A program made the translations under genes and the position numbers. A DNA stretch of 64,000 bases from Pelagicoccus sp. SDUM812005 (GTDB taxonomy: Bacteria > Verrucomicrobiota > Verrucomicrobiia > Opitutales > Opitutaceae), in the NCBI RefSeq assembly GCF_031127875.1, contig NZ_JARXIA010000014.1, forward strand, positions 1 through 64,000, written 5' to 3'. Position 1 is the stretch's first letter. Every line of letters starts with the position of its first letter. Of the stretch, positions 1-64,000 are shown in pieces. The notes under the pieces were generated by a model, which was not told the origin of the DNA, searched no databases, and was given only the letters and a program-made list of their open reading frames with translations.

Positions 1-2
1 AA

Positions 3-116
3 GCGATCCGCGACTTCATCGACGCCTACAACCAGAGCCCGCGCCCGTTCAAGTGGACCGCCGACGCAGACCTGATCCTAGGAAAGGTCCATAAAATAAG
101 TAAGGAACTTGGCTGA
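3..116 (+). CDS. IS630-family transposase, C-terminal end (cut by window edge)
   Basis: The 37 codons that remain, open from the window edge to a TGA, read FIDAYN, then a PRPFKWTADAD stretch, then ILGKVHKI. This is the usual C-terminal tail of IS630-type DDE transposases, which cut and paste DNA at TA dinucleotides. The catalytic residues lie outside the window, so it cannot be judged whether the gene is intact. An inverted-repeat structure flanked by TA begins eight bases after the stop and could hold the right end of this element. The call rests on the short tail motif only. Confidence 0.7.
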   Translation, partial: AIRDFIDAYNQSPRPFKWTADADLILGKVHKISKELG

Positions 117-123
117 CACCACA

Positions 124-230
124 CTAGAGCGTTTTTCGTTTGGTTAGTCGTACTGCGTGATGAGGGAGACGCGGCGTGCCCGGCGGTCCCGCCCTACCTT
201 ATGCGAATGATCAAACGAAAAATTCTCTAG
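124..230. mobile_element. 107-bp MITE-like inverted-repeat element (or IS630 right end)
   Basis: Positions 124-142 and 212-230 are 19-bp inverted repeats that differ at two bases (ctagagcgtttttcgtttg on the left). Each outer end contains a TA, which fits the TA target of IS630/Tc1/mariner elements. The interior is noncoding and holds a REP unit at 171-200. The element may be an independent MITE, or the right copy may be the terminal repeat of the IS630 element whose transposase ends at 116. The window edge prevents a choice. Confidence 0.5.
171..200 (-). repeat. Solitary REP unit
   Basis: This 30-bp segment differs at one position from the unit at 3448-3477, which lies beside the REP-associated transposase gene. 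On the minus strand it starts with GGTAGGGCGGGACCGCCGGG, an imperfect palindrome. It sits inside the 124-230 inverted-repeat element about 3 kb from the transposase, so it is a dispersed member of the same family. Confidence 0.6.
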
Positions 231-697
231 CGTGGACGCGAATAGTTTTGGGATATATGGAGTTGGGGTCCTTGACTGACACTTGAGGAGCGAAGCGACG
301 AAACATGACGCGAATTTTTCGGTTTTTTGGGGCTGGTGGCGGGGTGGAACATTGTTCTGATGAGCAAAGAGGCGTTTGGGTGATGAGTGGGTGTTGAATT
401 TGTGGATTGAGTGGGTGGTGGATTGGTAGGAGCTTGCACTGCGGAGGAATTAACATCGCTGCGCTGGATCCCTTCGTTGAACTCAGGGCGAAGACCCGAT
501 TCGAGAGTGGGGAGAGAGGGTAGGATCTGCCTTCGTTATGGCGAAGGTCCTTCGTTGGTTTGGTTTTGGGGCCTTTTTGTGGCTATAGGAAACTTTGGTT
601 TGGACGGGGTGGAGAATGCTCTGATGAGCAGGGTGGCGTTTTGGGTAACTCGTGGAGGGTTGCTGCGGGGAGGGGTAGGGTGGGGAGAGGTCCCTTC
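231..697. other. Noncoding G/T-rich stretch with a diverged duplication
   Basis: No credible gene is seen here; open frames are short or antisense. Positions 341-382 and 606-646 resemble each other (both contain GGGGTGGA and CTGATGAGCA and end in GTTTGGGT or TTTTGGGT), which suggests an old local duplication. The stretch lies downstream of the GH28 gene. Confidence 0.4.
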
Positions 698-2284
698 TCA
701 AGGTAGGTTTTGGAGGTTGGTGACTTGGGTGAGGTGGAAGGGGGTAGACTTGTTTTCTAATGGGAAGTGGCAGTGGCGGAACTGGATGTCGCGCACGTCG
801 TCGAGGACGATGGGCGTGCGTTCGTCGGGTTGTATCAGGTTGAAGGATACGTCTGTGAAGCGTAGGTTCGTGGCGTGGCGGGCGTAGAGAGCGGACGCGG
901 GCAGCAGGCCGAACATGCTGGGTTCCGGATAGGCGGCGGGTCGCTCGGGGACGTTGTAGGGATCGCGGGGACCGACGACGCCGGGCTCTGCGGCTCGCAG
1001 AAAGAAGGGGTTGACCAGGGCCTCTGGCTGCTGGGCGACTTGCTCTAGGGTGAGTCCGCCTTTGTATTGGATGCGGATGTTGTGGAAGCTGATGTCTTCG
1101 ATGGGATGGCCTGGTTCGCCGACGATTTGGGAGGCGTAGCGGGAGTCGGCGTCGTGAACGTTGACGTTCGATATGCTTACGCGGCGGAGTTTGCCGATGG
1201 GGGTGCCTTCTGGGCCGCGGCGTCTGGCGCCTAAGCGGAGGAAGATGGGGGCGTTGACGATGTCGCGCATCGTGATATTGGATACGACGACGTCTTCGAT
1301 GGTGGCGCCGTCGACCGTCTCGAGGGCGAGGCCGCGGCAATGGTCGAAGGTGCAGTTGGTGATAGCGATGTTGCGGAAGTCGCCGTTGGACTCGGTGCCG
1401 ATTTTGATGCGGCCGGTGGGGCCGTCGTTGTCGGTGGCTCGCTGGAAGCTGCGGTCATAGGTGCCGTCGATGAGGGAGCCGATGCTGTAGCCGCTGACGG
1501 CGCAGTTGGCGATGGTGATGTTTTCGCAGGGGCGGAGTTCGTTGAGGGCGTAGGACGTTTTGAGGACGATGGCGTCGTCGTGGGGCGAGTTGATGGAGCA
1601 GTTGGAGATGCGGACGTTGCGGCAGCAATCGATGTCGAGGGCGTCGCGGTTGGTATCCACTTTTAGGTTATCGATGGTGAGGTTGTCGACGCCGGTGGCG
1701 AGCAGGGCGAAGTGGCCGCCGCGAAAGAGGGTGAAGTCGCGCAGGGTGACGCTGCGGCAATTCTTGAGGGCGATGGCTTTGTTGGCTTGGTACGGAAGCT
1801 CGCCGAGATCGTAGTCGTGGAAGTCGTCGATGTCGCCGTGGTTGGGGCCTTGGAAGGGGCTTGGCGGCTCGCCGGACCGGCTGACGTGATGGGCGCCGGC
1901 CAGGGCGAGTCCGTCGATGGCGCCGAAGCCGACGATGGAAATTTGCTCGAGGTCCTCGCCGTAGATGAGGCTGTTGCGGAAGTGGCTGTGTCCAAAGTCC
2001 TGATACCCTTTTTCGCCGGAGGGTGAAGCTTCGGGTAGGTCGTAGCCTGTTTGGCTTTCCGGATCGGGGTAGGCGGCGAGCAGGGTGGCTCCTGGCTCGA
2101 GCAGGAGGGATATGCGGGAGCGCAGGTGAAGGGTATAGGAGGGGTAGGTACCCGCTGGAAAGTGGACGGTGCCGCCGCCGGTGGCGTGGGCGTCGTCGAT
2201 CGCTTTTTGTAAGGCGTGGGTATCGAGGGAGACACCGTCGCCGGCAGCTCCGTAGTCGCGGACATTGAAAAGGGCGGAAGGCAT
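698..2284 (-). CDS. Glycoside hydrolase family 28 (polygalacturonase-like)
   Basis: The 528-residue protein should be a right-handed beta-helix hydrolase acting on pectin-type galacturonans or rhamnogalacturonans. The N-terminus (FNVRDYGAAGDG) is the common opening of GH28 and pectate-lyase-fold proteins. The catalytic acids are visible as D214, D217 and D219 in TNRDALDIDC and as D236-D237 in the DDAIVLK motif. A GYSIGS segment and a later RIKIGTESNG segment follow at the positions where GH28 enzymes carry their GHG/SIGS and RIKT motifs. The SIGS variant is typical of exo-acting or rhamnogalacturonan-directed members. No signal peptide is obvious, so the substrate is probably an imported oligosaccharide. 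The gene stands alone. Exact substrate is unknown. Confidence 0.88.
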   Translation of the reverse strand: MPSALFNVRDYGAAGDGVSLDTHALQKAIDDAHATGGGTVHFPAGTYPSYTLHLRSRISLLLEPGATLLAAYPDPESQTGYDLPEASPSGEKGYQDFGHSHFRNSLIYGEDLEQISIVGFGAIDGLALAGAHHVSRSGEPPSPFQGPNHGDIDDFHDYDLGELPYQANKAIALKNCRSVTLRDFTLFRGGHFALLATGVDNLTIDNLKVDTNRDALDIDCCRNVRISNCSINSPHDDAIVLKTSYALNELRPCENITIANCAVSGYSIGSLIDGTYDRSFQRATDNDGPTGRIKIGTESNGDFRNIAITNCTFDHCRGLALETVDGATIEDVVVSNITMRDIVNAPIFLRLGARRRGPEGTPIGKLRRVSISNVNVHDADSRYASQIVGEPGHPIEDISFHNIRIQYKGGLTLEQVAQQPEALVNPFFLRAAEPGVVGPRDPYNVPERPAAYPEPSMFGLLPASALYARHATNLRFTDVSFNLIQPDERTPIVLDDVRDIQFRHCHFPLENKSTPFHLTQVTNLQNLP

Positions 2285-2422
2285 GCGGTCGGGAGGCTGT
2301 GCGGGACCGTTGTCTAATCCAAGGGAGTTCGCAGCCGGACAGTTTGAGGCGCGGTTTTTGGAAGGGGGCTGCCCTTCGAGGCTAGGTCTTCCTGTGCGGG
2401 GAGGGAGGCGTTTCGCTGTATC

Positions 2423-3256
2423 CTAGGGTTGGATATTTTGGGAGCGAAAGAGGATGGAGTAGGAGTTGGAGCGGATGTTGGGCGGGTCGCGGTAGAGGTT
2501 GAGTCGCCGGTGGATGCGTTCGGAGTCGGGGTCGAGGGCGAGCTGGGCTTGGTTGAGCTTCCAGTCGAGCCAGGCCGCTTCGCTTTGCAGGGTGCCGAAG
2601 TCGGCGGCGTAGTCGATTTTGCAGAGGGCGAAATTGTTGCGGTCGATCCAGAGCGTCATGCTTTTGTAGCCTTCGAGCCTCAGGACGTAGCAACGTAGCT
2701 TGCCCAGCTTGCGGGTGCCGGAGAGGCGTATCTCGTTGGCGAGCAGGTCGTCGTGGAAGGCGGGATCGAGAAAGTCCCGCAGGGTGCTGGTGAAGCGCAG
2801 GCTGGCGAATTCCGAGTAGTCGATGGCCTGGTCGAGGCTTTGGTACTGGTCGGGCTCTTCGGTGAGCTCGGGGCGTGTGGGGTATTGGTGGGCGAGGATG
2901 TAGATGTCTTCCGCTGTGGAGAGGCTGCCGGAGCGTTGCACTTGGGCGGAGGTGTCGACGATGGACCATTGGGCGTCGAACTGGTCGGGGCGACGGTAGG
3001 TCAGCGAGCAAGGGTGGGCCAGGGGGACCGTGGTGCTGCTCATGCCCTGCTCGAGCTCACTGTAGTCGTGGTGGAGGGTGATCTCCTCTTCGATGCTGGC
3101 CTGGCAGGAGTAGTATCCAGCGGAGGCATACAGGCTAAGGGTCTTTCGTAGGATTTGTTCGCCGTCGAGTTTGGCGGCCTGGAGGACGGGAATGGCGAGG
3201 AGCGAGCAGCTGCAGGCGACGAGGGTGGACAAGGGGGAGAAGCTTGGCTGTTTCAC
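2423..3256 (-). CDS. Secreted protein, LolA/DUF2092-like
   Basis: The protein has 277 residues and a signal peptide (about residues 1-27, hydrophobic core followed by LQAA). The rest is a soluble beta-rich domain with conserved-looking stretches LTYRRPDQFDAQW and LWIDRNNFALCKIDY. These resemble the LolA/LolB-like proteins grouped as DUF2092, which are periplasmic and may carry hydrophobic ligands. It is not in an obvious operon. I do not recognise a specific function, and the family assignment is tentative. Confidence 0.6.
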   Translation of the reverse strand: MKQPSFSPLSTLVACSCSLLAIPVLQAAKLDGEQILRKTLSLYASAGYYSCQASIEEEITLHHDYSELEQGMSSTTVPLAHPCSLTYRRPDQFDAQWSIVDTSAQVQRSGSLSTAEDIYILAHQYPTRPELTEEPDQYQSLDQAIDYSEFASLRFTSTLRDFLDPAFHDDLLANEIRLSGTRKLGKLRCYVLRLEGYKSMTLWIDRNNFALCKIDYAADFGTLQSEAAWLDWKLNQAQLALDPDSERIHRRLNLYRDPPNIRSNSYSILFRSQNIQP

Positions 3257-3378
3257 GCGGGCGATTGGGATTGAGGGGAACGTTGTGGGCGATTGTGCGG
3301 TTAGTTTAGGGGAGGGTAGGTGTCAGCACAAGTTTCCTCGGTGTTTTGAGGATATGGGAGGGGCGATGGGAGGGAGGA

Positions 3379-3536
3379 GGTAGGGTCCGACCGCCGGGCG
3401 GACCGTGGGGGGGCGGGTTGTGAAAGGGTTCTGGGAGGATGGGCTTTGCGGCGTGCCCGGCGGTCTCGCCCTACCTTGGGGGTTGGGTTCTGCGAGGATG
3501 GGCTTTGCGGCGAGCCCGGCGGTCTCGCCCTACCTT
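3379..3536. repeat. REP/BIME cluster, left of the RAYT gene
   Basis: A plus-oriented REP (3379-3407, GGTAGGGTCCGACCGCCGGG) is followed after about 40 bp by two minus-oriented REPs at 3448-3477 and 3507-3536. The last two are part of a tandem repeat of about 58 bp that also includes the upstream GAGGATGGGCTTTGCGGCG. The same pair, with the same spacer text, occurs at 4029-4126 on the other side of the transposase gene. The transposase stop codon TAG is supplied by the GGTAG start of the last REP. Confidence 0.8.
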
Positions 3537-4024
3537 TTGAATTTCCAATCTTCGGGGTTTAGGCAGAGGCCGGCCCGGACTGGGTTTTGCAGCACGTAGC
3601 TCCACTTTTCGTCGAGCTCGGCTTGGTTGCGGATGCGGTGCTCGAAGAAGTCGCTTTGCCAGTCGATCTTGAGCGCGCTTGCGGTGAATCGCTTCCAGTC
3701 GGAGATGGTCTTTTTTATCGATTGGAAGGGCGAAAATACGATGAAGGCGTGCAGGTGGTCGGGCATGAGCAGCATGAGGTGCACTTTCCATTGGAGGAGC
3801 TTCTCGCGGTAAGCTACTGTGTCGAAAAGAGCGTTGGCCATTTGCGAATGGGCGAGGGTGTTGGCATGGCGTTGCGCGCAGTTGACTGTAATGAAGTAAA
3901 GGGCGTCGTCGGGCACCCAAGGTGGCTGCTCGTGGGGGAGCCGTTTGCGTTGGGGTAACACGGTGGGGCGGTTATTTCGGGGGAGGGGTGCTAGGTTGGT
4001 TCCGCGGCGCGCACGGCGTGCCAT
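3530..4024 (-). CDS. REP-associated tyrosine transposase (RAYT, Y1_Tnp family)
   Basis: RAYTs are single-copy HUH nucleases thought to nick and spread REP palindromes. This 164-residue protein has the family signature: ALYFITVNCAQR near residue 42, the HUH motif in MPDHLHAF, and the presumed catalytic tyrosine in YVLQNPVRAGL near the C-terminus. The length is typical. It lies exactly between two copies of an inverted REP pair (3379-3477 and 4029-4126), which is the classic arrangement. Its start is a few bases from the right REP and its stop codon lies within the left one. All key residues are present, so it is probably functional. Confidence 0.9.
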   Translation of the reverse strand: MARRARRGTNLAPLPRNNRPTVLPQRKRLPHEQPPWVPDDALYFITVNCAQRHANTLAHSQMANALFDTVAYREKLLQWKVHLMLLMPDHLHAFIVFSPFQSIKKTISDWKRFTASALKIDWQSDFFEHRIRNQAELDEKWSYVLQNPVRAGLCLNPEDWKFKR

Positions 4025-4028
4025 GGGG

Positions 4029-4124
4029 GTAGGGGCCGACCGCCGGGCGGACCGCGGCGGTCGGGGTGTGAAAGGGGCTCTGTGAGGATGGGCTTTGCGG
4101 CGTGCAACGGCGTGCCCGCCCTAC

Positions 4125-4126
<2 letters not shown>
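4029..4126. repeat. REP/BIME pair, right of the RAYT gene
   Basis: A plus-oriented REP (4029-4057, GTAGGGGCCGACCGCCGGGC) and a minus-oriented REP (4097-4126) are separated by the same spacer text as the left cluster (tgtgaaagg, then gaggatgggctttgcggcg). The minus REP carries a small internal duplication (GCGTGCAACGGCGTGC). It abuts the alaS stop codon and may act as its transcript-end structure. Confidence 0.75.
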
Positions 4127-6776
<2,650 letters not shown>

Positions 6777-6792
6777 GCTGGAAGTTTTTTTG

Positions 6793-6812
6793 GCCCACGA
6801 AGGACACGAAGT
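6793..6812 (+). repeat. 20-bp inverted repeat, left arm around GxxExxY gene
   Basis: The sequence gcccacgaaggacacgaagt is the exact reverse complement of 7285-7304. The pair encloses the GxxExxY gene and lies in the alaS-leuB intergenic space. Similar CACGAAGGACACGAAG strings are known around GxxExxY genes in other genomes, so this may mark a mobile or duplicated unit. Confidence 0.7.
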
Positions 6813-6836
6813 GGCACGAAGGATTGGGAAGTGCGG

Positions 6837-7214
6837 CTAGTTAACTAGTCTTTTCCATTCTAGTTTTCCTTCGCTGCCAAAATTGATGAGGAGGCCTAGC
6901 TTTAAATTAGTGGCGTTTAGGTAGTTGATTACTTGGGACTCTTCTTTGGAGGTTAGTCTATCGATGGCTTTGATTTCTATGAGGATGTCGTCATGCACCA
7001 GGAAGTCTGCGATATACTGTTTTTTGAGTATCCGTCCTTTGTAGTGAATCTGTAGTTGTTTTTGTGACACAAAGGGAATTGCTTGATCTTCAAATTCGAT
7101 TTCTAGGGCTTCTTGAAAGACTGCCTCTAAAAAGCCGTGGCCGAGCTCTTTGTGAACTTCGATGGCGGCGCCTATGATTTTGTAGGTTTCCTCTTTGTGA
7201 ATTATTTGAGTCAT
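6837..7214 (-). CDS. GxxExxY protein (PDDEXK-like)
   Basis: This 125-residue protein belongs to the GxxExxY family, which has a PDDEXK nuclease-like fold and no settled function. The name motif appears as GHGFLEAVF, with F in place of the usual Y. The nuclease-like core is visible as IADFLVHDDILIEIKAI and the conserved end as GLLINFGSEGKLEWKRLVN. The ATG at 7214 was chosen because the family N-terminus (THKEETYKIIGAAIEVHKELG-like) begins there; the open frame upstream lies within leuB. Base composition is lower in GC than both neighbours, and 20-bp inverted repeats flank the gene, so it is likely an insertion. Confidence 0.88.
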   Translation of the reverse strand: MTQIIHKEETYKIIGAAIEVHKELGHGFLEAVFQEALEIEFEDQAIPFVSQKQLQIHYKGRILKKQYIADFLVHDDILIEIKAIDRLTSKEESQVINYLNATNLKLGLLINFGSEGKLEWKRLVN

Positions 7215-7284
7215 TTGATTCCTGAGTTTTGGTTTGGGTACGAAGGACAGAAGTATGTTGGAGTAACAGATCCAACTTAGTGAA

Positions 7285-7304
7285 ACTTCGTGTCCTTCGT
7301 GGGC
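7285..7304 (-). repeat. 20-bp inverted repeat, right arm around GxxExxY gene
   Basis: This is the perfect inverted partner of 6793-6812. It ends ten bases before the leuB stop codon, so the whole unit fits neatly between two housekeeping genes. Confidence 0.7.
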
Positions 7305-7314
7305 GACTTGAGAC

Positions 7315-8412
<1,098 letters not shown>

Positions 8413-8529
8413 GAAGCGGCCCATTGAGGGGGAAAACGCGGCTTTTTAAAGCGTAATTTTAGGCAGTCTAGTAAATGGGATGGAGAAGGGTTTGCGGAAG
8501 GGCTTGGCTGGGGCGTGGCCTAAGGTTCG

Positions 8530-11500
8530 CTAGTTGCCGCTCCGTTTGGGATCGGAGGCGAGCAGGTATTTGGTGAGCGCGTTCATGAGTTCCTTGGGGC
8601 TGAAGGGCTTGGAGAGGTGTTCGTTGGCGCCGGCCTTTTGGGATTTGAGGATGTCCTCTCGCATGGCGTAGGCGGATTGCACTACGATTGGGATGTCGGG
8701 CGAAAGGGCGCGGATCTGGGCGGCGACTTCGTAGCCGTCGACTTCGGGAAGCTTGAGGTCGAGCAGGACCAGGTCGAAGGATTGGCTCTGGAATCGTTCC
8801 ACGGCGGCCCCGCCGCGGTCGACCCACTCGATCTTGATGCCGGTCTTCTTGAGCACGCGGCTGATGTACTCGAAGTTGGGGGCTTCGTCTTCGATTACCA
8901 GCAAGTTGTAGCCGGACAGGTCGGCTTCGAGGAAGTTAGGGGCGGGGATGGCTCGCCCTGCCTTGCTGGGGGCGTTTTCGATTTCGCGGATGAAGGGGAA
9001 GGTGACGAAGAACTCGGTGCCGACGTTGGGCTCGGACTGGAGGGTGATGGTGCCGTGCATGAGGGTGGTCAGCGTATGGGTGATGGTGAGGCCGAGTCCG
9101 GTGCCGCGGTAGAGCTTCTTTCCGTCCTCGTCCAGCTTGTGGAAGCGGTTGAAGATGCGCTGGTGTTCTTCCTTGGGAATTCCGATTCCGGAATCCTTGA
9201 CGGAGTATTCGATCTCCATTTGGCCTGGGGTGGCGGATTCGCGCACGGTGATGCCCAGCCGGATTTCGCCTTCTTCGGTGAACTTGAGGGCGTTGGAGAG
9301 CAGGTTCCAGAGGACTTGCTTGAGGCGTAGCGGGTCGGTGACGGTGGTAAGCGGCGGGTCGCTGAGGATAGGCTCCGGAATGTTTCGCTCCACCTTGAAG
9401 CTGACCTTGCCCTTCTTTTGGGCGAGCAGGGACTCGCGGAAGAGGGCGCCGAGCTCCTCGCAGATTTCGTCGATGTTGCAGACCACGGGCGCGATTTCGG
9501 CTTCGCCGGCTTCGATGGCGGAGAGGTCCAGGATGTCGTCGATGAGGGACATGAGGGACTGGCTGCTCTGGTTGATGATCTCGTGGAAGCGCTTGCGTTC
9601 CTCCGGGTCGAGGTCGGCGCTTTCCAGCATGTGCAGGAAGCCGATGATGGCGTTCATCGGGGTGCGGATCTCGTGCGACATGTTGGCGAGGAAGGCGGAT
9701 TTGAGGCGGTCCGAGTGTTCTGCCTTCTGCTTGGCTATCTCCAGTTCGCGGGTGCGTTCGCGGACGGTTTGCTCGAGCAGCTCTCCGTGGGACTGGGTCT
9801 TGGCGTTCGCTTCCTCGAGCCAGATGTTGGCCTGCTTGAGGTCCTTGGTCCGCTCGGCTACGGCGAGCTCCAGGCGGCGGGCTTCGTTGCGGATGGAGTT
9901 GATTCTCCAAACGAAGAGGGCGACGGGCACTATTATAATGAAGAGGGCGAGCGCGATGCGGAAGGCCATGGTTCCCCAGAAGGGAGGCGTGATTTCGATG
10001 GCTAGGGAGTCGCCCTGGGTGTTCCAGTAGCCATCGATGTTGGCGGCTTGCACACGGAAGACGTACTTGCCGGGAGGGATGTTGGTGTAGACGGCTTCGG
10101 CCCGGGCGCTGGCCTGGGTCCAGTCCCGGTCGAAGCCTTCCAGCTTGTACTTGTAGAGGTTCTTAGCGGGGTTTTTGAAGTCGATGGCGACGAACTCGAA
10201 CACGAGGGCGTTTTGGTCGAAGCGGAGGTTTACCTTGGAGGTCTTGAGCAAGCTGCGGGTAAGGGGGCCGTCGTCCGAAACCTCTAGCGGGTCGCCGAAG
10301 ATGCGTAGTCCTGTAATGAATACGTTTGGCGTTTCGGTGTCCTCTACGATCTCGTTTGGGTCGAAGCGGGTGAGCCCTTTGTTTTGTCCGAAGTAGAGGA
10401 CGCCGCCGATGCCCTTGGACACGCTGGTTTCGAAAAAGTCGTCGCTGACGAGTCCGTCCGTCGTATCGTAGGAGCGGGTGGTTTCGGTGCGGGGATCGAA
10501 GCGAGCGAGTCCGCCGAGGGTACCGAGCCAGAGGAAGCCGCGGTCGTCTTCGATGATGGAGGAAATGGAGCGGTCCGGAAGGCCGTCGGAGAGGGAGTAG
10601 TTCTTGAAGCTGTCGCTTTCCGACAGGAAGAGGTGGAGCCCGTCGCGGGTGGCCACCCAGAGGCGGCCTTTCGAGTCTTCGAAGAGGTCGGTCACCTGGG
10701 AGCTGGTCAGGCTGCCTGGAACGATTTCGTCGGCGGTGAAGAGGGTGTGGGAGCTGCGGTCTTTCGAAAGGCGAACCAATCCGTTGCGGGCGGCGAGCCA
10801 GGTTTGCTGCTGGCTGTCGATGAGCAGGGTGTTGATCCAGTTGTTGTGCAGGTAGAAGCCCGTTTCGTGGCGATTGCTCAAGGTATAGTTCGTAAACGTT
10901 CCGCTTTGCGGATCGTAGTGCGCGACCCCGCTGCCGTGGGTAGATATCCAAAGGGTTCCGTCCTTGTCTTCGGTGATGTCGCGAATGTCGTGGCCGCCGA
11001 TAGAGCTGGGGTCGTTCGGGTCGTGGTGGAAGGCTGTGAGTTCGGCGGATTCCGGGATGTAGCGGTAGAGTCCGCCTCGATAGGTGCCGATCCAGATCCA
11101 GGCTCGGGAATCTTCGTACAGGCAGAGAATGGGCTGGTCGCTGAGCGAACTCGGATCGCTGGGGTCGTGGGTGACTTTCAGGACGTCGTCGCCGTTTCGT
11201 GGATACATGGCTAAGCCGGACTTGGGGTGCCCGACCCAGAGATTGCCTTTGCGGTCCTCGAGAAAGGCGGCGGCGGGAGCGAAGGGGCGGACGTCGGGGT
11301 TGCGCTGGTGCAGGTCGATGGTTTCGAAGCGCTTGTAGCTGGTGGACTTGCTGACGCCGTCGTAGTTGCTGCCGACCCAGATGGTGCCTTGGTGGTCGAC
11401 GAAGAGGGTGTTGATTCCGCTCGGCGGGGCGTTGATGTTTGCCCCGTCTCGCGAGGGAGTGGCTATCGCCTTGCGGGTTTCGCGATCGATTATGCTCAGG

Positions 11501-12417
11501 CCAGCGTTGCTGACGGTCCAGATGCGCCCCGCTTTGTCCCCGCAGACTTCATTTACGTAGGCTTCCGGTTGGTTGCTGTATTGGAAGCCTTGATACGTGC
11601 CGTCGATGGTGTCGAGCGCCAGGAGCCCCTTGATGGTGGTGCCGATCCACACCTCGCTGTCGTCGAGGTAGTAGATGGAGGTGACGTAGTTAATGGATAC
11701 GCCGTCTTCGGTGGCGATGGCTTCCTCGAAGGCTTGGACCTGCGAGGTGGCGGGATCGAGGGAGTAGAGGGCGTTGGCGGAGCCGATCCAGAGGCGGCCG
11801 GCGGGATCGGCGCTGAGAGACTTGACTGGACCGAAGCGCTTTTCGGTGATGGGCACGAAGTCCCGCAGGTTTTCGTCGAACTTGAAGATGCGGCCCGCTT
11901 CGTTGGCGGCGTAGACGGTGCCGTCGCTGCTGTGGACGATGCCGTTGACTTGGGTTTCGATGGGTAGGTCTCCGGTTTGCTGGGCTTGCAGGTAGCGAAC
12001 GAATTGCTCGCGGATCGGCTCGTAGAGGGCGAGGCCCTGTTCCGTGCCGATCCACAGGCGGTCTTGCAGGTCCACGTGGAGGGTGCGGATGCTGTCGTTC
12101 GGCAGGCTGGCGGGGTCGTGTGGATCGCGCACGAAGGAGCGCACGCGGCGGCCGTCGTAGCGGAAGAGGCCTTGCTGGCTGCCGACCCAAATGAGCCCGT
12201 TGCCCAGTTGGTTGATGGTTTGGATACGTCCGGCGGACTTGTTGCCGAAAAGGTTGACGGTCTCCAGCTGCAGGTCGTTGAGTTTCCAGTCCGCCGGCAA
12301 GTTCGCGAAATCCAAGTTACGAGCCGATCCGGGGGGGGCGCTCGCAAGGATGGCCGCGAAGATGGCGAAGAGGAGCTGGAGCGGTCGGGAAAATGGAAAA
12401 GTGCGTCGGTAAGGCAC
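8530..12417 (-). CDS. Hybrid two-component sensor kinase with two-component regulator propeller
   Basis: The 1295-residue inner-membrane protein has a signal peptide (1-32), about 13 Reg_prop repeats of the WIGT-x-GL type between residues 70 and 690 (two seven-bladed propellers), a Y_Y_Y domain near 735-805 and one transmembrane helix near 815-837. The cytosolic part holds HisKA with the phospho-accepting His in [11 protein letters not shown] (about 915), an HATPase domain (about 1000-1130) and a receiver domain with its Asp in [11 protein letters not shown] (about 1219). It resembles the hybrid sensors that detect polysaccharide breakdown products in Bacteroidetes, but there is no C-terminal AraC domain, so output must pass to another protein. 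The start is GTG; no in-frame ATG precedes the signal peptide. The ligand cannot be read from sequence. Confidence 0.93.
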
Positions 12418-12568
12418 AGGCGAGGAAGGGCGTCAGTGAGAGGAAAGCGTCTTTGGAAGTAGGGAAGAATTGCGTGATAATTCGTAGAGCGCAAGCCTGC
12501 CCCGCGCTTATGCTAGATGTGGCTGTTGGGGGTTGAATTTCAGTGCGAAGGCTCTATGCCGTGGCTTC

Positions 12569-13213
12569 ATGCCTTTGAACGTAAGAATTTTTCCGGCCGG
12601 CTCGATTCAGACCAATGCGTTTCTGATCACGGATACGGACCGAGGGGAAGCCGTATTGATCGACGCCCCGAACGACGTCTCGAAAGACGTGGATCCTGCC
12701 TTGGCGGAGGACTCCTGCGAGCTGAAGGCCGTTTTGATTACCCACGGCCACTACGACCACATCGGGGACGTGGCGACCTTTGCGGACCGAGGGGTACCGC
12801 TCTACGGGCACAAGGCGGACCAGATGATGTTCGAAAGTCCGGAATGCATGCGGGCCTACACCTATCCGCCTGACCTCGAGTTGCGCGGCTTCCAGATCGA
12901 CCACTGGGTGGAGGACGGGACGAAGCTTTCCCTCCTCGGGCTGCAATGCGAAGTGAGGCACGTGCCGGGACATTGTCCGGGCAACGTCCTGTTCTACTTT
13001 CCCGAGGCGAAGGCCGCTTTCGTGGGAGATGCCCTGTTCGCGGGCGGGATTGGCCGGACGGATCTGCCGGGAGGGAGTTTCCAGCAATTGGAACGATCGA
13101 TCCGGGAGCGGATCTATACTTTGCCGCAGGATACGACGGTTTTGCCCGGGCATGGTCCGAACACGACGGTGGGCGAGGAGATCTCGTACAATCCCTATGT
13201 ATCCGGCGAATAG
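12569..13213 (+). CDS. MBL-fold metallohydrolase (glyoxalase II-like)
   Basis: This 214-residue protein has the metallo-beta-lactamase metal motif THGHYDHIGD, then VPGHCPGNV, GDALFAGGIGRTDLPGG and LPGHGPNTTVGEE. The last pattern is typical of YcbL/glyoxalase-II-like hydrolases that act on thioesters such as S-lactoylglutathione. All metal ligands appear present. The ATG at 12569 begins the conserved core (MPLNVRIFPAGSIQTNAFL); upstream in-frame codons are unlikely to be used. It is transcribed away from the sensor kinase and precedes the riboflavin gene by 62 bp. Confidence 0.9.
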   Translation: MPLNVRIFPAGSIQTNAFLITDTDRGEAVLIDAPNDVSKDVDPALAEDSCELKAVLITHGHYDHIGDVATFADRGVPLYGHKADQMMFESPECMRAYTYPPDLELRGFQIDHWVEDGTKLSLLGLQCEVRHVPGHCPGNVLFYFPEAKAAFVGDALFAGGIGRTDLPGGSFQQLERSIRERIYTLPQDTTVLPGHGPNTTVGEEISYNPYVSGE

Positions 13214-13275
13214 GGAATTGCGCGCCGCAGCAAAATTCGTTCTAAGAGAGCGCGTTAGCCGATCCCTCTAGAGAT

Positions 13276-14436
13276 ATGACCCAGTCCGAAAAAGAGACTT
13301 TCATGAAAGTTGCCCTCGACGAAGCCCGCAAGGGCTGGGGCCGCACCCATCCGCAGTTGATGATTGGAGCCGCCTTGGTCGAGCAGGGCCAGGTGGTGGC
13401 GACCTCCTACGTGGAGCAGCCCAGCTCCACGGCTCCCGAGATTCGCTTGTTCGAGGCGCTGGGCCGCAAGCCCAAGGAGGGGGCGAGCCTCTTTCTCACC
13501 ATGGAGCCCGGGCCCAGCTCGAATCGTTTGGAGTCGGGAGTGCGAGCCATCAAGGAGTCCGGCGTGCGCTACGTGGTGATCGGCGCCAGCGATCCGGTGC
13601 CGGACCACGCCAACAAGGGGGCCGACGCCCTCAAGGAAGCGGGAGTGAAGGTCGAACGTCGCATCCTGATCGAGGACTGCGAGGACTTGAATTTGATATC
13701 CAACTTCTGGGTACAGCACCGCATCCCCATTTTTGCCGCGAAGTCGGCGACGACCTTGGACGGGAAGATTGCCTGCCGCACCGGCGAGTCCAAGTGGATC
13801 ACCGGCGAACAGGCCCGCCAAAACGTGATGAAGTGGCGTCGCCTCTTCCCGTCGATCGCGGTTGGGGCCGGAACCTTGGTGGAGGACGATCCGCGCCTGA
13901 CCAGTCGCATCGAAGGGGAGCCGGAGTGGTGCGGCATGCGCTTCGTGTTCGACGGATTGCTGCGCACTGCCATGGAGCGCTACCTGCCGACCATCTACAC
14001 GGACGACTTTCGCGACAACACGATCGTGGTGACGACGGATGCGGCGGGCACTGGATACATTCGCCGTCTGGAAACGGAAGGCGTGAACGTGTGGGTGCTG
14101 CCGGCCGAAAACATGAAGGTTCCTTTCTCCGTCTTCCGCAAGCGCTGCGCCGACGTCGGCATTACCGGCGTCTATTTCGAGGGCGGCAGCCGGCTCGTGA
14201 GCGAGCTGCTGCATATGCGCGAGCTCAACTACCATTTCAACTACCGGGCGCCGATCATGATGGGGGACGACAAGGCCAAGTCCGTCTATCGCGGCTTGCG
14301 CACCGAGCGGCTCGCCCAAGCGATTCGCTTGGAAAAGGTGCGGCATGAGGTTTTCGGCGACGACCAGCTCATGCGAGGATTCGTAAACTACCCAGCGCGT
14401 TTGGACGTCGATGAAACTGTATTTAGCAACGGGTAA
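13276..14436 (+). CDS. ribD: RibD-like protein: intact reductase, degenerate deaminase domain
   Basis: RibD normally deaminates and then reduces a pyrimidine intermediate of riboflavin synthesis. The C-terminal reductase half is well kept (KSATTLDGKIACRTGESKWI, then AVGAGTLVEDDPRLTSR). The N-terminal deaminase half keeps its fold and length (GRTHPQLMIGAALVEQGQVV) but not its zinc site: the usual HAE reads APE, and the usual EPCxxxGRTPPC region reads EPGPSSNRLESG, with no cysteine. The 386-residue protein therefore probably only reduces, and the deamination must come from elsewhere or be unnecessary. The gene overlaps rdgB by 26 bases, so the two are cotranscribed. Identity of the family is clear; the loss of one activity is inferred. 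Confidence 0.88.
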   Translation: MTQSEKETFMKVALDEARKGWGRTHPQLMIGAALVEQGQVVATSYVEQPSSTAPEIRLFEALGRKPKEGASLFLTMEPGPSSNRLESGVRAIKESGVRYVVIGASDPVPDHANKGADALKEAGVKVERRILIEDCEDLNLISNFWVQHRIPIFAAKSATTLDGKIACRTGESKWITGEQARQNVMKWRRLFPSIAVGAGTLVEDDPRLTSRIEGEPEWCGMRFVFDGLLRTAMERYLPTIYTDDFRDNTIVVTTDAAGTGYIRRLETEGVNVWVLPAENMKVPFSVFRKRCADVGITGVYFEGGSRLVSELLHMRELNYHFNYRAPIMMGDDKAKSVYRGLRTERLAQAIRLEKVRHEVFGDDQLMRGFVNYPARLDVDETVFSNG

Positions 14437-15016
14437 CGCCCACAAGATCGAGGAGCTGCGGGCCATGCTGGCGGCGGCTGGTTTAGCGATGGAAGTTCAC
14501 GGTCCGGCGGCCTTGGGAGGCATGCCGGAGGTGGTAGAGGATCAGGATAGCTTTTCCGGAAATGCCCTCAAGAAGGCTAGGGCCTTGGCGACCCGCCTCC
14601 CTTCGGGGGCCTGCGCCTTGGCCGACGATAGCGGGCTTTGCGTGGACGCACTGGACGGCGCTCCTGGGGTGTATTCCGCTCGCTACGCCGGCGAAGGCGC
14701 GAGCGATGCCGAAAACACGGACAAGTTGCTGAAGTCGCTGGAGGCTCTGGGGGCAGTTGATCGCTCCGCTGGATTCCAGTGTCACCTCGCCCTCGTCTCG
14801 GCGACGGGGGAGGAGCAGATTTTTGCGGGGGAATGCCGTGGCCGAATCATTGAAGCGAAGCAGGGCGAAGGCGGTTTCGGCTACGATCCGGTGTTCGTCC
14901 CGGACGGCTTCTCGAAGACCTTCGCCGAATTGAGCCGTTCGGAGAAGGCTGGATTGAGCCATCGCGGAAAAGCGATGGAGCAGCTCGTAGCGTGGCTACG
15001 GTCCAAGGGGGCGTAG
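14411..15016 (+). CDS. rdgB: XTP/dITP diphosphatase (RdgB/HAM1)
   Basis: This enzyme removes ITP, dITP and XTP from the nucleotide pool. The 201-residue protein has the family features in order: YLATGNAHKIEELRAML at the N-terminus, the ADDSGLCVDALDGAPGVYSARYAG block, GEGGFGYDPVFVPDG and SHRGKAMEQL. Its ATG lies inside the end of ribD, so translation is coupled to that gene. Confidence 0.97.
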   Translation: MKLYLATGNAHKIEELRAMLAAAGLAMEVHGPAALGGMPEVVEDQDSFSGNALKKARALATRLPSGACALADDSGLCVDALDGAPGVYSARYAGEGASDAENTDKLLKSLEALGAVDRSAGFQCHLALVSATGEEQIFAGECRGRIIEAKQGEGGFGYDPVFVPDGFSKTFAELSRSEKAGLSHRGKAMEQLVAWLRSKGA

Positions 15017-15216
15017 AGTTGCGAGCGTTCCTCGGCGTTCCCTAGCTGCGACTAGGAAAGGTTCCTCACCTAGCCTGAGGGGCATCGGGGGAATTTGCTG
15101 CCAAGCGGACCTAATTCCAGAAGACGCCTTAGCTTAAGGGGTGTACCGCCGTTACGTGAATACCACGAAAGGGGGCCTCGGGCTCCTTGTCTTTTCGAAT
15201 TCAAAAACGTGACTAC

Positions 15217-16797
15217 ATGCAACTCACACTTAAGCAAAAATTGATTGGCGGTTTCTTGGCCGTCGCATCGACAGGCCTGCTCATCGGTTTGGTAGGCCTG
15301 TATGGATTGGGCGAATCCAAGAAGGCGATGACTGAGATCCGCACCGAAATCTACGATCGAGGCGTCTTTTTGGTGGAGGCCACCGACCTTGCTCGCTCCG
15401 CTCAGGTGAATTTCAAGATTCAAGTCCAGGAATGGAAGAACGCGCTCTTGCGCGGCAACGACCGGTCCCAGTACGACAAGTATTGGGGGCGCTTCCAGGA
15501 ACGCGAGCAGGTGGTGCAAGGAAACCTGAAGGACTTGGGCGTCCTGCTGCGAAACAACGGCGTTCCGGCGGAGACGGTGAGCGCTGCCGCTAAGACCCAT
15601 CTCGGTCTGGGCAAGTCGTATCGGAAGGCGATCGCCAACTACGATTCGTCAGATCCCTTGGCCCATCGGGTGGTGGACACGCTCGTCAAGGGGATCGATC
15701 GCGCCCCCACCCAGGAGATCGACGCTATCGTTGATATGGTGCACGCATTCGAGAGCGAAGCGGCGGCCGAACGCAGTGCCCAATTCGAAGCGGATGCGGC
15801 GAGTTTGATTTGGTTCACTTCGGGGGCGATGTTCCTTGGTTTTACTTTGGCGACGGCTTTAGGCATTTGGTTGGGTGGCTCGCTGTCCGGACAAATCCAG
15901 AAGATCGCAAACTCGCTGCGCGAAGGCGCGTCGGTGGTGGACAGCGCTTCGCAGGAAGTGTCCAGCTACGGTCAGGCTTTGGCGGATTCGACCAACCGCG
16001 AGGCTGCCTCCATCCAGGAGGCCAGCGCTTCCTTGGAAGTGTTGGCGGAGAATACGGGGCGAAACGCGGAATCCGCTAACGCGGCGACCAACATTGCGAA
16101 CCAGACGCGCGAGGCTGCGAACCACGGCAAGAAGCAGATGGACCAGATGGAGGCGGCGATGACGGCGATTCGCGATTCCAGCGACGGGATTTCCCAGATT
16201 CTCAAGTCCATCGACGAAATCGCTTTCCAAACGAATATCCTCGCCTTGAACGCCGCCGTGGAGGCGGCTCGAGCTGGCGAGGCAGGTTCGGGGTTTGCGG
16301 TGGTCGCGGACGAGGTTCGCAACTTGGCCCAGAGAAGCGCCAAGGCAGCCCAGGAGACTTCGACTCGGATCGAGGACTCGATTGCCAAGAGCCAGCACGG
16401 GGTGGAGTTGAGCACCCGCGTGTCGCGCAGCTTGGAGGATATACTTTCCAAGGCGGCGGAGCTCGACGAGCTGGTCGCCAACATCGCCCAATCCGTTTCC
16501 CAAAACCGTGACGGCGTGGGACAGGTCAACGCGGCGATCCGGGAGATCGAAAATACCTATCAATCGAATGCGGCCATCACGGAGGAAAGCGCTGCCTCGG
16601 CCCAAGAATTGAGCCAGCAGGCGGTTTCCTTAAACCAGGCCGTTAGCGACTTGGCTCGGCTTTGCGGCAACGATGCGGTGGAGGTTTCTCCGCCGAGCCG
16701 GAAGCCCGCAGCCCGGGCGAAAACCGCTTCGGTGGCTCGCAACGACTTCGATCGCCCGCGCGTTTTGCAAAATTCAGAAGTTTCGCTCTGGAATTAG
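15217..16797 (+). CDS. Methyl-accepting chemotaxis protein
   Basis: The 526-residue transmembrane chemoreceptor has a first membrane helix near residues 9-30 ([19 protein letters not shown]), a periplasmic four-helix-bundle-type sensor, a second helix near 200-220 ([18 protein letters not shown]) and a cytoplasmic signalling domain. The hairpin tip reads [20 protein letters not shown], the invariant CheA/CheW contact. A HAMP domain is not clear after the second helix. I set the start at ATG 15217, directly before [12 protein letters not shown]; an upstream TTG is unlikely. No che genes are nearby, so it is an orphan receptor. The ligand is unknown. Confidence 0.95.
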
Positions 16798-16799
16798 CT

Positions 16800-17052
16800 A
16801 GCTTGCGAATAAATCGCAAAAACTGATCCAGCGACTGGAATTTTGGAGAATCTGGCTTAACTATGTGGCGTCGGCAACGATAGTGGTTTGTATGCAGTGA
16901 AACACTCGGGGTAAAAACCCAGAGTAAACCATTAATACACCAGCAGATTTTCTTTACTTTGGACTGCGCGGAAACGCGTTAAGGTTCAGGATCAAGGCAA
17001 CAATAAAGGGATAGCTGGCTTGGAGGGGGGCCTCCGAGCCAGCACTTTTTTT
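16800..17052 (+). ncRNA. Possible structured noncoding RNA or long structured 3' UTR
   Basis: No gene lies here, but the plus strand has three hairpins: GGGT-AAAA-ACCC flanked by ACTC/GAGT near 16900-16920, CGCG-GAAA-CGCG near 16970-16981, and a strong terminator at 17014-17052. A transcript of about 250 nt ending in that terminator could be an independent small RNA or the tail of the chemoreceptor mRNA. No known RNA family is recognised. Confidence 0.3.
17014..17052 (+). terminator. Rho-independent terminator
   Basis: A 13-bp stem (gctggcttggagg with cctccgagccagc, one G-T pair) closes a GGGG loop and is followed by a run of seven T. It ends plus-strand transcription from the chemoreceptor gene or from the possible small RNA. 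Confidence 0.85.
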
Positions 17053-17132
17053 GCCCGGATGCCAGGGAAGGATGTAGCGGGAAACGAAGGTGCATCGCCC
17101 GAGGTCGTCTCCCTGGAAAATGGTGATTAACC

Positions 17133-17170
17133 AAAAAAAAAGCCTGCCTCCGTGCGGTACGGAAGCAGGC
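17133..17170 (-). terminator. Rho-independent terminator of the Gcw_chp gene
   Basis: On the minus strand a 12-bp stem (gcctgcttccgt with acggaggcaggc) is followed by nine T. It lies 37 bases after the stop of the outer-membrane protein gene. Confidence 0.88.
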
Positions 17171-17207
17171 CAGAAACTAAACGTTCCTTCGCGAGGAAGG
17201 AGTTCGA

Positions 17208-17891
17208 CTAGAAGCTGTGCGTGAAGGAGAGGCCGCCCCAGAGGTTACCGTCTGGAGAGAAGCCGAGGTCCTTGTCGTTTGTGCTGTAGCGAACGCCAAC
17301 TGCAACGTCTGTGGTCTCGCTCAACTGGTAAACGTAGTCAGCAGTGGCGCCGTAGTAAGCGTACTGTCCGCCGTTGTCGAAGTCGACGTAACCGGCTGTG
17401 AGGCCGAGGTCTACGCTGGATACTTCGTTGAGCTCGACGCTGTGGCCGATGGATCCTTCGAAAGTGAAGGTCTCGAGGTCGAAGTCGTGGAAAACGTAGA
17501 TGCTTGGCGAGAGAGCCGTGTCGAAAGACGCGCCTACGTAGGCTTCGAATGTGTCGTCACCCTTGGCGTCTGGGTAGTGGTAGAGCGTACCGCCGAAGTC
17601 CAGAGTGATGGCGTCGTTGAGAGCGTAGCCCCAACCACCGTAGATGTCGAATTCGCTAGCGTTGCTGCCGAAGTCGTCGAGGGCTTCGTTTGCCCAGACG
17701 CCGAGGTAGCCGTCGCCGTAAGTGGCTTCGATGCTGCCCTGGAGGCTTTCGCTTGCGATTTCTACGCCACGGAAGACGTACTCGGACTCAACGCCGTAGC
17801 TTACAGAGTAAGCGAGTTCTTGAGCAGTGATGTTGGCAGCCGACACGAGGCCAGCAGCCGTCGCTAGAGTAGCGAGGATTCTAGTTTTCAT
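17208..17891 (-). CDS. Outer-membrane protein, Gcw_chp/TorF family
   Basis: The 227-residue protein has a signal peptide (1-23, ending NITAQE) and then repeated amphipathic beta strands. Features of the Gcw_chp family include the opening YSVSYGVESEYVFRGVEI, the middle WGYALNDAITLDFGGTLYHYP and the last strand LWGGLSFTHSF, which ends in an aromatic residue as outer-membrane barrels do. The role is unknown; family members are called putative porins. It has its own terminator and a leader of over 130 bp before the next gene. Confidence 0.85.
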   Translation of the reverse strand: MKTRILATLATAAGLVSAANITAQELAYSVSYGVESEYVFRGVEIASESLQGSIEATYGDGYLGVWANEALDDFGSNASEFDIYGGWGYALNDAITLDFGGTLYHYPDAKGDDTFEAYVGASFDTALSPSIYVFHDFDLETFTFEGSIGHSVELNEVSSVDLGLTAGYVDFDNGGQYAYYGATADYVYQLSETTDVAVGVRYSTNDKDLGFSPDGNLWGGLSFTHSF

Positions 17892-18090
17892 TTTCTGATT
17901 TGTAGTTTGTTAGTTTGTTTGATGAGGGCCGCTGATAAGACGGCCCGGATCTTAGTTTCCAAATTTTCACGAAAGTTCCGCGAAATTCTGAAAGTCGACG
18001 AACCATGGGCTTAAGGGGCTGCTTTGGAAGTAAAAAATGAACGTATTCAAAATTTACTTATACCCGTAATATCCCTCATAAATAGGGGAA

Positions 18091-18549
18091 CTACCTCTCC
18101 TGGGAGGACTGCTCGCTTCCGGCTTTCAGGATCGCTTCGAGCGACCATTTTCCGGTGCTGTAGAAAGGCAGCATGGCGCAGACCCCGAGCAGGCATAGGT
18201 TCTTGACGAAATTGCTGCGTTGCAGGGTATCCCACATCCATTGGTCTTCCGGGCAAGCCACCGGCGAAAGGTAGCCTTGCAAGGCGGGGGCGTGCACGAG
18301 GGCGGTGACGGCGACGAGGAAGGTGCCCAACAGGATGGCCGCCAGCTTGAGGCGGTAGCCGATTGCGATCATGCCGCCTCCGAGGAAAAGGACCAGTCCG
18401 CAAAATATGGATACGAGCCGCGGGCTGGGAACCCAGGCGGGCATCAGCTTTTGGATGAGCTCGTCGCTGACGAGGTGCTCGCCGCCGAGGCCGATGAAGA
18501 TCAGGCTGAAGAGCAGCCGGAAGACGAGGTCGGAGAAGTCTTTGCTCAT
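18091..18549 (-). CDS. DoxX-like integral membrane protein
   Basis: The protein has 152 residues and four predicted membrane helices (for example LLFSLIFIGLGGEHLV, LVSIFCGLVLFLGGGMIAIG and LAAILLGTFLVAVTALVHA). The layout and the FSLIFIGLGGEH segment match the DoxX family, small membrane proteins linked to redox or thiol stress in some bacteria. The start overlaps the SDR stop by four bases (ATGA), so the two are translationally coupled. Its function is not known. Confidence 0.8.
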   Translation of the reverse strand: MSKDFSDLVFRLLFSLIFIGLGGEHLVSDELIQKLMPAWVPSPRLVSIFCGLVLFLGGGMIAIGYRLKLAAILLGTFLVAVTALVHAPALQGYLSPVACPEDQWMWDTLQRSNFVKNLCLLGVCAMLPFYSTGKWSLEAILKAGSEQSSQER

Positions 18550-19433
18550 AATCGGGCCTCCGGGTCTGTGGGGCCCCAGCTTTTGACGCCGGGCAAGGAT
18601 CGAAAGAGTAGCTTGTGGTAAAGGAAGCGCGGCAGGATGCGCCGGAGGAAGTAGAAGAGGGTGGCATCCGGGGTGCCGGCGGCTCGAAGCGGAGGGCTTT
18701 TTCTTTGGCAGACTTTGAAGATGCGCTTGGCTACGTCCGCGGAGGTGCTGGGCGTGCGGGTCATGATCTTTTCGACGAAGGTCTTCATGTTGTCGTAGTG
18801 GCCCTTGTATTCCTCGGAGGATTCCCCGGCCGCCTTTTTGCGGGAGTAGAGCACCTTGGTGAAGGCGAGGGAGTTGATGAATCCCGGCCGCACCAGGCTG
18901 ACATGGATGCCCCAGGGCTTTAGCTCGTACCAGAGCGCTTCGCTGGCCCCTTCGAGCGCGAATTTGGAGGCGGAGTAGGAGGCCATGGTGGGCATCGCCA
19001 TCATGCCTCCGACGGAGGAAATGTTTACGATGCGGCCTTTTCGTCGCCGCCGCATGGAGGGAAGGCATTCGCGAATGAGGTGCATGGCTCCGAGGTAGTT
19101 GACCTGCAGCTGTCGCTGTTCGTCCTCGACGGTCATGTCCTCCACGGTCGAACGATAGGAGATGCCGGCGTTGTTGACCAAGATGTCCACGGGACCGATC
19201 TCCTTCTCGATCTTGCGGACGAGGGCCGTGCCGGCGGCGTAGTCGGCCACGTCCAAGGGCTCTACGGTGACCTTGGGGCTTTGGGCGATCGGGCGCGCCT
19301 GCAGCTCCTCGAGCGAGCTCGGCAGGGCGGTGGCGACGATCCGATAGGGCCCCCGCTCGAAAAGCTTTATCAATTCGTAGCCGATGCCGGAGCTGCAGCC
19401 GGTAACGAGGACTGTGGAAGGGGTGGAATTCAA
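18546..19433 (-). CDS. Short-chain dehydrogenase/reductase
   Basis: A classical SDR of 295 residues: nucleotide motif TGCSSGIG (11-18), NNAG, the active-site serine in NISSVGG and YSASK with the catalytic Tyr and Lys. The C-terminal third (about 100 residues after the core, basic and hydrophobic) is longer than in minimal SDRs and includes LFYFLRRILPRFLYHKLLF, which may bind the membrane. It forms a two-gene unit with the DoxX gene. The substrate is unknown. Confidence 0.92.
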   Translation of the reverse strand: MNSTPSTVLVTGCSSGIGYELIKLFERGPYRIVATALPSSLEELQARPIAQSPKVTVEPLDVADYAAGTALVRKIEKEIGPVDILVNNAGISYRSTVEDMTVEDEQRQLQVNYLGAMHLIRECLPSMRRRRKGRIVNISSVGGMMAMPTMASYSASKFALEGASEALWYELKPWGIHVSLVRPGFINSLAFTKVLYSRKKAAGESSEEYKGHYDNMKTFVEKIMTRTPSTSADVAKRIFKVCQRKSPPLRAAGTPDATLFYFLRRILPRFLYHKLLFRSLPGVKSWGPTDPEARL

Positions 19434-19753
19434 GGTTTGCCGCGAAGCTTATCGCTTTTTTCGCGCACGTAAAGCCCTTGGATCGATTCAGGAGGAGCCT
19501 TAGGAAAAAGCATCAAAAAACGTAGTTAAGCTATTGATACATGACCGATTTTGCGCGGGGTCCTTAAGTGGTGCCCTAGGTAAATGACGAGGGCCTTCTA
19601 CGTATGGGAAGCGGCCGCTAGGGGGGAGGAAGTAGGGCCCTTTACGGGATGCTGTAAAGGAGGTGTTAGACAGTTGTAACTTATGTATCAATAGGGCCTC
19701 GACGCGTTGAAAATAGGGAATTTGAGACGATAGTATTGGTACACCGACGCTCT
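19434..19753. other. Intergenic region with a long-range 12-bp inverted repeat
   Basis: This divergent intergenic region has no convincing gene. Positions 19531-19542 (ctattgatacat) and 19683-19694 are perfect inverted copies 140 bp apart. Between them are a GC-rich block and a 7-bp hairpin (cctttac with gtaaagg). It probably holds the promoters of the flanking divergent genes; no clear -35/-10 pair stands out. Confidence 0.35.
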
Positions 19754-20383
19754 ATGAAAATGACTCCGAGAAACTTTCGAAATGGCCTTGCTGGCTTAGC
19801 CCTTTGCCTCGCTTCGAGTTTCTCGTTGAACGCTCAAAGCACGCTGCACTGCCTAGAGGACGGAGCTTGGCTTCCGGTCTACGAAGTACGAGGGGGCGCT
19901 CCGTATTGCTTTACTGGAGACGGCTTGCTGAAGAGCGCTCCGGAGAAGCTGACGATGCTTTCCAACACGCACTTCAGCGACGGCTACTTGGAGGTCGAAA
20001 TCTTGGAGAACATTCGTTCGGGAGTCGTCACTTCCGACGGGGCTCCGCGCTTCACTTCGGATCGAGGCTGGTTTCAGTTCGCAGCCCGGGTCACCGCTAG
20101 CGAGGACATCACGGACGCCTACTTCATCATGCGCTACGATCGCCTTGGAGAGGCGGCCTACAGCGTCAAGTCGATCGGAGATATCAAGGCGGGGAAGTCG
20201 AAGCTGATCACCCTTTTCAAGAAGCTCGACTACGAGATGCCGGAGCAGCTGCATTTCTACTCGGGGATGGAGGAGATTCGCAGCAATCTGGTGCCGGCGA
20301 GCTACACCTACAAGTTTGGCGACTTCTTCCTGGAGTCGGCGGAGGCCGCGGCGAAAAGCGACCTGGTGGCAGCCGCGCATTAG
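19754..20383 (+). CDS. Secreted hypothetical protein
   Basis: I do not recognise this 209-residue protein. A signal peptide (about 1-27, LAGLALCLASSFSLNAQS) indicates export. The mature part has two cysteines in its first 30 residues, which could form a disulfide, and alternating hydrophobic strands, but no repeat or catalytic motif. The ATG at 19754 directly precedes the signal peptide. It is a single-gene unit with its own terminator. Confidence 0.7.
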   Translation: MKMTPRNFRNGLAGLALCLASSFSLNAQSTLHCLEDGAWLPVYEVRGGAPYCFTGDGLLKSAPEKLTMLSNTHFSDGYLEVEILENIRSGVVTSDGAPRFTSDRGWFQFAARVTASEDITDAYFIMRYDRLGEAAYSVKSIGDIKAGKSKLITLFKKLDYEMPEQLHFYSGMEEIRSNLVPASYTYKFGDFFLESAEAAAKSDLVAAAH

Positions 20384-20720
20384 GCGCTTGGCGAAGGTGG
20401 GAAAAGAAAAGGCGGACCGCCTACCCCTAAGCGATCCGCCATTGTTTTCTTTGTTACCCCATAAGTGGACTCGCTAAGCGATGTCCATGCTTTGTAAGAC
20501 GTCCGAACGCTCGAAATGTTCAGGATAAATTGGGCTTTTTTAGAGAAAAAATCGGAGCTCGAAGCATCTCCTCTGTGCTATCCCTAAGCGTGGCTAGGAC
20601 GTTCAACCGTGTCGCTGGGGTGTTCCCTAGATGCCGCCAAGGGAGAACCTTAGGGGTGGAAGCGAAATCGGTGCCGCGGTTCCTTTTTCGCCGCGGAAAT
20701 CGAGCCAGGGGCGGGAGGGC
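20384..20720. other. Convergent intergenic region
   Basis: Apart from the terminator at 20411-20452 no gene or RNA is recognised. A CCGCGG palindrome pair near 20684-20697 surrounds a T-rich loop just after the stop of the S1-type gene, but it lacks a T-run on either strand. Confidence 0.35.
20411..20452 (+). terminator. Rho-independent terminator
   Basis: A stem of ggcgga with tccgcc, extended by CGC/GCG across one mismatch, is followed by ATTGTTTTCTTT. It ends the secreted hypothetical gene. Confidence 0.7.
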
Positions 20721-21560
20721 TTATTTCTCGACCAACTGCACGCCGCCGGGCACGAAGCTGATCAGGCGCTGCTTGTAGAGGTTTCCGAGCGCTTGCTTGA
20801 AGGCTTTCTTGCTGACGTCGAAGGCTTCGCGGATGGCTTCGGGCGGCGAGCGGTCGTCGAGCATGAGGGTGCCGCCGCTGTCGCGGATGGCTTGCAGGAT
20901 TTGGTCGGCGAGCGGGGCGACTCGGGTGTAGCCGGAAGGGTCGCGTCGCAAGTCGATGTTGCCGTCGGGGCGGATCTTGTTGACGTAGCCTTTGAAGCTT
21001 TGCCCGACCGTGAGCGGCTCGGAGAGCTCGTTGTCGTAGAGGAGGCCGATGTGGGAGCTGTTGATGATGGCCTTGTAGCCAAGCGGGGTTTCGCCGATCA
21101 CGATGAGGTCCACCTGCTCCTGCGGCTTGTAGGTCGCCCGGTACTTGCTGAAGAAGCGGGCGTGCTTTTCGCTGGCCACGATGCGTCCGCTGGCGTCGTC
21201 GACGTAGATACGGACGACGCGGGTGTCGCCGACCTGCACGCGTCCCTTCTGCTCGCGGTAGGGAAGCAGGAGGTCCTTGCTCAGACCCCAGTCGAGGAAG
21301 GCGCCCACCTTTTCGTTGACCTCCACCACCTTGAGGGCTGCGAACTGGTCCACTTCCGCGAGCGGCGTTTCGGTGGTGGCGACGATGCGGTCCTCGGAAT
21401 CGAGGTAGACGAAGACGGAAAGCTTCTGGTTGGGGGTGATGTTCTTGGGAACGAAAGCGTTGGGCAGAAGGATATCGCCCAGCTCTTCGCCGTCGAGATA
21501 GAGGCCGTGTGGGGATTCGTTGAGAATCGACAATGTGTTCCGTTTTCCGAGTTCTGCCAT
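20721..21560 (-). CDS. S1-like RNA-binding protein (CvfB/YitL family)
   Basis: The 279-residue protein has the CvfB layout: several S1-like OB domains (for example KVGAFLDWGLSKDLLLPYRE, GYKAIINSSHIGLLYDNE and GYVNKIRPDGNIDLR) and a C-terminal winged helix (SKKAFKQALGNLYKQRLI). In Staphylococcus aureus the family influences virulence gene expression, and members bind RNA. The start MAELGKRNTL at 21560 was chosen because the family N-terminus begins there. It stands alone. Confidence 0.88.
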   Translation of the reverse strand: MAELGKRNTLSILNESPHGLYLDGEELGDILLPNAFVPKNITPNQKLSVFVYLDSEDRIVATTETPLAEVDQFAALKVVEVNEKVGAFLDWGLSKDLLLPYREQKGRVQVGDTRVVRIYVDDASGRIVASEKHARFFSKYRATYKPQEQVDLIVIGETPLGYKAIINSSHIGLLYDNELSEPLTVGQSFKGYVNKIRPDGNIDLRRDPSGYTRVAPLADQILQAIRDSGGTLMLDDRSPPEAIREAFDVSKKAFKQALGNLYKQRLISFVPGGVQLVEK

Positions 21561-21690
21561 AGGGAGAGGGACGCTGAGCAGTCGCATCCTTTTCTGCAAG
21601 CACTCTCAGGCGGCGGGCGACTGGCAGGGCGGCAGAGCGGGGACTTAAGTCTTGGCTCTGTAGGGGCGCGTAGGCAGATTGCCGCCGGAG

Positions 21691-22590
21691 ATGGAGGAGA
21701 AAGTCGAGGAAGAGGCCCTGGCCGTGATCGGCAGCTACGGAACGGCGAGGCAAGCCCACGACGCAGGGCTTGCGGTGCTGGCTTGCGGGCATCCGTACTG
21801 GGTGCGCTTCGTGGAGGGACGTTTTTTGCTGGTGGTGATGGGGGCGGACGCGAGGAAGCTTAAGGGCGAAGTCGATTTGACGGCGTCGCGGAACCGCTTT
21901 TGGCCGCCTCGTTCGCTGGATCTTTCGGCCCCGTCCACCAGCAAGCTGCCTACCGCAGCGGCGATCGGTCTATTGATAGCCGTATTCGCCTGCCAAAACG
22001 AGTTTCCGAAGATCGTGCCGCTCGCGGTAAACAGCAGCGCGGGCTTGCTGCAAGGAGAGTGGTGGAGGACGGTCACGGCGGTGACGATGCACGCGGACTT
22101 AGGGCACCTCGCGGGCAATATGCTAGGGCTTAGCATCTTCGCGTATTTAGCTTGCCGATACATGGGTGGCGGCCTGGCCTGGACTCTGGTATTGCTGTCG
22201 GCGAGCCTGGCCAACCTGAGCAACGCCTGGCTGCGGGCGGGCGATGCCTTTTCCTCCCTGGGAGCGTCGACCGCAGTTTTCGCGGCGTTGGGCTTGCTCG
22301 CCGGCTATCCAGTCGGCGCTTATCTGCGCTCGAAGGTCGGTATCCAAACGAGGGATTGGCTAGTACCCTTCTTTGGCGGCTGCGTAGCCTTCGCTTGGAT
22401 GGGGGGCGGCGAATTTCCGACCGATGTGGCGGGGCATTTCTGGGCTTTTGGATACGGCTGTATCCTGAGCGTGGGTACAGCGTGGTTGGGGTTGGCCGCG
22501 AAGCTGAGGTCCTGGCATCAACGGCTTCTGCTCGCGCTGACGGTGGCTGGCCTGGCTGCGAGTTGGTGCTTGGCTCTGGGCGTATTCTAG
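21691..22590 (+). CDS. Rhomboid family intramembrane serine protease
   Basis: The 299-residue membrane protein cleaves substrates within the membrane. It has an N-terminal cytosolic segment of about 85 residues and then six or seven helices. The rhomboid motifs are GEWWRTVTAVTMHADLGHLA with following GNM, the catalytic serine in SSLGASTAVF (near 192) and the catalytic histidine in VAGHFWAFGYG (near 248). The serine motif reads GAST rather than the usual GxSG, but the serine is kept. The start at ATG 21691 follows a TTG that is less likely. Confidence 0.88.
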   Translation: MEEKVEEEALAVIGSYGTARQAHDAGLAVLACGHPYWVRFVEGRFLLVVMGADARKLKGEVDLTASRNRFWPPRSLDLSAPSTSKLPTAAAIGLLIAVFACQNEFPKIVPLAVNSSAGLLQGEWWRTVTAVTMHADLGHLAGNMLGLSIFAYLACRYMGGGLAWTLVLLSASLANLSNAWLRAGDAFSSLGASTAVFAALGLLAGYPVGAYLRSKVGIQTRDWLVPFFGGCVAFAWMGGGEFPTDVAGHFWAFGYGCILSVGTAWLGLAAKLRSWHQRLLLALTVAGLAASWCLALGVF

Positions 22591-22594
22591 CGCT

Positions 22595-24004
22595 TCAGAA
22601 GTCGATGGTATAGGGCGTATCTTCTTCGGCGACGCTCACTGGCCAGTTGAATTCCTCGCGGATGCGAGCTTGCAGGGCGCTGGCAGCCTCCGGTTCGCCA
22701 TGGGTGAGGAAGACGCGGCTGACCGGCTTGTTGAAGGCCATGAGCCAAGCCAGCATTTCGAGGTAGTCCGCGTGTCCGGAGAAGCCGTCGATCGCGTCGA
22801 TGTGGGCGCGTACCGCGATGTCTTGCCCGAACATGCGGATGCTTTGCTTGCCGTCCCGCAGGGCTCTGCCGCGGGTTCCTTCGGCTTGGTAGCCGACGAA
22901 GAGCACGGTCGCGAGAGGATTGGGAAGGTTCTGCCGGAGGTGGTGCAGGATGCGGCCGCCGGCTACCATGCCGCTTCCGGCGATGATGATGCAGCGGTCG
23001 GTGGTTTTGCAGAGGGCTTTGGAATCCCGTTGGTGGGAGATCAGGTGCAGTTGGCGAGGCCGGAAGATGTCGGTGCCAGAGAGGGCTTTGGCCCGGCAGG
23101 TGAGATTGAGGTCGCGCAGATGGTTTTGGTGGGTTTCCAGGGCTTTGAGGGCCATGGGGGAATCGAGGTAGATGGGGACCGAGGGGATGGAGCCGTCCTC
23201 CTCCAGCTCGCGTATGAGATAGAGCAGGCTTTGAGATCGGCCCACGGCAAAGGAGGGAATCATAACGGGGGCATTGCGGCTGAAGGCCTTCTGTAGCGCT
23301 TCCACCAGCTCGGCCCGCACGTTGTCCGGCGAGTGGAGGCGGTCGCCGTAGGTCGATTCCATGACGAGGTAGTCGACGTTGTAAGGTTGGGACGGCGGCC
23401 GTAGGATGCTGTCGCGGGGTCGTCCTATGTCGCCGGAGAAGAGCAGCTTTTTGGGACCGTCGCTGCGGTCGGTCGTTTTGAGGCCGAGGAAGGCGGATCC
23501 CAGGATGTGTCCGACGTCTCGGTATTTTCCGACGATGCCGTCGATTGGAGCAAATTCGTCGCCGTAGGAAACGCCGTAGAGCAGGTCTCCGGCCCGGTCC
23601 GCGTCCCTTCGGTTAAAAAGCGGGAGTGCGGGACTGTGCTTGGAATAGCCCTTCTTGTTTGCGTATTTGGCTTCCTCCTCCTGCAGGTGAGCTGTATCGG
23701 CCAAGAGGATACGGGCGAGGTCAATGGTGGGATGGGTGCCGTAGACGCGTCCGCGGAAGCCGTCCTTTACGAGGCGCGGCAGGTAGCCGATGTGGTCGAC
23801 GTGGGCATGGGTCAGCAGCACGCAGTCGATGGAAGCCGGGTCGACCGGGAAGGGATCCCAGTTCTTTAGCCGATTTCTCTTGGGGCCCTGAAAGAGGCCG
23901 CAATCGACGAGGATACGTTTGCCGCGTGTTTCGATGAGGTGCCGGGAGCCGGTTACGGTACCCGCGGCGCCGAGGAAGCGAAGGATCGTTTTTGAGGATG
24001 ACAT
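22595..24004 (-). CDS. MBL-fold beta-CASP RNA exonuclease
   Basis: The 469-residue protein belongs to the YsfF/CPSF73-like beta-CASP nucleases. Visible motifs are TVTGSRHLIE, the metal motif HAHVDHIGYLP, GHILGSAFL, SGDIGRP, ESTYGDR, IPSFAVGRSQ and near the end IDGFSGHADYLEML and VFLTHGEPEAA. All metal ligands are present. It should process RNA in the cytosol. The ATG at 24004 begins the conserved core (TILRFLGAAGTVTGS). It converges on the rhomboid gene with a 4-bp gap. Confidence 0.94.
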   Translation of the reverse strand: MSSSKTILRFLGAAGTVTGSRHLIETRGKRILVDCGLFQGPKRNRLKNWDPFPVDPASIDCVLLTHAHVDHIGYLPRLVKDGFRGRVYGTHPTIDLARILLADTAHLQEEEAKYANKKGYSKHSPALPLFNRRDADRAGDLLYGVSYGDEFAPIDGIVGKYRDVGHILGSAFLGLKTTDRSDGPKKLLFSGDIGRPRDSILRPPSQPYNVDYLVMESTYGDRLHSPDNVRAELVEALQKAFSRNAPVMIPSFAVGRSQSLLYLIRELEEDGSIPSVPIYLDSPMALKALETHQNHLRDLNLTCRAKALSGTDIFRPRQLHLISHQRDSKALCKTTDRCIIIAGSGMVAGGRILHHLRQNLPNPLATVLFVGYQAEGTRGRALRDGKQSIRMFGQDIAVRAHIDAIDGFSGHADYLEMLAWLMAFNKPVSRVFLTHGEPEAASALQARIREEFNWPVSVAEEDTPYTIDF

Positions 24005-24111
24005 CGCTATCAACCTATAGCGGTTCCTCCGCCTTTGCGAGCGACGCGAGTCGATTGCCAAGCGCTTCTTGGGTGGCGCCGTTCTAGGGACCAAGGCAAT
24101 GGGGGCGAACC

Positions 24112-24149
24112 AAAAAAAAGTCCGCCGGCTGCGGGGCAGCGGGCGGACT
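24112..24149 (-). terminator. Rho-independent terminator of the Dabb-domain gene
   Basis: On the minus strand agtccgccCgctg pairs with cagccGgcggact around a short GC loop and is followed by eight T. It lies 26 bases beyond the stop codon. Confidence 0.85.
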
Positions 24150-24175
24150 GGGCGTGGAAAGTTTGTTACGAAAGC

Positions 24176-24565
24176 TTAGTTGGTGATATCGAAGGTAGTG
24201 CTGCCTTCGCGAACGGGGTAGTACACTTCGTACCACTTCTTCTGGGCGGCGCTACCGGCGTAGTCCTTGAGGGCCTTGGCGTTCTTGAATTCCATCACGA
24301 AGGCGTGGCTGCGGTTGCCTTGGGCCTTGATGGTTTTGATCCAAACCCGCTCGATGCCGTCGTATTCCTTGGCGAGGGTAACAACTCCGTCGAGGGCGGC
24401 TTTGATGCCTTCTTCGGTGGCGTCCGCCTTCCAGGAAACCGTGACGACGTGGATCACGGTGCCGGGAGTGACGGCGTCGTGCCCTTCGTGGTGGGCGGCG
24501 CTCAATTGGGTGCTGGCGAAGGCAAAGGAGACTAGACTTACGAGTGCGAGAAGTAATTTTTTCAT
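24176..24565 (-). CDS. Exported Dabb-domain (stress-responsive alpha/beta barrel) protein
   Basis: The 129-residue protein has a signal peptide (1-23) and a single Dabb-type ferredoxin-like domain (VIHVVTVSWKADATEEGIKA and later HAFVMEFKNAKALKDYAGS). Dabb proteins form dimers and some are stress-induced; their substrates are mostly unknown. Export is unusual for the family. A HHEGHD segment after the signal peptide could bind metal. It has its own terminator. Confidence 0.8.
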   Translation of the reverse strand: MKKLLLALVSLVSFAFASTQLSAAHHEGHDAVTPGTVIHVVTVSWKADATEEGIKAALDGVVTLAKEYDGIERVWIKTIKAQGNRSHAFVMEFKNAKALKDYAGSAAQKKWYEVYYPVREGSTTFDITN

Positions 24566-24701
24566 AATAGGATCTAAGATAAGGAGTTAGCTGGCATAGA
24601 AAGAGCCGCTACCGAATGCAAACGCTGCTTTCGCGACGCTGATTGCTGCAAATTCTCGATTGCGCTCATTCTTTTGCTAAACAGCAATTTGAGCGCCTTT
24701 T

Positions 24702-25526
24702 ATGAAGCAAAACCTTCACCGCTACAAAAACCTTGGCCTTGCCTGCGCTCGCCTTAGCTGCCCTCGCTGCCACGGCGACCGGACCTTCAGCCTCTGCTTG
24801 CAGACGGATTCGAAGCGTCGTAAGGCGTATTCCTTCGGTTGCAGCGGTTGCGGCTGGGACCTGCAGATCGACGAGGCACGCTACGAGCAGCTGTACGAGC
24901 TGAGCTTCGAGTTCGAACGCGTGCAGGCGGGCAAGCGGTCGTGGGCGGAGCTGCGGGAGCGGGCTCCGGAGGATTGCCGCCGCCTTTTTGAGCGAATCGA
25001 AGCGAGCGCGGAGCCGGGAAGCGATCCTGTGACGGAAGCTGAAACTCGGGAAGACCGGGAGCCTGCCAAGTCCTGGCCGAAGCCGGGCGGCCTTGTGGCG
25101 GAGTCGCAGGAATTGCTTTTGATCAATACCGTTTCCGACACCTTTGGAATTGGTTACTTGCTCGCCGTTTTGCTCGGGGGCTTGCTGCTGTCGCTTAAGC
25201 TGTTCCTTGGTTTTCCGGCAGGGCTTTCCGGGGTTGCTCTGCTGGGGCTCTTAGGGTTTGGCATGGGGCTTGGGTTTGCGGGCGGAGTGGCGCTGAGTTG
25301 GCGACGCTTTCCCAAACGGATACGATTCTCCGGCAAGACCATTGAAATCGAGCCCCGGGGTAAAACCGGCAGGCTTCGCTACGAGTTGAGCGACGTGAGC
25401 CGCGTCAACTATGGTTCGGGCGCCAAGTACCTGACGCTTTGGTTGGACGATGGGAATACCTTCGTAGTCCGAGCGGGCAGCGGGGCGCAGCCGCGGCTCG
25501 ACCGCTTTTTCGGGAAGCAGGGCTGA
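24702..25526 (+). CDS. Hypothetical membrane protein with N-terminal zinc-ribbon-like motif
   Basis: I do not recognise this 274-residue protein. Near the N-terminus it has CPRCHGD and then CSGCGWD about 30 residues later, a CxxC-CxxC pattern suited to one zinc. Two hydrophobic helices follow near residues 148-195 (LLAVLLGGLLLSLKLFLGF and GFGMGLGFAGGVAL). The C-terminal part (RIRFSGKTIEIEPRGKTGRL and on) looks like a PH-like beta domain. It converges on the dehydratase gene with a one-base gap. Confidence 0.65.
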   Translation: MKQNLHRYKNLGLACARLSCPRCHGDRTFSLCLQTDSKRRKAYSFGCSGCGWDLQIDEARYEQLYELSFEFERVQAGKRSWAELRERAPEDCRRLFERIEASAEPGSDPVTEAETREDREPAKSWPKPGGLVAESQELLLINTVSDTFGIGYLLAVLLGGLLLSLKLFLGFPAGLSGVALLGLLGFGMGLGFAGGVALSWRRFPKRIRFSGKTIEIEPRGKTGRLRYELSDVSRVNYGSGAKYLTLWLDDGNTFVVRAGSGAQPRLDRFFGKQG

Positions 25527-25527
25527 G

Positions 25528-27525
25528 TTAGGAGCGTTTCTTTGCCAAGGCTTGGCGGCCCGCCTCCAAGGTGGCGACGATCTTGTCGACGTCGTAGACG
25601 CTGCCGGCCCAGGTTCCGCCGCTAGCCGCTTGCAGGGCGGCCCAGAGACGCGTGTCGGCGGGGAGGTTCGGATGCGGCGCGAGGATGGGGTTTATGGCGC
25701 GTTCCGCGAGGACTGCGGCGCCTTCTTCGGGAGCCAGTTGCTGCTTAGGATCTGTCCCGATAAAGTGGATACTGCCCGAAAGTTCGTTGCGATCGACACG
25801 GATTTCGATGAGGTCCCCGTCTCGCAGTTTTCCGACAGGGCCGCCTGCCAGGGCTTCCGGGCCGACGTGTCCGATGCAGGCTCCAGTGGAAACGCCGGAA
25901 AAGCGGGCGTCGGTGAGGATGGGGATGTGCTTTCCCCAGGGCAGGTGCTTGAGGGCGGAGGTGAGCTGGTAGGTTTCTTCCATGCCCGTGCCCGCCGGAC
26001 CGCAGCCTGCGAGCACGATCACGTCGCCTTGCTCGATTCCGCCTGCCTCCTTTTTCTTGATCGCTTGGATCGCGTCGGACTCTCGCGAGAATACGCGGGC
26101 GCGGCCCGTGTGGAGGTAGCGGTTGTGTGGGTCGATCAGGCTCGGGTCAATGGCGGTCGCCTTTATGACCGATCCGTCCGGAGCGATATTCCCGGTTGGA
26201 AAAACGAGCGCGGAGCTGTAGCCGGCGGCTCGGGCCTTGTCCGGACCGAATATGACCGCGTCCGGATCGACTTTGTCCAGCTCGCTCAGGCGTTGCTTGG
26301 TGGCGGAGCGGAGTTCGCTGCGTTCCCACCAGTCCAGGTTTTGGCCGAGGGTTTGGCCGGTCACGGTCAGCGCGTCGAGGTGCAGCAATCCCATTTCGCG
26401 CAGGTGCAGCATGACTTCCGGCACGCCGCCGGCCATGAATACTTGTACGGTGGGGTGGTTGCGCGGGCCGTTGGGCAGGGCGTCGACGAGTCGCGGAGTG
26501 GCGCGGTTGGCCCGTGTCCAATCTTCCACTACAGGGAGGCGGAGTCCTGCGGCGTGGGCGATGGCCGGGATGTGCAGCAAGAGGTTGGTGGAGCCGCCAA
26601 AGGCGGCGTGGACGTGCAAGGCGTTTTCGATGGCCTTGTCGCAAAGGATTTCCCGAAGCGGAATTTGCTTGGCCGAGAGGTTGAGCAGGGCCAGGGCGGA
26701 GCGCTTTGCCAGGTCGAACCAGACCGGTTCGCCCGAGGGGCAAAGGGCGCTGTGCGGCAGGCTCATTCCCAGGGCCTCGGCCACGACCTGGGAGGTGGCG
26801 GCGGTGCCGAGAAATTGGCAGCCGCCACCCGGCGAGCCGCAGGCTTTGCAGCCCATGTCGACCGCGTAGTCGTAGGTGATATTGCCGTGGGCGAAGCGAG
26901 CTCCGATGGTTTGGACCTTTCCTGCGTCTTCGGCTCCGGGAGCCGGCAGGGTGACGCCGCCCGGTACGATGACGCCAGGCAGGTCGCTGCTACCGGCCAG
27001 GGCGAGCAGGGTTGCAGGCAGGCCTTTGTCGCAGGTCGCGATCCCCAGCACGCCTTTTCGGCGCGGCAAGGAGCGGATCAGTCGCCGCATGGTGATCGCG
27101 GCGTCGTTGCGGTAGGGAAGGCTGTCGAACATGCCTTGAGTGCCCTGGGAGCGACCGTCGCAAGGGTCGCTGCAGCTGACGGCAAAGGGCAGGGCCTTGT
27201 TCGCGGTGAAGGTTTCCGCGGCGGCCCGAACCAGCTTGTCGATTTCCCAGTGGCCCGTGTGGTAGCCGAGGGCGATGGGCGAATCGTCGGCGTCGCGAAG
27301 CCCGCCCGAGGTGCTGACGATAAGGAAGGGATCGCGCCCGATTTCGGAGGCCCGCCAGCCCATTCCGGCATTTTGGGTCAGCCCGAAGAGGTCGCCGCTG
27401 GGAGCGGTGCGAAGTTGTTCTTCGGATACGGGCAGGCGCCCTTCCGGGGCCTTGCCGGAAGTGCGGGTGCGGGCGATCGAGTCAGCATTCGGGAGAATGC
27501 TTGCAAGGGGTATTTCTTGGGGCAC
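25528..27525 (-). CDS. D-xylonate dehydratase, YjhG/YagF type (IlvD/Edd family)
   Basis: The 665-residue protein matches Escherichia coli YjhG/YagF almost throughout: PSGDLFGLTQNAGMGW, SDPCDGRSQGTQGMFDSLPY, ATCDKGLPATLLALAG, GCKACGSPGGGCQFLGTA, HAAFGGSTNLLLHIPAIAH and DARFSGVSTGACIGHVGPEA. The conserved cysteines of the Fe-S-binding IlvD/Edd fold are present. It should dehydrate D-xylonate to 2-dehydro-3-deoxy-D-pentonate. The start is a GTG at 27525, eight bases after the upstream dehydrogenase stop. A longer open frame runs upstream into that gene, but the family N-terminus does not support it. The pair forms an operon for non-phosphorylative pentose oxidation. Confidence 0.92.
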   Translation of the reverse strand: MPQEIPLASILPNADSIARTRTSGKAPEGRLPVSEEQLRTAPSGDLFGLTQNAGMGWRASEIGRDPFLIVSTSGGLRDADDSPIALGYHTGHWEIDKLVRAAAETFTANKALPFAVSCSDPCDGRSQGTQGMFDSLPYRNDAAITMRRLIRSLPRRKGVLGIATCDKGLPATLLALAGSSDLPGVIVPGGVTLPAPGAEDAGKVQTIGARFAHGNITYDYAVDMGCKACGSPGGGCQFLGTAATSQVVAEALGMSLPHSALCPSGEPVWFDLAKRSALALLNLSAKQIPLREILCDKAIENALHVHAAFGGSTNLLLHIPAIAHAAGLRLPVVEDWTRANRATPRLVDALPNGPRNHPTVQVFMAGGVPEVMLHLREMGLLHLDALTVTGQTLGQNLDWWERSELRSATKQRLSELDKVDPDAVIFGPDKARAAGYSSALVFPTGNIAPDGSVIKATAIDPSLIDPHNRYLHTGRARVFSRESDAIQAIKKKEAGGIEQGDVIVLAGCGPAGTGMEETYQLTSALKHLPWGKHIPILTDARFSGVSTGACIGHVGPEALAGGPVGKLRDGDLIEIRVDRNELSGSIHFIGTDPKQQLAPEEGAAVLAERAINPILAPHPNLPADTRLWAALQAASGGTWAGSVYDVDKIVATLEAGRQALAKKRS

Positions 27526-27533
27526 GGGGGGAG

Positions 27534-29114
27534 TTAGGCGTCGGCGGTGGTCCACTTGCCGTTCACCAAGCGGTTGAGGGAACCGCTTGGGTTCTTCTTG
27601 CGCAGGGCGAGCGGGAGGCGGTGTTCGCGAACGTTGTCGTAGCTGTGCAGCGCGCTGAAGCGGATGACGCTGGCTGGGAAGCCGACCGCGGTGAAGCCCG
27701 GGTGTCCAGTTGCTGGATACGGTCCCCCGTGGTTCATGGACGGGGAAACGGCGACGCCGGTGGGGACCTTGTCGTTGAGCAGGCGGCCGACCTTGGTGCG
27801 AAGCGTTTTGGCAAGCTCCGCGTAGCTTGGTTCGTCGCCCCCGTGGGAATCGCTGTAGATGCTGCCGGTCAGATTGCCCTCCAGGGCGAAGGCGATGGCC
27901 TTCATTTGGGTGAAGTTCTTGGCGAGCACCACGAGGCAAACGGGGCCGAAGGCTTCGCTTTGCAGGGCAGCGGGATTTTCCAGGAAGGCATCGCCGCTTA
28001 TTTTCAGCAAAGTCGGTTCGTATCCAAAATGGGCGGTGTCGGCGACCTTTCCACCGACCTGCAGTTCCGCTCCCGCGTCTTTCAGTTGTTCGACAGCTTT
28101 GGATACGGCTTCGAGGCCGCCGCCGGTAAGGAGAATTCCGGCAGGCGTTTGGGAGAAGCTCTCGCTCATCTCCTCGATCAAGTCGTTCGCCTTTTTGCCC
28201 TCCTGCATGACCACGAGGCCCGGCTTGGTGCAGAATTGGCCGGCGCCTAGGGTGCAGGAGCCGTGCAGTTCGGTGGCGATTTCGGACCAGCGTTCGTGTA
28301 GGGCTCCGGGCAATACGAAGACCGGATTGACGGAGGACATCTCCAGGTAGATGGGAGTGCCTGCCTTGTCGGCGGCTTCCTTGAGGGCCAGGCCTCCGGG
28401 GCGGCTGCCGGTGAAGCCCACGGCGGCCACTTTGGGATGGGCCACGAGCTTGAGCCCGTTTTCGGGAGTGGTCCCGTAGAAGAGCTGGACGGTGCCGTTC
28501 GGCATTCCCTTTTCGGTAGCGGCTTCCTGGGCGAGCTCGGCGAGGAGTTGGGTGGTGTAGGGATGGGCGGGATGGGCCTTGGCGATGACCGGGTTTCCGG
28601 CAGCGATGGCGGAGGCGAAGTCGCCGCCTGCGATCCCGTTGTAGGCGAAGGGGAAATTGTTGGGTCCGAATACGACCACCGCTCCACCCAAGGGGCCGTG
28701 AATGGAGTGGATATTGGTTTCGGTGTCGAGGGTCGGGCGAGCCCAGTCGCCGGATCGGGCGGCAGCTGCGGCCTGGCGAAGTTGGTTTATAGTGCGAGGA
28801 ATTTCCACCTCTGCGAGGCGCGGGGCGACGGGCAGTCCGGTTTCTTCGTGGGCCGCTGCGGCAAGTTGCTCGTTGGCGGCTTCGATCTTATCCGCGTAGC
28901 AGTCGAGGAAGTCGGCGTAGGCTCCGGGGGCCAGTTCGAAGAGGGCTTCGGAGGCTTCGAAGGCGGCGTCGACCATACGCTCGATTTCCTCCCAGCTCGA
29001 CTCGGGAAAGGCCCTTTCGGAAATCTCTTCCTGGATGCTCGGATTGACGGCGTGGAATTGGGAGGCTGGGTTTTCGGATTCGGTCCAGGATCCGTTGAAA
29101 AGGATTTTTTGCAT
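27534..29114 (-). CDS. 2,5-dioxovalerate (alpha-ketoglutarate semialdehyde) dehydrogenase
   Basis: This 526-residue NADP-type aldehyde dehydrogenase fits the ketoglutarate-semialdehyde subfamily by its start (ILFNGSWTES), the GPNNFPFAYNGIAGGDFASA block, the catalytic Cys in GAGQFCTKPGL and the SSVNPVFVLP segment. It oxidises 2,5-dioxopentanoate to 2-oxoglutarate, the last step of oxidative pentose or sugar-acid pathways. It is the first gene of a two-gene operon with the xylonate dehydratase. The two intervening enzymes of a Weimberg-type pathway are not in the window. Confidence 0.92.
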   Translation of the reverse strand: MQKILFNGSWTESENPASQFHAVNPSIQEEISERAFPESSWEEIERMVDAAFEASEALFELAPGAYADFLDCYADKIEAANEQLAAAAHEETGLPVAPRLAEVEIPRTINQLRQAAAAARSGDWARPTLDTETNIHSIHGPLGGAVVVFGPNNFPFAYNGIAGGDFASAIAAGNPVIAKAHPAHPYTTQLLAELAQEAATEKGMPNGTVQLFYGTTPENGLKLVAHPKVAAVGFTGSRPGGLALKEAADKAGTPIYLEMSSVNPVFVLPGALHERWSEIATELHGSCTLGAGQFCTKPGLVVMQEGKKANDLIEEMSESFSQTPAGILLTGGGLEAVSKAVEQLKDAGAELQVGGKVADTAHFGYEPTLLKISGDAFLENPAALQSEAFGPVCLVVLAKNFTQMKAIAFALEGNLTGSIYSDSHGGDEPSYAELAKTLRTKVGRLLNDKVPTGVAVSPSMNHGGPYPATGHPGFTAVGFPASVIRFSALHSYDNVREHRLPLALRKKNPSGSLNRLVNGKWTTADA

Positions 29115-29338
29115 GCTTAATGGGGTCTTGGAATGGTAAGACGGGTTCCGTCTGGATCTTAGGTTTGCGTAGAAAGCAGTCTTAATGAAATGCGGGAAAA
29201 AAGCGAGTAAAGGGATTCGAACCCTGTGGAGGCAACGACTTCTCGACTGCGTTAAATAGTGAGAGCGGATTACGGCTCCCCCGTCGGAATCCGTTTTTTA
29301 TGGCCTTGGTTATAAATTTAGACAGCAGTCTATGACCT

Positions 29339-30520
29339 ATGAAGTATCGCAGATATGGACGCACTGAGTTGAAGATGCCGGTAATCACCTGCGGAGGCAT
29401 GCGGTTTCAGCAGAGCTGGTCGGATATTCCGATGGAGGACCTCAAGCGAGGCGGGCAGGCGAACCTCGAAGCGGCGGTCCGCTTTTCCCTGGAAGTCGGC
29501 TCCAACCATATCGAAACGGCCCGTGGCTACGGCTCGTCCGAAATGCAGCTCGGCATGGTCCTGCCGCAGTTCAAGCGCGAGGAGCTTATCCTGCAAACCA
29601 AGGTCGCGCCCGATCCCGATCCGAAGGTCTTTCTGGAGAACTTCGAAAAGTCGATGGCGTATCTGAAAACCGACTACATTGACCTGTTCTCCTTTCACGG
29701 TATCAACAACGCGGAGATTCTGGATTGGGTCCTGCGGGATGGAGGCTGCATGGAAGTGGCCCATAAGCTTCAGGAACAAGGCCGCATCCGGCACATCGGC
29801 TATTCGACGCATGCCAGCAACCAAGTGATTTGCCAGGCCAACGCCAGCGGCCTGTTCGACTGCTGCAACGTGCATTGGTACTTCGTGAACGAACTTAACT
29901 GGGAGGCGATCGAGATCGCGAACCAGCAGGATATGGGCGTTTTTATTATCAGCCCCAACGACAAGGGCGGGAAGCTCTACGCTCCCTCGGAGAAGCTGGT
30001 GGAGCTTTGCGGCGACCTGCACCCGATGCAGTGGAACGCGCTCTTCTGCTTGGCCCGTCCCGAGGTTCACACTTTGAGCATGGGCGTGAGCTGTCCCCAG
30101 GATTTCGATACGCATCTCGAAATGCTCGACTACTACGACACGGCCAAGGAGACGATGCAACCGATCGAGGACAAGCTGCGGGCGGAGATGGATAAGGTGC
30201 TAGGCGCGGAATGGTGCGCTGGCTGGTGGAAGGGGATTCCTGAATGGGAGGAGCTTCCGAGCGGTGTAAACGTTAAGGAGATCCTGCGTTTGTACACCTA
30301 TGCCAAATCCCTCGACATCGTGGAGTGGGGCAAGATGCGCTACAACCTTCTCGGCAATGCGGAACACTGGTTTCCCGGGCACAAGGCAAAAGACTACGAC
30401 AGAGCCGAAATGCGCGAGAAGGTGGCGGACAGCGCTTTCGCCGACCAGATCGTGGATATCCTCGACGAGGCGCACGCCCTGTTCGACGAAGCGGAACTCA
30501 AGCGCTTGAGCGAAAGCTGA
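29339..30520 (+). CDS. Aldo/keto reductase
   Basis: A 393-residue NAD(P)H-dependent TIM-barrel oxidoreductase. The N-terminus (MKYRRYGRTELKMPVITCGG) and the active-site features ETARGYGSSEMQLG (catalytic Tyr), LQTKVAPDPDP and DYIDLFSFHGI are typical. The C-terminal extension of about 120 residues after the barrel contains WCAGWWKGIPEWEELP but no clear 4Fe-4S motif. It is divergent from the pentose operon, which suggests a related sugar substrate; that is inference. Confidence 0.88.
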   Translation: MKYRRYGRTELKMPVITCGGMRFQQSWSDIPMEDLKRGGQANLEAAVRFSLEVGSNHIETARGYGSSEMQLGMVLPQFKREELILQTKVAPDPDPKVFLENFEKSMAYLKTDYIDLFSFHGINNAEILDWVLRDGGCMEVAHKLQEQGRIRHIGYSTHASNQVICQANASGLFDCCNVHWYFVNELNWEAIEIANQQDMGVFIISPNDKGGKLYAPSEKLVELCGDLHPMQWNALFCLARPEVHTLSMGVSCPQDFDTHLEMLDYYDTAKETMQPIEDKLRAEMDKVLGAEWCAGWWKGIPEWEELPSGVNVKEILRLYTYAKSLDIVEWGKMRYNLLGNAEHWFPGHKAKDYDRAEMREKVADSAFADQIVDILDEAHALFDEAELKRLSES

Positions 30521-30544
30521 AGCGGCTTTCGCCCTTTCGATCCT

Positions 30545-32632
30545 CTAGCTTTCGGTGAGCCAGAGGATGTTGGTGACGATGCGAGGATAGTAGAGCGAGC
30601 CTTGGGCCACTCCCGAATGGAACTGGTCCGAGCAGGCGCTGAGCTTGGAGCCTTCGCGCTCCCAGCGGGCGTGGGCTTGGTCCGCCTTGAACTGGGCGGC
30701 TCCAAAGTCGAAGCCGAGCACCTCCCGGGCAACGTATTGGCAAAGGTTGATCTTGGACATCCAGGAATTGTCGGCGGAGGAGGAGAGCTTCCAGCCTCCG
30801 TCCTCGTAGAGGCAGATGCCGGAATCGATGACGTGGCGTAGGTGCTTTTTCAGGACCTTGATGTAGTCGCCGTAAGGACCGTCTTCGCTCGTGACCTCGG
30901 TCAGACCCATCACGTAGGGATACACGAGGGCCTCGATCGCGGGGATGATGGCGCTCGTATTGCCCGGTTCGAGCACAGCGGGTATGTATCCAAGTTTTGG
31001 ATCGTAACCGGCGGTAAGGGTTTTGGCGGCCAGCGCGGCGGCGGCGCTCGCTTCTTGGGAAAGGGAGTCGAGTTCGCTCAATTCGAAGAGCTTTTCGAGC
31101 ACGATGTAGGAAGCCCACATCTTGCCGCCGAGGTAGATGTTGCGGCGAGATTGGCCGAGGGAATGGTCGAGGGAGTCGTAGGTGGTGATCTCGCCGCCGC
31201 CTTGGGTGCGGGAGGACTCGAAGCTCATGATGCCGTCACGCTGGGCGGGGTCCGGGTGGTCGCGGTTTTGCAGGGAGGTGAAGCACTCGACCAAGGTTTG
31301 GCGGTAGCGCCGCAGGAAATCTTCGTCATGGGTTTTGGACAAGTAGACGCCGGCGCAGAGGACCCAGTTGGTCAGCTGTTCGCAGGTCATGTGGGAGAAG
31401 CAGGCCCGGTCCAGTCCGCCTACTTCGTAGGAGCTACGTCCCGCGGGGCTCCAGTGGTTCATAACCCCCATGTCGTGCGTGAAGGAGATACCGCCGGGGT
31501 AGAGCGTGTCCGGATCGGCCGGGTCGAAGACTTCGTCGTAGAAGCTGTAGCGGCTGGCGAACTGTTCGAGTTCGTTGCGTACGGTCCAGGGATTGAAGCG
31601 CATTTCGAAGAACAGCATGTCGACGGTGAGGTCGAAGGTGTTCATCATCAGGTATTCGCCTTCGTTGACCACCCAAACCGATTGGCTTCCGTCCCAGAGC
31701 CATTGGGAGGATCCGTAGTAGCTGCGGGTTGCGTGGGCGATGAGGAACTTTTGCTCGTCGTTGAGCTTGGAGTTCGCGAGCTCCTCGTCTCGCTCCTTGG
31801 ACAGCTCGATGTACTCTTCGCGAGCGGCGATCCCGTATTCAAGAACTTGAGACAAGCTAGTGAAGTGCTGGGTGTAGTAGTAGGACATCGCCCGGTTGTA
31901 GGTGGCGACCCCGGCTTTGAAGAACCCGAGGGTGATTTCCAGCGTGCGTTCCTCGCCGGCGGGCACGAAGATTTCCAGTCCCGCGGTCGGGCCGAGCAGG
32001 AATTCCGGCGTGTTGTGCTTGCGGTTCATCGCGGAAATCGGATCGAAGTCCATCCAGCAGGAGGCTTCTTCGTTTTGGGTGGCGAATCCGATTTGGTCGC
32101 GGCTGCTGGCGCCGATGAGGGCGCCGTTGGTCGCTTCCGAAAGGCTGCTCCAGCGGTGGTCGATGCCAAGGGCGAAGAGGCCGCGAATCGGGGCATCGCC
32201 GTCGTTCTTAAAGGTCACCGATACCTGCACGACGGGGCAGCTGGAAAAGGCTAGCTCCGTGGGGGAGGCGTATTTCGGGTCGGGAATGGCGAAGAAGGGG
32301 GTGACGATCTCGAAGGTGACGCCGGGAGCGGAGATGCGGTCGGTGGCCCAGAGGTATTCGCGGCTCACGTCCTTGAGGATGCGTTGCTTGCCGCCGGCGC
32401 CTTCCCCGGCTTCGACGTAGCGTTCCGCTTCGGAGGAGTCGGAGCCTTCGAAAAGCGGCAGCAGGTGCAGGGTGCCGGAGGCGTCGTGGTAACCGACGGA
32501 GAGGGCTCCTGGGTAGGGACCGGAGAGTTCGAGACCCATGCCGCACTTGGCGCCGTGGGCGCCGCAGGTGAAGGAAGCGAGGGCGCCCATGGGAGAATGG
32601 TGCGCGTGGAAGGAGGGATTTTCTGGTCTCAT
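30545..32632 (-). CDS. Glycoside hydrolase family 52, beta-xylosidase
   Basis: The 695-residue protein aligns along its length with the Geobacillus GH52 beta-xylosidase as I recall it: FHAHHSPMGALASFTCG at the start, WVVNEGEYLMMNTFDLTVD with the expected nucleophile Glu324, SFTHDMGVMN, FSHMTCEQLTNWVLCAGVY, and GEITTYDSLDHSLGQSRRN with the expected acid/base Asp around residue 486. There is no signal peptide, so it should split xylo-oligosaccharides in the cytosol. It converges on the aldo/keto reductase gene with a 24-bp gap. Xylose released here could feed the neighbouring xylonate enzymes. GH52 is a small family. Confidence 0.92.
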   Translation of the reverse strand: MRPENPSFHAHHSPMGALASFTCGAHGAKCGMGLELSGPYPGALSVGYHDASGTLHLLPLFEGSDSSEAERYVEAGEGAGGKQRILKDVSREYLWATDRISAPGVTFEIVTPFFAIPDPKYASPTELAFSSCPVVQVSVTFKNDGDAPIRGLFALGIDHRWSSLSEATNGALIGASSRDQIGFATQNEEASCWMDFDPISAMNRKHNTPEFLLGPTAGLEIFVPAGEERTLEITLGFFKAGVATYNRAMSYYYTQHFTSLSQVLEYGIAAREEYIELSKERDEELANSKLNDEQKFLIAHATRSYYGSSQWLWDGSQSVWVVNEGEYLMMNTFDLTVDMLFFEMRFNPWTVRNELEQFASRYSFYDEVFDPADPDTLYPGGISFTHDMGVMNHWSPAGRSSYEVGGLDRACFSHMTCEQLTNWVLCAGVYLSKTHDEDFLRRYRQTLVECFTSLQNRDHPDPAQRDGIMSFESSRTQGGGEITTYDSLDHSLGQSRRNIYLGGKMWASYIVLEKLFELSELDSLSQEASAAAALAAKTLTAGYDPKLGYIPAVLEPGNTSAIIPAIEALVYPYVMGLTEVTSEDGPYGDYIKVLKKHLRHVIDSGICLYEDGGWKLSSSADNSWMSKINLCQYVAREVLGFDFGAAQFKADQAHARWEREGSKLSACSDQFHSGVAQGSLYYPRIVTNILWLTES

Positions 32633-32745
32633 AGCGGTCTCGAATCGAAAGGGAGACCACGCTAGGCCTAAAACTCAATTGGTAAAGTCATCAGTCAGTC
32701 TAGCATACGACTGGTGGGTTGAGGCGCGGGCGAGCGGGTGGTCGC

Positions 32746-33930
32746 TTAAACGGCCAGCTTGAGTCCGGCTCGATTGAAAAGGCCAGTGACGGCGACCATG
32801 GCGAGGGCGAACAAGGAGGATTTGATCAAGCCGATGGCTCCGCTGCTCAAGGTTTCGGGGAGTTCCCAGCCGGTCGCAGCCAAAGCGGGATAAGCGAGGT
32901 AGGGAATCAGGTAGCAGGTCAAGGTCGCGGCCCCGGCGGGAGCGATGGCTGCGTACCAGCGCTTGGCTTTCCTCAGGTCGACCAGCCAGAACACGCTGAC
33001 GAAGCCCAGCATGGCGATCCCGGTGCAGATCTGGGTCCAGGAGGGAGTTGCGTGTATTTTGGAAATTCCGCCGATCGGCCGGAGCAGGAAGCCGACAAGG
33101 ATGAGGGCGAGGCCGAGGCTTGCGACCGTAAGGCAGAAGTTTCGCAGCGTTCCCCTTGCGGATGCTCGGAGGAAGAGAAGGGAGACGACACAGCCCGCAA
33201 GGGTGAGGGCGGGCAGGGAGCCGTCGCCTACGATCCAGACGTAGCTTTGGATGGGATCCAGAAAATCGAGCCAGTCGGCATTCGCCGCGATGTTGAAGCA
33301 AGCTAGGAAAAGCCAGCCTGCGAGGGCGTAGGATAGTCGTGCCTGCGAAACGAGTACCAGGAGAGAGCAGAGCAGGTAGGACCAACCGATAAGCCCCAAG
33401 ATGCCCCACCAGCGGGGCTCGATCCAGCTGTATCCGTTTTTCGGATCACTGCTGAAGCTTGCCAGCAGGAGCGCGACCAGGGCCCAGCCGAGGATTCGGA
33501 GAGCGCGGGACCGTTTCTTCCAGGAGGCGTTGCGGGGGTAGACGTTCCAGATGAGGAAAAATGCCGCGACCATGAGGACTTGCCAGAGGGCTTGGGGCAG
33601 TCCGGCGGATGCTGGGTGGTAGTATTCGAGGTTGACCATGAGCAAGCCCATGAAAACGAGGGACGCCGAGCGGATGGCGATGTGGCGAACCACTTGGGCT
33701 GAGGAATCCCCCTTTTCCTTTCGGGCTCGAATGGCAAAGGGGATGGATAGGCCGACGATGAAGAGAAAGACGGGGAAGATGACATCGGAGAATCCCATGC
33801 CGTCGGTATCGGCCGAAGCGTGCTGCAGCCATTCCGGAATATCGGACAAGGTCCAGAAGTCGTTGACCCAGATCATCAGCGCCATGGTGAGGGCTCGGTA
33901 GGCGTCGATGGACTGTATCCGGTTTTTCAT
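32746..33930 (-). CDS. DUF5009/heparan-glucosaminide N-acetyltransferase-like membrane protein
   Basis: The 394-residue protein starts with the family signature RIQSIDAYRALTMALMIWVND and has about ten to eleven membrane helices, including FSDVIFPVFLFIVGLSIPFA. These are features of the DUF5009/NagX group of membrane acyltransferases. Its stop is 113 bp from the GH52 start and its own start lies 13 bp after the stop of the GH20-like gene, so the two upstream genes probably form one unit. It may transfer acyl groups to sugars at the inner membrane; direct evidence is lacking. Confidence 0.85.
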   Translation of the reverse strand: MKNRIQSIDAYRALTMALMIWVNDFWTLSDIPEWLQHASADTDGMGFSDVIFPVFLFIVGLSIPFAIRARKEKGDSSAQVVRHIAIRSASLVFMGLLMVNLEYYHPASAGLPQALWQVLMVAAFFLIWNVYPRNASWKKRSRALRILGWALVALLLASFSSDPKNGYSWIEPRWWGILGLIGWSYLLCSLLVLVSQARLSYALAGWLFLACFNIAANADWLDFLDPIQSYVWIVGDGSLPALTLAGCVVSLLFLRASARGTLRNFCLTVASLGLALILVGFLLRPIGGISKIHATPSWTQICTGIAMLGFVSVFWLVDLRKAKRWYAAIAPAGAATLTCYLIPYLAYPALAATGWELPETLSSGAIGLIKSSLFALAMVAVTGLFNRAGLKLAV

Positions 33931-33943
33931 ACGGAACAGGATC

Positions 33944-35038
33944 CTATTGCTCGTCAGCTTTAGGGAAAATCTCGTCGAGAACCTTTATTGGGCCTAGCTC
34001 CTTTTCCGAAGCGTCTCCGGGATTCTGATACAAGTCCATGAAGCGTTTAGCGCTGGACCAATAGGTATGCAGCATGCCTCGGTGCTTTTCCGCCAGGGTA
34101 GGATTGGAGTGTTCGCGGAAGTCGAGGGCTTGCGCCAGTTGGGCCTTGGCTACCGTTGGCTTGTCGTAGGAGCAGGCGAGCGCCCGGAAGCCTTTCAAGG
34201 CGAAGTAGCTCGGCGTGGGTTCGGCTCGTTCGTAGTGCCAATCGCATATGACGACGTCTTGCGGGATCAGGTCGATGGCTCGATGGGTGCCGCTGTCGCT
34301 GGCTTCCCAAACGCCCAGTCCGGTCGTTTCCGCGTCGAGCAGGCGGTCTCCCCAGATCCAGAGCTCCTTGTCCGACTTGGCGAGGTGGTTGCGCAGCTTC
34401 TGGACCTCGCCTGCGAAGAGTTCCGCCTTGTCCCGCCCCTTGCAGCGAGGACAGTTTTCGTCGCCGATGTAGAATACTTCGTCGAGTCCGGCATGGAATG
34501 CATCGGCCTCGAAGGCTCGGGTGATCTCGTCGATCAGGGCGAATACGATGGCGTGCAGGTCCGGGTGGAGGGGGCAGTAGCTTTTGCAATAGAGTCCGTC
34601 TTCGTTGGGCCAGCGGTACGTTCCGGGAGGTGGGAGCTTGATGTGGGGCGTTTCATCGAATTCTGGATACACGGTGAGCAAGGGTCCGAGGGCGCTGTGC
34701 CAGGATTGGTGGCCGAGAAGGTTGATCTGCGGGACGAGGCGAATCTCATGGCGTCGTCCCATAGCTACGAGGCGCTTCACTTGCTCGAGGGTGAGCGGAT
34801 TGTCGCTTTTGAGTTCCGGGTGGCTTTGGTAGTCGAAGTTGTAGTCGACCCGCAGCACCAGCAGGTTGATGCCGCGCGGCGCCAGTTCCTGCTCGACGAA
34901 ATCGAGGAAGCGGTCGACTTGGTCCGCGGTGGGGGCGGCGATGCTCAATCCGCGAACGGGAAGCGAAGCTGCGTCCTGAGCACGAAGAGTGAAAGTGATC
35001 GCCAGCAGGGCGGCGAACGAAAGGAGGAATCGAGTCAT
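33944..35038 (-). CDS. Exported GH20-like glycoside hydrolase
   Basis: The 364-residue protein has a signal peptide (1-20) and a TIM-barrel with the GH20-type catalytic pair in FHAGLDEVFYIGDE. Other landmarks are RGLSIAAPTADQVDRFLDFV, LVPQINLLGHQSWHS and ELWIWGDRLL. The Asp-Glu pair fits substrate-assisted beta-N-acetylhexosaminidases. The N-terminal GH20 accessory domain is missing, so the specificity may differ. A CPRC motif in the loop after the catalytic pair may bind metal. The ATG at 35038 precedes the signal peptide. Confidence 0.82.
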   Translation of the reverse strand: MTRFLLSFAALLAITFTLRAQDAASLPVRGLSIAAPTADQVDRFLDFVEQELAPRGINLLVLRVDYNFDYQSHPELKSDNPLTLEQVKRLVAMGRRHEIRLVPQINLLGHQSWHSALGPLLTVYPEFDETPHIKLPPPGTYRWPNEDGLYCKSYCPLHPDLHAIVFALIDEITRAFEADAFHAGLDEVFYIGDENCPRCKGRDKAELFAGEVQKLRNHLAKSDKELWIWGDRLLDAETTGLGVWEASDSGTHRAIDLIPQDVVICDWHYERAEPTPSYFALKGFRALACSYDKPTVAKAQLAQALDFREHSNPTLAEKHRGMLHTYWSSAKRFMDLYQNPGDASEKELGPIKVLDEIFPKADEQ

Positions 35039-35143
35039 GGCTGAAAGGGGTAGAGGTACGACAGCTATTTTAGCCTTACAGCCTGCGACCTTATTTGCCA
35101 AACTTGATCCTGTTTTTGACCAATCCGATTGCGCCTCGGCGCC

Positions 35144-36031
35144 CTACCAAATCTTGGGGATGAGGACTGGGGTGCGCTTCTTGTAGCTCTCGTAGTCGGT
35201 TTGGCCGCCCCATTTCTGGTCGGCCCGTTCTTCGAGCAAGGGGATCCCGCTGATCTTGCAGAGGAGTAGGGCTACGAAAAATGGCGATAGCAGGGTGAAG
35301 CGCTCCCAGCCTTCCAAGCTGGGGTAGGCCGCTAGGGCGACGCCGCACCAAAGGACGATCTCTCCGAAGTAGTTCGGATGCCGCGAGCGCGACCACAGGC
35401 CGGAGCGGATGAAACGACCGGCGTTTTCGGGGTCGCTTTTGAAGGTTCGCTTTTGCTTGTCGGCAATGGCTTCGATGGCGAAGCCGCAGGCCCAGAGGAT
35501 GCCTCCGGCGAAAGCGAAGGTGTCCAAGGTTTGGGCACGCGGGGAGGCGATGGCTGCGAGGCCGGCGGCAGCGGTAAAGGTGATCCAGAGGCCCTGCAGG
35601 GTCCAGGCGACTCCAAAGCGCAGGATGGACGGTTTCATGGCATCGAAACGTCCGTCTTTCCCGCTCTTGTGGATGCGGCTGAAGAGGAACCAGCCGAGTC
35701 GCGCTGCCCAGACCAGGATCATCGCCAGCAGCAGCTGGGCTCGCGGCCCGGGGGCTGCGGCGCTCAGGTAGGTGAGGAGGGCGACCGTGATGTAGCTGAG
35801 GCTGCCCACCAGGTCGAAGTACTTTTCGGTTTGGTAGCGGTAGGCGGGAACGAAGGCGATCCACTGGAGCGCGAAGGCGACGGCTACGGAAAGGGCGAAG
35901 GGATGCAGAGCTCCGTCTGCGGCGACGAGGTTGCCGTTGGAACCGGCCAAGGCGAAGGCGAAACCGACCAGCCCAATAAGCGGGAGGCCGAGCAGGGCGG
36001 TCTTTTCCTCTTTGTCTAGGGATCGGCTCAC
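35144..36031 (-). CDS. DUF1295 family membrane protein (steroid-reductase-like)
   Basis: The 295-residue protein has about seven membrane helices and the C-terminal signature of the DUF1295/isoprenylcysteine-methyltransferase-like fold: RSGLWSRSRHPNYFGEIVLWCGVAL and later GIPLLEERADQKWGGQTDYESYKKRTP. The substrate is unknown. I placed the start at a GTG (36031), the nearest start codon before the first helix; an upstream extension would be very tryptophan- and cysteine-rich and is less likely. It is divergent from the next gene. Confidence 0.82.
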   Translation of the reverse strand: MSRSLDKEEKTALLGLPLIGLVGFAFALAGSNGNLVAADGALHPFALSVAVAFALQWIAFVPAYRYQTEKYFDLVGSLSYITVALLTYLSAAAPGPRAQLLLAMILVWAARLGWFLFSRIHKSGKDGRFDAMKPSILRFGVAWTLQGLWITFTAAAGLAAIASPRAQTLDTFAFAGGILWACGFAIEAIADKQKRTFKSDPENAGRFIRSGLWSRSRHPNYFGEIVLWCGVALAAYPSLEGWERFTLLSPFFVALLLCKISGIPLLEERADQKWGGQTDYESYKKRTPVLIPKIW

Positions 36032-36181
36032 GGGGTTAAGGACGAACCGCGATCGCTTTTGAAGGCAAGGCTCGGCATTGGCTAAAGCGCGAATTCTTCC
36101 CGAAACTGGCGCCGACGATGCTTTGCAAGCTGCCCTGTCCTTTTCTGCCCACCCAATCCAGACCCAAACCCAAAGGACACG

Positions 36182-36898
36182 ATGCAACTCAATGAACTTC
36201 TCTTCGATCTAAAGAACCTTACCGCTTCGCAAGCGCCGCTCGCGGACGTTACCCGGAATCAGCCGACTACGGACTTTACCAGTTACCTCGATGCCGCGTC
36301 CCGGCCCGCGCCCACTACGACTGCAACTGCGGCAGGCTCGGGCCAAGAGGGTTCCGCTACGATGTCCTTGCAGGAGGAGTACGAGGCGCTTTTGCCGGAT
36401 ATCGGCGTCGATGGCTTCGGCCCTCCGGTTTCGAACTTCGATGTCGGCGTGGAGCTGCAGCGCCTGGCTCGGGTGGAGCTGAAGGTCCAGGCCATGGAGG
36501 AAGCCGGGGAAATCGACAAGGCCTTGGACGCGTTCATCGGGATCCACGGCTTGAAGGACCGGCTGAGCAAGGCGGAGAAGGAGGAGCTGCGCGGCCGCTT
36601 CGTCGAGTTGACCAAGGCGGTCCTGCTCGAGGAAGAATGGAAGAACGCCTACCTCGGAGCCATGAAGCGGAGAATCGACGTATCCGTGGAAGGCCTACGC
36701 GAATTTCTGCTCGGTGACGAAGGGAAGGCTCGAATGGTGGATATGGGAGTGGAGACGCCTTACGGGGACCCGGATCTGATGTCCTTCGCGCGTGACACCA
36801 AGTGGAACGACTTCAATCCGCCGGAGTTCAGCGTCGTCGCAAAGGCTGACCAAATGCTGATCGAAGCCCGGCGGGAGCGCGAGTTGAACCGAGGCTAG
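36182..36898 (+). CDS. Hypothetical protein
   Basis: I do not recognise this 238-residue soluble protein. The first 65 residues are low-complexity and rich in Thr and Ala (TTTATAAGSG), and the remainder is mostly charged alpha-helix. No signal peptide, membrane helix or catalytic motif is visible. The ATG is followed by a clean MQLNELLFDL start. It converges on dxs with a 19-bp gap. Confidence 0.65.
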   Translation: MQLNELLFDLKNLTASQAPLADVTRNQPTTDFTSYLDAASRPAPTTTATAAGSGQEGSATMSLQEEYEALLPDIGVDGFGPPVSNFDVGVELQRLARVELKVQAMEEAGEIDKALDAFIGIHGLKDRLSKAEKEELRGRFVELTKAVLLEEEWKNAYLGAMKRRIDVSVEGLREFLLGDEGKARMVDMGVETPYGDPDLMSFARDTKWNDFNPPEFSVVAKADQMLIEARRERELNRG

Positions 36899-36917
36899 CT
36901 GTTCGCTGGCGTCGCTC

Positions 36918-38846
36918 TTAGGCGGATACCGTTTTCAGCCGCGAACGCACGTCGGCCAGCATCTGCTCGGGCGAGAGTCCGTGGCGTGCCCGCAAATCGG
37001 ATACGCTGTCGCCATGGGGGACGAACTCGTCGGGCCAGCCGATGCGGACCAGCGGAGTTGCAATCCCTGCGTCGGATAGCGTTTCCGCGACCAGGCTGCC
37101 GAAGCCGCCGGTCTTGATGCCGTCTTCCATGGTGACGAGGAGCTTGGCGCCCTTGGCTTGAGCCAGCAGGAGCTCGGTGTCGAGCGGCTTGATGAAGCGG
37201 GCGTTGACGATGGCGACGCTGAGTCCGTCCTCGCTTTCCAGCTTTCGCTTGAGGGCGTAGGCGTCCTTGATCATGGGCCCGAGGGCCCAGATGGCGACGT
37301 CGCTGCCGTCTTCGAGGATTTGCGCCTTACCGACCGGCAGGGCCTTGGCTTGCTCCTTGATGGCTACGCCTTCGCCGGCGCCGCGCGGATAGCGGATAAA
37401 GGCGGGAAGGTTTTGGGAAAAGGCGGTCTGCATCATGTCGACCAGCTCGTCCTCGTCCTTTGGCTGCATGGAGATGAGGTTTGGCACCATGCGAAGGTAG
37501 GCGATGTCGAAGAGGCCGTGGTGGGTGGCGCCGTCGTTGGGCGAAAGTCCAGCCCGGTCCATGCAGAAGACGACCGGCAGCTTCTGCAGGCAGACGTCGT
37601 GTATGACCTGGTCGAAGGCGCGCTGCAGGAAGGTGCTGTAGATGCCGCAAACCGGGCGCAGGCCGCGGGTGGCCATGCCGGCGGCGAAGAGCACCGCGTG
37701 TTCCTCGGCGATGCCGACGTCGTAGAATTGATCCGGAACTTCGTTGCTGAGGTGGATGAGTCCGGTGCCGGACGGCATGGCGCCGGTGATGCCGACTACC
37801 TTCTTGTCCGCTTTGGCGAACTTGACCATGGCCTTGCCGAAAACGTCCTGGTAATTGGGGGCGACCGGCTTGGCGGCGCCGTTGGATTTGCCGGAATCGA
37901 TGGCGAAGGGGCTGGTGCCATGGAAGCGCTCGGGGAAATCGATGGCGGGCTTGTAGCCTTTTCCCTTCTTGGTGACGACGTGCACGATCACCGGCTCGTC
38001 GGAGTCGCGGGCGAATTCGAGGTAGCGCTTGAGCAGCGGCAGGTCGTGGCCGTCGATGGGGCCGAGGTAGCGTACCCCGTACTTCTCGAAGAGCGAGGAG
38101 GGCACCATCATGCTCTTCCAGCCCTTTTCGGCGGTCTTGCCGAGCTTGATGAGCTGGTCGCCACCGGGAACGTTCTTCAGGAAGGAGCCGAAGTCGTGGT
38201 GGAGGCGGTTGTAGATGGGGTTGGTGATGAGCTCGTTGAGGTACTTGGAAATGGCTCCGACGTTCTTGGCGATGGACCATTCGTTGTCGTTGAGCACGAT
38301 CACGAGGCGCTTGGTGGACTCCGCCACGTTGTTGAGCGCTTCCATGGTGATGCCGCAGGTGAAGGCGGCGTCGCCGCAGACGGCGACGACGTGGTCCTTG
38401 GAATCCAGGGCGTCGCGGGCGCTGGCCATGCCGAGGGCTGCGGAAAGGGCAGTGCCGGCGTGTCCGGCTCCAAAGGCGTCGTGCTCGCTCTCGTCGCGGG
38501 AGAGGAAGCCGCTGAGACCGGCGGAGCTGCGGATGCCGTCGAACTCCGGACCGTTGCGGCCGGTGAGCAGCTTGTGCACGTAGCCTTGGTGGGAGGTGTC
38601 GAATACGAACTGGTCCGCCGGGGTGTTGAAGACGAGGTGCAGGGCGATGCTCAGCTCGACGACTCCGAGGTTGGGCCCGAGGTGGCCTCCGTTGACGGAG
38701 GTTACCTTGATGAGCCGGTCTCGGATTTCCTGGGCGAGCTGTTCGAGCTGCTCAGGGTTCAATTCTCGCAGTTCCGCGGCGCCCTTGATCTTACTGAGGA
38801 GAGGGTAGGCTTCGCCCGGAGCGGTGTTCTGTGTGTCGTCGTTCAA
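36918..38846 (-). CDS. dxs: 1-deoxy-D-xylulose-5-phosphate synthase
   Basis: Dxs joins pyruvate and glyceraldehyde 3-phosphate with thiamine diphosphate in the first step of the MEP isoprenoid pathway. The 642-residue length is standard. Motifs include GGHLGPNLGVVELSIALH, HQGYVHKLLTGR, the thiamine-binding GDAAFTCGITMEALNN with NDNEWSIAKNVG, GPIDGHDLPLL, and the transketolase-type DVGIAEEHAVLFAAGMA. The start appears to be a TTG (38846). It lies 73 bp after xseB in the same direction, a common pairing. Confidence 0.97.
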   Translation of the reverse strand: MNDDTQNTAPGEAYPLLSKIKGAAELRELNPEQLEQLAQEIRDRLIKVTSVNGGHLGPNLGVVELSIALHLVFNTPADQFVFDTSHQGYVHKLLTGRNGPEFDGIRSSAGLSGFLSRDESEHDAFGAGHAGTALSAALGMASARDALDSKDHVVAVCGDAAFTCGITMEALNNVAESTKRLVIVLNDNEWSIAKNVGAISKYLNELITNPIYNRLHHDFGSFLKNVPGGDQLIKLGKTAEKGWKSMMVPSSLFEKYGVRYLGPIDGHDLPLLKRYLEFARDSDEPVIVHVVTKKGKGYKPAIDFPERFHGTSPFAIDSGKSNGAAKPVAPNYQDVFGKAMVKFAKADKKVVGITGAMPSGTGLIHLSNEVPDQFYDVGIAEEHAVLFAAGMATRGLRPVCGIYSTFLQRAFDQVIHDVCLQKLPVVFCMDRAGLSPNDGATHHGLFDIAYLRMVPNLISMQPKDEDELVDMMQTAFSQNLPAFIRYPRGAGEGVAIKEQAKALPVGKAQILEDGSDVAIWALGPMIKDAYALKRKLESEDGLSVAIVNARFIKPLDTELLLAQAKGAKLLVTMEDGIKTGGFGSLVAETLSDAGIATPLVRIGWPDEFVPHGDSVSDLRARHGLSPEQMLADVRSRLKTVSA

Positions 38847-38919
38847 GATGGATGAGGGAAAGGGGGCGAAACTGAAGCGATTCCGCTTCGCTTGTCCAAC
38901 ACTTTGAGGCGCGGGCGGC

Positions 38920-39165
38920 CTATTGCTCGGTTTGCAGCTCCTCGAAATGGGCTCCGGACTCGGCCTTGGCCTTGAGAATTTCGATCTTCTTTTCGGCTTC
39001 CTTGAGCTTGATGTCGCACTGGGCGAGCAGCTTGTTGCCCTTCTCGTAGTGGGTGATCAGGGTTTCGAGGGGAAGTTTGGAGTCTTCCATTTCGCTCACG
39101 ATGGTCTCCAGCTTTTCAAGGCCTTCCTCGAAGGTCGCGATCATGTCCTGTTTCTTGTTGCTCAC
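38920..39165 (-). CDS. xseB: Exodeoxyribonuclease VII small subunit
   Basis: XseB is the small subunit of exonuclease VII, which degrades single-stranded DNA. The 81-residue protein has the family pattern FEEGLEKLETIVSEMEDSKL, then LETLITHYEKGNKLLAQCD and a coiled-coil end. I chose the GTG at 39165 (giving SNKKQD before the core); the ATG at 39144 is a shorter alternative. The large subunit gene is not in the window. It precedes dxs in a likely operon. Confidence 0.9.
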   Translation of the reverse strand: MSNKKQDMIATFEEGLEKLETIVSEMEDSKLPLETLITHYEKGNKLLAQCDIKLKEAEKKIEILKAKAESGAHFEELQTEQ

Positions 39166-39295
39166 GGTGGGGACTATGGGAGGAAGGCGTTGGGATTCAA
39201 GGAAATGAACCCAGCAATTGCACGGACGGGGCGCTCTGCTTATAAGACGAAATCGGCGCTCGACAGCTTGGCGGCTGTTGGGAAGGTTGGAGGCC

Positions 39296-40549
39296 ATGAC
39301 CCTGCTCGAAACGGTTTTTATAGTTGCCCTCGGCGCCAAGCTGGCCGCCGAACTCGTCCTCGACGCCTTGAACCGCGGCCAAGTCGCCAAGAACGCCCAG
39401 TCGATGCCGGCCGCCTTGGAAGGCATCATGAGCGAGGAGAAGTTCCAGAAGGCGAACGAGTATACGCTGGTTAAAAGCAAGTTCGGCACGATCGGTCTCC
39501 TGCTGGACGCGGCGATCCTGGCGGTTGTGATCTTGAGCGGCGCCCTGCCGTTGGCCTACGAGGCTTGGAGCGGCGCCATGGGCGAAGCTGCCTGGAGCTC
39601 GGCGCTGTTTCTGGTGGTCGTGATGATGGTCCTCAGCCTGCCCGGCTTGCCGCTGGAATATTGGGAGCAGTTCAACATCGAGGAGCGTTTCGGATTCAAT
39701 CGCAGCACCAAGGGGCTGTGGATCGGCGACAAGATCAAGGGGACGCTGGTAGGGCTCGTGATCGGCTTTCCCCTGCTTTGGCTGCTTATCAGCTTGGTAG
39801 GTTGGTTGGGCGAGTACTGGTGGATCTGGGGCTTCGGAATCATGTTTGGCTTCCAGCTGGTCATGATGGTGCTCTATCCGATGCTGATCATCCCGCTCTT
39901 CAACAAGCTCACTCCGCTGGAGGACGGACCGCTGCGCTCGCGCCTGATGGCCATGTCCGACAAGGCCGGCTTCAAGTGCAACGCCATCCAGGTCATCGAC
40001 GGCAGCAAGCGCTCCGCCCACTCGAACGCTTACTTTACCGGCTTCGGAAAATTCCGCCGTATCGTACTTTACGATACGCTGATCGAGCAGTTGGGCGAAG
40101 ACGAGATCGAGGCCGTGCTCGCCCATGAGATCGGACACTACAAGCGCGGACACATTCCTAAGATGATCGCCAGCTCCGCCGCCATGATGTTCGGCGGGTT
40201 CTGGATCATCGGCTACCTGGCCGACAACGAAGCTTTCTTCCACGGATTTGGATTCGAGGAGACGAACATCGGCATCGCCTTCCTGCTGTTCGGCCTGATC
40301 GGGGGACTGTTTACGTTTTGGATGACGCCGATCTTCAACGTCCTGTCGCGAAAGCATGAATACGAGGCGGATGCCTTCGCCCGCGATGTGGTGGGAGATT
40401 GGAAGCCCCTGAGCCGCGCCCTGCGCAGCTTGAGCGAAAAGAACCTCAGCAACCTGCAGCCGCATCCCGCCTACAGCGGGTTCCACTACTCGCATCCGAC
40501 CCTGCTCGAGCGCGAAGCGGCCATGGCCGGCGGCGACCGCCAGTCCTGA
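39296..40549 (+). CDS. M48 family metalloprotease (Ste24/CAAX prenyl protease 1-like)
   Basis: The 417-residue inner-membrane protease has several N-terminal helices, the segment NIEERFGFNRSTKGLWIGDK typical of Ste24-type proteins, the zinc motif LAHEIGHYKRGH and the downstream EYEADAFA that supplies the third ligand. It probably removes misfolded or membrane-anchored peptides. The ATG at 39296 directly precedes the first helix. The next gene starts three bases after its stop, so they are cotranscribed. Confidence 0.93.
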   Translation: MTLLETVFIVALGAKLAAELVLDALNRGQVAKNAQSMPAALEGIMSEEKFQKANEYTLVKSKFGTIGLLLDAAILAVVILSGALPLAYEAWSGAMGEAAWSSALFLVVVMMVLSLPGLPLEYWEQFNIEERFGFNRSTKGLWIGDKIKGTLVGLVIGFPLLWLLISLVGWLGEYWWIWGFGIMFGFQLVMMVLYPMLIIPLFNKLTPLEDGPLRSRLMAMSDKAGFKCNAIQVIDGSKRSAHSNAYFTGFGKFRRIVLYDTLIEQLGEDEIEAVLAHEIGHYKRGHIPKMIASSAAMMFGGFWIIGYLADNEAFFHGFGFEETNIGIAFLLFGLIGGLFTFWMTPIFNVLSRKHEYEADAFARDVVGDWKPLSRALRSLSEKNLSNLQPHPAYSGFHYSHPTLLEREAAMAGGDRQS

Positions 40550-40552
40550 GAA

Positions 40553-41470
40553 ATGGGGCGATTGCGGCCAGCGCTTGTTCTCTGCCTACTCGTCGCAGCG
40601 GTGGCAACGCATTGCCGCGGCGAAGAGGAACCGCTCCGGATCGCCACCTACAATTTGCGCAACTACCTGCTGATGGACCGCCAGGTCGACGGCCGGTTTC
40701 GCCTCGAATACCCGAAGCCCGAAGCCGAGAAGGCGGTGGTCCGCAGGACGATTTTGGAGGCCGCGCCCGATCTGCTCGCAGTACAGGAGATCGGGACCTG
40801 GGACGAGCTGGAGGAGCTCCGAGACGATCTGGAGCAGGAAGGCTTGCCCTACGAATCCGTGTTCGTTCTGGAGGCCGACGACGAAACGAGGCGAATCGGA
40901 GCCCTTTGGAGGGCAGGGATCGAGGTCGAGCCCATTGCCCACGACGACCTGAGCTTTTCGCTTTTCGGCGACGAAATGCGAGTCAAGCGCGGCATGCTCG
41001 AACTCCGGGTCAGAGCGGGGGAGGGTCCGCCTTTCAGCGTCTTTGTGCTGCACCTAAAAAGCAAGTACACCACCGATAGGCGCGACCCGCAGTCGACCCA
41101 GCGGCGCACTAAGGAGGCCCATGCGGCCCGCGAGCGCATCCTGGAACGCTTTCCCGATCCCAGCCGTTCGCCTTTTATGATCGTGGGCGACTTGAACGAC
41201 CACCGCAATTCCAGCCCCGTGCGCCGCTTCCTGGTACGAGGCGACCTGCAAATCAGCCAGATCCTAGAGGCCCGGGATCGCAGCGGCCTGATCTGGACGC
41301 ACTACTACAAGAAGGGCGGAGAGTATTCTTTGCTCGACTACATGCTCGCTTCGCCGGGGCTCACGTCCATTTACGAAACGCGGAGCGAGATCGTCGACAG
41401 GGCCGACTACTACGAAGGCAGCGACCACCGCTTGGTTTGGACCGATCTAAGCCTTCGCGAAGCCAATTAG
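40553..41470 (+). CDS. Exported endonuclease/exonuclease/phosphatase family protein
   Basis: The 305-residue protein has a signal peptide (1-22) and the EEP fold: RIATYNLRNYLL, LLAVQEIGTWDELEEL (metal-binding Glu), FVLHLKSKY, FMIVGDLNDHRNSS and GSDHRLVWTDL (catalytic His). It should cleave phosphodiester or phosphate ester bonds outside the cytosol. It is tightly linked to the M48 protease gene and its end overlaps the end of the convergent NUDIX gene by four bases. Confidence 0.9.
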   Translation: MGRLRPALVLCLLVAAVATHCRGEEEPLRIATYNLRNYLLMDRQVDGRFRLEYPKPEAEKAVVRRTILEAAPDLLAVQEIGTWDELEELRDDLEQEGLPYESVFVLEADDETRRIGALWRAGIEVEPIAHDDLSFSLFGDEMRVKRGMLELRVRAGEGPPFSVFVLHLKSKYTTDRRDPQSTQRRTKEAHAARERILERFPDPSRSPFMIVGDLNDHRNSSPVRRFLVRGDLQISQILEARDRSGLIWTHYYKKGGEYSLLDYMLASPGLTSIYETRSEIVDRADYYEGSDHRLVWTDLSLREAN

Positions 41471-41997
41471 AGCTCCGCCATGTACTTTGCGATCACCTCG
41501 CGAAGGGAATCGAAGGCCCATTGCTCGGCGGGGACTTCCTGAGGGATCACCAAATGCAATCCAGCGACTTCGCCCGCCTCCGCTTCGATCCCGTCGAAGG
41601 AATCGACCTGCGCGAGGAAGTAGGAATCCGTGACCGCGTAAGCCACGTCGCGATAGGTGTAGGTGTTGGGGAAGGAGGCGAAGAAGCGGACCGAGTGGAT
41701 GTCGAGGTTGGTCTCCTCCTTGGTTTCTCGCACGACGACTTCCTCCAGGCGTTCGCCGAAGTCGGTGAAGCCCCCCGGGATGCCGTACTTGCCCTTGCTG
41801 GGGTCCTTGGCTCGTTCCACGACGAGGAGCTTTCCGGTCCTGTCGAAGATCAAGGCTCCGGCCGAGCAGGTTGGGTTGAAGTACAAGGTGAAGTCGCAAT
41901 CCGGGCATTCGACGCATTTGCCCTCGCGCAGGAGGAGTTTTTCGGATCCGCAACGCGGGCAAAACTGGAAATGTTCGGGTACGGGCTTCTTGCTCAC
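41467..41997 (-). CDS. NUDIX hydrolase with N-terminal zinc ribbon
   Basis: The 176-residue protein has CPRC and CPDC pairs (residues 13-35) forming a zinc ribbon and then a NUDIX domain with its signature in GGFTDFGERLEEVVVRETKEE. The zinc-ribbon layout recalls NudC-type and related nucleotide pyrophosphatases, but the domain order and size fit the shorter unnamed group often annotated as NUDIX domain-containing. The substrate is probably a nucleoside diphosphate derivative. Confidence 0.9.
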   Translation of the reverse strand: MSKKPVPEHFQFCPRCGSEKLLLREGKCVECPDCDFTLYFNPTCSAGALIFDRTGKLLVVERAKDPSKGKYGIPGGFTDFGERLEEVVVRETKEETNLDIHSVRFFASFPNTYTYRDVAYAVTDSYFLAQVDSFDGIEAEAGEVAGLHLVIPQEVPAEQWAFDSLREVIAKYMAEL

Positions 41998-42129
41998 GAG
42001 GGAGAGAGGAAGGGCGAGCGAGGGCTATTCGCAAGCCCGCATTGGGGCGGATTTGGGCGGGAAAATATTTTTCGCGCATTTTCATTGATTTCGGAAAGCC
42101 GACCCGTAACGTGCGCATCTTCATCTGAC

Positions 42130-42203
42130 AGCCTCGTGGTGTAATGGTAGCACTAAGGTTTCTGGTTCCTTCTGTCGGGGTTCGAGTCCCTGCGAGGCTG
42201 CCA
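42130..42203 (+). tRNA. tRNA-Gln (CTG anticodon), integration site
   Basis: The 74-nt sequence folds as a cloverleaf: acceptor stem agcctcg with cgaggct, D arm with TAATGGTA, anticodon loop TTCTGGT giving CTG, a T arm with GTTCGAGT, discriminator G and an encoded CCA. The anticodon stem has one T-T mismatch at its loop end. A terminator follows at once. The tyrosine integrase gene begins 158 bp downstream in the same direction, so the 3' end of this tRNA is the probable attachment site. Confidence 0.93.
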
Positions 42204-42246
42204 CTTTTCTAAGGTACTGAATAATAGTGGCTTATGGATGAAAGAA

Positions 42247-42270
42247 AGACGCCTCAGGGCGTCTTTTTTG
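42247..42270 (+). terminator. Rho-independent terminator after tRNA-Gln
   Basis: A 6-bp GC stem (gacgcc with ggcgtc) closes a TCAG loop and is followed by five T. Confidence 0.85.
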
Positions 42271-42361
42271 TGCCTAAACAGGTCTCGCAATGCCCAAAAA
42301 TGCGGCCAAATTGGGTCGTTTTTTGTCGTAATCTACACATTCTTACACACTACTATGGGCG

Positions 42362-43684
42362 ATGCCTAGGCGTACTCCACCCAAGCGAATGAAGAAACCG
42401 TCTGTCTATCCGGACAAGCAGTCAGGTAAGTTCATATGCGACTTCCACATCTTGGTCGATGGCGAGATCAAGCAACGCCGCTTGAAATTTAAGACAAGAG
42501 CCCAAGCGGAGGAAGAGCAAAAAAAGCAGGAGGCCAAGCGCAAGAGGGCAGCAAGGAAGGGCAAGGGGACTTTGACGGCCGCGCAGCATGAAACCGCCGT
42601 CTGGCTTTTCCACGAAATCGATAACCTAAACTGGGAAGGGGTCACGGTTAGGGAGATCATGAAGCATTTCCGCTCTACCTACAATCCTACAGGTTCTCTT
42701 TTGTTTTCAGCGGCGATTGAAGATTTCAAAAAGTACAAAGAAGGATCTGGGCTCAAGAAAAGCTCAATGGCTGCGATCACCCCGCGGCTCGAAAAGCTGA
42801 AAGAGTCCTTAGGGAACCGAAGAGTTCGAAATTTGGGATCCAGCGACTTGCTGCGCTACGTGAGGGATCAGCCTGAGGGGATGCGGTACAAAATCTATGT
42901 GCTGCTCCGAGAACTACTTGATTACGAAAGCAACCCAGGGCGAATGAGTCCGATCTTGCGCCGCAAAATCTTAGACGAATTCGAGTTTGAGTCGAAGAAG
43001 GGGATGATCTTCAAGCAGGCAAGGACAGCAGCGCCAACAATTCTGCATGTCGACGAGGTTAGAGCGGCGTTGAGGCAGCTTGTTGATTTCAGGGTCAGAG
43101 AAGGAACCCCTGGAGAATGGTTAGGGATATTCATATTGGGTACATACTGCGGGCTTCGACCTCATGAAATTCAAGCCCTCGGGCGCATACAGCGAGGGCA
43201 ACCAGGACCGAAGGAAAGCAAGGAGCTACCTCAGGAATACAAGAGCTTAGGAGACGAGGCTGTATGGGTTAAGCACATACAGCTCAGCAAAGGGATCATT
43301 GTTTGCGACGGTCAAGTCGGAACAAAAACAGCCGAGAGGCGTAATGTAACGATCCGTCCTAATGCGCTGGAATGGTTAAAGTATATAAAAGAGAAAAACC
43401 TTCCCCTTTGCGTTTCGGACCGGCGATATGCTAGGGACGCCAAATATTACAGGATCGCCGTAATGGACGAAGAGAGACAGAGAGACAAAAGGTGGAATGA
43501 CGTTTTTCGTCATACCTTTGCTACTTTTCTCTGGAATTTAGAGGGGATTACGGAGTCTGAGTACACCTCCCAGCTTGGCCATTCGATGAAAGTCGCAAAG
43601 GATAATTACATAGGAGATATACACGACACTGAAGATTCGAAGGGATTCTTTTCACTTTCGCCAAAGATCGTGCTCGGGGCTTAG
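42362..43684 (+). CDS. int: Tyrosine recombinase/integrase of the tRNA-Gln island
   Basis: The 440-residue integrase has an N-terminal DNA-binding part rich in Lys and Arg, a core-binding domain and the catalytic domain. Catalytic residues visible are the first Arg in CGLRPHEIQAL (about 263), the second Arg in DVFRHTFATFLW (about 382, with Asp where HxxR normally has His), the LGHS histidine (about 405) and the nucleophile Tyr in DNYIGD (about 414). Its place next to tRNA-Gln is typical. The GC content is clearly lower than upstream genes. The last 11 codons recur as a 33-bp perfect repeat at 58606, so another integrase of the same kind once lay there. Confidence 0.92.
   Translation: MPRRTPPKRMKKPSVYPDKQSGKFICDFHILVDGEIKQRRLKFKTRAQAEEEQKKQEAKRKRAARKGKGTLTAAQHETAVWLFHEIDNLNWEGVTVREIMKHFRSTYNPTGSLLFSAAIEDFKKYKEGSGLKKSSMAAITPRLEKLKESLGNRRVRNLGSSDLLRYVRDQPEGMRYKIYVLLRELLDYESNPGRMSPILRRKILDEFEFESKKGMIFKQARTAAPTILHVDEVRAALRQLVDFRVREGTPGEWLGIFILGTYCGLRPHEIQALGRIQRGQPGPKESKELPQEYKSLGDEAVWVKHIQLSKGIIVCDGQVGTKTAERRNVTIRPNALEWLKYIKEKNLPLCVSDRRYARDAKYYRIAVMDEERQRDKRWNDVFRHTFATFLWNLEGITESEYTSQLGHSMKVAKDNYIGDIHDTEDSKGFFSLSPKIVLGA
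43646..43678 (+). repeat. 33-bp direct repeat (left copy, integrase 3' end)
   Basis: This segment, from TTCTTTTCACTTTCGCCAAA onward, is identical to 58606-58638. Beyond the perfect part both copies keep the stop codon and then a TTAG-x-x-ACAG pattern, which on the opposite strand is the end of an HTH gene: intact on the right, only a stub on the left. Confidence 0.9.
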
Positions 43685-43702
43685 ATGTTAGTTACAGCCG
43701 TT

Positions 43703-43913
43703 CGAGACGAATTGATGAGAGATGGAAGGGAGTTTAATCATTTCTCGCGACGATCTGATCCTCTAGTCCTCCCTCAATCGGGTCGCATATTGATCGATGG
43801 ATAATCCCTCATTCCGAACATTTATCTGCTTGCGGAGGCATCGGTTTTCTCTCGGGTATCGATGAACTTGAGCCCCAGTGAACACTAATTGCGCGAAAGT
43901 TAGGAAAGGACAT
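43703..43913. repeat. Diverged element-end repeat, copy A
   Basis: This 211-bp noncoding block resembles 62008-62216. Shared strings include CGAGACGAATTGAT at the left, GATCGAT and CTCATT in the middle and AACACTAATTGCGC near the right. Copy A lies directly after the integrase and HTH stub; copy B lies beyond the relaxase. It appears to be the right end of two related integrative elements. Confidence 0.7.
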
Positions 43914-44055
43914 CCAATTCCTGCCGCCGTTTCGAAACTTTCTGCGGCGACTCTGGTACTGCCATTGGCGACTTCGACACGGCTGAAACCTTGGAGAATT
44001 GACCTGGTGTAGTGCAGGCTAGATCCCCATTTTCACTGATCGGAAGTTCGAATGG

Positions 44056-44178
44056 TTACTTCTGAACGAAATCTTGAGGTTTAGGGCAGTCCTTGCAGCG
44101 GGCAAGCTGGTTGAAGTGCTGGGTCAACCGGCGGAAGATTCGTTCGTAAAGGTTACGGATTTTGGTCTTGAGTTTCAT
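44056..44178 (-). CDS. Possible 40-residue basic protein
   Basis: A small open frame 39 bp after the flavoenzyme gene in the same direction encodes a basic, helical peptide (KLKTKIRNLYERIFRRLTQH) with a CKDC motif near the end. It could be a real small protein cotranscribed with the flavoenzyme or a gene remnant. I know no homologue. Confidence 0.3.
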   Translation of the reverse strand: MKLKTKIRNLYERIFRRLTQHFNQLARCKDCPKPQDFVQK

Positions 44179-44217
44179 TAGACTTTTCGTACGCGAGTCG
44201 CCATACGCGGTGAGCCA

Positions 44218-45561
44218 TTAGAAGATCATGTTTTTGATATCAGAGCCGATGGTGGGGTAGGCCCATAGCGTCGATTTTAGTTCGGGTACGGTGATGCCTT
44301 TGGAGATGGCGAGAGCGAAGAGGTTAATGACCTCTGAGGCCTGATGCCGGAGCAAATGGGCGCCGAGGATTCGATCGGTTCCGTTTTCGATCAGCACCTT
44401 GTAGTAGGAATGTTTCTCGCCGATTCGAAGGGAGGAGGGCCAAGCTCTTGTGGTTCCTTTGCTCACTCTGAAATTGAGGCCTTTCGCTTTTGCTTCTTCT
44501 TCCAAGAGTCCGACTCGAGCCAGGTTCGGGATGGTGAATACGGCACTCGCTACGGTCGTGAGGTCCAGTGGGTTGCGGTTTTCGTTGAGTATGTTCTCTG
44601 CGACTAGGATGCCAGCTTGGTCCGCGACAGTTGCGAGTTGGTAACCTGTATCGGCGACGTCTCCAATGGCGTAGATGCTTGAGTGTGACGTGCTTTGCAT
44701 AAACGAATTGACGGAGATACCTCTCGGCGTGGTCGCGACGCCAAGGCTGGAATGGGCTAGAACGCCGAGGTTTGGAACGCGGCCGCTTGCGTTTATCACG
44801 CAGTCTGCGTCGAAGGTGTTGCCAGCTGTCGTGGCTATCTGCAGGTGGGTGCCTTTTCGTTTGAGGGTCGCAATCGTTTCATTCGCTCGGAATTCAATGC
44901 CGGAAGTTTCGGTCGCTTCGAGAAGACTTGCGACTGCATCGGGATCAAAGGCCTTAAGCGGACGTTGTCCGCGGTGGAGCATCGTGACTTTGCTGCCTGC
45001 GTAGGCGGCGATCGTTGCGAACTCGAAAGAAATAAACCCGCCGCCGACGAATACGATTCGCTCTGGCAACTCTGGAAGCTCAAGGAAGGTGTCACTCGTG
45101 CCGGCGAGCTCGGCTCCCTGTATGTCAAGCGGTCGAGGGGACGAGCCAGTCGCTAGGATAATCGCGTCGGCCGTAAATGTCGTTCTGCCGACTAGAACTG
45201 TATGTTCGTCAACCAGAAAGGCTTCGCCTCGGACAGGGGTAATGCCTGCTTTTTCGTATCCGTTAAACGAATCTTCGGAGATGCCTTCCAGAAAATCGTT
45301 TTTTAATGACTGGAGGGCGGGCCAATCGGTCTTTGGCGCAGCGACGATCCCGCTGCCGACCAGGTGAGCTGCGGCTGCGACCGCCTCAGCATTTGCGACG
45401 AGGTATTTTTTGGGCTGGCAGCCCCGCAGGGCGCAGGTCCCGCCAAATTCCTGGCGGTCGACGACGGCGACTTTTTGTCCGCCTTTCTGCAGACCGCGTG
45501 CTGCGTAGTAGGCTGAGGTTCCGGAACCGATGATGACAGTATCAAACTTTTGGTGCTTCAT
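44218..45561 (-). CDS. FAD-dependent pyridine nucleotide-disulfide oxidoreductase (glutathione-reductase-like)
   Basis: The 447-residue protein is a class I disulfide reductase: FAD motif VIIGSGTSAYYAARGL, the redox-active cysteine pair in GGTCALRGCQPKK (CX4C, residues 43-48), NAD(P) motif VFVGGGFISFEFA, the YAIGDVADTG segment and a C-terminal dimerisation domain. The C-terminal HPT/HPE-type histidine motif is not obvious (WAYPTIGSD occupies the region), which departs from typical glutathione or mercuric reductases. It may reduce a low-molecular-weight thiol or detoxify an oxidant. It is the last large gene of the minus-strand cassette. Confidence 0.88.
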   Translation of the reverse strand: MKHQKFDTVIIGSGTSAYYAARGLQKGGQKVAVVDRQEFGGTCALRGCQPKKYLVANAEAVAAAAHLVGSGIVAAPKTDWPALQSLKNDFLEGISEDSFNGYEKAGITPVRGEAFLVDEHTVLVGRTTFTADAIILATGSSPRPLDIQGAELAGTSDTFLELPELPERIVFVGGGFISFEFATIAAYAGSKVTMLHRGQRPLKAFDPDAVASLLEATETSGIEFRANETIATLKRKGTHLQIATTAGNTFDADCVINASGRVPNLGVLAHSSLGVATTPRGISVNSFMQSTSHSSIYAIGDVADTGYQLATVADQAGILVAENILNENRNPLDLTTVASAVFTIPNLARVGLLEEEAKAKGLNFRVSKGTTRAWPSSLRIGEKHSYYKVLIENGTDRILGAHLLRHQASEVINLFALAISKGITVPELKSTLWAYPTIGSDIKNMIF

Positions 45562-45612
45562 TGGTGGTGGTGGTATTTTTTTTGTTTCTGAGTCTGGCGT
45601 GTTGGTAATGTC

Positions 45613-46473
45613 CTACCGGTGAATCGAGCTGCTGGGCTCGTTCTTGTTTTGAGCGAACTGGGATGAAGGGACGTTTCCGTGTTGGGGGATGTGCAAGAAG
45701 AGGTCCGCGTTGTATCTCCCTCTTGTGAGAGCGAATCTCCATTGGTCGGCTGCGTTCTGTTTTATCGCCTGAAGGGCATACGGGTGCGGGTGCGCACGAC
45801 CGAAGTCTCCACCGCAGAGGGAAATGGCGAAAGTCGCCATGCCAGTGCTCTTTTGTATCAACGAGGGAAAGTCGTAGTTGGCCTGCTTTCCGAGCGCGGC
45901 CCGTACGTGTCCCATCGTGGGGTCATTGCGGATTCCAAGGTGGAGGCGGCCAATAAGCATCACCGCTTTGGCGTTCGGGTTTTGCGAGAGGTAGTTCGAG
46001 AGGTTTCGGGCTATCAGTCGATTTCGCTTGAGAACGAATCGCTTGATAAAAGCTCGCAGGGGAGGCTTTGTGTCGGTTCTCCAAGGCCAACCTACGTCGG
46101 CGTCGTATCCATAAATCTCGAATCCGAGCGATTCTGATGTATCTAGAATCTGGTCGTATAGAAATATAGCGCTGTCTGATTGGCGCAGGATGCCTGGTGC
46201 TGATTTCAGGTTATCTAGAAGCGTATCCCGATCTTCTGCTAGCTTTTGAGGAGCCTCGATGAGCAGCGTGTTGTAGCCTCGGGATTTGAGTTCCGGTAGC
46301 AAGGATTTGATATAGGCTTTCTGGGCCACGGACTCATGGTTTTCAGCAATTATTAGGATGCGGTTGTCTGGTTGTTCCCTCTCTACGATGGCAGGCGCGG
46401 AAAAGGGCGGCTCGGCTGCTCCAAGCGCTAAAGCGGTGGTTGCGGCGAGGTAAGCGTAAAAGAGTTTGTTCAT
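45613..46473 (-). CDS. Exported ChaN/TraB-like (Tiki superfamily) protein
   Basis: The 286-residue protein has a signal peptide (1-20) and the pattern of the EreA/ChaN/TraB superfamily: LIIAENHESVAQKAYIKSLL near the start, then NTLLIEAPQKLAED, and later KAVMLIGRLHLGI, with paired Glu-His near the N-terminus and Gly-x-x-His further on. Members bind metal or heme or cleave peptides. No closer function is visible. It continues the minus-strand cassette. Confidence 0.6.
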   Translation of the reverse strand: MNKLFYAYLAATTALALGAAEPPFSAPAIVEREQPDNRILIIAENHESVAQKAYIKSLLPELKSRGYNTLLIEAPQKLAEDRDTLLDNLKSAPGILRQSDSAIFLYDQILDTSESLGFEIYGYDADVGWPWRTDTKPPLRAFIKRFVLKRNRLIARNLSNYLSQNPNAKAVMLIGRLHLGIRNDPTMGHVRAALGKQANYDFPSLIQKSTGMATFAISLCGGDFGRAHPHPYALQAIKQNAADQWRFALTRGRYNADLFLHIPQHGNVPSSQFAQNKNEPSSSIHR

Positions 46474-46602
46474 GAGATTTATATGGAAGGGCGGACCATC
46501 GGAAGACTCGCGATACGGGGCGTAGCCTCAGGAGCAGCGATCTCGAGATCGTTTGAGCGTTTTCAGTTTCGCTCGCGAGTCCGGCGTTTTGAGGGTGAGC
46601 GA

Positions 46603-46635
46603 GTTCTCTGTATCTAGGATATAGGTACAGAGAAC
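46603..46635. repeat. Perfect 10-bp inverted repeat with 13-bp loop
   Basis: gttctctgta and tacagagaac surround a 13-bp AT-rich centre, and AGCG/CGCT extends the stem past one mismatch. It lies between an isochorismatase gene and the ChaN-like gene. There is no T-run, so it is more likely an operator or RNA-processing hairpin than a terminator. Confidence 0.5.
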
Positions 46636-46691
46636 CGCTTGATTTTATTCGCTTGGCGGCGTTTGAAGCCCTCGCTGAGGACTTCAAGCAC

Positions 46692-47390
46692 TCACGCAGT
46701 GGCGTAGCTTGCTTTGCTGAATCCGACTTTGGCCATTTCGGCGAGCGTTTCCTCAGTAGACCAAGTGGCGTTCGCCAGCATCTTGTAGTTGGTGAGTGCG
46801 GCAGCCATGCCGTCCATTCCCGGGAGGATGGCGGCGGCAGTGGCGTCCCAGGCGACGGCAACTTCGAAGCCGTTTTCGAGCAGGTCCCGCATGTGGCTTT
46901 CGACGCATACGTTGGCCGACATCCCCGCGAGAATCACTTTGTCGATATGGCGTTTGCGGAGCTGCAAGACGAGGTCGTTGTTCTGGGGTCCGTAAACTTT
47001 ATGCGGGTTGGCGAAGATGGTTTTTCCGTCTTCGAGCAAAGGTTTGAATTCAGGCATCCAATCCGCGCCGCTTCCCTCGAACCCCACTAGGCTCAAGGGG
47101 CCTGAACGGTCAAACATGTTGATGTCGTGCATGAGCTTCTCGACGGCTCCTTCGAACTTCCAGCCGTGGTCGGTCGGATAGTAGTAACGGGGGGAGACGA
47201 AGACTTCCATCCCGCAACCTTTTGCGGTTTCAAGAAGGGCTTGCATGTTGGCGACAGTGTTGTTCTTGGTCACCGATTCGCCGACCACACCCCAGGCGAC
47301 GCCGTCGGGGCTGAGAAAGTCGATTTGCGGATCGATAAGCAAGAGCGCTGTACGATCGTCGATAGTTACGGTAGTATTTGGTAGTCCCAT
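46692..47390 (-). CDS. Isochorismatase-like cysteine hydrolase, cytosolic
   Basis: The 232-residue protein has the catalytic triad of the family: Asp20 in LLIDPQIDFLSPDG, Lys131 in ANPHKVYGP and Cys162 in GMSANVCVESH. It should hydrolyse an amide or related bond; the true substrate is unknown. No signal peptide is present. The exported paralog at 48685-49473 shares long stretches (FLSPDGV-WGVVG, YYYP-DH, GSGADW, NDLVLQLRKR). Both lie in the same minus-strand cassette. Confidence 0.9.
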   Translation of the reverse strand: MGLPNTTVTIDDRTALLLIDPQIDFLSPDGVAWGVVGESVTKNNTVANMQALLETAKGCGMEVFVSPRYYYPTDHGWKFEGAVEKLMHDINMFDRSGPLSLVGFEGSGADWMPEFKPLLEDGKTIFANPHKVYGPQNNDLVLQLRKRHIDKVILAGMSANVCVESHMRDLLENGFEVAVAWDATAAAILPGMDGMAAALTNYKMLANATWSTEETLAEMAKVGFSKASYATA

Positions 47391-47419
47391 TTGTGTTACA
47401 CTTTCTGCTTTTTTTTTGG

Positions 47420-47887
47420 TTAGGCTTGGCCGCCGAAGCGGACAAAATCGTCTAGATCGAGATACTCGAAGAGCGTACTTACGTCGGGGCGCGCTGGTTC
47501 GAGCGCTTGGGAAAACGCTGCAAACCAGGCCCGAGCTTCAGGGCTGAGTCCGGGCAGCGTCTCGAGCCACTGGCTCCAGGCTTGAATCTGGAAGGCTTGC
47601 ATGGGGCGATGGGTGTTGGCTTGCACCCATTGGAGAATAGCCCAGTCGCCGGAGCCATCGCTTACCTTGTCGAGAAAGGCTTCGGGGCTGATCCCGGTGA
47701 GGTCGAAAAACTGCTGGTCAAGCAAGCTCTCAGCTCCGTATACATAGACTCCGAGCTTGCCAGTTGCAGCTGCCCTTGCCTTGTCGATCAGGCGAGGTAG
47801 GTGGACGAATCCGCCGAGTCGGACTCTGGGGCTGCGTGGCGCGGCCTGAGTGAGATCGATCTTGTTGCTCTTTAGTGACGTGTTCAT
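47420..47887 (-). CDS. DUF5069 domain protein
   Basis: The 155-residue protein has the DUF5069 opening DLTQAAPRSPRVRLGGFVHL and the middle KARAAATGKLGVYVYG, then DLTGISPEAFLDKVSDG. The family has no assigned function. The gene lies 29 bp upstream of the cytosolic isochorismatase in the same direction. A more diverged DUF5069-like protein is encoded at 49532-50080. Confidence 0.85.
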   Translation of the reverse strand: MNTSLKSNKIDLTQAAPRSPRVRLGGFVHLPRLIDKARAAATGKLGVYVYGAESLLDQQFFDLTGISPEAFLDKVSDGSGDWAILQWVQANTHRPMQAFQIQAWSQWLETLPGLSPEARAWFAAFSQALEPARPDVSTLFEYLDLDDFVRFGGQA

Positions 47888-47915
47888 GACTGTCTTTCGT
47901 TGATTCGTTCTTGGG

Positions 47916-48350
47916 TCAGAGACGGCGTTCAGACGCGTCGATCGGCCGGTCGTTGATCGAGGCGAAGCGGCGGGCCATCAGGCCGTCTTCGTTAAACTCC
48001 CAGTTCTCGTTGCCGTAGGAGCGGTACCACTGTCCTGAATCGTCGTGCCATTCATACTCGAAACGGACGGCGATTCGGTTGTCGGTGTAGGCCCAGAGTT
48101 CCTTCTTCAACTTGTAGTCGAGCTCTTTGTCCCACTTGCGGGTTAGGAATTCCACGATGGCCTCTCGGCCGCGGACGAACTCGGCGCGATTCCGCCATTC
48201 GGAATCGACGGTGTAGGCGAGGGATACCTTTTGGGGATCGCGCGTATTCCACGCGTCCTCGGCGGCTTGGACCTTTGCCATAGCGGAATCCTTGTCGAAC
48301 GGTGGTAGTGGCGGACGTGATACGTCTATAGTATTGGATGGTTGTGTCAT
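47916..48350 (-). CDS. DUF1348 protein, NTF2-like fold
   Basis: The 144-residue protein carries the DUF1348 text: [59 protein letters not shown] and [20 protein letters not shown]. The fold is a small cone-shaped pocket that binds hydrophobic ligands. Such genes often sit near oxidoreductases. ATG 48350 was chosen; the frame upstream lacks family features. Confidence 0.9.
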
Positions 48351-48416
48351 AGGTGGCTTTGTTTCGCGTGAGCATCGTGCGATGCGTCGCATTCGATTTA
48401 TTTGCTAAGATTATTG

Positions 48417-48653
48417 TTAGCCATTATCGCTAAGGACGGCGTTGGCTTTTGCGCTGCACCTTTCGCAGCAGACGTGGTCAGCCTGAGCTATCTTGCGGTA
48501 GTTGATGCGATCTGCTTGGCTTTTGAACCGGTAGGTGATTTCGCGCTGCCGCTTGCTGATGAGGAAAGCTTGCGCGGTCAAAAAGGCGTTGCTCCTGATG
48601 TGAGGATGTAGTGGCGGGACTGTTACGCGGGTTGTTGCATGTTCCGTGGTCAT
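48417..48653 (-). CDS. Small hypothetical protein
   Basis: The 78-residue product is not recognised. It is basic, with a CCERC motif near the end. A good Shine-Dalgarno site (GGAGGAG) stands eight bases before the ATG, which supports translation. It lies within the cassette, between the DUF1348 and exported isochorismatase genes. It might be a remnant of a larger gene. Confidence 0.5.
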   Translation of the reverse strand: MTTEHATTRVTVPPLHPHIRSNAFLTAQAFLISKRQREITYRFKSQADRINYRKIAQADHVCCERCSAKANAVLSDNG

Positions 48654-48684
48654 TTTATTTTCTCCTCCCATTTTCGTTCGCGAA

Positions 48685-49473
48685 TCAGTGATGGTGGTGA
48701 TTTTCGCTAGGCGTGAATGGCTCTACTTTGGCTTCGCCAGAAGCATTGCGGATCTTTTCCACTGCTTCCGCTGTAGGCCAAATGGTATTCGCAATCATGC
48801 GGTAGTTGACGTATGCCGCTTGAAATCCGTCGAGGTCGCCCACGATTGCGGCACCTGTAGCATCGGGAACGACGGCGACTTCGAAGCCTTGCTCCATGAG
48901 CTCGCGGAGATGCGACTCAGTGCAAAGGTTCGCGGACATTCCTCCTAGAATCACTTTCTTGATACCGCGCTTGCGAAGTTGAAGTACGAGATCGTTTGAT
49001 TCTGGACCGTAAACCTTGTGAGGGCTGGTAACTAGGGTGCTCTTGTCGTTGATATAAGGCTTGTAGCGTTCCAGCCAATCGGCCCCGGAGCCCTCGACGC
49101 CATCGCTTACGAGCGGGCCCTCACGATCGAACATCCCGATCTTGTGCATGAGCGTTTCCAGCGTTCCTTCGTGTTCCCAAGCGTGGTCATGCGGGTAGTA
49201 GTAGTGCGGCGAGATGGCAACGAGCATGCCGCGTTCTTTCGCGGCCGCGAACAACTGTTCAATGTGTTCGACGGTATTGTTCTCTGTAACGTTCTGGCCT
49301 ACGACGCCCCAGGTGACTCCATCCGGGCTGAGAAAGTCGTTCTGTGGGTCGGTGATGACCAAAGCAGTGTCGAATAGGTTAACCTCCAACCCAGGGTCGG
49401 GAAGCTGGGCGAAGGAGATCCGAGTGGATGCTAGACCTAAAAGAATCGCGAAGATTGTATATAGTTGTTTCAT
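48685..49473 (-). CDS. Isochorismatase-like cysteine hydrolase, exported
   Basis: This 262-residue paralog of the cytosolic enzyme has a signal peptide (1-22, ending ISFAQ), so it should act in the periplasm. The triad is kept: Asp in ITDPQNDFLSPDG, Lys in SPHKVYGPE and Cys in GMSANLCTESH. The C-terminus ends in four histidines, a natural metal-binding tail. Export of this family is uncommon. The pair suggests that the same substrate type is handled on both sides of the membrane. Confidence 0.9.
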   Translation of the reverse strand: MKQLYTIFAILLGLASTRISFAQLPDPGLEVNLFDTALVITDPQNDFLSPDGVTWGVVGQNVTENNTVEHIEQLFAAAKERGMLVAISPHYYYPHDHAWEHEGTLETLMHKIGMFDREGPLVSDGVEGSGADWLERYKPYINDKSTLVTSPHKVYGPESNDLVLQLRKRGIKKVILGGMSANLCTESHLRELMEQGFEVAVVPDATGAAIVGDLDGFQAAYVNYRMIANTIWPTAEAVEKIRNASGEAKVEPFTPSENHHHH

Positions 49474-49531
49474 GACATGTAATCGTTGTGTGTTTTGCTT
49501 ATATGGTTGTGGCTAAAAATGGATTGCTTCG

Positions 49532-50080
49532 CTACGGAACATTTTTGCTTTCGCTTGACGCGCGTTCCCTTCCGGCTACCCAAGTGGCCAGCTGCTCGAA
49601 ATCGCAGTTGGTCTCCCAGACTTTGCGGAGGAATTCTGCTGGATGCAGGTCGTTACGCCTTAGGAAATCTCTGTCGCAGTAAGATGGATACATTGTATTG
49701 CTGCCGAGCGTCCCTGTTAATTTGTGCTTTGCCTTCAGACTAACACGTGTCAATTCTGGACTGAGATTCGACTCTGGGGAAGGGTACAAGCACGTCTTCG
49801 ATTCGAGTCTTTGGTGTTCGCCCAAACCGCTTTGAACATCAAAGTAGTAAGCCCTTCGAATATCTTGAATGAGGGCGATCGCAGTGAAGTCCGGTTCTCT
49901 CCATCGTTCGAATTCCTCCGCGTAGTCGACCAGTTCCTTGCTCCGGCTACCTATCGACTTGAGAAAGCGGATTTCGATTTCGTTGAAGAAAAAGTCGGGG
50001 TCTCGAAACCCTTGTGAATAGAGATCCACTGCTTTTGTCCAAATTTCTTGGAGCCGTTTGTGATAGTTGTAGTGTCGCAT
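49532..50080 (-). CDS. DUF5069-like protein with extra N-terminal domain
   Basis: In this 182-residue protein the C-terminal 70 residues (KAKHKLTGTLGS, then FLRRNDLHPAEFLRKVWETN and FEQLATWV) line up with DUF5069 of the protein at 47420-47887. The N-terminal 105 residues (DFFFNEIEIRFLKSIGSRSK and on) are helical and unrecognised. No enzymatic motif is visible. It continues the cassette. Confidence 0.6.
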   Translation of the reverse strand: MRHYNYHKRLQEIWTKAVDLYSQGFRDPDFFFNEIEIRFLKSIGSRSKELVDYAEEFERWREPDFTAIALIQDIRRAYYFDVQSGLGEHQRLESKTCLYPSPESNLSPELTRVSLKAKHKLTGTLGSNTMYPSYCDRDFLRRNDLHPAEFLRKVWETNCDFEQLATWVAGRERASSESKNVP

Positions 50081-50140
50081 TTTTGTCTTTCCCTTCGAAG
50101 GAGAGAAACGCGTGCCTGCCTCGTAGAGGGGGAGCGGAAT

Positions 50141-50722
50141 CTATGATCTTTCCAATTCCTGGATGCGGGCCTGAAGTCCCTCGACGATCGAGCCGATTTC
50201 GTTCCTCGTATATCTCGGTGTGATGTATTGCGGGCAGTTCCAATCGAAGGAAACAACGTCGATCACGAACAATCGCTCGGCCCGTCCCAACGTGGCGCTA
50301 CTTACTTTTTTTACCATATCGATCGGCGCAGCTTTCGTGTTGAAAACTTGTGCCGTACCCAGAACCTTGAGACGGGTGCGCGAAGGGTAGTCTATCAAGA
50401 AGAGCGAGACTCGGTTGTTGCGGGAAAGGTTGCCGGTGCTGACGAGCTGCCTATTTCCTTTGTAATCCGCGAACGTGAGCTGAGTCGGTTTGACTATTTT
50501 AAGAAACCCAACAGGGCCTCCTCGATGTTGGATGTAAGGCCAGCTGTCCTCGTTGACGGTGGCCATGTAGAAGGAATCCCGGCTTTGGATAAACTCTTGC
50601 TCCCTTGAACCGAGAGGGTCAATGGATGAACCTTCTCCTACTTTCTGGTGCCGGCCATAGTATGTTTCTTGCGCCTCTTTGACGGACGGCGTAAGAGCGA
50701 TTTCCATGAACTTTCTAGCCAT
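50141..50722 (-). CDS. Pyridoxamine-5'-phosphate-oxidase-like flavin-binding protein
   Basis: The 193-residue protein has the split-barrel flavin fold: DSFYMATVNEDSWPYIQHRG, FADYKGNRQLVSTGNLSRNN and FLIDYPSRTRLKVLGTA. These match the group in which a C-terminal extension follows (here DWNCPQYITPRYTRNEI). It probably binds FMN and reduces or scavenges a small oxidant. It lies 60 bp from the DUF5069-like gene. Confidence 0.88.
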   Translation of the reverse strand: MARKFMEIALTPSVKEAQETYYGRHQKVGEGSSIDPLGSREQEFIQSRDSFYMATVNEDSWPYIQHRGGPVGFLKIVKPTQLTFADYKGNRQLVSTGNLSRNNRVSLFLIDYPSRTRLKVLGTAQVFNTKAAPIDMVKKVSSATLGRAERLFVIDVVSFDWNCPQYITPRYTRNEIGSIVEGLQARIQELERS

Positions 50723-50806
50723 TTTTTACGATTGTTTGCGCGGCAGGAGCGAGTTGGACGCTCCTGCCGCGATTGGTTGGATATCAGGTTGGAATCTGAG
50801 TTTCGC

Positions 50807-51358
50807 TTAAGCGTTCTGGCAGGCGCAGTCTTCTACAGCGGGGAAATCGTTTTCCGTCTGAGCGAGGCGATTGAAGTAGTTAGTGTAGATGTTTACCGCC
50901 ACGTTGGCCGTTACTTCCGCGATTTCCTCATCGGAAACGCCCGCCCGTTTGACTGTTGCGAATGTGTCGTCATCCACAGCGCCACGAGTTTCTACAATTG
51001 CTTGCGCAAGATTGAGGATCGCCTGTTCCTTGGCATCTGGAGAAACTCCTTTCCGTGCATCGGCAAGTTCCTCGGTCGGAATCTTGAGCGATCCTCCAAT
51101 CAGGGCGTGGGCTCGCAGGCAGTACTCGCACTGGTTGGACTCCGCGAGGAGCAGCGCGATTTTCTCGCGGGTTGTTGGGCGTAGCGACCCTTTCGATACG
51201 GCTCCGCTCAGAGCAAGATAGCCCTCTAGTGCAGCGACGCTATTTCCCAGGGCTTTCACCATATTCGGCACAAGTCCCAGTTTTGCCTGCACGGCCTTAT
51301 AGAGAGACGCGGTGCTCGGTGTAGCCGCTTGTTCTTCGATTAGCTTTATTCTATTCAT
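50807..51358 (-). CDS. Carboxymuconolactone decarboxylase/AhpD-like protein with CxxC
   Basis: The 183-residue protein has the AhpD-type helical fold and the redox pair Cys77-Cys80 in NQCEYCLRAH, with His84 completing the proton relay. AhpD-like proteins reduce peroxiredoxins or act directly on peroxides. A further CAC motif sits at the extreme C-terminus (VEDCACQNA). A paralog lacking the CxxC is encoded at 52101-52661. Confidence 0.92.
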   Translation of the reverse strand: MNRIKLIEEQAATPSTASLYKAVQAKLGLVPNMVKALGNSVAALEGYLALSGAVSKGSLRPTTREKIALLLAESNQCEYCLRAHALIGGSLKIPTEELADARKGVSPDAKEQAILNLAQAIVETRGAVDDDTFATVKRAGVSDEEIAEVTANVAVNIYTNYFNRLAQTENDFPAVEDCACQNA

Positions 51359-51402
51359 TTTTACTTTATATATTATGGTTGAATTGTTTTTTCGTATGGT
51401 AA

Positions 51403-51606
51403 TTAAGATGCGATATTGCCCAGAACTCGTGTCAGGAACTCCTTCAGGTAGAACTTTCTTTGTTCGCGGCTGATCATCGAAACCGGGGATATGTGGTGGT
51501 TTTCTATTGGCCTCCTGAGAATCTTGCCGCTGACGGAGTGCGCGGGGCTCTCTATTTTGCTGTCGCTGGCTAGCGGCTCTCGAGCCGTTTTAGCAGTCAG
51601 TCTCAT
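51403..51606 (-). CDS. Small hypothetical protein
   Basis: A 67-residue open frame fits between the membrane-protein gene and the AhpD-like gene in the cassette direction, eight bases after the upstream stop. The product is unrecognised; its last third (REQRKFYLKEFLTRVLGN) looks like a helix. It may start at an internal Met and be shorter. Confidence 0.4.
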   Translation of the reverse strand: MRLTAKTAREPLASDSKIESPAHSVSGKILRRPIENHHISPVSMISREQRKFYLKEFLTRVLGNIAS

Positions 51607-51613
51607 AGCGAGC

Positions 51614-52063
51614 CTAGCAGGGTTGCTCCGCAGTCGACTTGCCGAAGAGTGAAGAGAATCTGCTCTCAGGATTGAGCATCAGAGCCAGCGGGACCATGTA
51701 GGCGTAGTGGCGAACGAGCGTTATGACGGGAAGTACCTTGTTGAGGTCCCATCCGGCGATGCCAGCCCCAAGGAGAGGTAACATAAAGAACCAGACAATG
51801 AGGACCGTTTGGGCAGTCGTGTACGCAAAGGCGCGAAACCATTCCGGGCCGAAGAGCGAAGGTCTTAGCGCTGCGTAGATGACGGACAGGGCAATGCCGT
51901 TTCCGTAATGCACGGGGAGTCCGCCGAGGAGTCCGAAGCCAAGTTTGCTTCCGATAAGCCCGGGGATGTCCCACCATGTTCCGGTCATGAAGAAGCCGGA
52001 TATGTCGAAAAGAATCGTGCCAAGGATTCCGGCGACGATTGAGTTGATCCAATTTATTTTCAT
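51614..52063 (-). CDS. Four-helix membrane protein (DUF6789/DUF2938-like)
   Basis: The 149-residue protein has four predicted membrane helices: SIVAGILGTILFDISGFFMT, then a segment around GNGIALSVIYAAL, TAQTVLIVWFFMLPLLGAGI and a last one near HYAYMVPLALML. The first helix and the PVHYGNGIALSVIYA stretch resemble small membrane proteins of the DUF6789 type. Function is unknown. Confidence 0.65.
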   Translation of the reverse strand: MKINWINSIVAGILGTILFDISGFFMTGTWWDIPGLIGSKLGFGLLGGLPVHYGNGIALSVIYAALRPSLFGPEWFRAFAYTTAQTVLIVWFFMLPLLGAGIAGWDLNKVLPVITLVRHYAYMVPLALMLNPESRFSSLFGKSTAEQPC

Positions 52064-52100
52064 ATTTGTATTAGGTTTATGGTTACGTAGAATCTTGTGG

Positions 52101-52661
52101 TTAAAGTTGGTCTCGAATTTCCTCCGCGGGTGGGTGGTCGAGAGGCGTGTTCGCCAGGTTGTTAAGTAGGGATGTGAAGTGCACCTGGGCGACTGCAGCT
52201 ACGAGCTCCACAATGGTTCGTTCGTCGCGGATATGCTGTCGTAAGGCTTCGAGTTCGCTTTCCTTCAGGTGCCCGTGCTTGCTTATCAGCTGACGGGCAA
52301 ACTTAAGGGCAGAGTCGTGTAGTGGGAAATCGGATAGCCCGCAGCGGGCGCGCTTAATTTCTTCGTCGCTAATCCCGAGGGATTTTGCCTTCGAGGTCGC
52401 TGCCGAAACGTCGTAGGAGCTGCTGGTCAGTTCGCCGATCGCCAGTAGGATCTTGGCCTGGAGTTCCTGCGAGAGACTGCACCTGTCTAAGGAATTACCA
52501 AAGACGAGGTACGCCTCCAGCATGAGCGGAGCGTTCGCGAGAACGCCTAGAAAGCCTTCCAGGCTGCGAGCCCCTGCGTTCAGGTTCTGAAGCTCGAGAC
52601 GCAAGGGAGCAGGAAGCGTCTCTAAGCGTGCGGCATTTATTTTAGGTTCGTTTTCGAACAT
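52101..52661 (-). CDS. Carboxymuconolactone-decarboxylase-fold protein lacking the CxxC pair
   Basis: The 186-residue protein parallels the AhpD-like protein at 50807-51358 in length and helices, but the redox segment reads TSSSYDVSAATS, so both cysteines and the histidine are gone. It cannot work as a thiol reductase and may be a structural or sensing partner. It is the first gene of the cassette, facing away from the enhancer-binding protein. ATG 52661 has GGGTGG just upstream as ribosome site. Confidence 0.75.
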   Translation of the reverse strand: MFENEPKINAARLETLPAPLRLELQNLNAGARSLEGFLGVLANAPLMLEAYLVFGNSLDRCSLSQELQAKILLAIGELTSSSYDVSAATSKAKSLGISDEEIKRARCGLSDFPLHDSALKFARQLISKHGHLKESELEALRQHIRDERTIVELVAAVAQVHFTSLLNNLANTPLDHPPAEEIRDQL

Positions 52662-52671
52662 GCCACCCAAT

Positions 52672-52688
52672 AAACATTGAGTGTGCCA
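52672..52688 (-). promoter_or_regulatory. Candidate sigma-54 promoter of the cassette
   Basis: On the minus strand TGGCAC-ACTCA-ATGTT gives the -24 GG and, ten bases on, GT where -12 normally has GC. The same arrangement (TGGCGC-ATCGC-ATGTT) precedes the ECF sigma gene. The predicted start site falls almost on the ATG of 52101-52661, so that transcript would be nearly leaderless. Confidence 0.45.
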
Positions 52689-52714
52689 ACTTCTCTTTTA
52701 AATTGCGTAAGTAA

Positions 52715-52744
52715 TTGGATATTAGGAAAATAAGAATATATAAT
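52715..52744 (+). promoter_or_regulatory. Sigma-70-type promoter of the enhancer-binding protein gene
   Basis: TTGGAT and TATAAT are separated by 18 bp in an AT-rich stretch. Transcription would start near 52751 and give a leader of about 60 nt that contains the two CACGAAAT palindromes, so the regulator could block its own transcription. Confidence 0.55.
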
Positions 52745-52776
52745 GTCTAGTAGTGACGAATTGAAATTACGAGTAA

Positions 52777-52813
52777 CACGAAATAATGAGTTGTTAATAC
52801 ACGAAATTTCGTG
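52777..52813. promoter_or_regulatory. Palindromic operator pair, cluster 1
   Basis: A perfect palindrome CACGAAATTTCGTG (52800-52813) and an imperfect one CACGAAATAATGAG (52777-52790) lie 23 bp apart, about two helical turns. They are roughly 110 and 130 bp upstream of the cassette -12 element and directly before the ATG of the enhancer-binding protein. The same palindrome recurs at 56121-56134. Confidence 0.65.
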
Positions 52814-54481
52814 ATGGTGGGAGCGATGGAAGGCGTAATTGCAAAGGGGTTGGAGGAGTTGGCGGACCTATTGTTGAAGCTGCCGCAGGAACACAGCTGC
52901 CAGAGGCTTTTGGCGATGGCCGTAAGGGAGATTGCCAAGTGGGAAGACGTCGCCCTAGTGCGGGTCTGGCAATTGAGGGAAGGGGATATATGTGATCGCT
53001 GCTCCTTGGCGGAGGAGTGCCAAACGCGGGTCAAGTGCATGCACTTGGTTGCCAGTAGCGGTCGGTCCTTCGTTGACAAGCAAGTGGTTTGGGATCGCCT
53101 CGATGGGCGTTTTGCCCGCTTTCCAATTGGGGTTCGGAAAGTAGGACACGTAGCAAAGACCGGTGACCCTGTAACAATAAACTTGAAGGATGATCGCGGG
53201 TGGGTGGTCGATCCCAAGTGGGCGATAGACGAGGGGGTGAAGGGAATAAATGCCCAGCCACTGCTTTTTCACGGAGAGATCTTGGGCGTATTGGGAATCT
53301 TCACACGTCGAGAGATCGACCAGGACTTAGCCCGCTTCCAAAGAATGGTCGCGGACCATCTAGCGATGGCGATAGCTAACGCCGAGGCTTTCGAGAAGAT
53401 TCGCGACCTTCATAGCAAGCTGGAGTTGGAAAATGAATACCTGCGAACGGAGGTTGAAGAGATTCGCAACTTCGGCGAAATCGTGGGACGCAGCGAGCCA
53501 GTGCAGCAAATCGTATCGAAAATTGAGCTGGTGGCTCGCACGGATGCCAGCGTGCTGGTTACCGGCGAGTCGGGCACGGGCAAGGAGCTTATCGCTCGAG
53601 AGGTCCACAGGCGGAGTCAGCGTAAGGACAAGCCAATGATTCGGGTGAATTGTGCGGGGATTCCCGCCAGCTTGTTCGAGAGCGAATTGTTCGGCCACGC
53701 TAAGGGCGCGTTTACTGGGGCATTGCGCGATCGGCCGGGGCGCTTCGAGGCGGCTGCGGGAGGAACGCTCTTCCTCGACGAGGTCGGAGAGATGCCGTTC
53801 GATCTACAAGCCAAGCTGCTCCGCGTGCTTCAAGAGGGGCAATATGAAAGGGTTGGCGAGGACCGGACTCGTCACGTGGACGTAAGGATTATCGCTGCGA
53901 CGAATCGCAATCTGAAATCTGAGGTCGAGGAGAAGCGTTTCCGGGAAGACTTATTCTACCGTTTGAACGTGTTTCCGATTGAGGCGCCTCCGTTGCGACA
54001 TCGTCAGGAAGATATCCCCGCCCTCGTAGCGCACTTCGTCAGGCACCTGTCGAAGCGGCACGGAATGAAGGCCCCCAGCGTACCGAAAGCGCAACTACAA
54101 GCGCTGGCTAACTACAGCTGGCCTGGCAATGTCCGGGAACTTCAGAATCAAGTGGAGCGGGCTTTGATTACGTGTGGAGGCAAGAGCCTCCGTTTTGAGG
54201 TATCGGGAGCAGGGCGCGCCGGAGGGGCGAACTCAGCTGGAATCGATTCCGATGCGGAGATATTGAACGAGGTCCAGATGGTCGACCTGCAGCGACGCAA
54301 CATCTTGAAGGCATTGAAGCAATTGGATGGACGAGTTTACGGAGACGATGGCGCTGCTGCTATGCTTGGGCTAAAGCCGAGCACTTTGGCGTCCAGAATG
54401 AAGAAGCTCGGAATAGAGCTGAGAGCGAAGCGGCGACCGTGGGACGAGTGGTTCAACTGTATCCAGGACAGCGTAGCGTGA
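52814..54481 (+). CDS. Sigma-54-dependent enhancer-binding regulator with Cys-rich GAF sensor
   Basis: The 555-residue activator has an N-terminal GAF-type sensor (to about 195), a coiled linker, the AAA+ domain with Walker A GESGTGKE (251-258), the sigma-54 contact loop GAFTGA (298-303) and Walker [10 protein letters not shown] (316-324), and a Fis-type helix-turn-helix at the end ([19 protein letters not shown]). Within the sensor Cys60, Cys63, Cys69 and Cys75 form a CX2CX5CX5C cluster followed by [10 protein letters not shown], suitable for an Fe-S cluster, zinc or thiol switching. It is divergent from the cassette and flanked by palindromes that are likely its binding sites. ATG 52814 is preferred over a GTG three bases upstream that overlaps the palindrome. 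Confidence 0.92.
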
Positions 54482-54503
54482 ACTGGATACAGATGCGATA
54501 AGC

Positions 54504-55454
54504 TCACCATAAGGTGTAGCGTATCGTTCCGAAGGTTTGCGGACTCGTTTGCCCTTCGGACTGCCGACTCCGTCGTGTGACGCTAACGGCAAGGCGACCG
54601 AACTTCATCGTACGCTCCAGTCCGAACTCTAATTCCGAGACAATGCTCGACTTCCTTACGCTGTCGTACCCAGCGGGGAGAGGGCCGTTGAGCGCGCGGT
54701 CCCTGCCTACGTGTGCCGCAGTGGCCCGAGAGAAGTACCGGGTGGACGCGTGCTCCGAACGGTTAGGGCCTTTTCCCAGGCTAGCAACTAGTCCGATCTT
54801 TAGATTAGTATTGGCCATCCCCAAGGTGGCTTGCTGCGAGCTCGACAGGGTGAATCGGTAGTCGCTGGCAACTCGTCTCCTGTAGATTCGACTTTCCCGT
54901 TCGAGGGTTAGGTCGATTGCGATTTCGTTCCCTATCTGATGATCCCAGCCCCGTGGCTCCTCGCTGCTTATCAGTTTGTGAAACGAACGCTGCAAATCTC
55001 CAGCCAGCGAGTTTGGACCGAACGTTCCAGCGGTGATTGCCACCATTTTTCTCTGCTCCGTCGAGGTTTGCTCCTGGGAGAAGCGTACGTAGCTCCAGCC
55101 TGCATACGGGCGGTCGTTTGGAATATAGCGAGTCTCTGACAGGTCGGATGGCGTATATATCTTCTGGCCGATCGCGACACTTGTGGTTTTGGAAACGTAC
55201 TGGCTATTGAAGCCGAGAATTCCGGGGGTTGGTGGGTGGTGAACCTCCTCGCCAGAATATTCGGTAGCATAAGAAGGATACGCGCGTACCCATTTGGATA
55301 TGACGATCTCCAAGCCGGAGGTGTAATTTTCATCCGTTCCCGCAACTGCGTCGTTTTGCACTTCGACTGATACGAGCTTACCTTGGGATGCAATTAAAGG
55401 CATCCGCCCTAGTGATGCTAGGCAAAGGGCGAGTAAGAGATATGCCGACTTCAT
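54504..55454 (-). CDS. LpxR-like lipid A deacylase family protein (DUF2219)
   Basis: The 316-residue outer-membrane barrel has a signal peptide (1-23) and the LpxR pattern: VQNDAVAGTDENYTSGLEI near the start, GQKIYTPSDL and NDRPYAGWSYVRF, then barrel strands to the last residues TIRYTLW. LpxR removes the 3'-acyloxyacyl chain of lipid A in Salmonella. Here the active Asn is present in the NDAVAGTDENYTSG segment. The gene is the second of a two-gene unit with the ECF sigma factor, 13 bp away. It suggests envelope remodelling as one output of the regulon. Confidence 0.8.
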   Translation of the reverse strand: MKSAYLLLALCLASLGRMPLIASQGKLVSVEVQNDAVAGTDENYTSGLEIVISKWVRAYPSYATEYSGEEVHHPPTPGILGFNSQYVSKTTSVAIGQKIYTPSDLSETRYIPNDRPYAGWSYVRFSQEQTSTEQRKMVAITAGTFGPNSLAGDLQRSFHKLISSEEPRGWDHQIGNEIAIDLTLERESRIYRRRVASDYRFTLSSSQQATLGMANTNLKIGLVASLGKGPNRSEHASTRYFSRATAAHVGRDRALNGPLPAGYDSVRKSSIVSELEFGLERTMKFGRLAVSVTRRSRQSEGQTSPQTFGTIRYTLW

Positions 55455-55467
55455 CGCTAGAAATGAG

Positions 55468-55965
55468 TTAGGCCGTTTGCGCTTTGCGGTATCCAAGCTC
55501 TTGCCCGAAGGCTTCGCGGAGTTTGTTTCTTGCGCGGGACATATGGCTGAGGACGGTGCCGCGCGGCATTCCCATTTTCTTGCCGATCTCAATAGCCGTG
55601 TAGCCTTCGAGTACGTTCAGTTGGATGGCGGTGCGTTCGGCTTGTGAAAGCATCGAGAGCGTAAGGTCCAGGTCCAAGCCGTATCCGGGCGTTTCGCTGC
55701 GAGAAGGTTCTGGAGCGTTCTCCAGCGAGCTGAAGCTGACGACTCGATTGCGTCTTACTTGATCGATAAACGTGTTTTTGATCGTTCGGAAGAGTATGTT
55801 TTTTCCTTCTACTTGACCGTATTTCCGGGAGAGCTTCATCCATGCAGATTGGGCGATGTCCTCAGCGTCAGCCTTGTTCCTCGTGAGGGACAAGGCGAAG
55901 CGGGTTCCCTCGTGGAGGAGCTCTTTGTCTGTGTGGTTGGCGCGAGTTGGTTTGCTTTTGTTCAT
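55468..55965 (-). CDS. ECF-type sigma-70 family RNA polymerase sigma factor
   Basis: The 165-residue protein has region 2 (LTRNKADAEDIAQSAWMKLSR and then KNTFIDQVRRNR) and region 4 (LSQAERTAIQLNVLEGYTAI, then GMPRGTVLSHMSRARNKLRE). No anti-sigma gene is adjacent; the next gene is the LpxR-like barrel. The start at 55965 begins the conserved protein; an in-frame ATG at 56040 would add 25 residues and overlap the promoter-like element. It may direct transcription of further genes outside this window. Confidence 0.88.
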   Translation of the reverse strand: MNKSKPTRANHTDKELLHEGTRFALSLTRNKADAEDIAQSAWMKLSRKYGQVEGKNILFRTIKNTFIDQVRRNRVVSFSSLENAPEPSRSETPGYGLDLDLTLSMLSQAERTAIQLNVLEGYTAIEIGKKMGMPRGTVLSHMSRARNKLREAFGQELGYRKAQTA

Positions 55966-55995
55966 GTTTCTCAGGTGGCGTTGGTTTTTCGTGAT

Positions 55996-56018
55996 TTCCT
56001 CCGTTTTTTTCGGAGGAA
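55996..56018 (-). promoter_or_regulatory. 5'-UTR hairpin before the ECF sigma gene
   Basis: TTCCTCCG and CGGAGGAA form a perfect 8-bp stem with a seven-base homopolymer loop. It starts a few bases after the predicted transcription start and contains a GGAGG that it would hide. The first plausible ATG is 30 bases further on. Confidence 0.4.
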
Positions 56019-56034
56019 GTGATTGCCCTCCCAT

Positions 56035-56051
56035 AAACATGCGATGCGCCA
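56035..56051 (-). promoter_or_regulatory. Candidate sigma-54 promoter of the ECF sigma-LpxR unit
   Basis: Minus-strand TGGCGC-ATCGC-ATGTT has GG and, ten bases later, GT at -12. The following bases (TTAT-GGG-GG-C) also match the element at 52672-52688. Predicted start is near 56026. Confidence 0.45.
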
Positions 56052-56120
56052 TATTGGACGATAGTCTCGTAAGTTGTTGCAAGACAGTAGCTAAAGATTC
56101 CTTATCGAATATCTAAATGA

Positions 56121-56174
56121 CACGAAATATCGTGATAATCGATTTGCTGTGGATTAAGGACACGAAATATCGAG
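56121..56174. promoter_or_regulatory. Palindromic operator pair, cluster 2
   Basis: CACGAAATATCGTG (56121-56134) is a perfect palindrome, and CACGAAATATCGAG (56161-56174) differs at one base. They lie about 90 and 130 bp upstream of the -12 element, the usual distance for enhancer-binding protein sites, and match the sites beside the regulator gene at 52777-52813. Confidence 0.65.
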
Positions 56175-56281
56175 GCGTGGACTGGCGCACCTTCGATACC
56201 TGTTTTGCTCGAGATCTAGCGAGACAGAGCAGCGTACGAGCGTTCCCACCGGGCTTAGTCTCCCGGCTGCTAGGACTTTAC

Positions 56282-56320
56282 CAAACGAAAGACGGCAGCC
56301 CTCAGATGAGAGCTGCCGTC
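56282..56320 (-). terminator. Rho-independent terminator of the spondin-domain gene
   Basis: On the minus strand gacggcagc and gctgccgtc form a 9-bp stem with further pairing inside; TTTCGTTT follows. It lies 28 bp after the stop of the gene at 56348-57181. Confidence 0.75.
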
Positions 56321-56347
56321 ACGTTTTAGATGTATCCAAAAGATGGA

Positions 56348-57181
56348 TTAACTCGACTCCCGTCCCATGCGTTTCTTGGAGAGTATTCGGAACCCGATGA
56401 GTGCGAATGCTCCCAGAAATCCGATGTATTGAGTGGAATCAGGCACTTGCTCGACGGATATGCGCGCGATCTGGTCGCCTGCGAACAGATTGCTCGACAG
56501 GTTCGTTCCGGTGGCAAGGGGCCTACCGGAGAAGTTGTCCAGTCCCTCTTGGCCTAGGAGGGAAATAGAGCTGTTAATTGTATCGGTGCTGAAGCCCCCG
56601 AGCGCAGAAAGCGGAGCACCGAGGAAATCGTTTTCCTCCGTTCCAGCGTCCCATATGTCGGAACCGAACAGGTTGATTTCGAATCCATCCTGGAACTCCC
56701 CGAAAATATCGAAGAGTTCGAATTGGCTTGGCGACGGGTTGCCGAAAAAAATGTCGTTCGAGGGAACCAGCATCATGGCAAAACTCAGGTATCGATTGAG
56801 GGACGAATCCAGGTCGATCGTGAAAGATTGGGATTCGCCCGGCGCGAACAGGACGCCTGGCGGAGCGCCGCTTCCATCCTGAAAGAGGACGTGTGACTTG
56901 CTGCCGGAAACCTCAGAGATATTGGATACGAGGCCACTTGGATCTCCTGTTTCGGCGAGCGCTTCGATGCTGTCGGGGGCAGAAAGGCCTGCATCGAACG
57001 TATCGTAAGACCCGTCGTGGAATCCGAAAAACACGGGCGTGAACCAGAGCCCGTCGGGCTGGCTCACGTTCTCGACGTGTACTCTTACCGTTATGGCATG
57101 AGCGCTGATTCCGACCAATGTGATTGCGATAGTGAAGCCGCGGGTAGCGGCACGCTTAAGATAGTTTAACTGTGTATTCAT
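56348..57181 (-). CDS. Spondin-domain protein with VPDSG-type C-terminal sorting signal
   Basis: The 277-residue protein has an N-terminal signal (to about residue 29) and a spondin-like domain opening VRVHVENVSQPDGLWFTPVF, followed by FHDGSYDTFDAG. It ends in the tripartite sorting tail seen in Verrucomicrobia: VPDS, a hydrophobic helix (YIGFLGAFALIGFRIL) and a basic SKKR cluster. It should be processed and anchored or released by an exosortase-type system that is not in the window. Its part in the cassette is unknown. Confidence 0.85.
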   Translation of the reverse strand: MNTQLNYLKRAATRGFTIAITLVGISAHAITVRVHVENVSQPDGLWFTPVFFGFHDGSYDTFDAGLSAPDSIEALAETGDPSGLVSNISEVSGSKSHVLFQDGSGAPPGVLFAPGESQSFTIDLDSSLNRYLSFAMMLVPSNDIFFGNPSPSQFELFDIFGEFQDGFEINLFGSDIWDAGTEENDFLGAPLSALGGFSTDTINSSISLLGQEGLDNFSGRPLATGTNLSSNLFAGDQIARISVEQVPDSTQYIGFLGAFALIGFRILSKKRMGRESS

Positions 57182-57335
57182 TATTACATTTATGAGATGA
57201 GTTGTTTCGACCGATCTATGTAGGAGAGCATTTTTGCCCGGCGCCGCCTTTCCATACGGATAAGGAGTCTCGTCGGCTCAAATAAAAACAAAAAAGTTTT
57301 AACCGGAGCATTTGCGCCCCGTCCAATGAAAGAAG

Positions 57336-57394
57336 AAGGCTGTTATGCAGCCTTTTGGAGACTGATACGTTCTGTAGTGCATCTAAAACTACAG
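57336..57394 (+). promoter_or_regulatory. Two consecutive hairpins before the 57400 gene
   Basis: aaggctg with cagcctt (57336-57354) is a 7-bp stem followed by TTGG, and ctgtagt with actacag (57372-57394) is a 7-bp stem that ends six bases before the ATG. The second could control translation. No known riboswitch is recognised. Confidence 0.35.
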
Positions 57395-57399
57395 TACAA

Positions 57400-57729
57400 A
57401 TGAAGAAGAGAACTATAATCTATTTGGCCCTAGCTATAGCAGCAGGACATGGTAATTTATTCGCGGAGCAATACTCTACGAAGCTATCCAGAGGACCGAA
57501 GTTAACTGAAGGAAACACCGCGAGCGATGCGCTCCCTCGTTATTCAGGTTCGCCAGCGTATGCCCGTCAGTACTCGGAGATAGTAGCGAAGGGCAAGGGG
57601 CGTCAGCCTTACAAGGCCGTCGAGGACAACCGAATACCCAGAGGCGGCCCACTTCGAAAGGAACGGCATCTGGCACGAACGAACGGAAGCAGCGGGAATC
57701 CAAAAGCGCGCTCCCTTTGGATGCGCTAG
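57400..57729 (+). CDS. Small secreted hypothetical protein
   Basis: The 109-residue product has a signal peptide (about 1-21, TIIYLALAIAAGHGNLFAEQ) and a basic, Gly/Arg/Ser-rich mature part without cysteine or recognisable fold. It lies 17 bp upstream of the azoreductase gene in the same direction. Confidence 0.55.
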   Translation: MKKRTIIYLALAIAAGHGNLFAEQYSTKLSRGPKLTEGNTASDALPRYSGSPAYARQYSEIVAKGKGRQPYKAVEDNRIPRGGPLRKERHLARTNGSSGNPKARSLWMR

Positions 57730-57746
57730 AACCCGTTTAAACAATT

Positions 57747-58415
57747 ATGAAACAGACATTACTTGTAATAAATGCTAGCGCACGATCGACTCGTTCGCTC
57801 TCTCGCCGGCTAACTCAGCGTTTTACTGACGCTTGGCTTTCGCGACTACCGAATAGCAAAATTATTCATCGTGATCTAGCGGCGAGTCCTCCACCTCACG
57901 TAACTGAGGATTGGATTGCAGCTGTCTTTACGGCGCCCGAAGAGCGAACGGACGAGATGAAGCGAATCCTGGCATGGTCCGACGAGGCGATTGCTCAGTT
58001 AGATGCGGCTGGCATAATAGTTATCGGTGTCCCGATGTATAATTATGGTATGCCGAGTTCCCTGAAAGCATGGTTCGACCAAGTTATTCGCGTTGGCAAG
58101 ACTTTCACTTTCGATCTAGCGAGAGGAGACTATCCTTTGGAGCCGATCATGAGCGGGAAGAAGCTCGTCGTTTTAAGCTCGCGTGGAGAGTTCGGTTTTG
58201 GGCCGGGAGGAATCCGAGAGAAAGTGAATCATTTAGATCCGCACATCGCAACCTGCGCTCACTACATCGGAGTTTCAAGCGATGATATTCAAACGATTTC
58301 CATTGAATATCAGGAATTTGGTGACGAAAGGCACCGTCAATCTTGCGAGGATGCCGAGAGTCAAATTGATGATCTTGTGTTCGACCTAACGTGTAGTAGT
58401 CAGCATCTACGCTGA
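57747..58415 (+). CDS. FMN-dependent NADH-azoreductase (AzoR family)
   Basis: The 222-residue flavodoxin-fold protein has LVINASARSTRSLSRRL (FMN phosphate loop), VIGVPMYNYGMPSSLKAWFDQ with following VIRVGKTF, and VLSSRGEFG, all typical of AzoR. Such enzymes reduce azo dyes and quinones with NADH and help in electrophile stress. It fits the redox theme of the cassette but is transcribed in the opposite direction, at its right end. Confidence 0.93.
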   Translation: MKQTLLVINASARSTRSLSRRLTQRFTDAWLSRLPNSKIIHRDLAASPPPHVTEDWIAAVFTAPEERTDEMKRILAWSDEAIAQLDAAGIIVIGVPMYNYGMPSSLKAWFDQVIRVGKTFTFDLARGDYPLEPIMSGKKLVVLSSRGEFGFGPGGIREKVNHLDPHIATCAHYIGVSSDDIQTISIEYQEFGDERHRQSCEDAESQIDDLVFDLTCSSQHLR

Positions 58416-58445
58416 CCGATCGTGCTGTCTGCTCATGTAAAGTTG

Positions 58446-58604
58446 TCAGACTGTTTCAAGTACGCGGTCTGCCTGGTTGAGTTGCCCGACCTTTTCGTTC
58501 CAATGTTACTTGCCGTTTTGCCATGCCTGTCATGGCGTTCTGCCGTAAAACACATTTCCTTTGTAGGTGTGAGCGTGATTGTAGCTGTGCACCCATAGGT
58601 CCGG
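58446..58604 (-). pseudogene. IS481-like transposase, 3'-terminal remnant
   Basis: Read on the minus strand the codons give LWVHSYNHAHTYKGNVFYGRTP, a stop, QAWQNGK, a second stop, and HWNEKVGQLNQ. This follows the IS481-type ending YNHERTHQGKxxxGRTP...GK...W.EK, with two in-frame stops. No upstream part is left: the remnant abuts the 33-bp integrase fragment at 58606. It suggests that an insertion sequence took part in the loss of the rest of the second integrase. Confidence 0.55.
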
Positions 58605-58605
58605 G

Positions 58606-58644
58606 TTCTTTTCACTTTCGCCAAAGATCGTGCTCGGGTGTTAG
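58606..58644 (+). pseudogene. Integrase 3' fragment (right copy of the 33-bp direct repeat)
   Basis: Bases 58606-58638 equal 43646-43678. In frame they encode the last residues FSLSPKIVLG, then Cys and a TAG. The remainder of this second integrase is absent. Three bases separate its stop from the stop of the convergent HTH gene, the same spacing seen after the intact integrase. Confidence 0.85.
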
Positions 58645-58647
58645 ACA

Positions 58648-59049
58648 TTAGAAACAGTCCTCAAGGTAATCTTCTATCTCTTTTTTAGAAAAGTACCACT
58701 TGTAGTATTTATCGCGTTTAACCCTTCGTGCCGGAAGGTCGCCCCTTTCAACGCGTCTAATAGCAGTGCGCCGGCTTATCTTTAGTAGCTCGGCGGTTTG
58801 TGTTAGGTCAATTAGGTCTCCATCGGAATTTGGAGACAGTGCTATCGTACTCATTATCCTAATCGCCTCATCCATCTTTTCATGGAGCTCTAGAATCTGC
58901 CTCTGTAAATCGACTAAGTCTAACGGCGGAAGCGGTTGAGAGCCCTCAGGACAGGGATGCTCTTCATTCGCATCGAAACGATCCTCATTGGTGTTAGACG
59001 ACGTTTTGTCGTGTTCAGGGTTTTTGTTATATTCATGCTTGTCTGCCAT
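58648..59049 (-). CDS. Helix-turn-helix DNA-binding protein (excisionase-like)
   Basis: The 133-residue protein has a disordered, acidic first half and a C-terminal MerR/excisionase-type HTH: DLTQTAELLKISRRTAIRRV, then GDLPARRVKRDKYYKWYFSKKE. Such proteins bind attachment sites or control integrase expression. The gene ends next to an integrase fragment; in the left element only its last codons remain. It probably served as recombination directionality factor for the right element. Confidence 0.82.
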   Translation of the reverse strand: MADKHEYNKNPEHDKTSSNTNEDRFDANEEHPCPEGSQPLPPLDLVDLQRQILELHEKMDEAIRIMSTIALSPNSDGDLIDLTQTAELLKISRRTAIRRVERGDLPARRVKRDKYYKWYFSKKEIEDYLEDCF

Positions 59050-59175
59050 GAATATTCTGCTGGAGCTTTAAGGGTTTAGCGGAAGTGGTTGGAGGCATTT
59101 ATTTTGGTTAGTAGAAAATCTCATAACGTGCATTAGCTCGCTGTAGATGGTGTCTAATCGATGCATCTTTTTCTA

Positions 59176-59214
59176 TGAAACCAAAACAACCCTGACGATT
59201 TGCGTCAGGGTTGT
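59176..59214 (-). terminator. Rho-independent terminator of the mobilization genes
   Basis: A perfect 12-bp stem (acaaccctgacg with cgtcagggttgt) with a five-base loop is followed on the minus strand by TTTTGGTTTC. It lies 23 bp after the stop of the gene at 59237. Confidence 0.85.
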
Positions 59215-59236
59215 TGGGATAGGTTAAAAGTTTTAG

Positions 59237-59455
59237 TTACGATGCATCTTGGCCTGAGCCAAAAAGAATCGAGAGGGTTTTATGTATCTCTCTCAATTGC
59301 TCCGTATCGTGATTTTGGATCTGGTCCAACTCGCCATCGATGAGTGCTTGAGCAAATCCAGCGAGGCTTTCGAGCTTCTCGTAGGCGATCTGCTTTTTGA
59401 CCTTTCGAATCTGACTATTCAGTTCCTTTAGCTTTTTATCTGGGTCTTTTTTCAT
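59237..59455 (-). CDS. Small coiled-coil protein of the mobile element
   Basis: The 72-residue product is mostly charged helix (KKLKELNSQIRKVKKQIAYE) with no known motif. It follows another small gene by one base and the relaxase gene upstream, so all three form one operon. It may be an accessory mobilization protein. Confidence 0.65.
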   Translation of the reverse strand: MKKDPDKKLKELNSQIRKVKKQIAYEKLESLAGFAQALIDGELDQIQNHDTEQLREIHKTLSILFGSGQDAS

Positions 59456-59456
59456 G

Positions 59457-59693
59457 TTATTTCTTTGTTTTGTATTGTCGTGCTACGTTTTCGTAGTACC
59501 AAAAGATTTGGTTGATGCAGTGGTAAGTAGTCGATTCGGGTTGCGTCATAATTTCGTGGAGGAACTTGATCCGCTTCCGCATTAGTCGCCGTGATGCGAT
59601 GTAGGCAGACTGGTCGATTTTGGCCTTAAGTTGCGATCGCTGCTCTTCTAAATTCTTCTCTCGCTCCTCAAGGGTTTTTAGGTCATTGGTCAT
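59457..59693 (-). CDS. Small helical protein of the mobile element
   Basis: The 78-residue product begins with a coiled coil (LKTLEEREKNLEEQRSQLKA) and is basic in its second half. No family is recognised. It lies 20 bp after the relaxase gene in the same operon. Small DNA-binding helpers are common at this position. Confidence 0.65.
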   Translation of the reverse strand: MTNDLKTLEEREKNLEEQRSQLKAKIDQSAYIASRRLMRKRIKFLHEIMTQPESTTYHCINQIFWYYENVARQYKTKK

Positions 59694-59713
59694 AATAGGT
59701 TATATGACGTGAA

Positions 59714-61900
59714 TTACCAAATCTCCAAATCTAGAGGGTTTATAGGCCTATTGCTGGATTGATCCTGTCCATGCTCCTTCTTGGGTATAGAATCAGACAT
59801 GTTATCTTTAGCGGGAGTGAGAAATTCTAGGTCGACTAGCAATTGAGCTTGCTCTCGCAGTTCTTCAAGGAGGCTGATCGCCTCCGAAAACCCTCTATTC
59901 CGTGTTTCTGTGCGTGGATCGGAGAGATGTAGTTCCAAGCGGGAAAGCTCAGCACCGAGTGTTGTCAGCTTCTCGGAAAACTGCTGTTTGATACGCTTTT
60001 GTTTCTTATCAGTGGTGGTTTCGATGTCGCTGACATTAGGTCCATCAAGGGTTTGCATCTTATCCCATCGAATCAACATGACATCGACTGATTGTTTAGT
60101 GTCGTGAATCGCCTTTTGGGCGTCCCGCTCAACCAAAAAGTAGCCTCGAAGGGCCGTGAGATTGTTGAAAGCATGCGAAAGTCCCAGGTGCGCTCTGTTC
60201 AACTCGGTTAAAACGACCTCGGCATCCGTTCGCTTGCTGTAAGTCGAGGGTTTTTCGACTATTGAAGTGGTTTTGGAATTGTCCTGCAGCTCTTCTTCAG
60301 CGATAGCGTCTGGTGATCGTTGTTCGGTTTCTGCAGGAAGGTCTTCCGAGGTCTCAAGTTGGTAACCCGTTCGCAACAGGTCTTTCAGGTCGGCCAAGAG
60401 ATCTAGGGTTTCTACGTTCCTCGCGATGATGTCCCGTCTGCCTTGGACGTCATTATGCAACAATACAGGTGCCAATTTCGCTGCTTCTTTCAGCCTAAGT
60501 CGAATCTGAGTGAGTAGCTTCGATGCTCCTACTTCAGGGTTACCTTTGGAGTTCTGCTCCTCGACATTACCACTTTTGATAGTATCATGGAGGTCCTCAC
60601 AAGTGCCTGAATTTGAAGTCTCGTTGATTGCCTTTTGCAGATTTTCCAAGCGCATACTCGAATCAGCAAAGGTGTCTGCCACAATAGGACTTCCTGGATA
60701 CAAGGTTAGAAGACTGTTGGTTTCCGCTATGGCTGCCCTCAAGTCCTCCAATGCAGATTCAACCCAATTCTGCGAGCGGTCGGTTGAGGTCTTTTTAGAC
60801 TTCAAACGCTTCAGCTTCTTGTTGCCTGAAACCCCGTGACTGAAGATTCTATTTGCGTGTTCGATAGGGATCGGCGGAGTTGTAGAGGTAATCGTGGTTT
60901 TGTCAGTTTCCTCCTCCACGGGTTGGACCGAATGAAAACGACTCGAACTTAGCTGGCCTGGGACAGTCGATAGGGTTTTCTCCGTAGACCTTCCAATTTC
61001 CTCCGACTCAACGGCCCTAACGCTTGGTATCTTCTTTGACTCAAGATCGCTTCGCCCAGGATCGATCTTTGCGATAGTTGCATCAACGCAGAGGGTTCTG
61101 GCTTCCTTGTGCTGCTTGAGTTCGGCGATCTTTTCCCGAATTTCGATCGCATCTAAAACCAGCTCATTGTGCTTACGGATGGTATTGTTGAGTTCGATTC
61201 TAGCTCCCGATTCGAGCCCGTTGCCTTGATGACATTGGCGGCGTAGGTCGAGGCCGCTCTCGCGATAGGAGCGGTGTTCGTATTCTAGGGTTTTGTTTAA
61301 ACCGTGTTTTCCAAGCACGTGATTTAGGACGCGGCTAAGTTCTATTTTCCATTCTTTGAGTTCCATTGCGAAGGTGTTACGGTCCAGCAGTATGTTGAGT
61401 CTCGTACCTGGCTGGACTCCCTGATCGTACTCGTAGTTTGGAACCAAAAGATGAGCGTGAGGGTTTCCTTCCTTGTCGTGAATTGCGACCCAGACGAGAG
61501 TGTTGTACTTGTTTGAAAGGTACTCTGCGAAAGCCCATGTGACTTCTTTTAAGGAGCCATCGATGGTTTGCAGCTCGAGAGGCAGTTCGATCACAAGGTC
61601 TCGACCGAGGCACGAGTCCTTTCTTTTTTCCGATTTTTCGAATTCCTTGAGTGTCTGTTCAAGGGTTGTTCCCTCGGCGAGTTTGCCGACCATGCCAGAG
61701 GCGAGTATTTCGGAGGCTTTTGATTTTAAATAATAGTAGGACCGACCCGTACGGCTGTCCTTCAGATTTTTCGCGAATCGGTAAGCGATGAGCCCTGCAT
61801 AGGATTTACCTCGCGATCGTGTCTGTCGATGGGCCCGTAGGTAGGTTCGCCTTATCGTCTTTCCGTCTATTACGAGTTGTCTGTGTTTTCTTTTCGCCAT
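59714..61900 (-). CDS. MobA/MobL-family relaxase
   Basis: A 728-residue relaxase that should nick the element at oriT and lead a strand into a recipient cell. The N-terminal catalytic part shows YAGLIAYRFAKNLKDSRTGR (family opening), RDLVIELPLELQ and the HUH metal motif in GNPHAHLLVPNY. The C-terminal 450 residues are a long helical, low-similarity region without a recognisable primase or helicase domain. No coupling protein or type IV secretion genes are present, so transfer would need a helper element. Confidence 0.88.
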   Translation of the reverse strand: MAKRKHRQLVIDGKTIRRTYLRAHRQTRSRGKSYAGLIAYRFAKNLKDSRTGRSYYYLKSKASEILASGMVGKLAEGTTLEQTLKEFEKSEKRKDSCLGRDLVIELPLELQTIDGSLKEVTWAFAEYLSNKYNTLVWVAIHDKEGNPHAHLLVPNYEYDQGVQPGTRLNILLDRNTFAMELKEWKIELSRVLNHVLGKHGLNKTLEYEHRSYRESGLDLRRQCHQGNGLESGARIELNNTIRKHNELVLDAIEIREKIAELKQHKEARTLCVDATIAKIDPGRSDLESKKIPSVRAVESEEIGRSTEKTLSTVPGQLSSSRFHSVQPVEEETDKTTITSTTPPIPIEHANRIFSHGVSGNKKLKRLKSKKTSTDRSQNWVESALEDLRAAIAETNSLLTLYPGSPIVADTFADSSMRLENLQKAINETSNSGTCEDLHDTIKSGNVEEQNSKGNPEVGASKLLTQIRLRLKEAAKLAPVLLHNDVQGRRDIIARNVETLDLLADLKDLLRTGYQLETSEDLPAETEQRSPDAIAEEELQDNSKTTSIVEKPSTYSKRTDAEVVLTELNRAHLGLSHAFNNLTALRGYFLVERDAQKAIHDTKQSVDVMLIRWDKMQTLDGPNVSDIETTTDKKQKRIKQQFSEKLTTLGAELSRLELHLSDPRTETRNRGFSEAISLLEELREQAQLLVDLEFLTPAKDNMSDSIPKKEHGQDQSSNRPINPLDLEIW

Positions 61901-61922
61901 GGTTTATTTTTATGGCGGTTTT

Positions 61923-61950
61923 CTGCGGATCTCCAAATTTGGTGTCGCAG
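61923..61950. other. Candidate oriT or relaxase operator
   Basis: A nested palindrome lies 22 bp upstream of the relaxase start: CTGCG and CGCAG enclose the perfect inner palindrome CCAAATTTGG. MOBQ relaxase genes often lie next to their oriT, so this is a reasonable place to look; no nic consensus is recognised. Confidence 0.35.
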
Positions 61951-62007
61951 ACGGTTTTAGTGTAAGAGCGAGTGGTTCCTAGCGATTCCGCGGTGATAGG
62001 GTTTGCG

Positions 62008-62216
62008 CGAGACGAATTGATTCGGGCTGGACGGGGATTTGACCTGATTTCGGATGAAAAATCTGGTCCACTCGGCTACCGAGAGTTCGGATCGCATGTC
62101 GATCGATTGAGGAACTCTCATTTCGGACACTTATCCACTAGCGGAAACCTCGGTTTTTCTAGGATATTTTTGGTTTCCCATCACTACCCAACACTAATTG
62201 CGCAAGGAAAGGATAT
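62008..62216. repeat. Diverged element-end repeat, copy B
   Basis: This is the partner of 43703-43913. Matches include CGAGACGAATTGAT at its start, CGCATGTCGATCGATTGAGG against GCATATTGATCGATGGATAA, and AACACTAATTGCGC followed by AGGAAAGGATAT. It marks the right end of the element that carries the relaxase. Confidence 0.7.
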
Positions 62217-62420
62217 GACCATCAATTCCGATCTCGATTTCGGAGGTACTGTGAGAACAGACCTAGGGCTGTCGGATATACCCAATTGGGAGATTACTCA
62301 ACGCGCGCTCAGACGAAGAGTTGCGGTTGTGATTTGGGGACTTCGAAACTTCTTTTTCGGGGGAGGGATCCCAAGTAGATGAGTATTGTTTTTTTTGAAA
62401 CCGGGAAATAGTGGATTTCT

Positions 62421-63248
62421 TTAATGGGCTTCGATGATTTTTTGCAGCTTAGGGTAACCGTATGCGGCGCCTCCGGTTTGGACGTTGAGGTTGTCCAAAA
62501 TATTGGCTTTGCCTTGACCGTGAGTGTGACCACAAAGCACAGTTAGGGTTTTGTCGGGATTCGTTTCCATGATCTCGAAGAGGACGGCGCCCATGGCGTG
62601 GCTAGTGAAGTGAGGAAGGAAGTCGTCGCCCGATATCTGGCCTTCGTGCCAGCAAGCTTCCTTGAAGGGAGGCACGTGGGTAAGGAAGATGACGCTTTGG
62701 TACTTCTGGAAAGCTTGGGCGAGGGTCGACTTCGCTTCGGCTGCGGCTTGGTCGCCGAGCGCGGCGAGCTTCGCGAATCGTTCCGCTGCGCCGAGTCCTT
62801 TGAGTTCTTCGATCAAGCGGAAGTCGTTTAGCTCGATGGTACTTTTGTCCGTGCTTCCGAGCCTGCCGTCGGCCCAGCCGTCGTGCCCGACGAGGGCGGT
62901 GGTGGGAGTGAGCTCCACCACGCCGCAGCGGGTCAGGTAGCGCATTTTTTTGGAGTCTTCGGAAAGCTGCTGGGCCTCGGCTTTTACGCGGTCGATGGAA
63001 CTGCCGTAGAAGTCGTGGTTTCCGAGCACGAAATAGATCGGCTTGTCGATCAGGTGTTCGAGATCCTCGAGGTAGCCGACGAAGGAGTTCGCGGTTCCGG
63101 TGTCGCCTCCGACGAGTACGATATCCGGCTTTTCGATACGGATGCGTTTGCAGAGCTTTTGAACGCGGTCGAAGGATTTGACGAACTCGAGGTGCAGGTC
63201 GGTGAGCCAAGCGATGCGCTTGGGTTTGGTAGAATTGGGAGAAGTCAT
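62421..63248 (-). CDS. Metallophosphoesterase
   Basis: The 275-residue calcineurin-like phosphoesterase has all five metal motifs: WLTDLHLE, VGGDTG, LGNHDFYG, FLTHVPPF and CGHTHGQG. It should hydrolyse phosphate mono- or diesters in the cytosol. It is the first backbone gene after the island. A related gene follows in the same direction. Confidence 0.92.
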   Translation of the reverse strand: MTSPNSTKPKRIAWLTDLHLEFVKSFDRVQKLCKRIRIEKPDIVLVGGDTGTANSFVGYLEDLEHLIDKPIYFVLGNHDFYGSSIDRVKAEAQQLSEDSKKMRYLTRCGVVELTPTTALVGHDGWADGRLGSTDKSTIELNDFRLIEELKGLGAAERFAKLAALGDQAAAEAKSTLAQAFQKYQSVIFLTHVPPFKEACWHEGQISGDDFLPHFTSHAMGAVLFEIMETNPDKTLTVLCGHTHGQGKANILDNLNVQTGGAAYGYPKLQKIIEAH

Positions 63249-63423
63249 GGTTTGAAGAGTTGCTTAATGCCAGAAGAGCGGTGGAAGGTTCATTTGGTCC
63301 GGCAGACCACTGGATCCGTTGCAGGGGAATCAGATGCTGCCAAAGAAAAAGAGGAAAGTTGGCAAAGGAGAAAAAGAAATTGGGGCGCTCGGCCTCGAGT
63401 GGCCGGGAATTGGATGTTGGAAA

Positions 63424-63462
63424 GAAGGCAGAGTTCTCAGACTCCGCCTTCTGGCGTTTTTT
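63424..63462 (+). terminator. Hairpin with T-run between two metallophosphoesterase genes
   Basis: gaaggc-A-gagt pairs with actc-C-gccttc and is followed on the plus strand by TGGCGTTTTTT. Both neighbouring genes run on the minus strand, where the hairpin has only a short TTT tail. It might work in both directions or end an unseen plus-strand transcript. Confidence 0.5.
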
Positions 63463-63475
63463 AATTAGATACTGG

Positions 63476-64000
63476 TTACGATTGGACGACGGATTCTGCC
63501 GGAAAGGATGACTGCGCGCATCGTGGTTCGATGTTCAGGGTTGTTGGCATCGGCCATGGGGATACGTCCCAGTTTTGGGCCACGTTGTAGCAATGCATGT
63601 CTTCGAAACGTTCGTATCCTGCGGCTCCGGTATCGTGGCCGAAGGCGTGAACGTACGGGCGAGTCTCCTGGACGCGGCACCTTAGGGTGAGGCAACCCAG
63701 GTTGTCGTCGGGAGTGGACTCGTCGAGGACTCCGAAAGGAGGAACGTGCGTGGCGAGGATGTCCAAGTCCTCAGGAATGGAGTTGGCGAGGGCCTCGACG
63801 TCGTCGAGGGTCTGCAAGCCGAAGCGCCTATTGTCCTGCCAGGAAAAGAAGGAGGCTCCGAAAATTTTAAAACCTTCGACTTCGACGAGCTTGCCGTTCA
63901 GCAGTGTGGCCTCCTTGAGCTTTCCGCTTCTGTTGGCCTGGTCGAGGAGAACTGGGTCGTCGTTTTCGCCGGGGATGAAAAACTTGTGTCGGAACTGTTG
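63476..64000 (-). CDS. Metallophosphoesterase, C-terminal part (cut by window edge)
   Basis: The open frame runs from the window edge to a TAA and gives 174 residues. Motifs are KFFIPGENDDPVLL (GEND where GNHD is usual), LATHVPPFGV and AFGHDTGAAGYE (GHD where GHxH is usual). The metal site is therefore changed at two places. It belongs to the same superfamily as its neighbour; its N-terminus is outside the window. Confidence 0.8.
   Translation of the reverse strand, partial: QQFRHKFFIPGENDDPVLLDQANRSGKLKEATLLNGKLVEVEGFKIFGASFFSWQDNRRFGLQTLDDVEALANSIPEDLDILATHVPPFGVLDESTPDDNLGCLTLRCRVQETRPYVHAFGHDTGAAGYERFEDMHCYNVAQNWDVSPWPMPTTLNIEPRCAQSSFPAESVVQS

Follow-up and report, generated by a model that had tools for sequence, protein, structure and literature searches.

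A full-length RibD with a lost deaminase zinc site and a separate RibD-type deaminase in Pelagicoccus and its relatives

The window analysed here, a stretch of 64,000 nucleotides from Pelagicoccus sp. SDUM812005, contains an open reading frame that is recognized as full-length RibD by the NCBIfam equivalog model TIGR00326. The original prediction for this DNA described a RibD whose deaminase zinc site is completely lost and whose reductase half is normal, so that riboflavin synthesis would need another deaminase or the protein would have a new role, perhaps tied to rdgB. The locus thus raises the question of what such a protein does, which enzyme carries out the deamination, and why the altered half is still there. 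The features of the locus are listed below, where the references are 54 intact full-length RibDs and the group comprises 18 full-length RibDs of four genera, the window protein included.

12533..13213, + strand: metallo-hydrolase-like gene (named by eye), the upstream ancestral neighbour; a similar gene adjoins dead and many intact ribD genes
13276..14436, + strand: RibD of 386 aa, deaminase half putatively dead, reductase half intact (TIGR00326, 181.9 bits, above the cut-off of 156.35)
13276..13716, + strand: putative pseudo-deaminase half, about aa 1-147 (zinc-deaminase model PF00383, 24.4 bits, just below the cut-off of 25; RibD deaminase halves align with the predicted model at Z 15.9-17.8)
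13354..13356, + strand: Q27, replacing the substrate-site Asn (N in 54/54 references; Q in 18/18 of the group)
13432..13434, + strand: A53, replacing the zinc ligand His (H in 54/54 references; in the group A 9, G 4, S 3, C 2)
13438..13440, + strand: E55, the catalytic Glu, kept (E in 18/18 of the group)
13510..13512, + strand: G79, replacing a zinc ligand Cys (C in 54/54 references; G in 18/18 of the group)
13537..13539, + strand: G88, replacing a zinc ligand Cys (C in 54/54 references; in the group G 17, A 1)
13723..14433, + strand: reductase half, aa 150-386, with K156, S172, W174, T176, D204 and E302 (Pfam RibD_C, PF01872, 82.1 bits; all six residues in 18/18 of the group)
14411..15016, + strand: rdgB-like gene (named by eye and in the original prediction), downstream and overlapping ribD by 26 bases; a similar gene adjoins dead and many intact ribD genes

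The lost zinc site and its distribution

The canonical motifs TxPNPxVG, HAE and EPCxxxGRTxxC read THPQLMIG, APE and EPGPSSNRLESG in the window RibD, with A53, G79 and G88 at the positions of the zinc ligands His, Cys and Cys, all three of which are gone. Residue roles in this site follow the description of A. baumannii RibD in PMC3668577. The five site positions are occupied by N, H, E, C and C in 54/54 reference full-length RibDs, which are a subset of the RibDs matched in the family and order searches and, being mostly best-scoring loci, are biased towards intact proteins. In alignments to solved RibDs, the zinc motifs are free of gaps, with small gaps only between the motifs. A complete site in some other alignment would have counted against the original prediction; on this basis none was seen, and the claim of complete loss is borne out. 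The reductase active-site residues, taken from the list in PMC3668577 (Lys156, Ser172, Trp174, Thr176, Asp204 and the Glu of EGG), are all present in 18/18 of the group, and the reductase half looks as normal as had been claimed. TIGR00326 is a trusted model for the bifunctional deaminase/reductase, and its acceptance of a protein with a lost deaminase site is a warning for annotation.

Three PDB entries, 8dq9, 8dqb and 8dqc, titled as 3-dehydroquinate dehydratase I of Klebsiella oxytoca, match RibD in both sequence and fold; either their title or the crystallised protein seems to be misassigned.

A search of the family with the window protein matched 194/200 genomes at 1e-15. The 18 RibDs of the four genera are 73-100% identical to the window RibD, and the next relatives are 55-56% identical. 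RibD was read in 18/20 genomes of these genera, leaving out G256, which has a fragment, and G286, in which none was found besides a stand-alone deaminase. The dead site is present in 18/18 of the full-length proteins read. The alignment across relatives that had been suggested with the original prediction thus finds the loss common to all orthologues from four genera, which argues against a frame accident; an assembly or frame error was ruled out as its cause, since the 18 orthologues agree. A dead RibD is also present in five named records, which may overlap with the 18 genomes: Pelagicoccus mobilis, Pelagicoccus sp. SDUM812002, a Pelagicoccus MAG, Verrucomicrobiae bacterium DG1235 and an Opitutales MAG.

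The dead ribD is flanked by the ancestral neighbours on both sides in 18/18 genomes, and the order hydrolase-ribD-rdgB is common to the dead-site group and to relatives with an intact RibD, with the ribD/rdgB overlap seen in several genomes. The dead RibD thus sits at the ancestral locus, with the same neighbours as its intact relatives, and is the native gene. Because this gene order also surrounds intact RibDs, it does not account for the dead site; the suggested link to rdgB was rejected as an explanation, and a new role coupled to that gene is not supported. No FMN riboswitch was detected in an Rfam scan of the ribD, ribB/ribH and stand-alone deaminase loci (the window, L125 and L087). The only match at the Rfam gathering score in these three sequences was a tRNA at 42130-42200 (+) of the window.

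A stand-alone deaminase and the riboflavin pathway

The assembly to which the window belongs (6.65 Mb, 118 contigs, 99.5% complete) was searched with the RibD model, and the window RibD was the sole match above its cut-off. The search also returned a locus on another contig (C63:204295-204699) at 142.8 bits over model positions 1-133, a 44-bit match on C31, taken to be TadA, and two weak hits scoring 15.6 and 11.1 bits. A PF00383 search of the assembly returned the C31 and C63 genes only. The C63 gene (G000:C63:204265-204720) encodes a 152-aa single-domain RibD-type protein without a reductase half, in which TSPNPRVG, HAE and EPCSTQGRTGAC form a complete zinc site. Its nearest solved relatives are RibDs, with 115 bits to E. 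coli RibD versus 59 bits to the best TadA. The gene is unlinked to the window ribD and has sufE and yidD on either side and a dcd-like gene farther out (neighbours named by eye). The search for a second ribD or stand-alone deaminase, proposed with the original prediction, thus succeeded, and the further deaminase that had been thought necessary has a good candidate, whose activity is presumed from its complete zinc site.

The stand-alone gene is present in 19/20 genomes of the four genera; it was undetected only in G299, which is 88% complete. The zinc site is complete in 22/22 stand-alone proteins read, comprising these 19 and those of G010, G024 and G124. In a scan of the order, 103/130 genomes matched the RibD model at 1e-10, and a stand-alone RibD-type deaminase scoring >100 bits was found in 4/130: the genome of the window (G000), G010, G024 and G124. 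The first two carry a dead full-length RibD, and G024 and G124 each carry an intact full-length RibD together with the stand-alone gene. A scan of the phylum with a profile of the stand-alone deaminase matched 371/383 genomes at 1e-30, where matches by place are best matches only and two-match counts come from the genome table. Two matches were present in six genomes, namely the five sampled members of the group (G000, G137, G168, G197 and G220) and G059.

The window protein is very probably a riboflavin pyrimidine reductase with a pseudo-deaminase half, in an organism where the stand-alone enzyme deaminates, the stand-alone gene having been gained or duplicated before the native site decayed. 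In the proposed mechanism, the window RibD would catalyse the pyrimidine reductase step of riboflavin synthesis; its N-terminal half would keep the deaminase fold and, since the zinc ligands are lost, would not deaminate. Deamination would be carried out by the separate 152-aa protein, supplying the reductase substrate. Gain or duplication of the stand-alone gene would have come first, so that the native RibD no longer needed its own deaminase site; along the stem leading to the Pelagicoccus group this N-terminal site would then have decayed, with the reductase kept. Support for the reductase, or the binding of a partner or ligand, may be why the dead half has been retained. In E. coli RibD, mutation of the zinc ligands is described as leaving the reductase active (Magalhaes 2008, cited in PMC3668577), and the account in PMC3668577 states that no crosstalk between the RibD domains is known.

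The remainder of the pathway was also surveyed. Genes for ribB, ribH and ribE are present in the genome. The RibA-like half of its RibBA (L125:2958-4040, G000:C29) is without the zinc cysteines, and judged by this motif the GTP cyclohydrolase II half is dead. The only other PF00925 match in the genome scored 17 bits, below the cut-off, so that a GTP cyclohydrolase II with zinc cysteines was not found; GCH III likewise gave no match in this genome, in a search that 3/14 control genomes passed at the cut-off. With neither a zinc-bearing RibA nor GCH III, the first riboflavin step here is unexplained by the families searched. PF00925 was matched in 73/95 Opitutales genomes. Among 31 loci inspected, the cysteine motif was present in four (G059, G003, G026 and G056); 25/31, including that of the window's genome, match the RibB-fused half of that genome and are without the motif, and 2/31 do not match this half. 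The gap at the first step may thus be common to many relatives.

The lack of a detected zinc-bearing GTP cyclohydrolase II or GCH III would also fit a protein that has left riboflavin synthesis and become a reductase for another substrate. Such a departure is very improbable, because the window protein is the only match above the RibD cut-off in its genome, its six checked reductase residues are invariant across the group, the stand-alone deaminase accompanies it in 19/20 genomes, and ribB, ribH and ribE are all present. The cysteine-less RibA half, moreover, is also found in relatives with an intact RibD.

Decay of the site and selection on the dead half

In a tree of the reductase half, the 18 dead RibDs form one group with support 100 among intact family members. 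In separate trees of the two halves, the group stem measures 1.21 (deaminase half) and 0.27 (reductase half) changes per column; as read from these trees, the long stem is a burst of change in the half that lost its site. Horizontal replacement of ribD was rejected, given the ancestral neighbours in 18/18 genomes and the reductase-half tree. The median ratio of dN in the deaminase half to dN in the reductase half is 2.04 within the group (153 pairs) versus 0.93 for 64 close intact pairs, and 0.63 over every intact pair that gave a finite value, out of 1431 computed. Values of dN/dS are about 0.12 for the dead half and 0.06 for the reductase, as medians of the 9/153 group pairs with a usable dS and a reductase dS <1.5, dS being near saturation. 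In the three closest pairs (L050, L051 and L052), the dead half is not faster than the reductase. The raised dN ratio together with the low dN/dS indicates that the dead half is relaxed but not free, and by these estimates it is under purifying selection despite its fast evolution on the stem.

The origin of the stand-alone gene was examined in the deaminase tree, which has few columns and places all stand-alone proteins on one side of a branch with support 88-89. A tree joining them with the native RibD of the group was not rejected (p-AU 0.26, seven long or decayed rows dropped). The combination of an intact RibD with a stand-alone gene in G024 and G124 looks like a redundant intermediate. 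The stand-alone gene of G024 adjoins a yidD-like gene, in the opposite order to that of the Pelagicoccus group.

Decayed RibDs were also seen elsewhere. G010, from another Opitutales family, has a dead full-length RibD on C24 and a stand-alone deaminase on C10, with different neighbours. Its dead RibD falls apart from the Pelagicoccus group in the reductase-half tree, and a tree that joins the two was not rejected (p-AU 0.326). In genus g5, the RibDs of G059, G226 and G314 have lost both Cys positions and the Glu, with the His lost in one of the three; their reductase residues are lost too, W174 and D204 in 3/3 and E302 in 2/3. These proteins (G059:C8, G226:C99 and G314:C52) are still encoded by full-length ORFs with the usual neighbours, and G178 and G275 of the same genus have an intact RibD. 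Joining the decayed g5 RibDs with the Pelagicoccus group was rejected (p-AU 0.005), and by this test the decay in g5 is separate from the Pelagicoccus-group loss. Besides its decayed RibD, G059 carries an intact one, which adjoins a zinc-bearing RibA. In G314, one piece, at the end of a contig, is an intact deaminase, and a further piece lacks the TxPNP motif. A genome search of G226 found no second RibD-type deaminase.

Retention of the dead half and comparison with known systems

The structure of the window RibD was predicted from six closely related rows, and the model is confident only at about residues 30-130, being poor at 22-28 and having pLDDT <50 from residue 130 on, in the reductase half. 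In a comparison that re-scored the best 1000 matches from Foldseek, twelve RibD-like rows matched the model at Z 15.9-17.8, mostly over 127-144 residues. By prediction, the dead half thus keeps the deaminase fold.

Conservation within the dead half was compared in 132 windows of eight residues. Residues 24-31 are the most conserved and 77-84 the second, and seven residues (E55, P78, G79, S81, N83, R84 and D106) do not vary among 14 representatives. According to PMC3668577, the phosphate site proposed for RibD includes R84 and the Asn position. Taken together, the four former active-site stretches have a mean entropy of 0.79 versus 0.73 for the remainder of the half. The HAE region (44-57) is loosened, with an entropy of 1.47, and the full 13-residue stretch 77-89 ranks 18 of 127. 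Intact relatives likewise have their lowest entropy among the four stretches at 24-31 (0.11), so that packing may explain the conservation of this stretch here. The uneven conservation of the pocket is compatible with a role in binding or docking, and fold packing appears at least as good an explanation.

Two readings of the retained half were weighed against these data. Structural ballast, without which the reductase would fold or assemble poorly, has about an even chance of being right: it is consistent with the higher dN of the dead half, with the loosened HAE stretch and with the dead halves kept in plants too (PMC9678776). The half is, however, full length in all 18 orthologues of four genera, and archaea and fungi have reductases that are monofunctional (PMC3668577), so that a deaminase half is not needed for the reductase fold in general. 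A working pseudoenzyme is possible but rather unlikely; it would either partner the stand-alone deaminase or tune the reductase through a phosphorylated pathway compound bound in its former pocket. The two parts of the former pocket that are the top two conserved windows, the seven invariant residues and the low dN/dS of the half point towards it, as does the X half of Shewanella RibBX, which is reported to regulate the RibB half (PMC10012899); the combined active-site stretches are nevertheless no more conserved than the remainder, the HAE region is loosened, 24-31 is conserved likewise where the site is intact and packing may be the cause, and 77-89 as a whole ranks only 18th. More specifically, and only tentatively, the half could be a regulatory or docking domain, either with a phosphorylated pathway compound still bound by its former substrate pocket or in a mixed complex with the stand-alone deaminase through which the intermediate reaches the reductase; we consider this doubtful. 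If it were true, the dead RibA half would make this a riboflavin synthesis with two pseudoenzyme domains and a first enzyme outside the searched families. A cryo-EM entry, PDB 9no2, is titled as a RibD-enolase complex; a RibD partner from outside the pathway could bear on the question of kept dead halves.

The preferred reading, a reductase with a pseudo-deaminase half beside a separate deaminase, can be compared with several known systems. Like the bifunctional RibD/RibG of E. coli and B. subtilis, the window RibD has two domains at full length, carries the reductase residues and scores above the TIGR00326 cut-off; unlike them, it has none of the three zinc ligands. Monofunctional reductases of archaea and fungi are not known to carry a deaminase-like half. 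Together with the monofunctional deaminases of these organisms, they likewise place the two reactions on two proteins (PMC3668577).

The plant enzymes share more features. According to PMC9678776, plant PyrR is a RibD homologue that serves as the reductase with a deaminase-like half devoid of catalytic residues, and the deaminase resides on a second protein, PyrD, whose reductase-like half is devoid of catalytic residues. In Pelagicoccus, a putatively dead deaminase half and an apparently live reductase half likewise lie in one chain, and the same organism has a second gene for a putative deaminase whose zinc site is complete. The Pelagicoccus proteins are most likely a bacterial counterpart of the PyrR and PyrD pair, as judged from sequence and from the published description of the plant proteins. 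They differ in that PyrD keeps a dead reductase half, whereas the Pelagicoccus deaminase is a 152-aa single domain. Because the dead group lies among intact family members in the reductase-half tree, an origin separate from that of plant PyrR is expected. No report of a RibD split of this kind in bacteria was found in the open-access library searched, a limited basis.

By analogy, the closest parallel within bacteria is RibBX, also a bifunctional enzyme of the riboflavin pathway that retains one dead zinc domain, in that case RibB with a dead RibA half (PMC10012899). It differs in being another enzyme and in the reported regulatory effect of its X half. The hypothesis put forward for RibBX in that paper is that a second gene first relieved the original of selection, a route that G024 and G124 would illustrate here. 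The end state of the split has a plant precedent, and the present genomes would offer a staged bacterial case of a two-in-one enzyme coming apart, from an intact RibD, through an intact RibD with a spare deaminase, to a RibD whose original site is dead.
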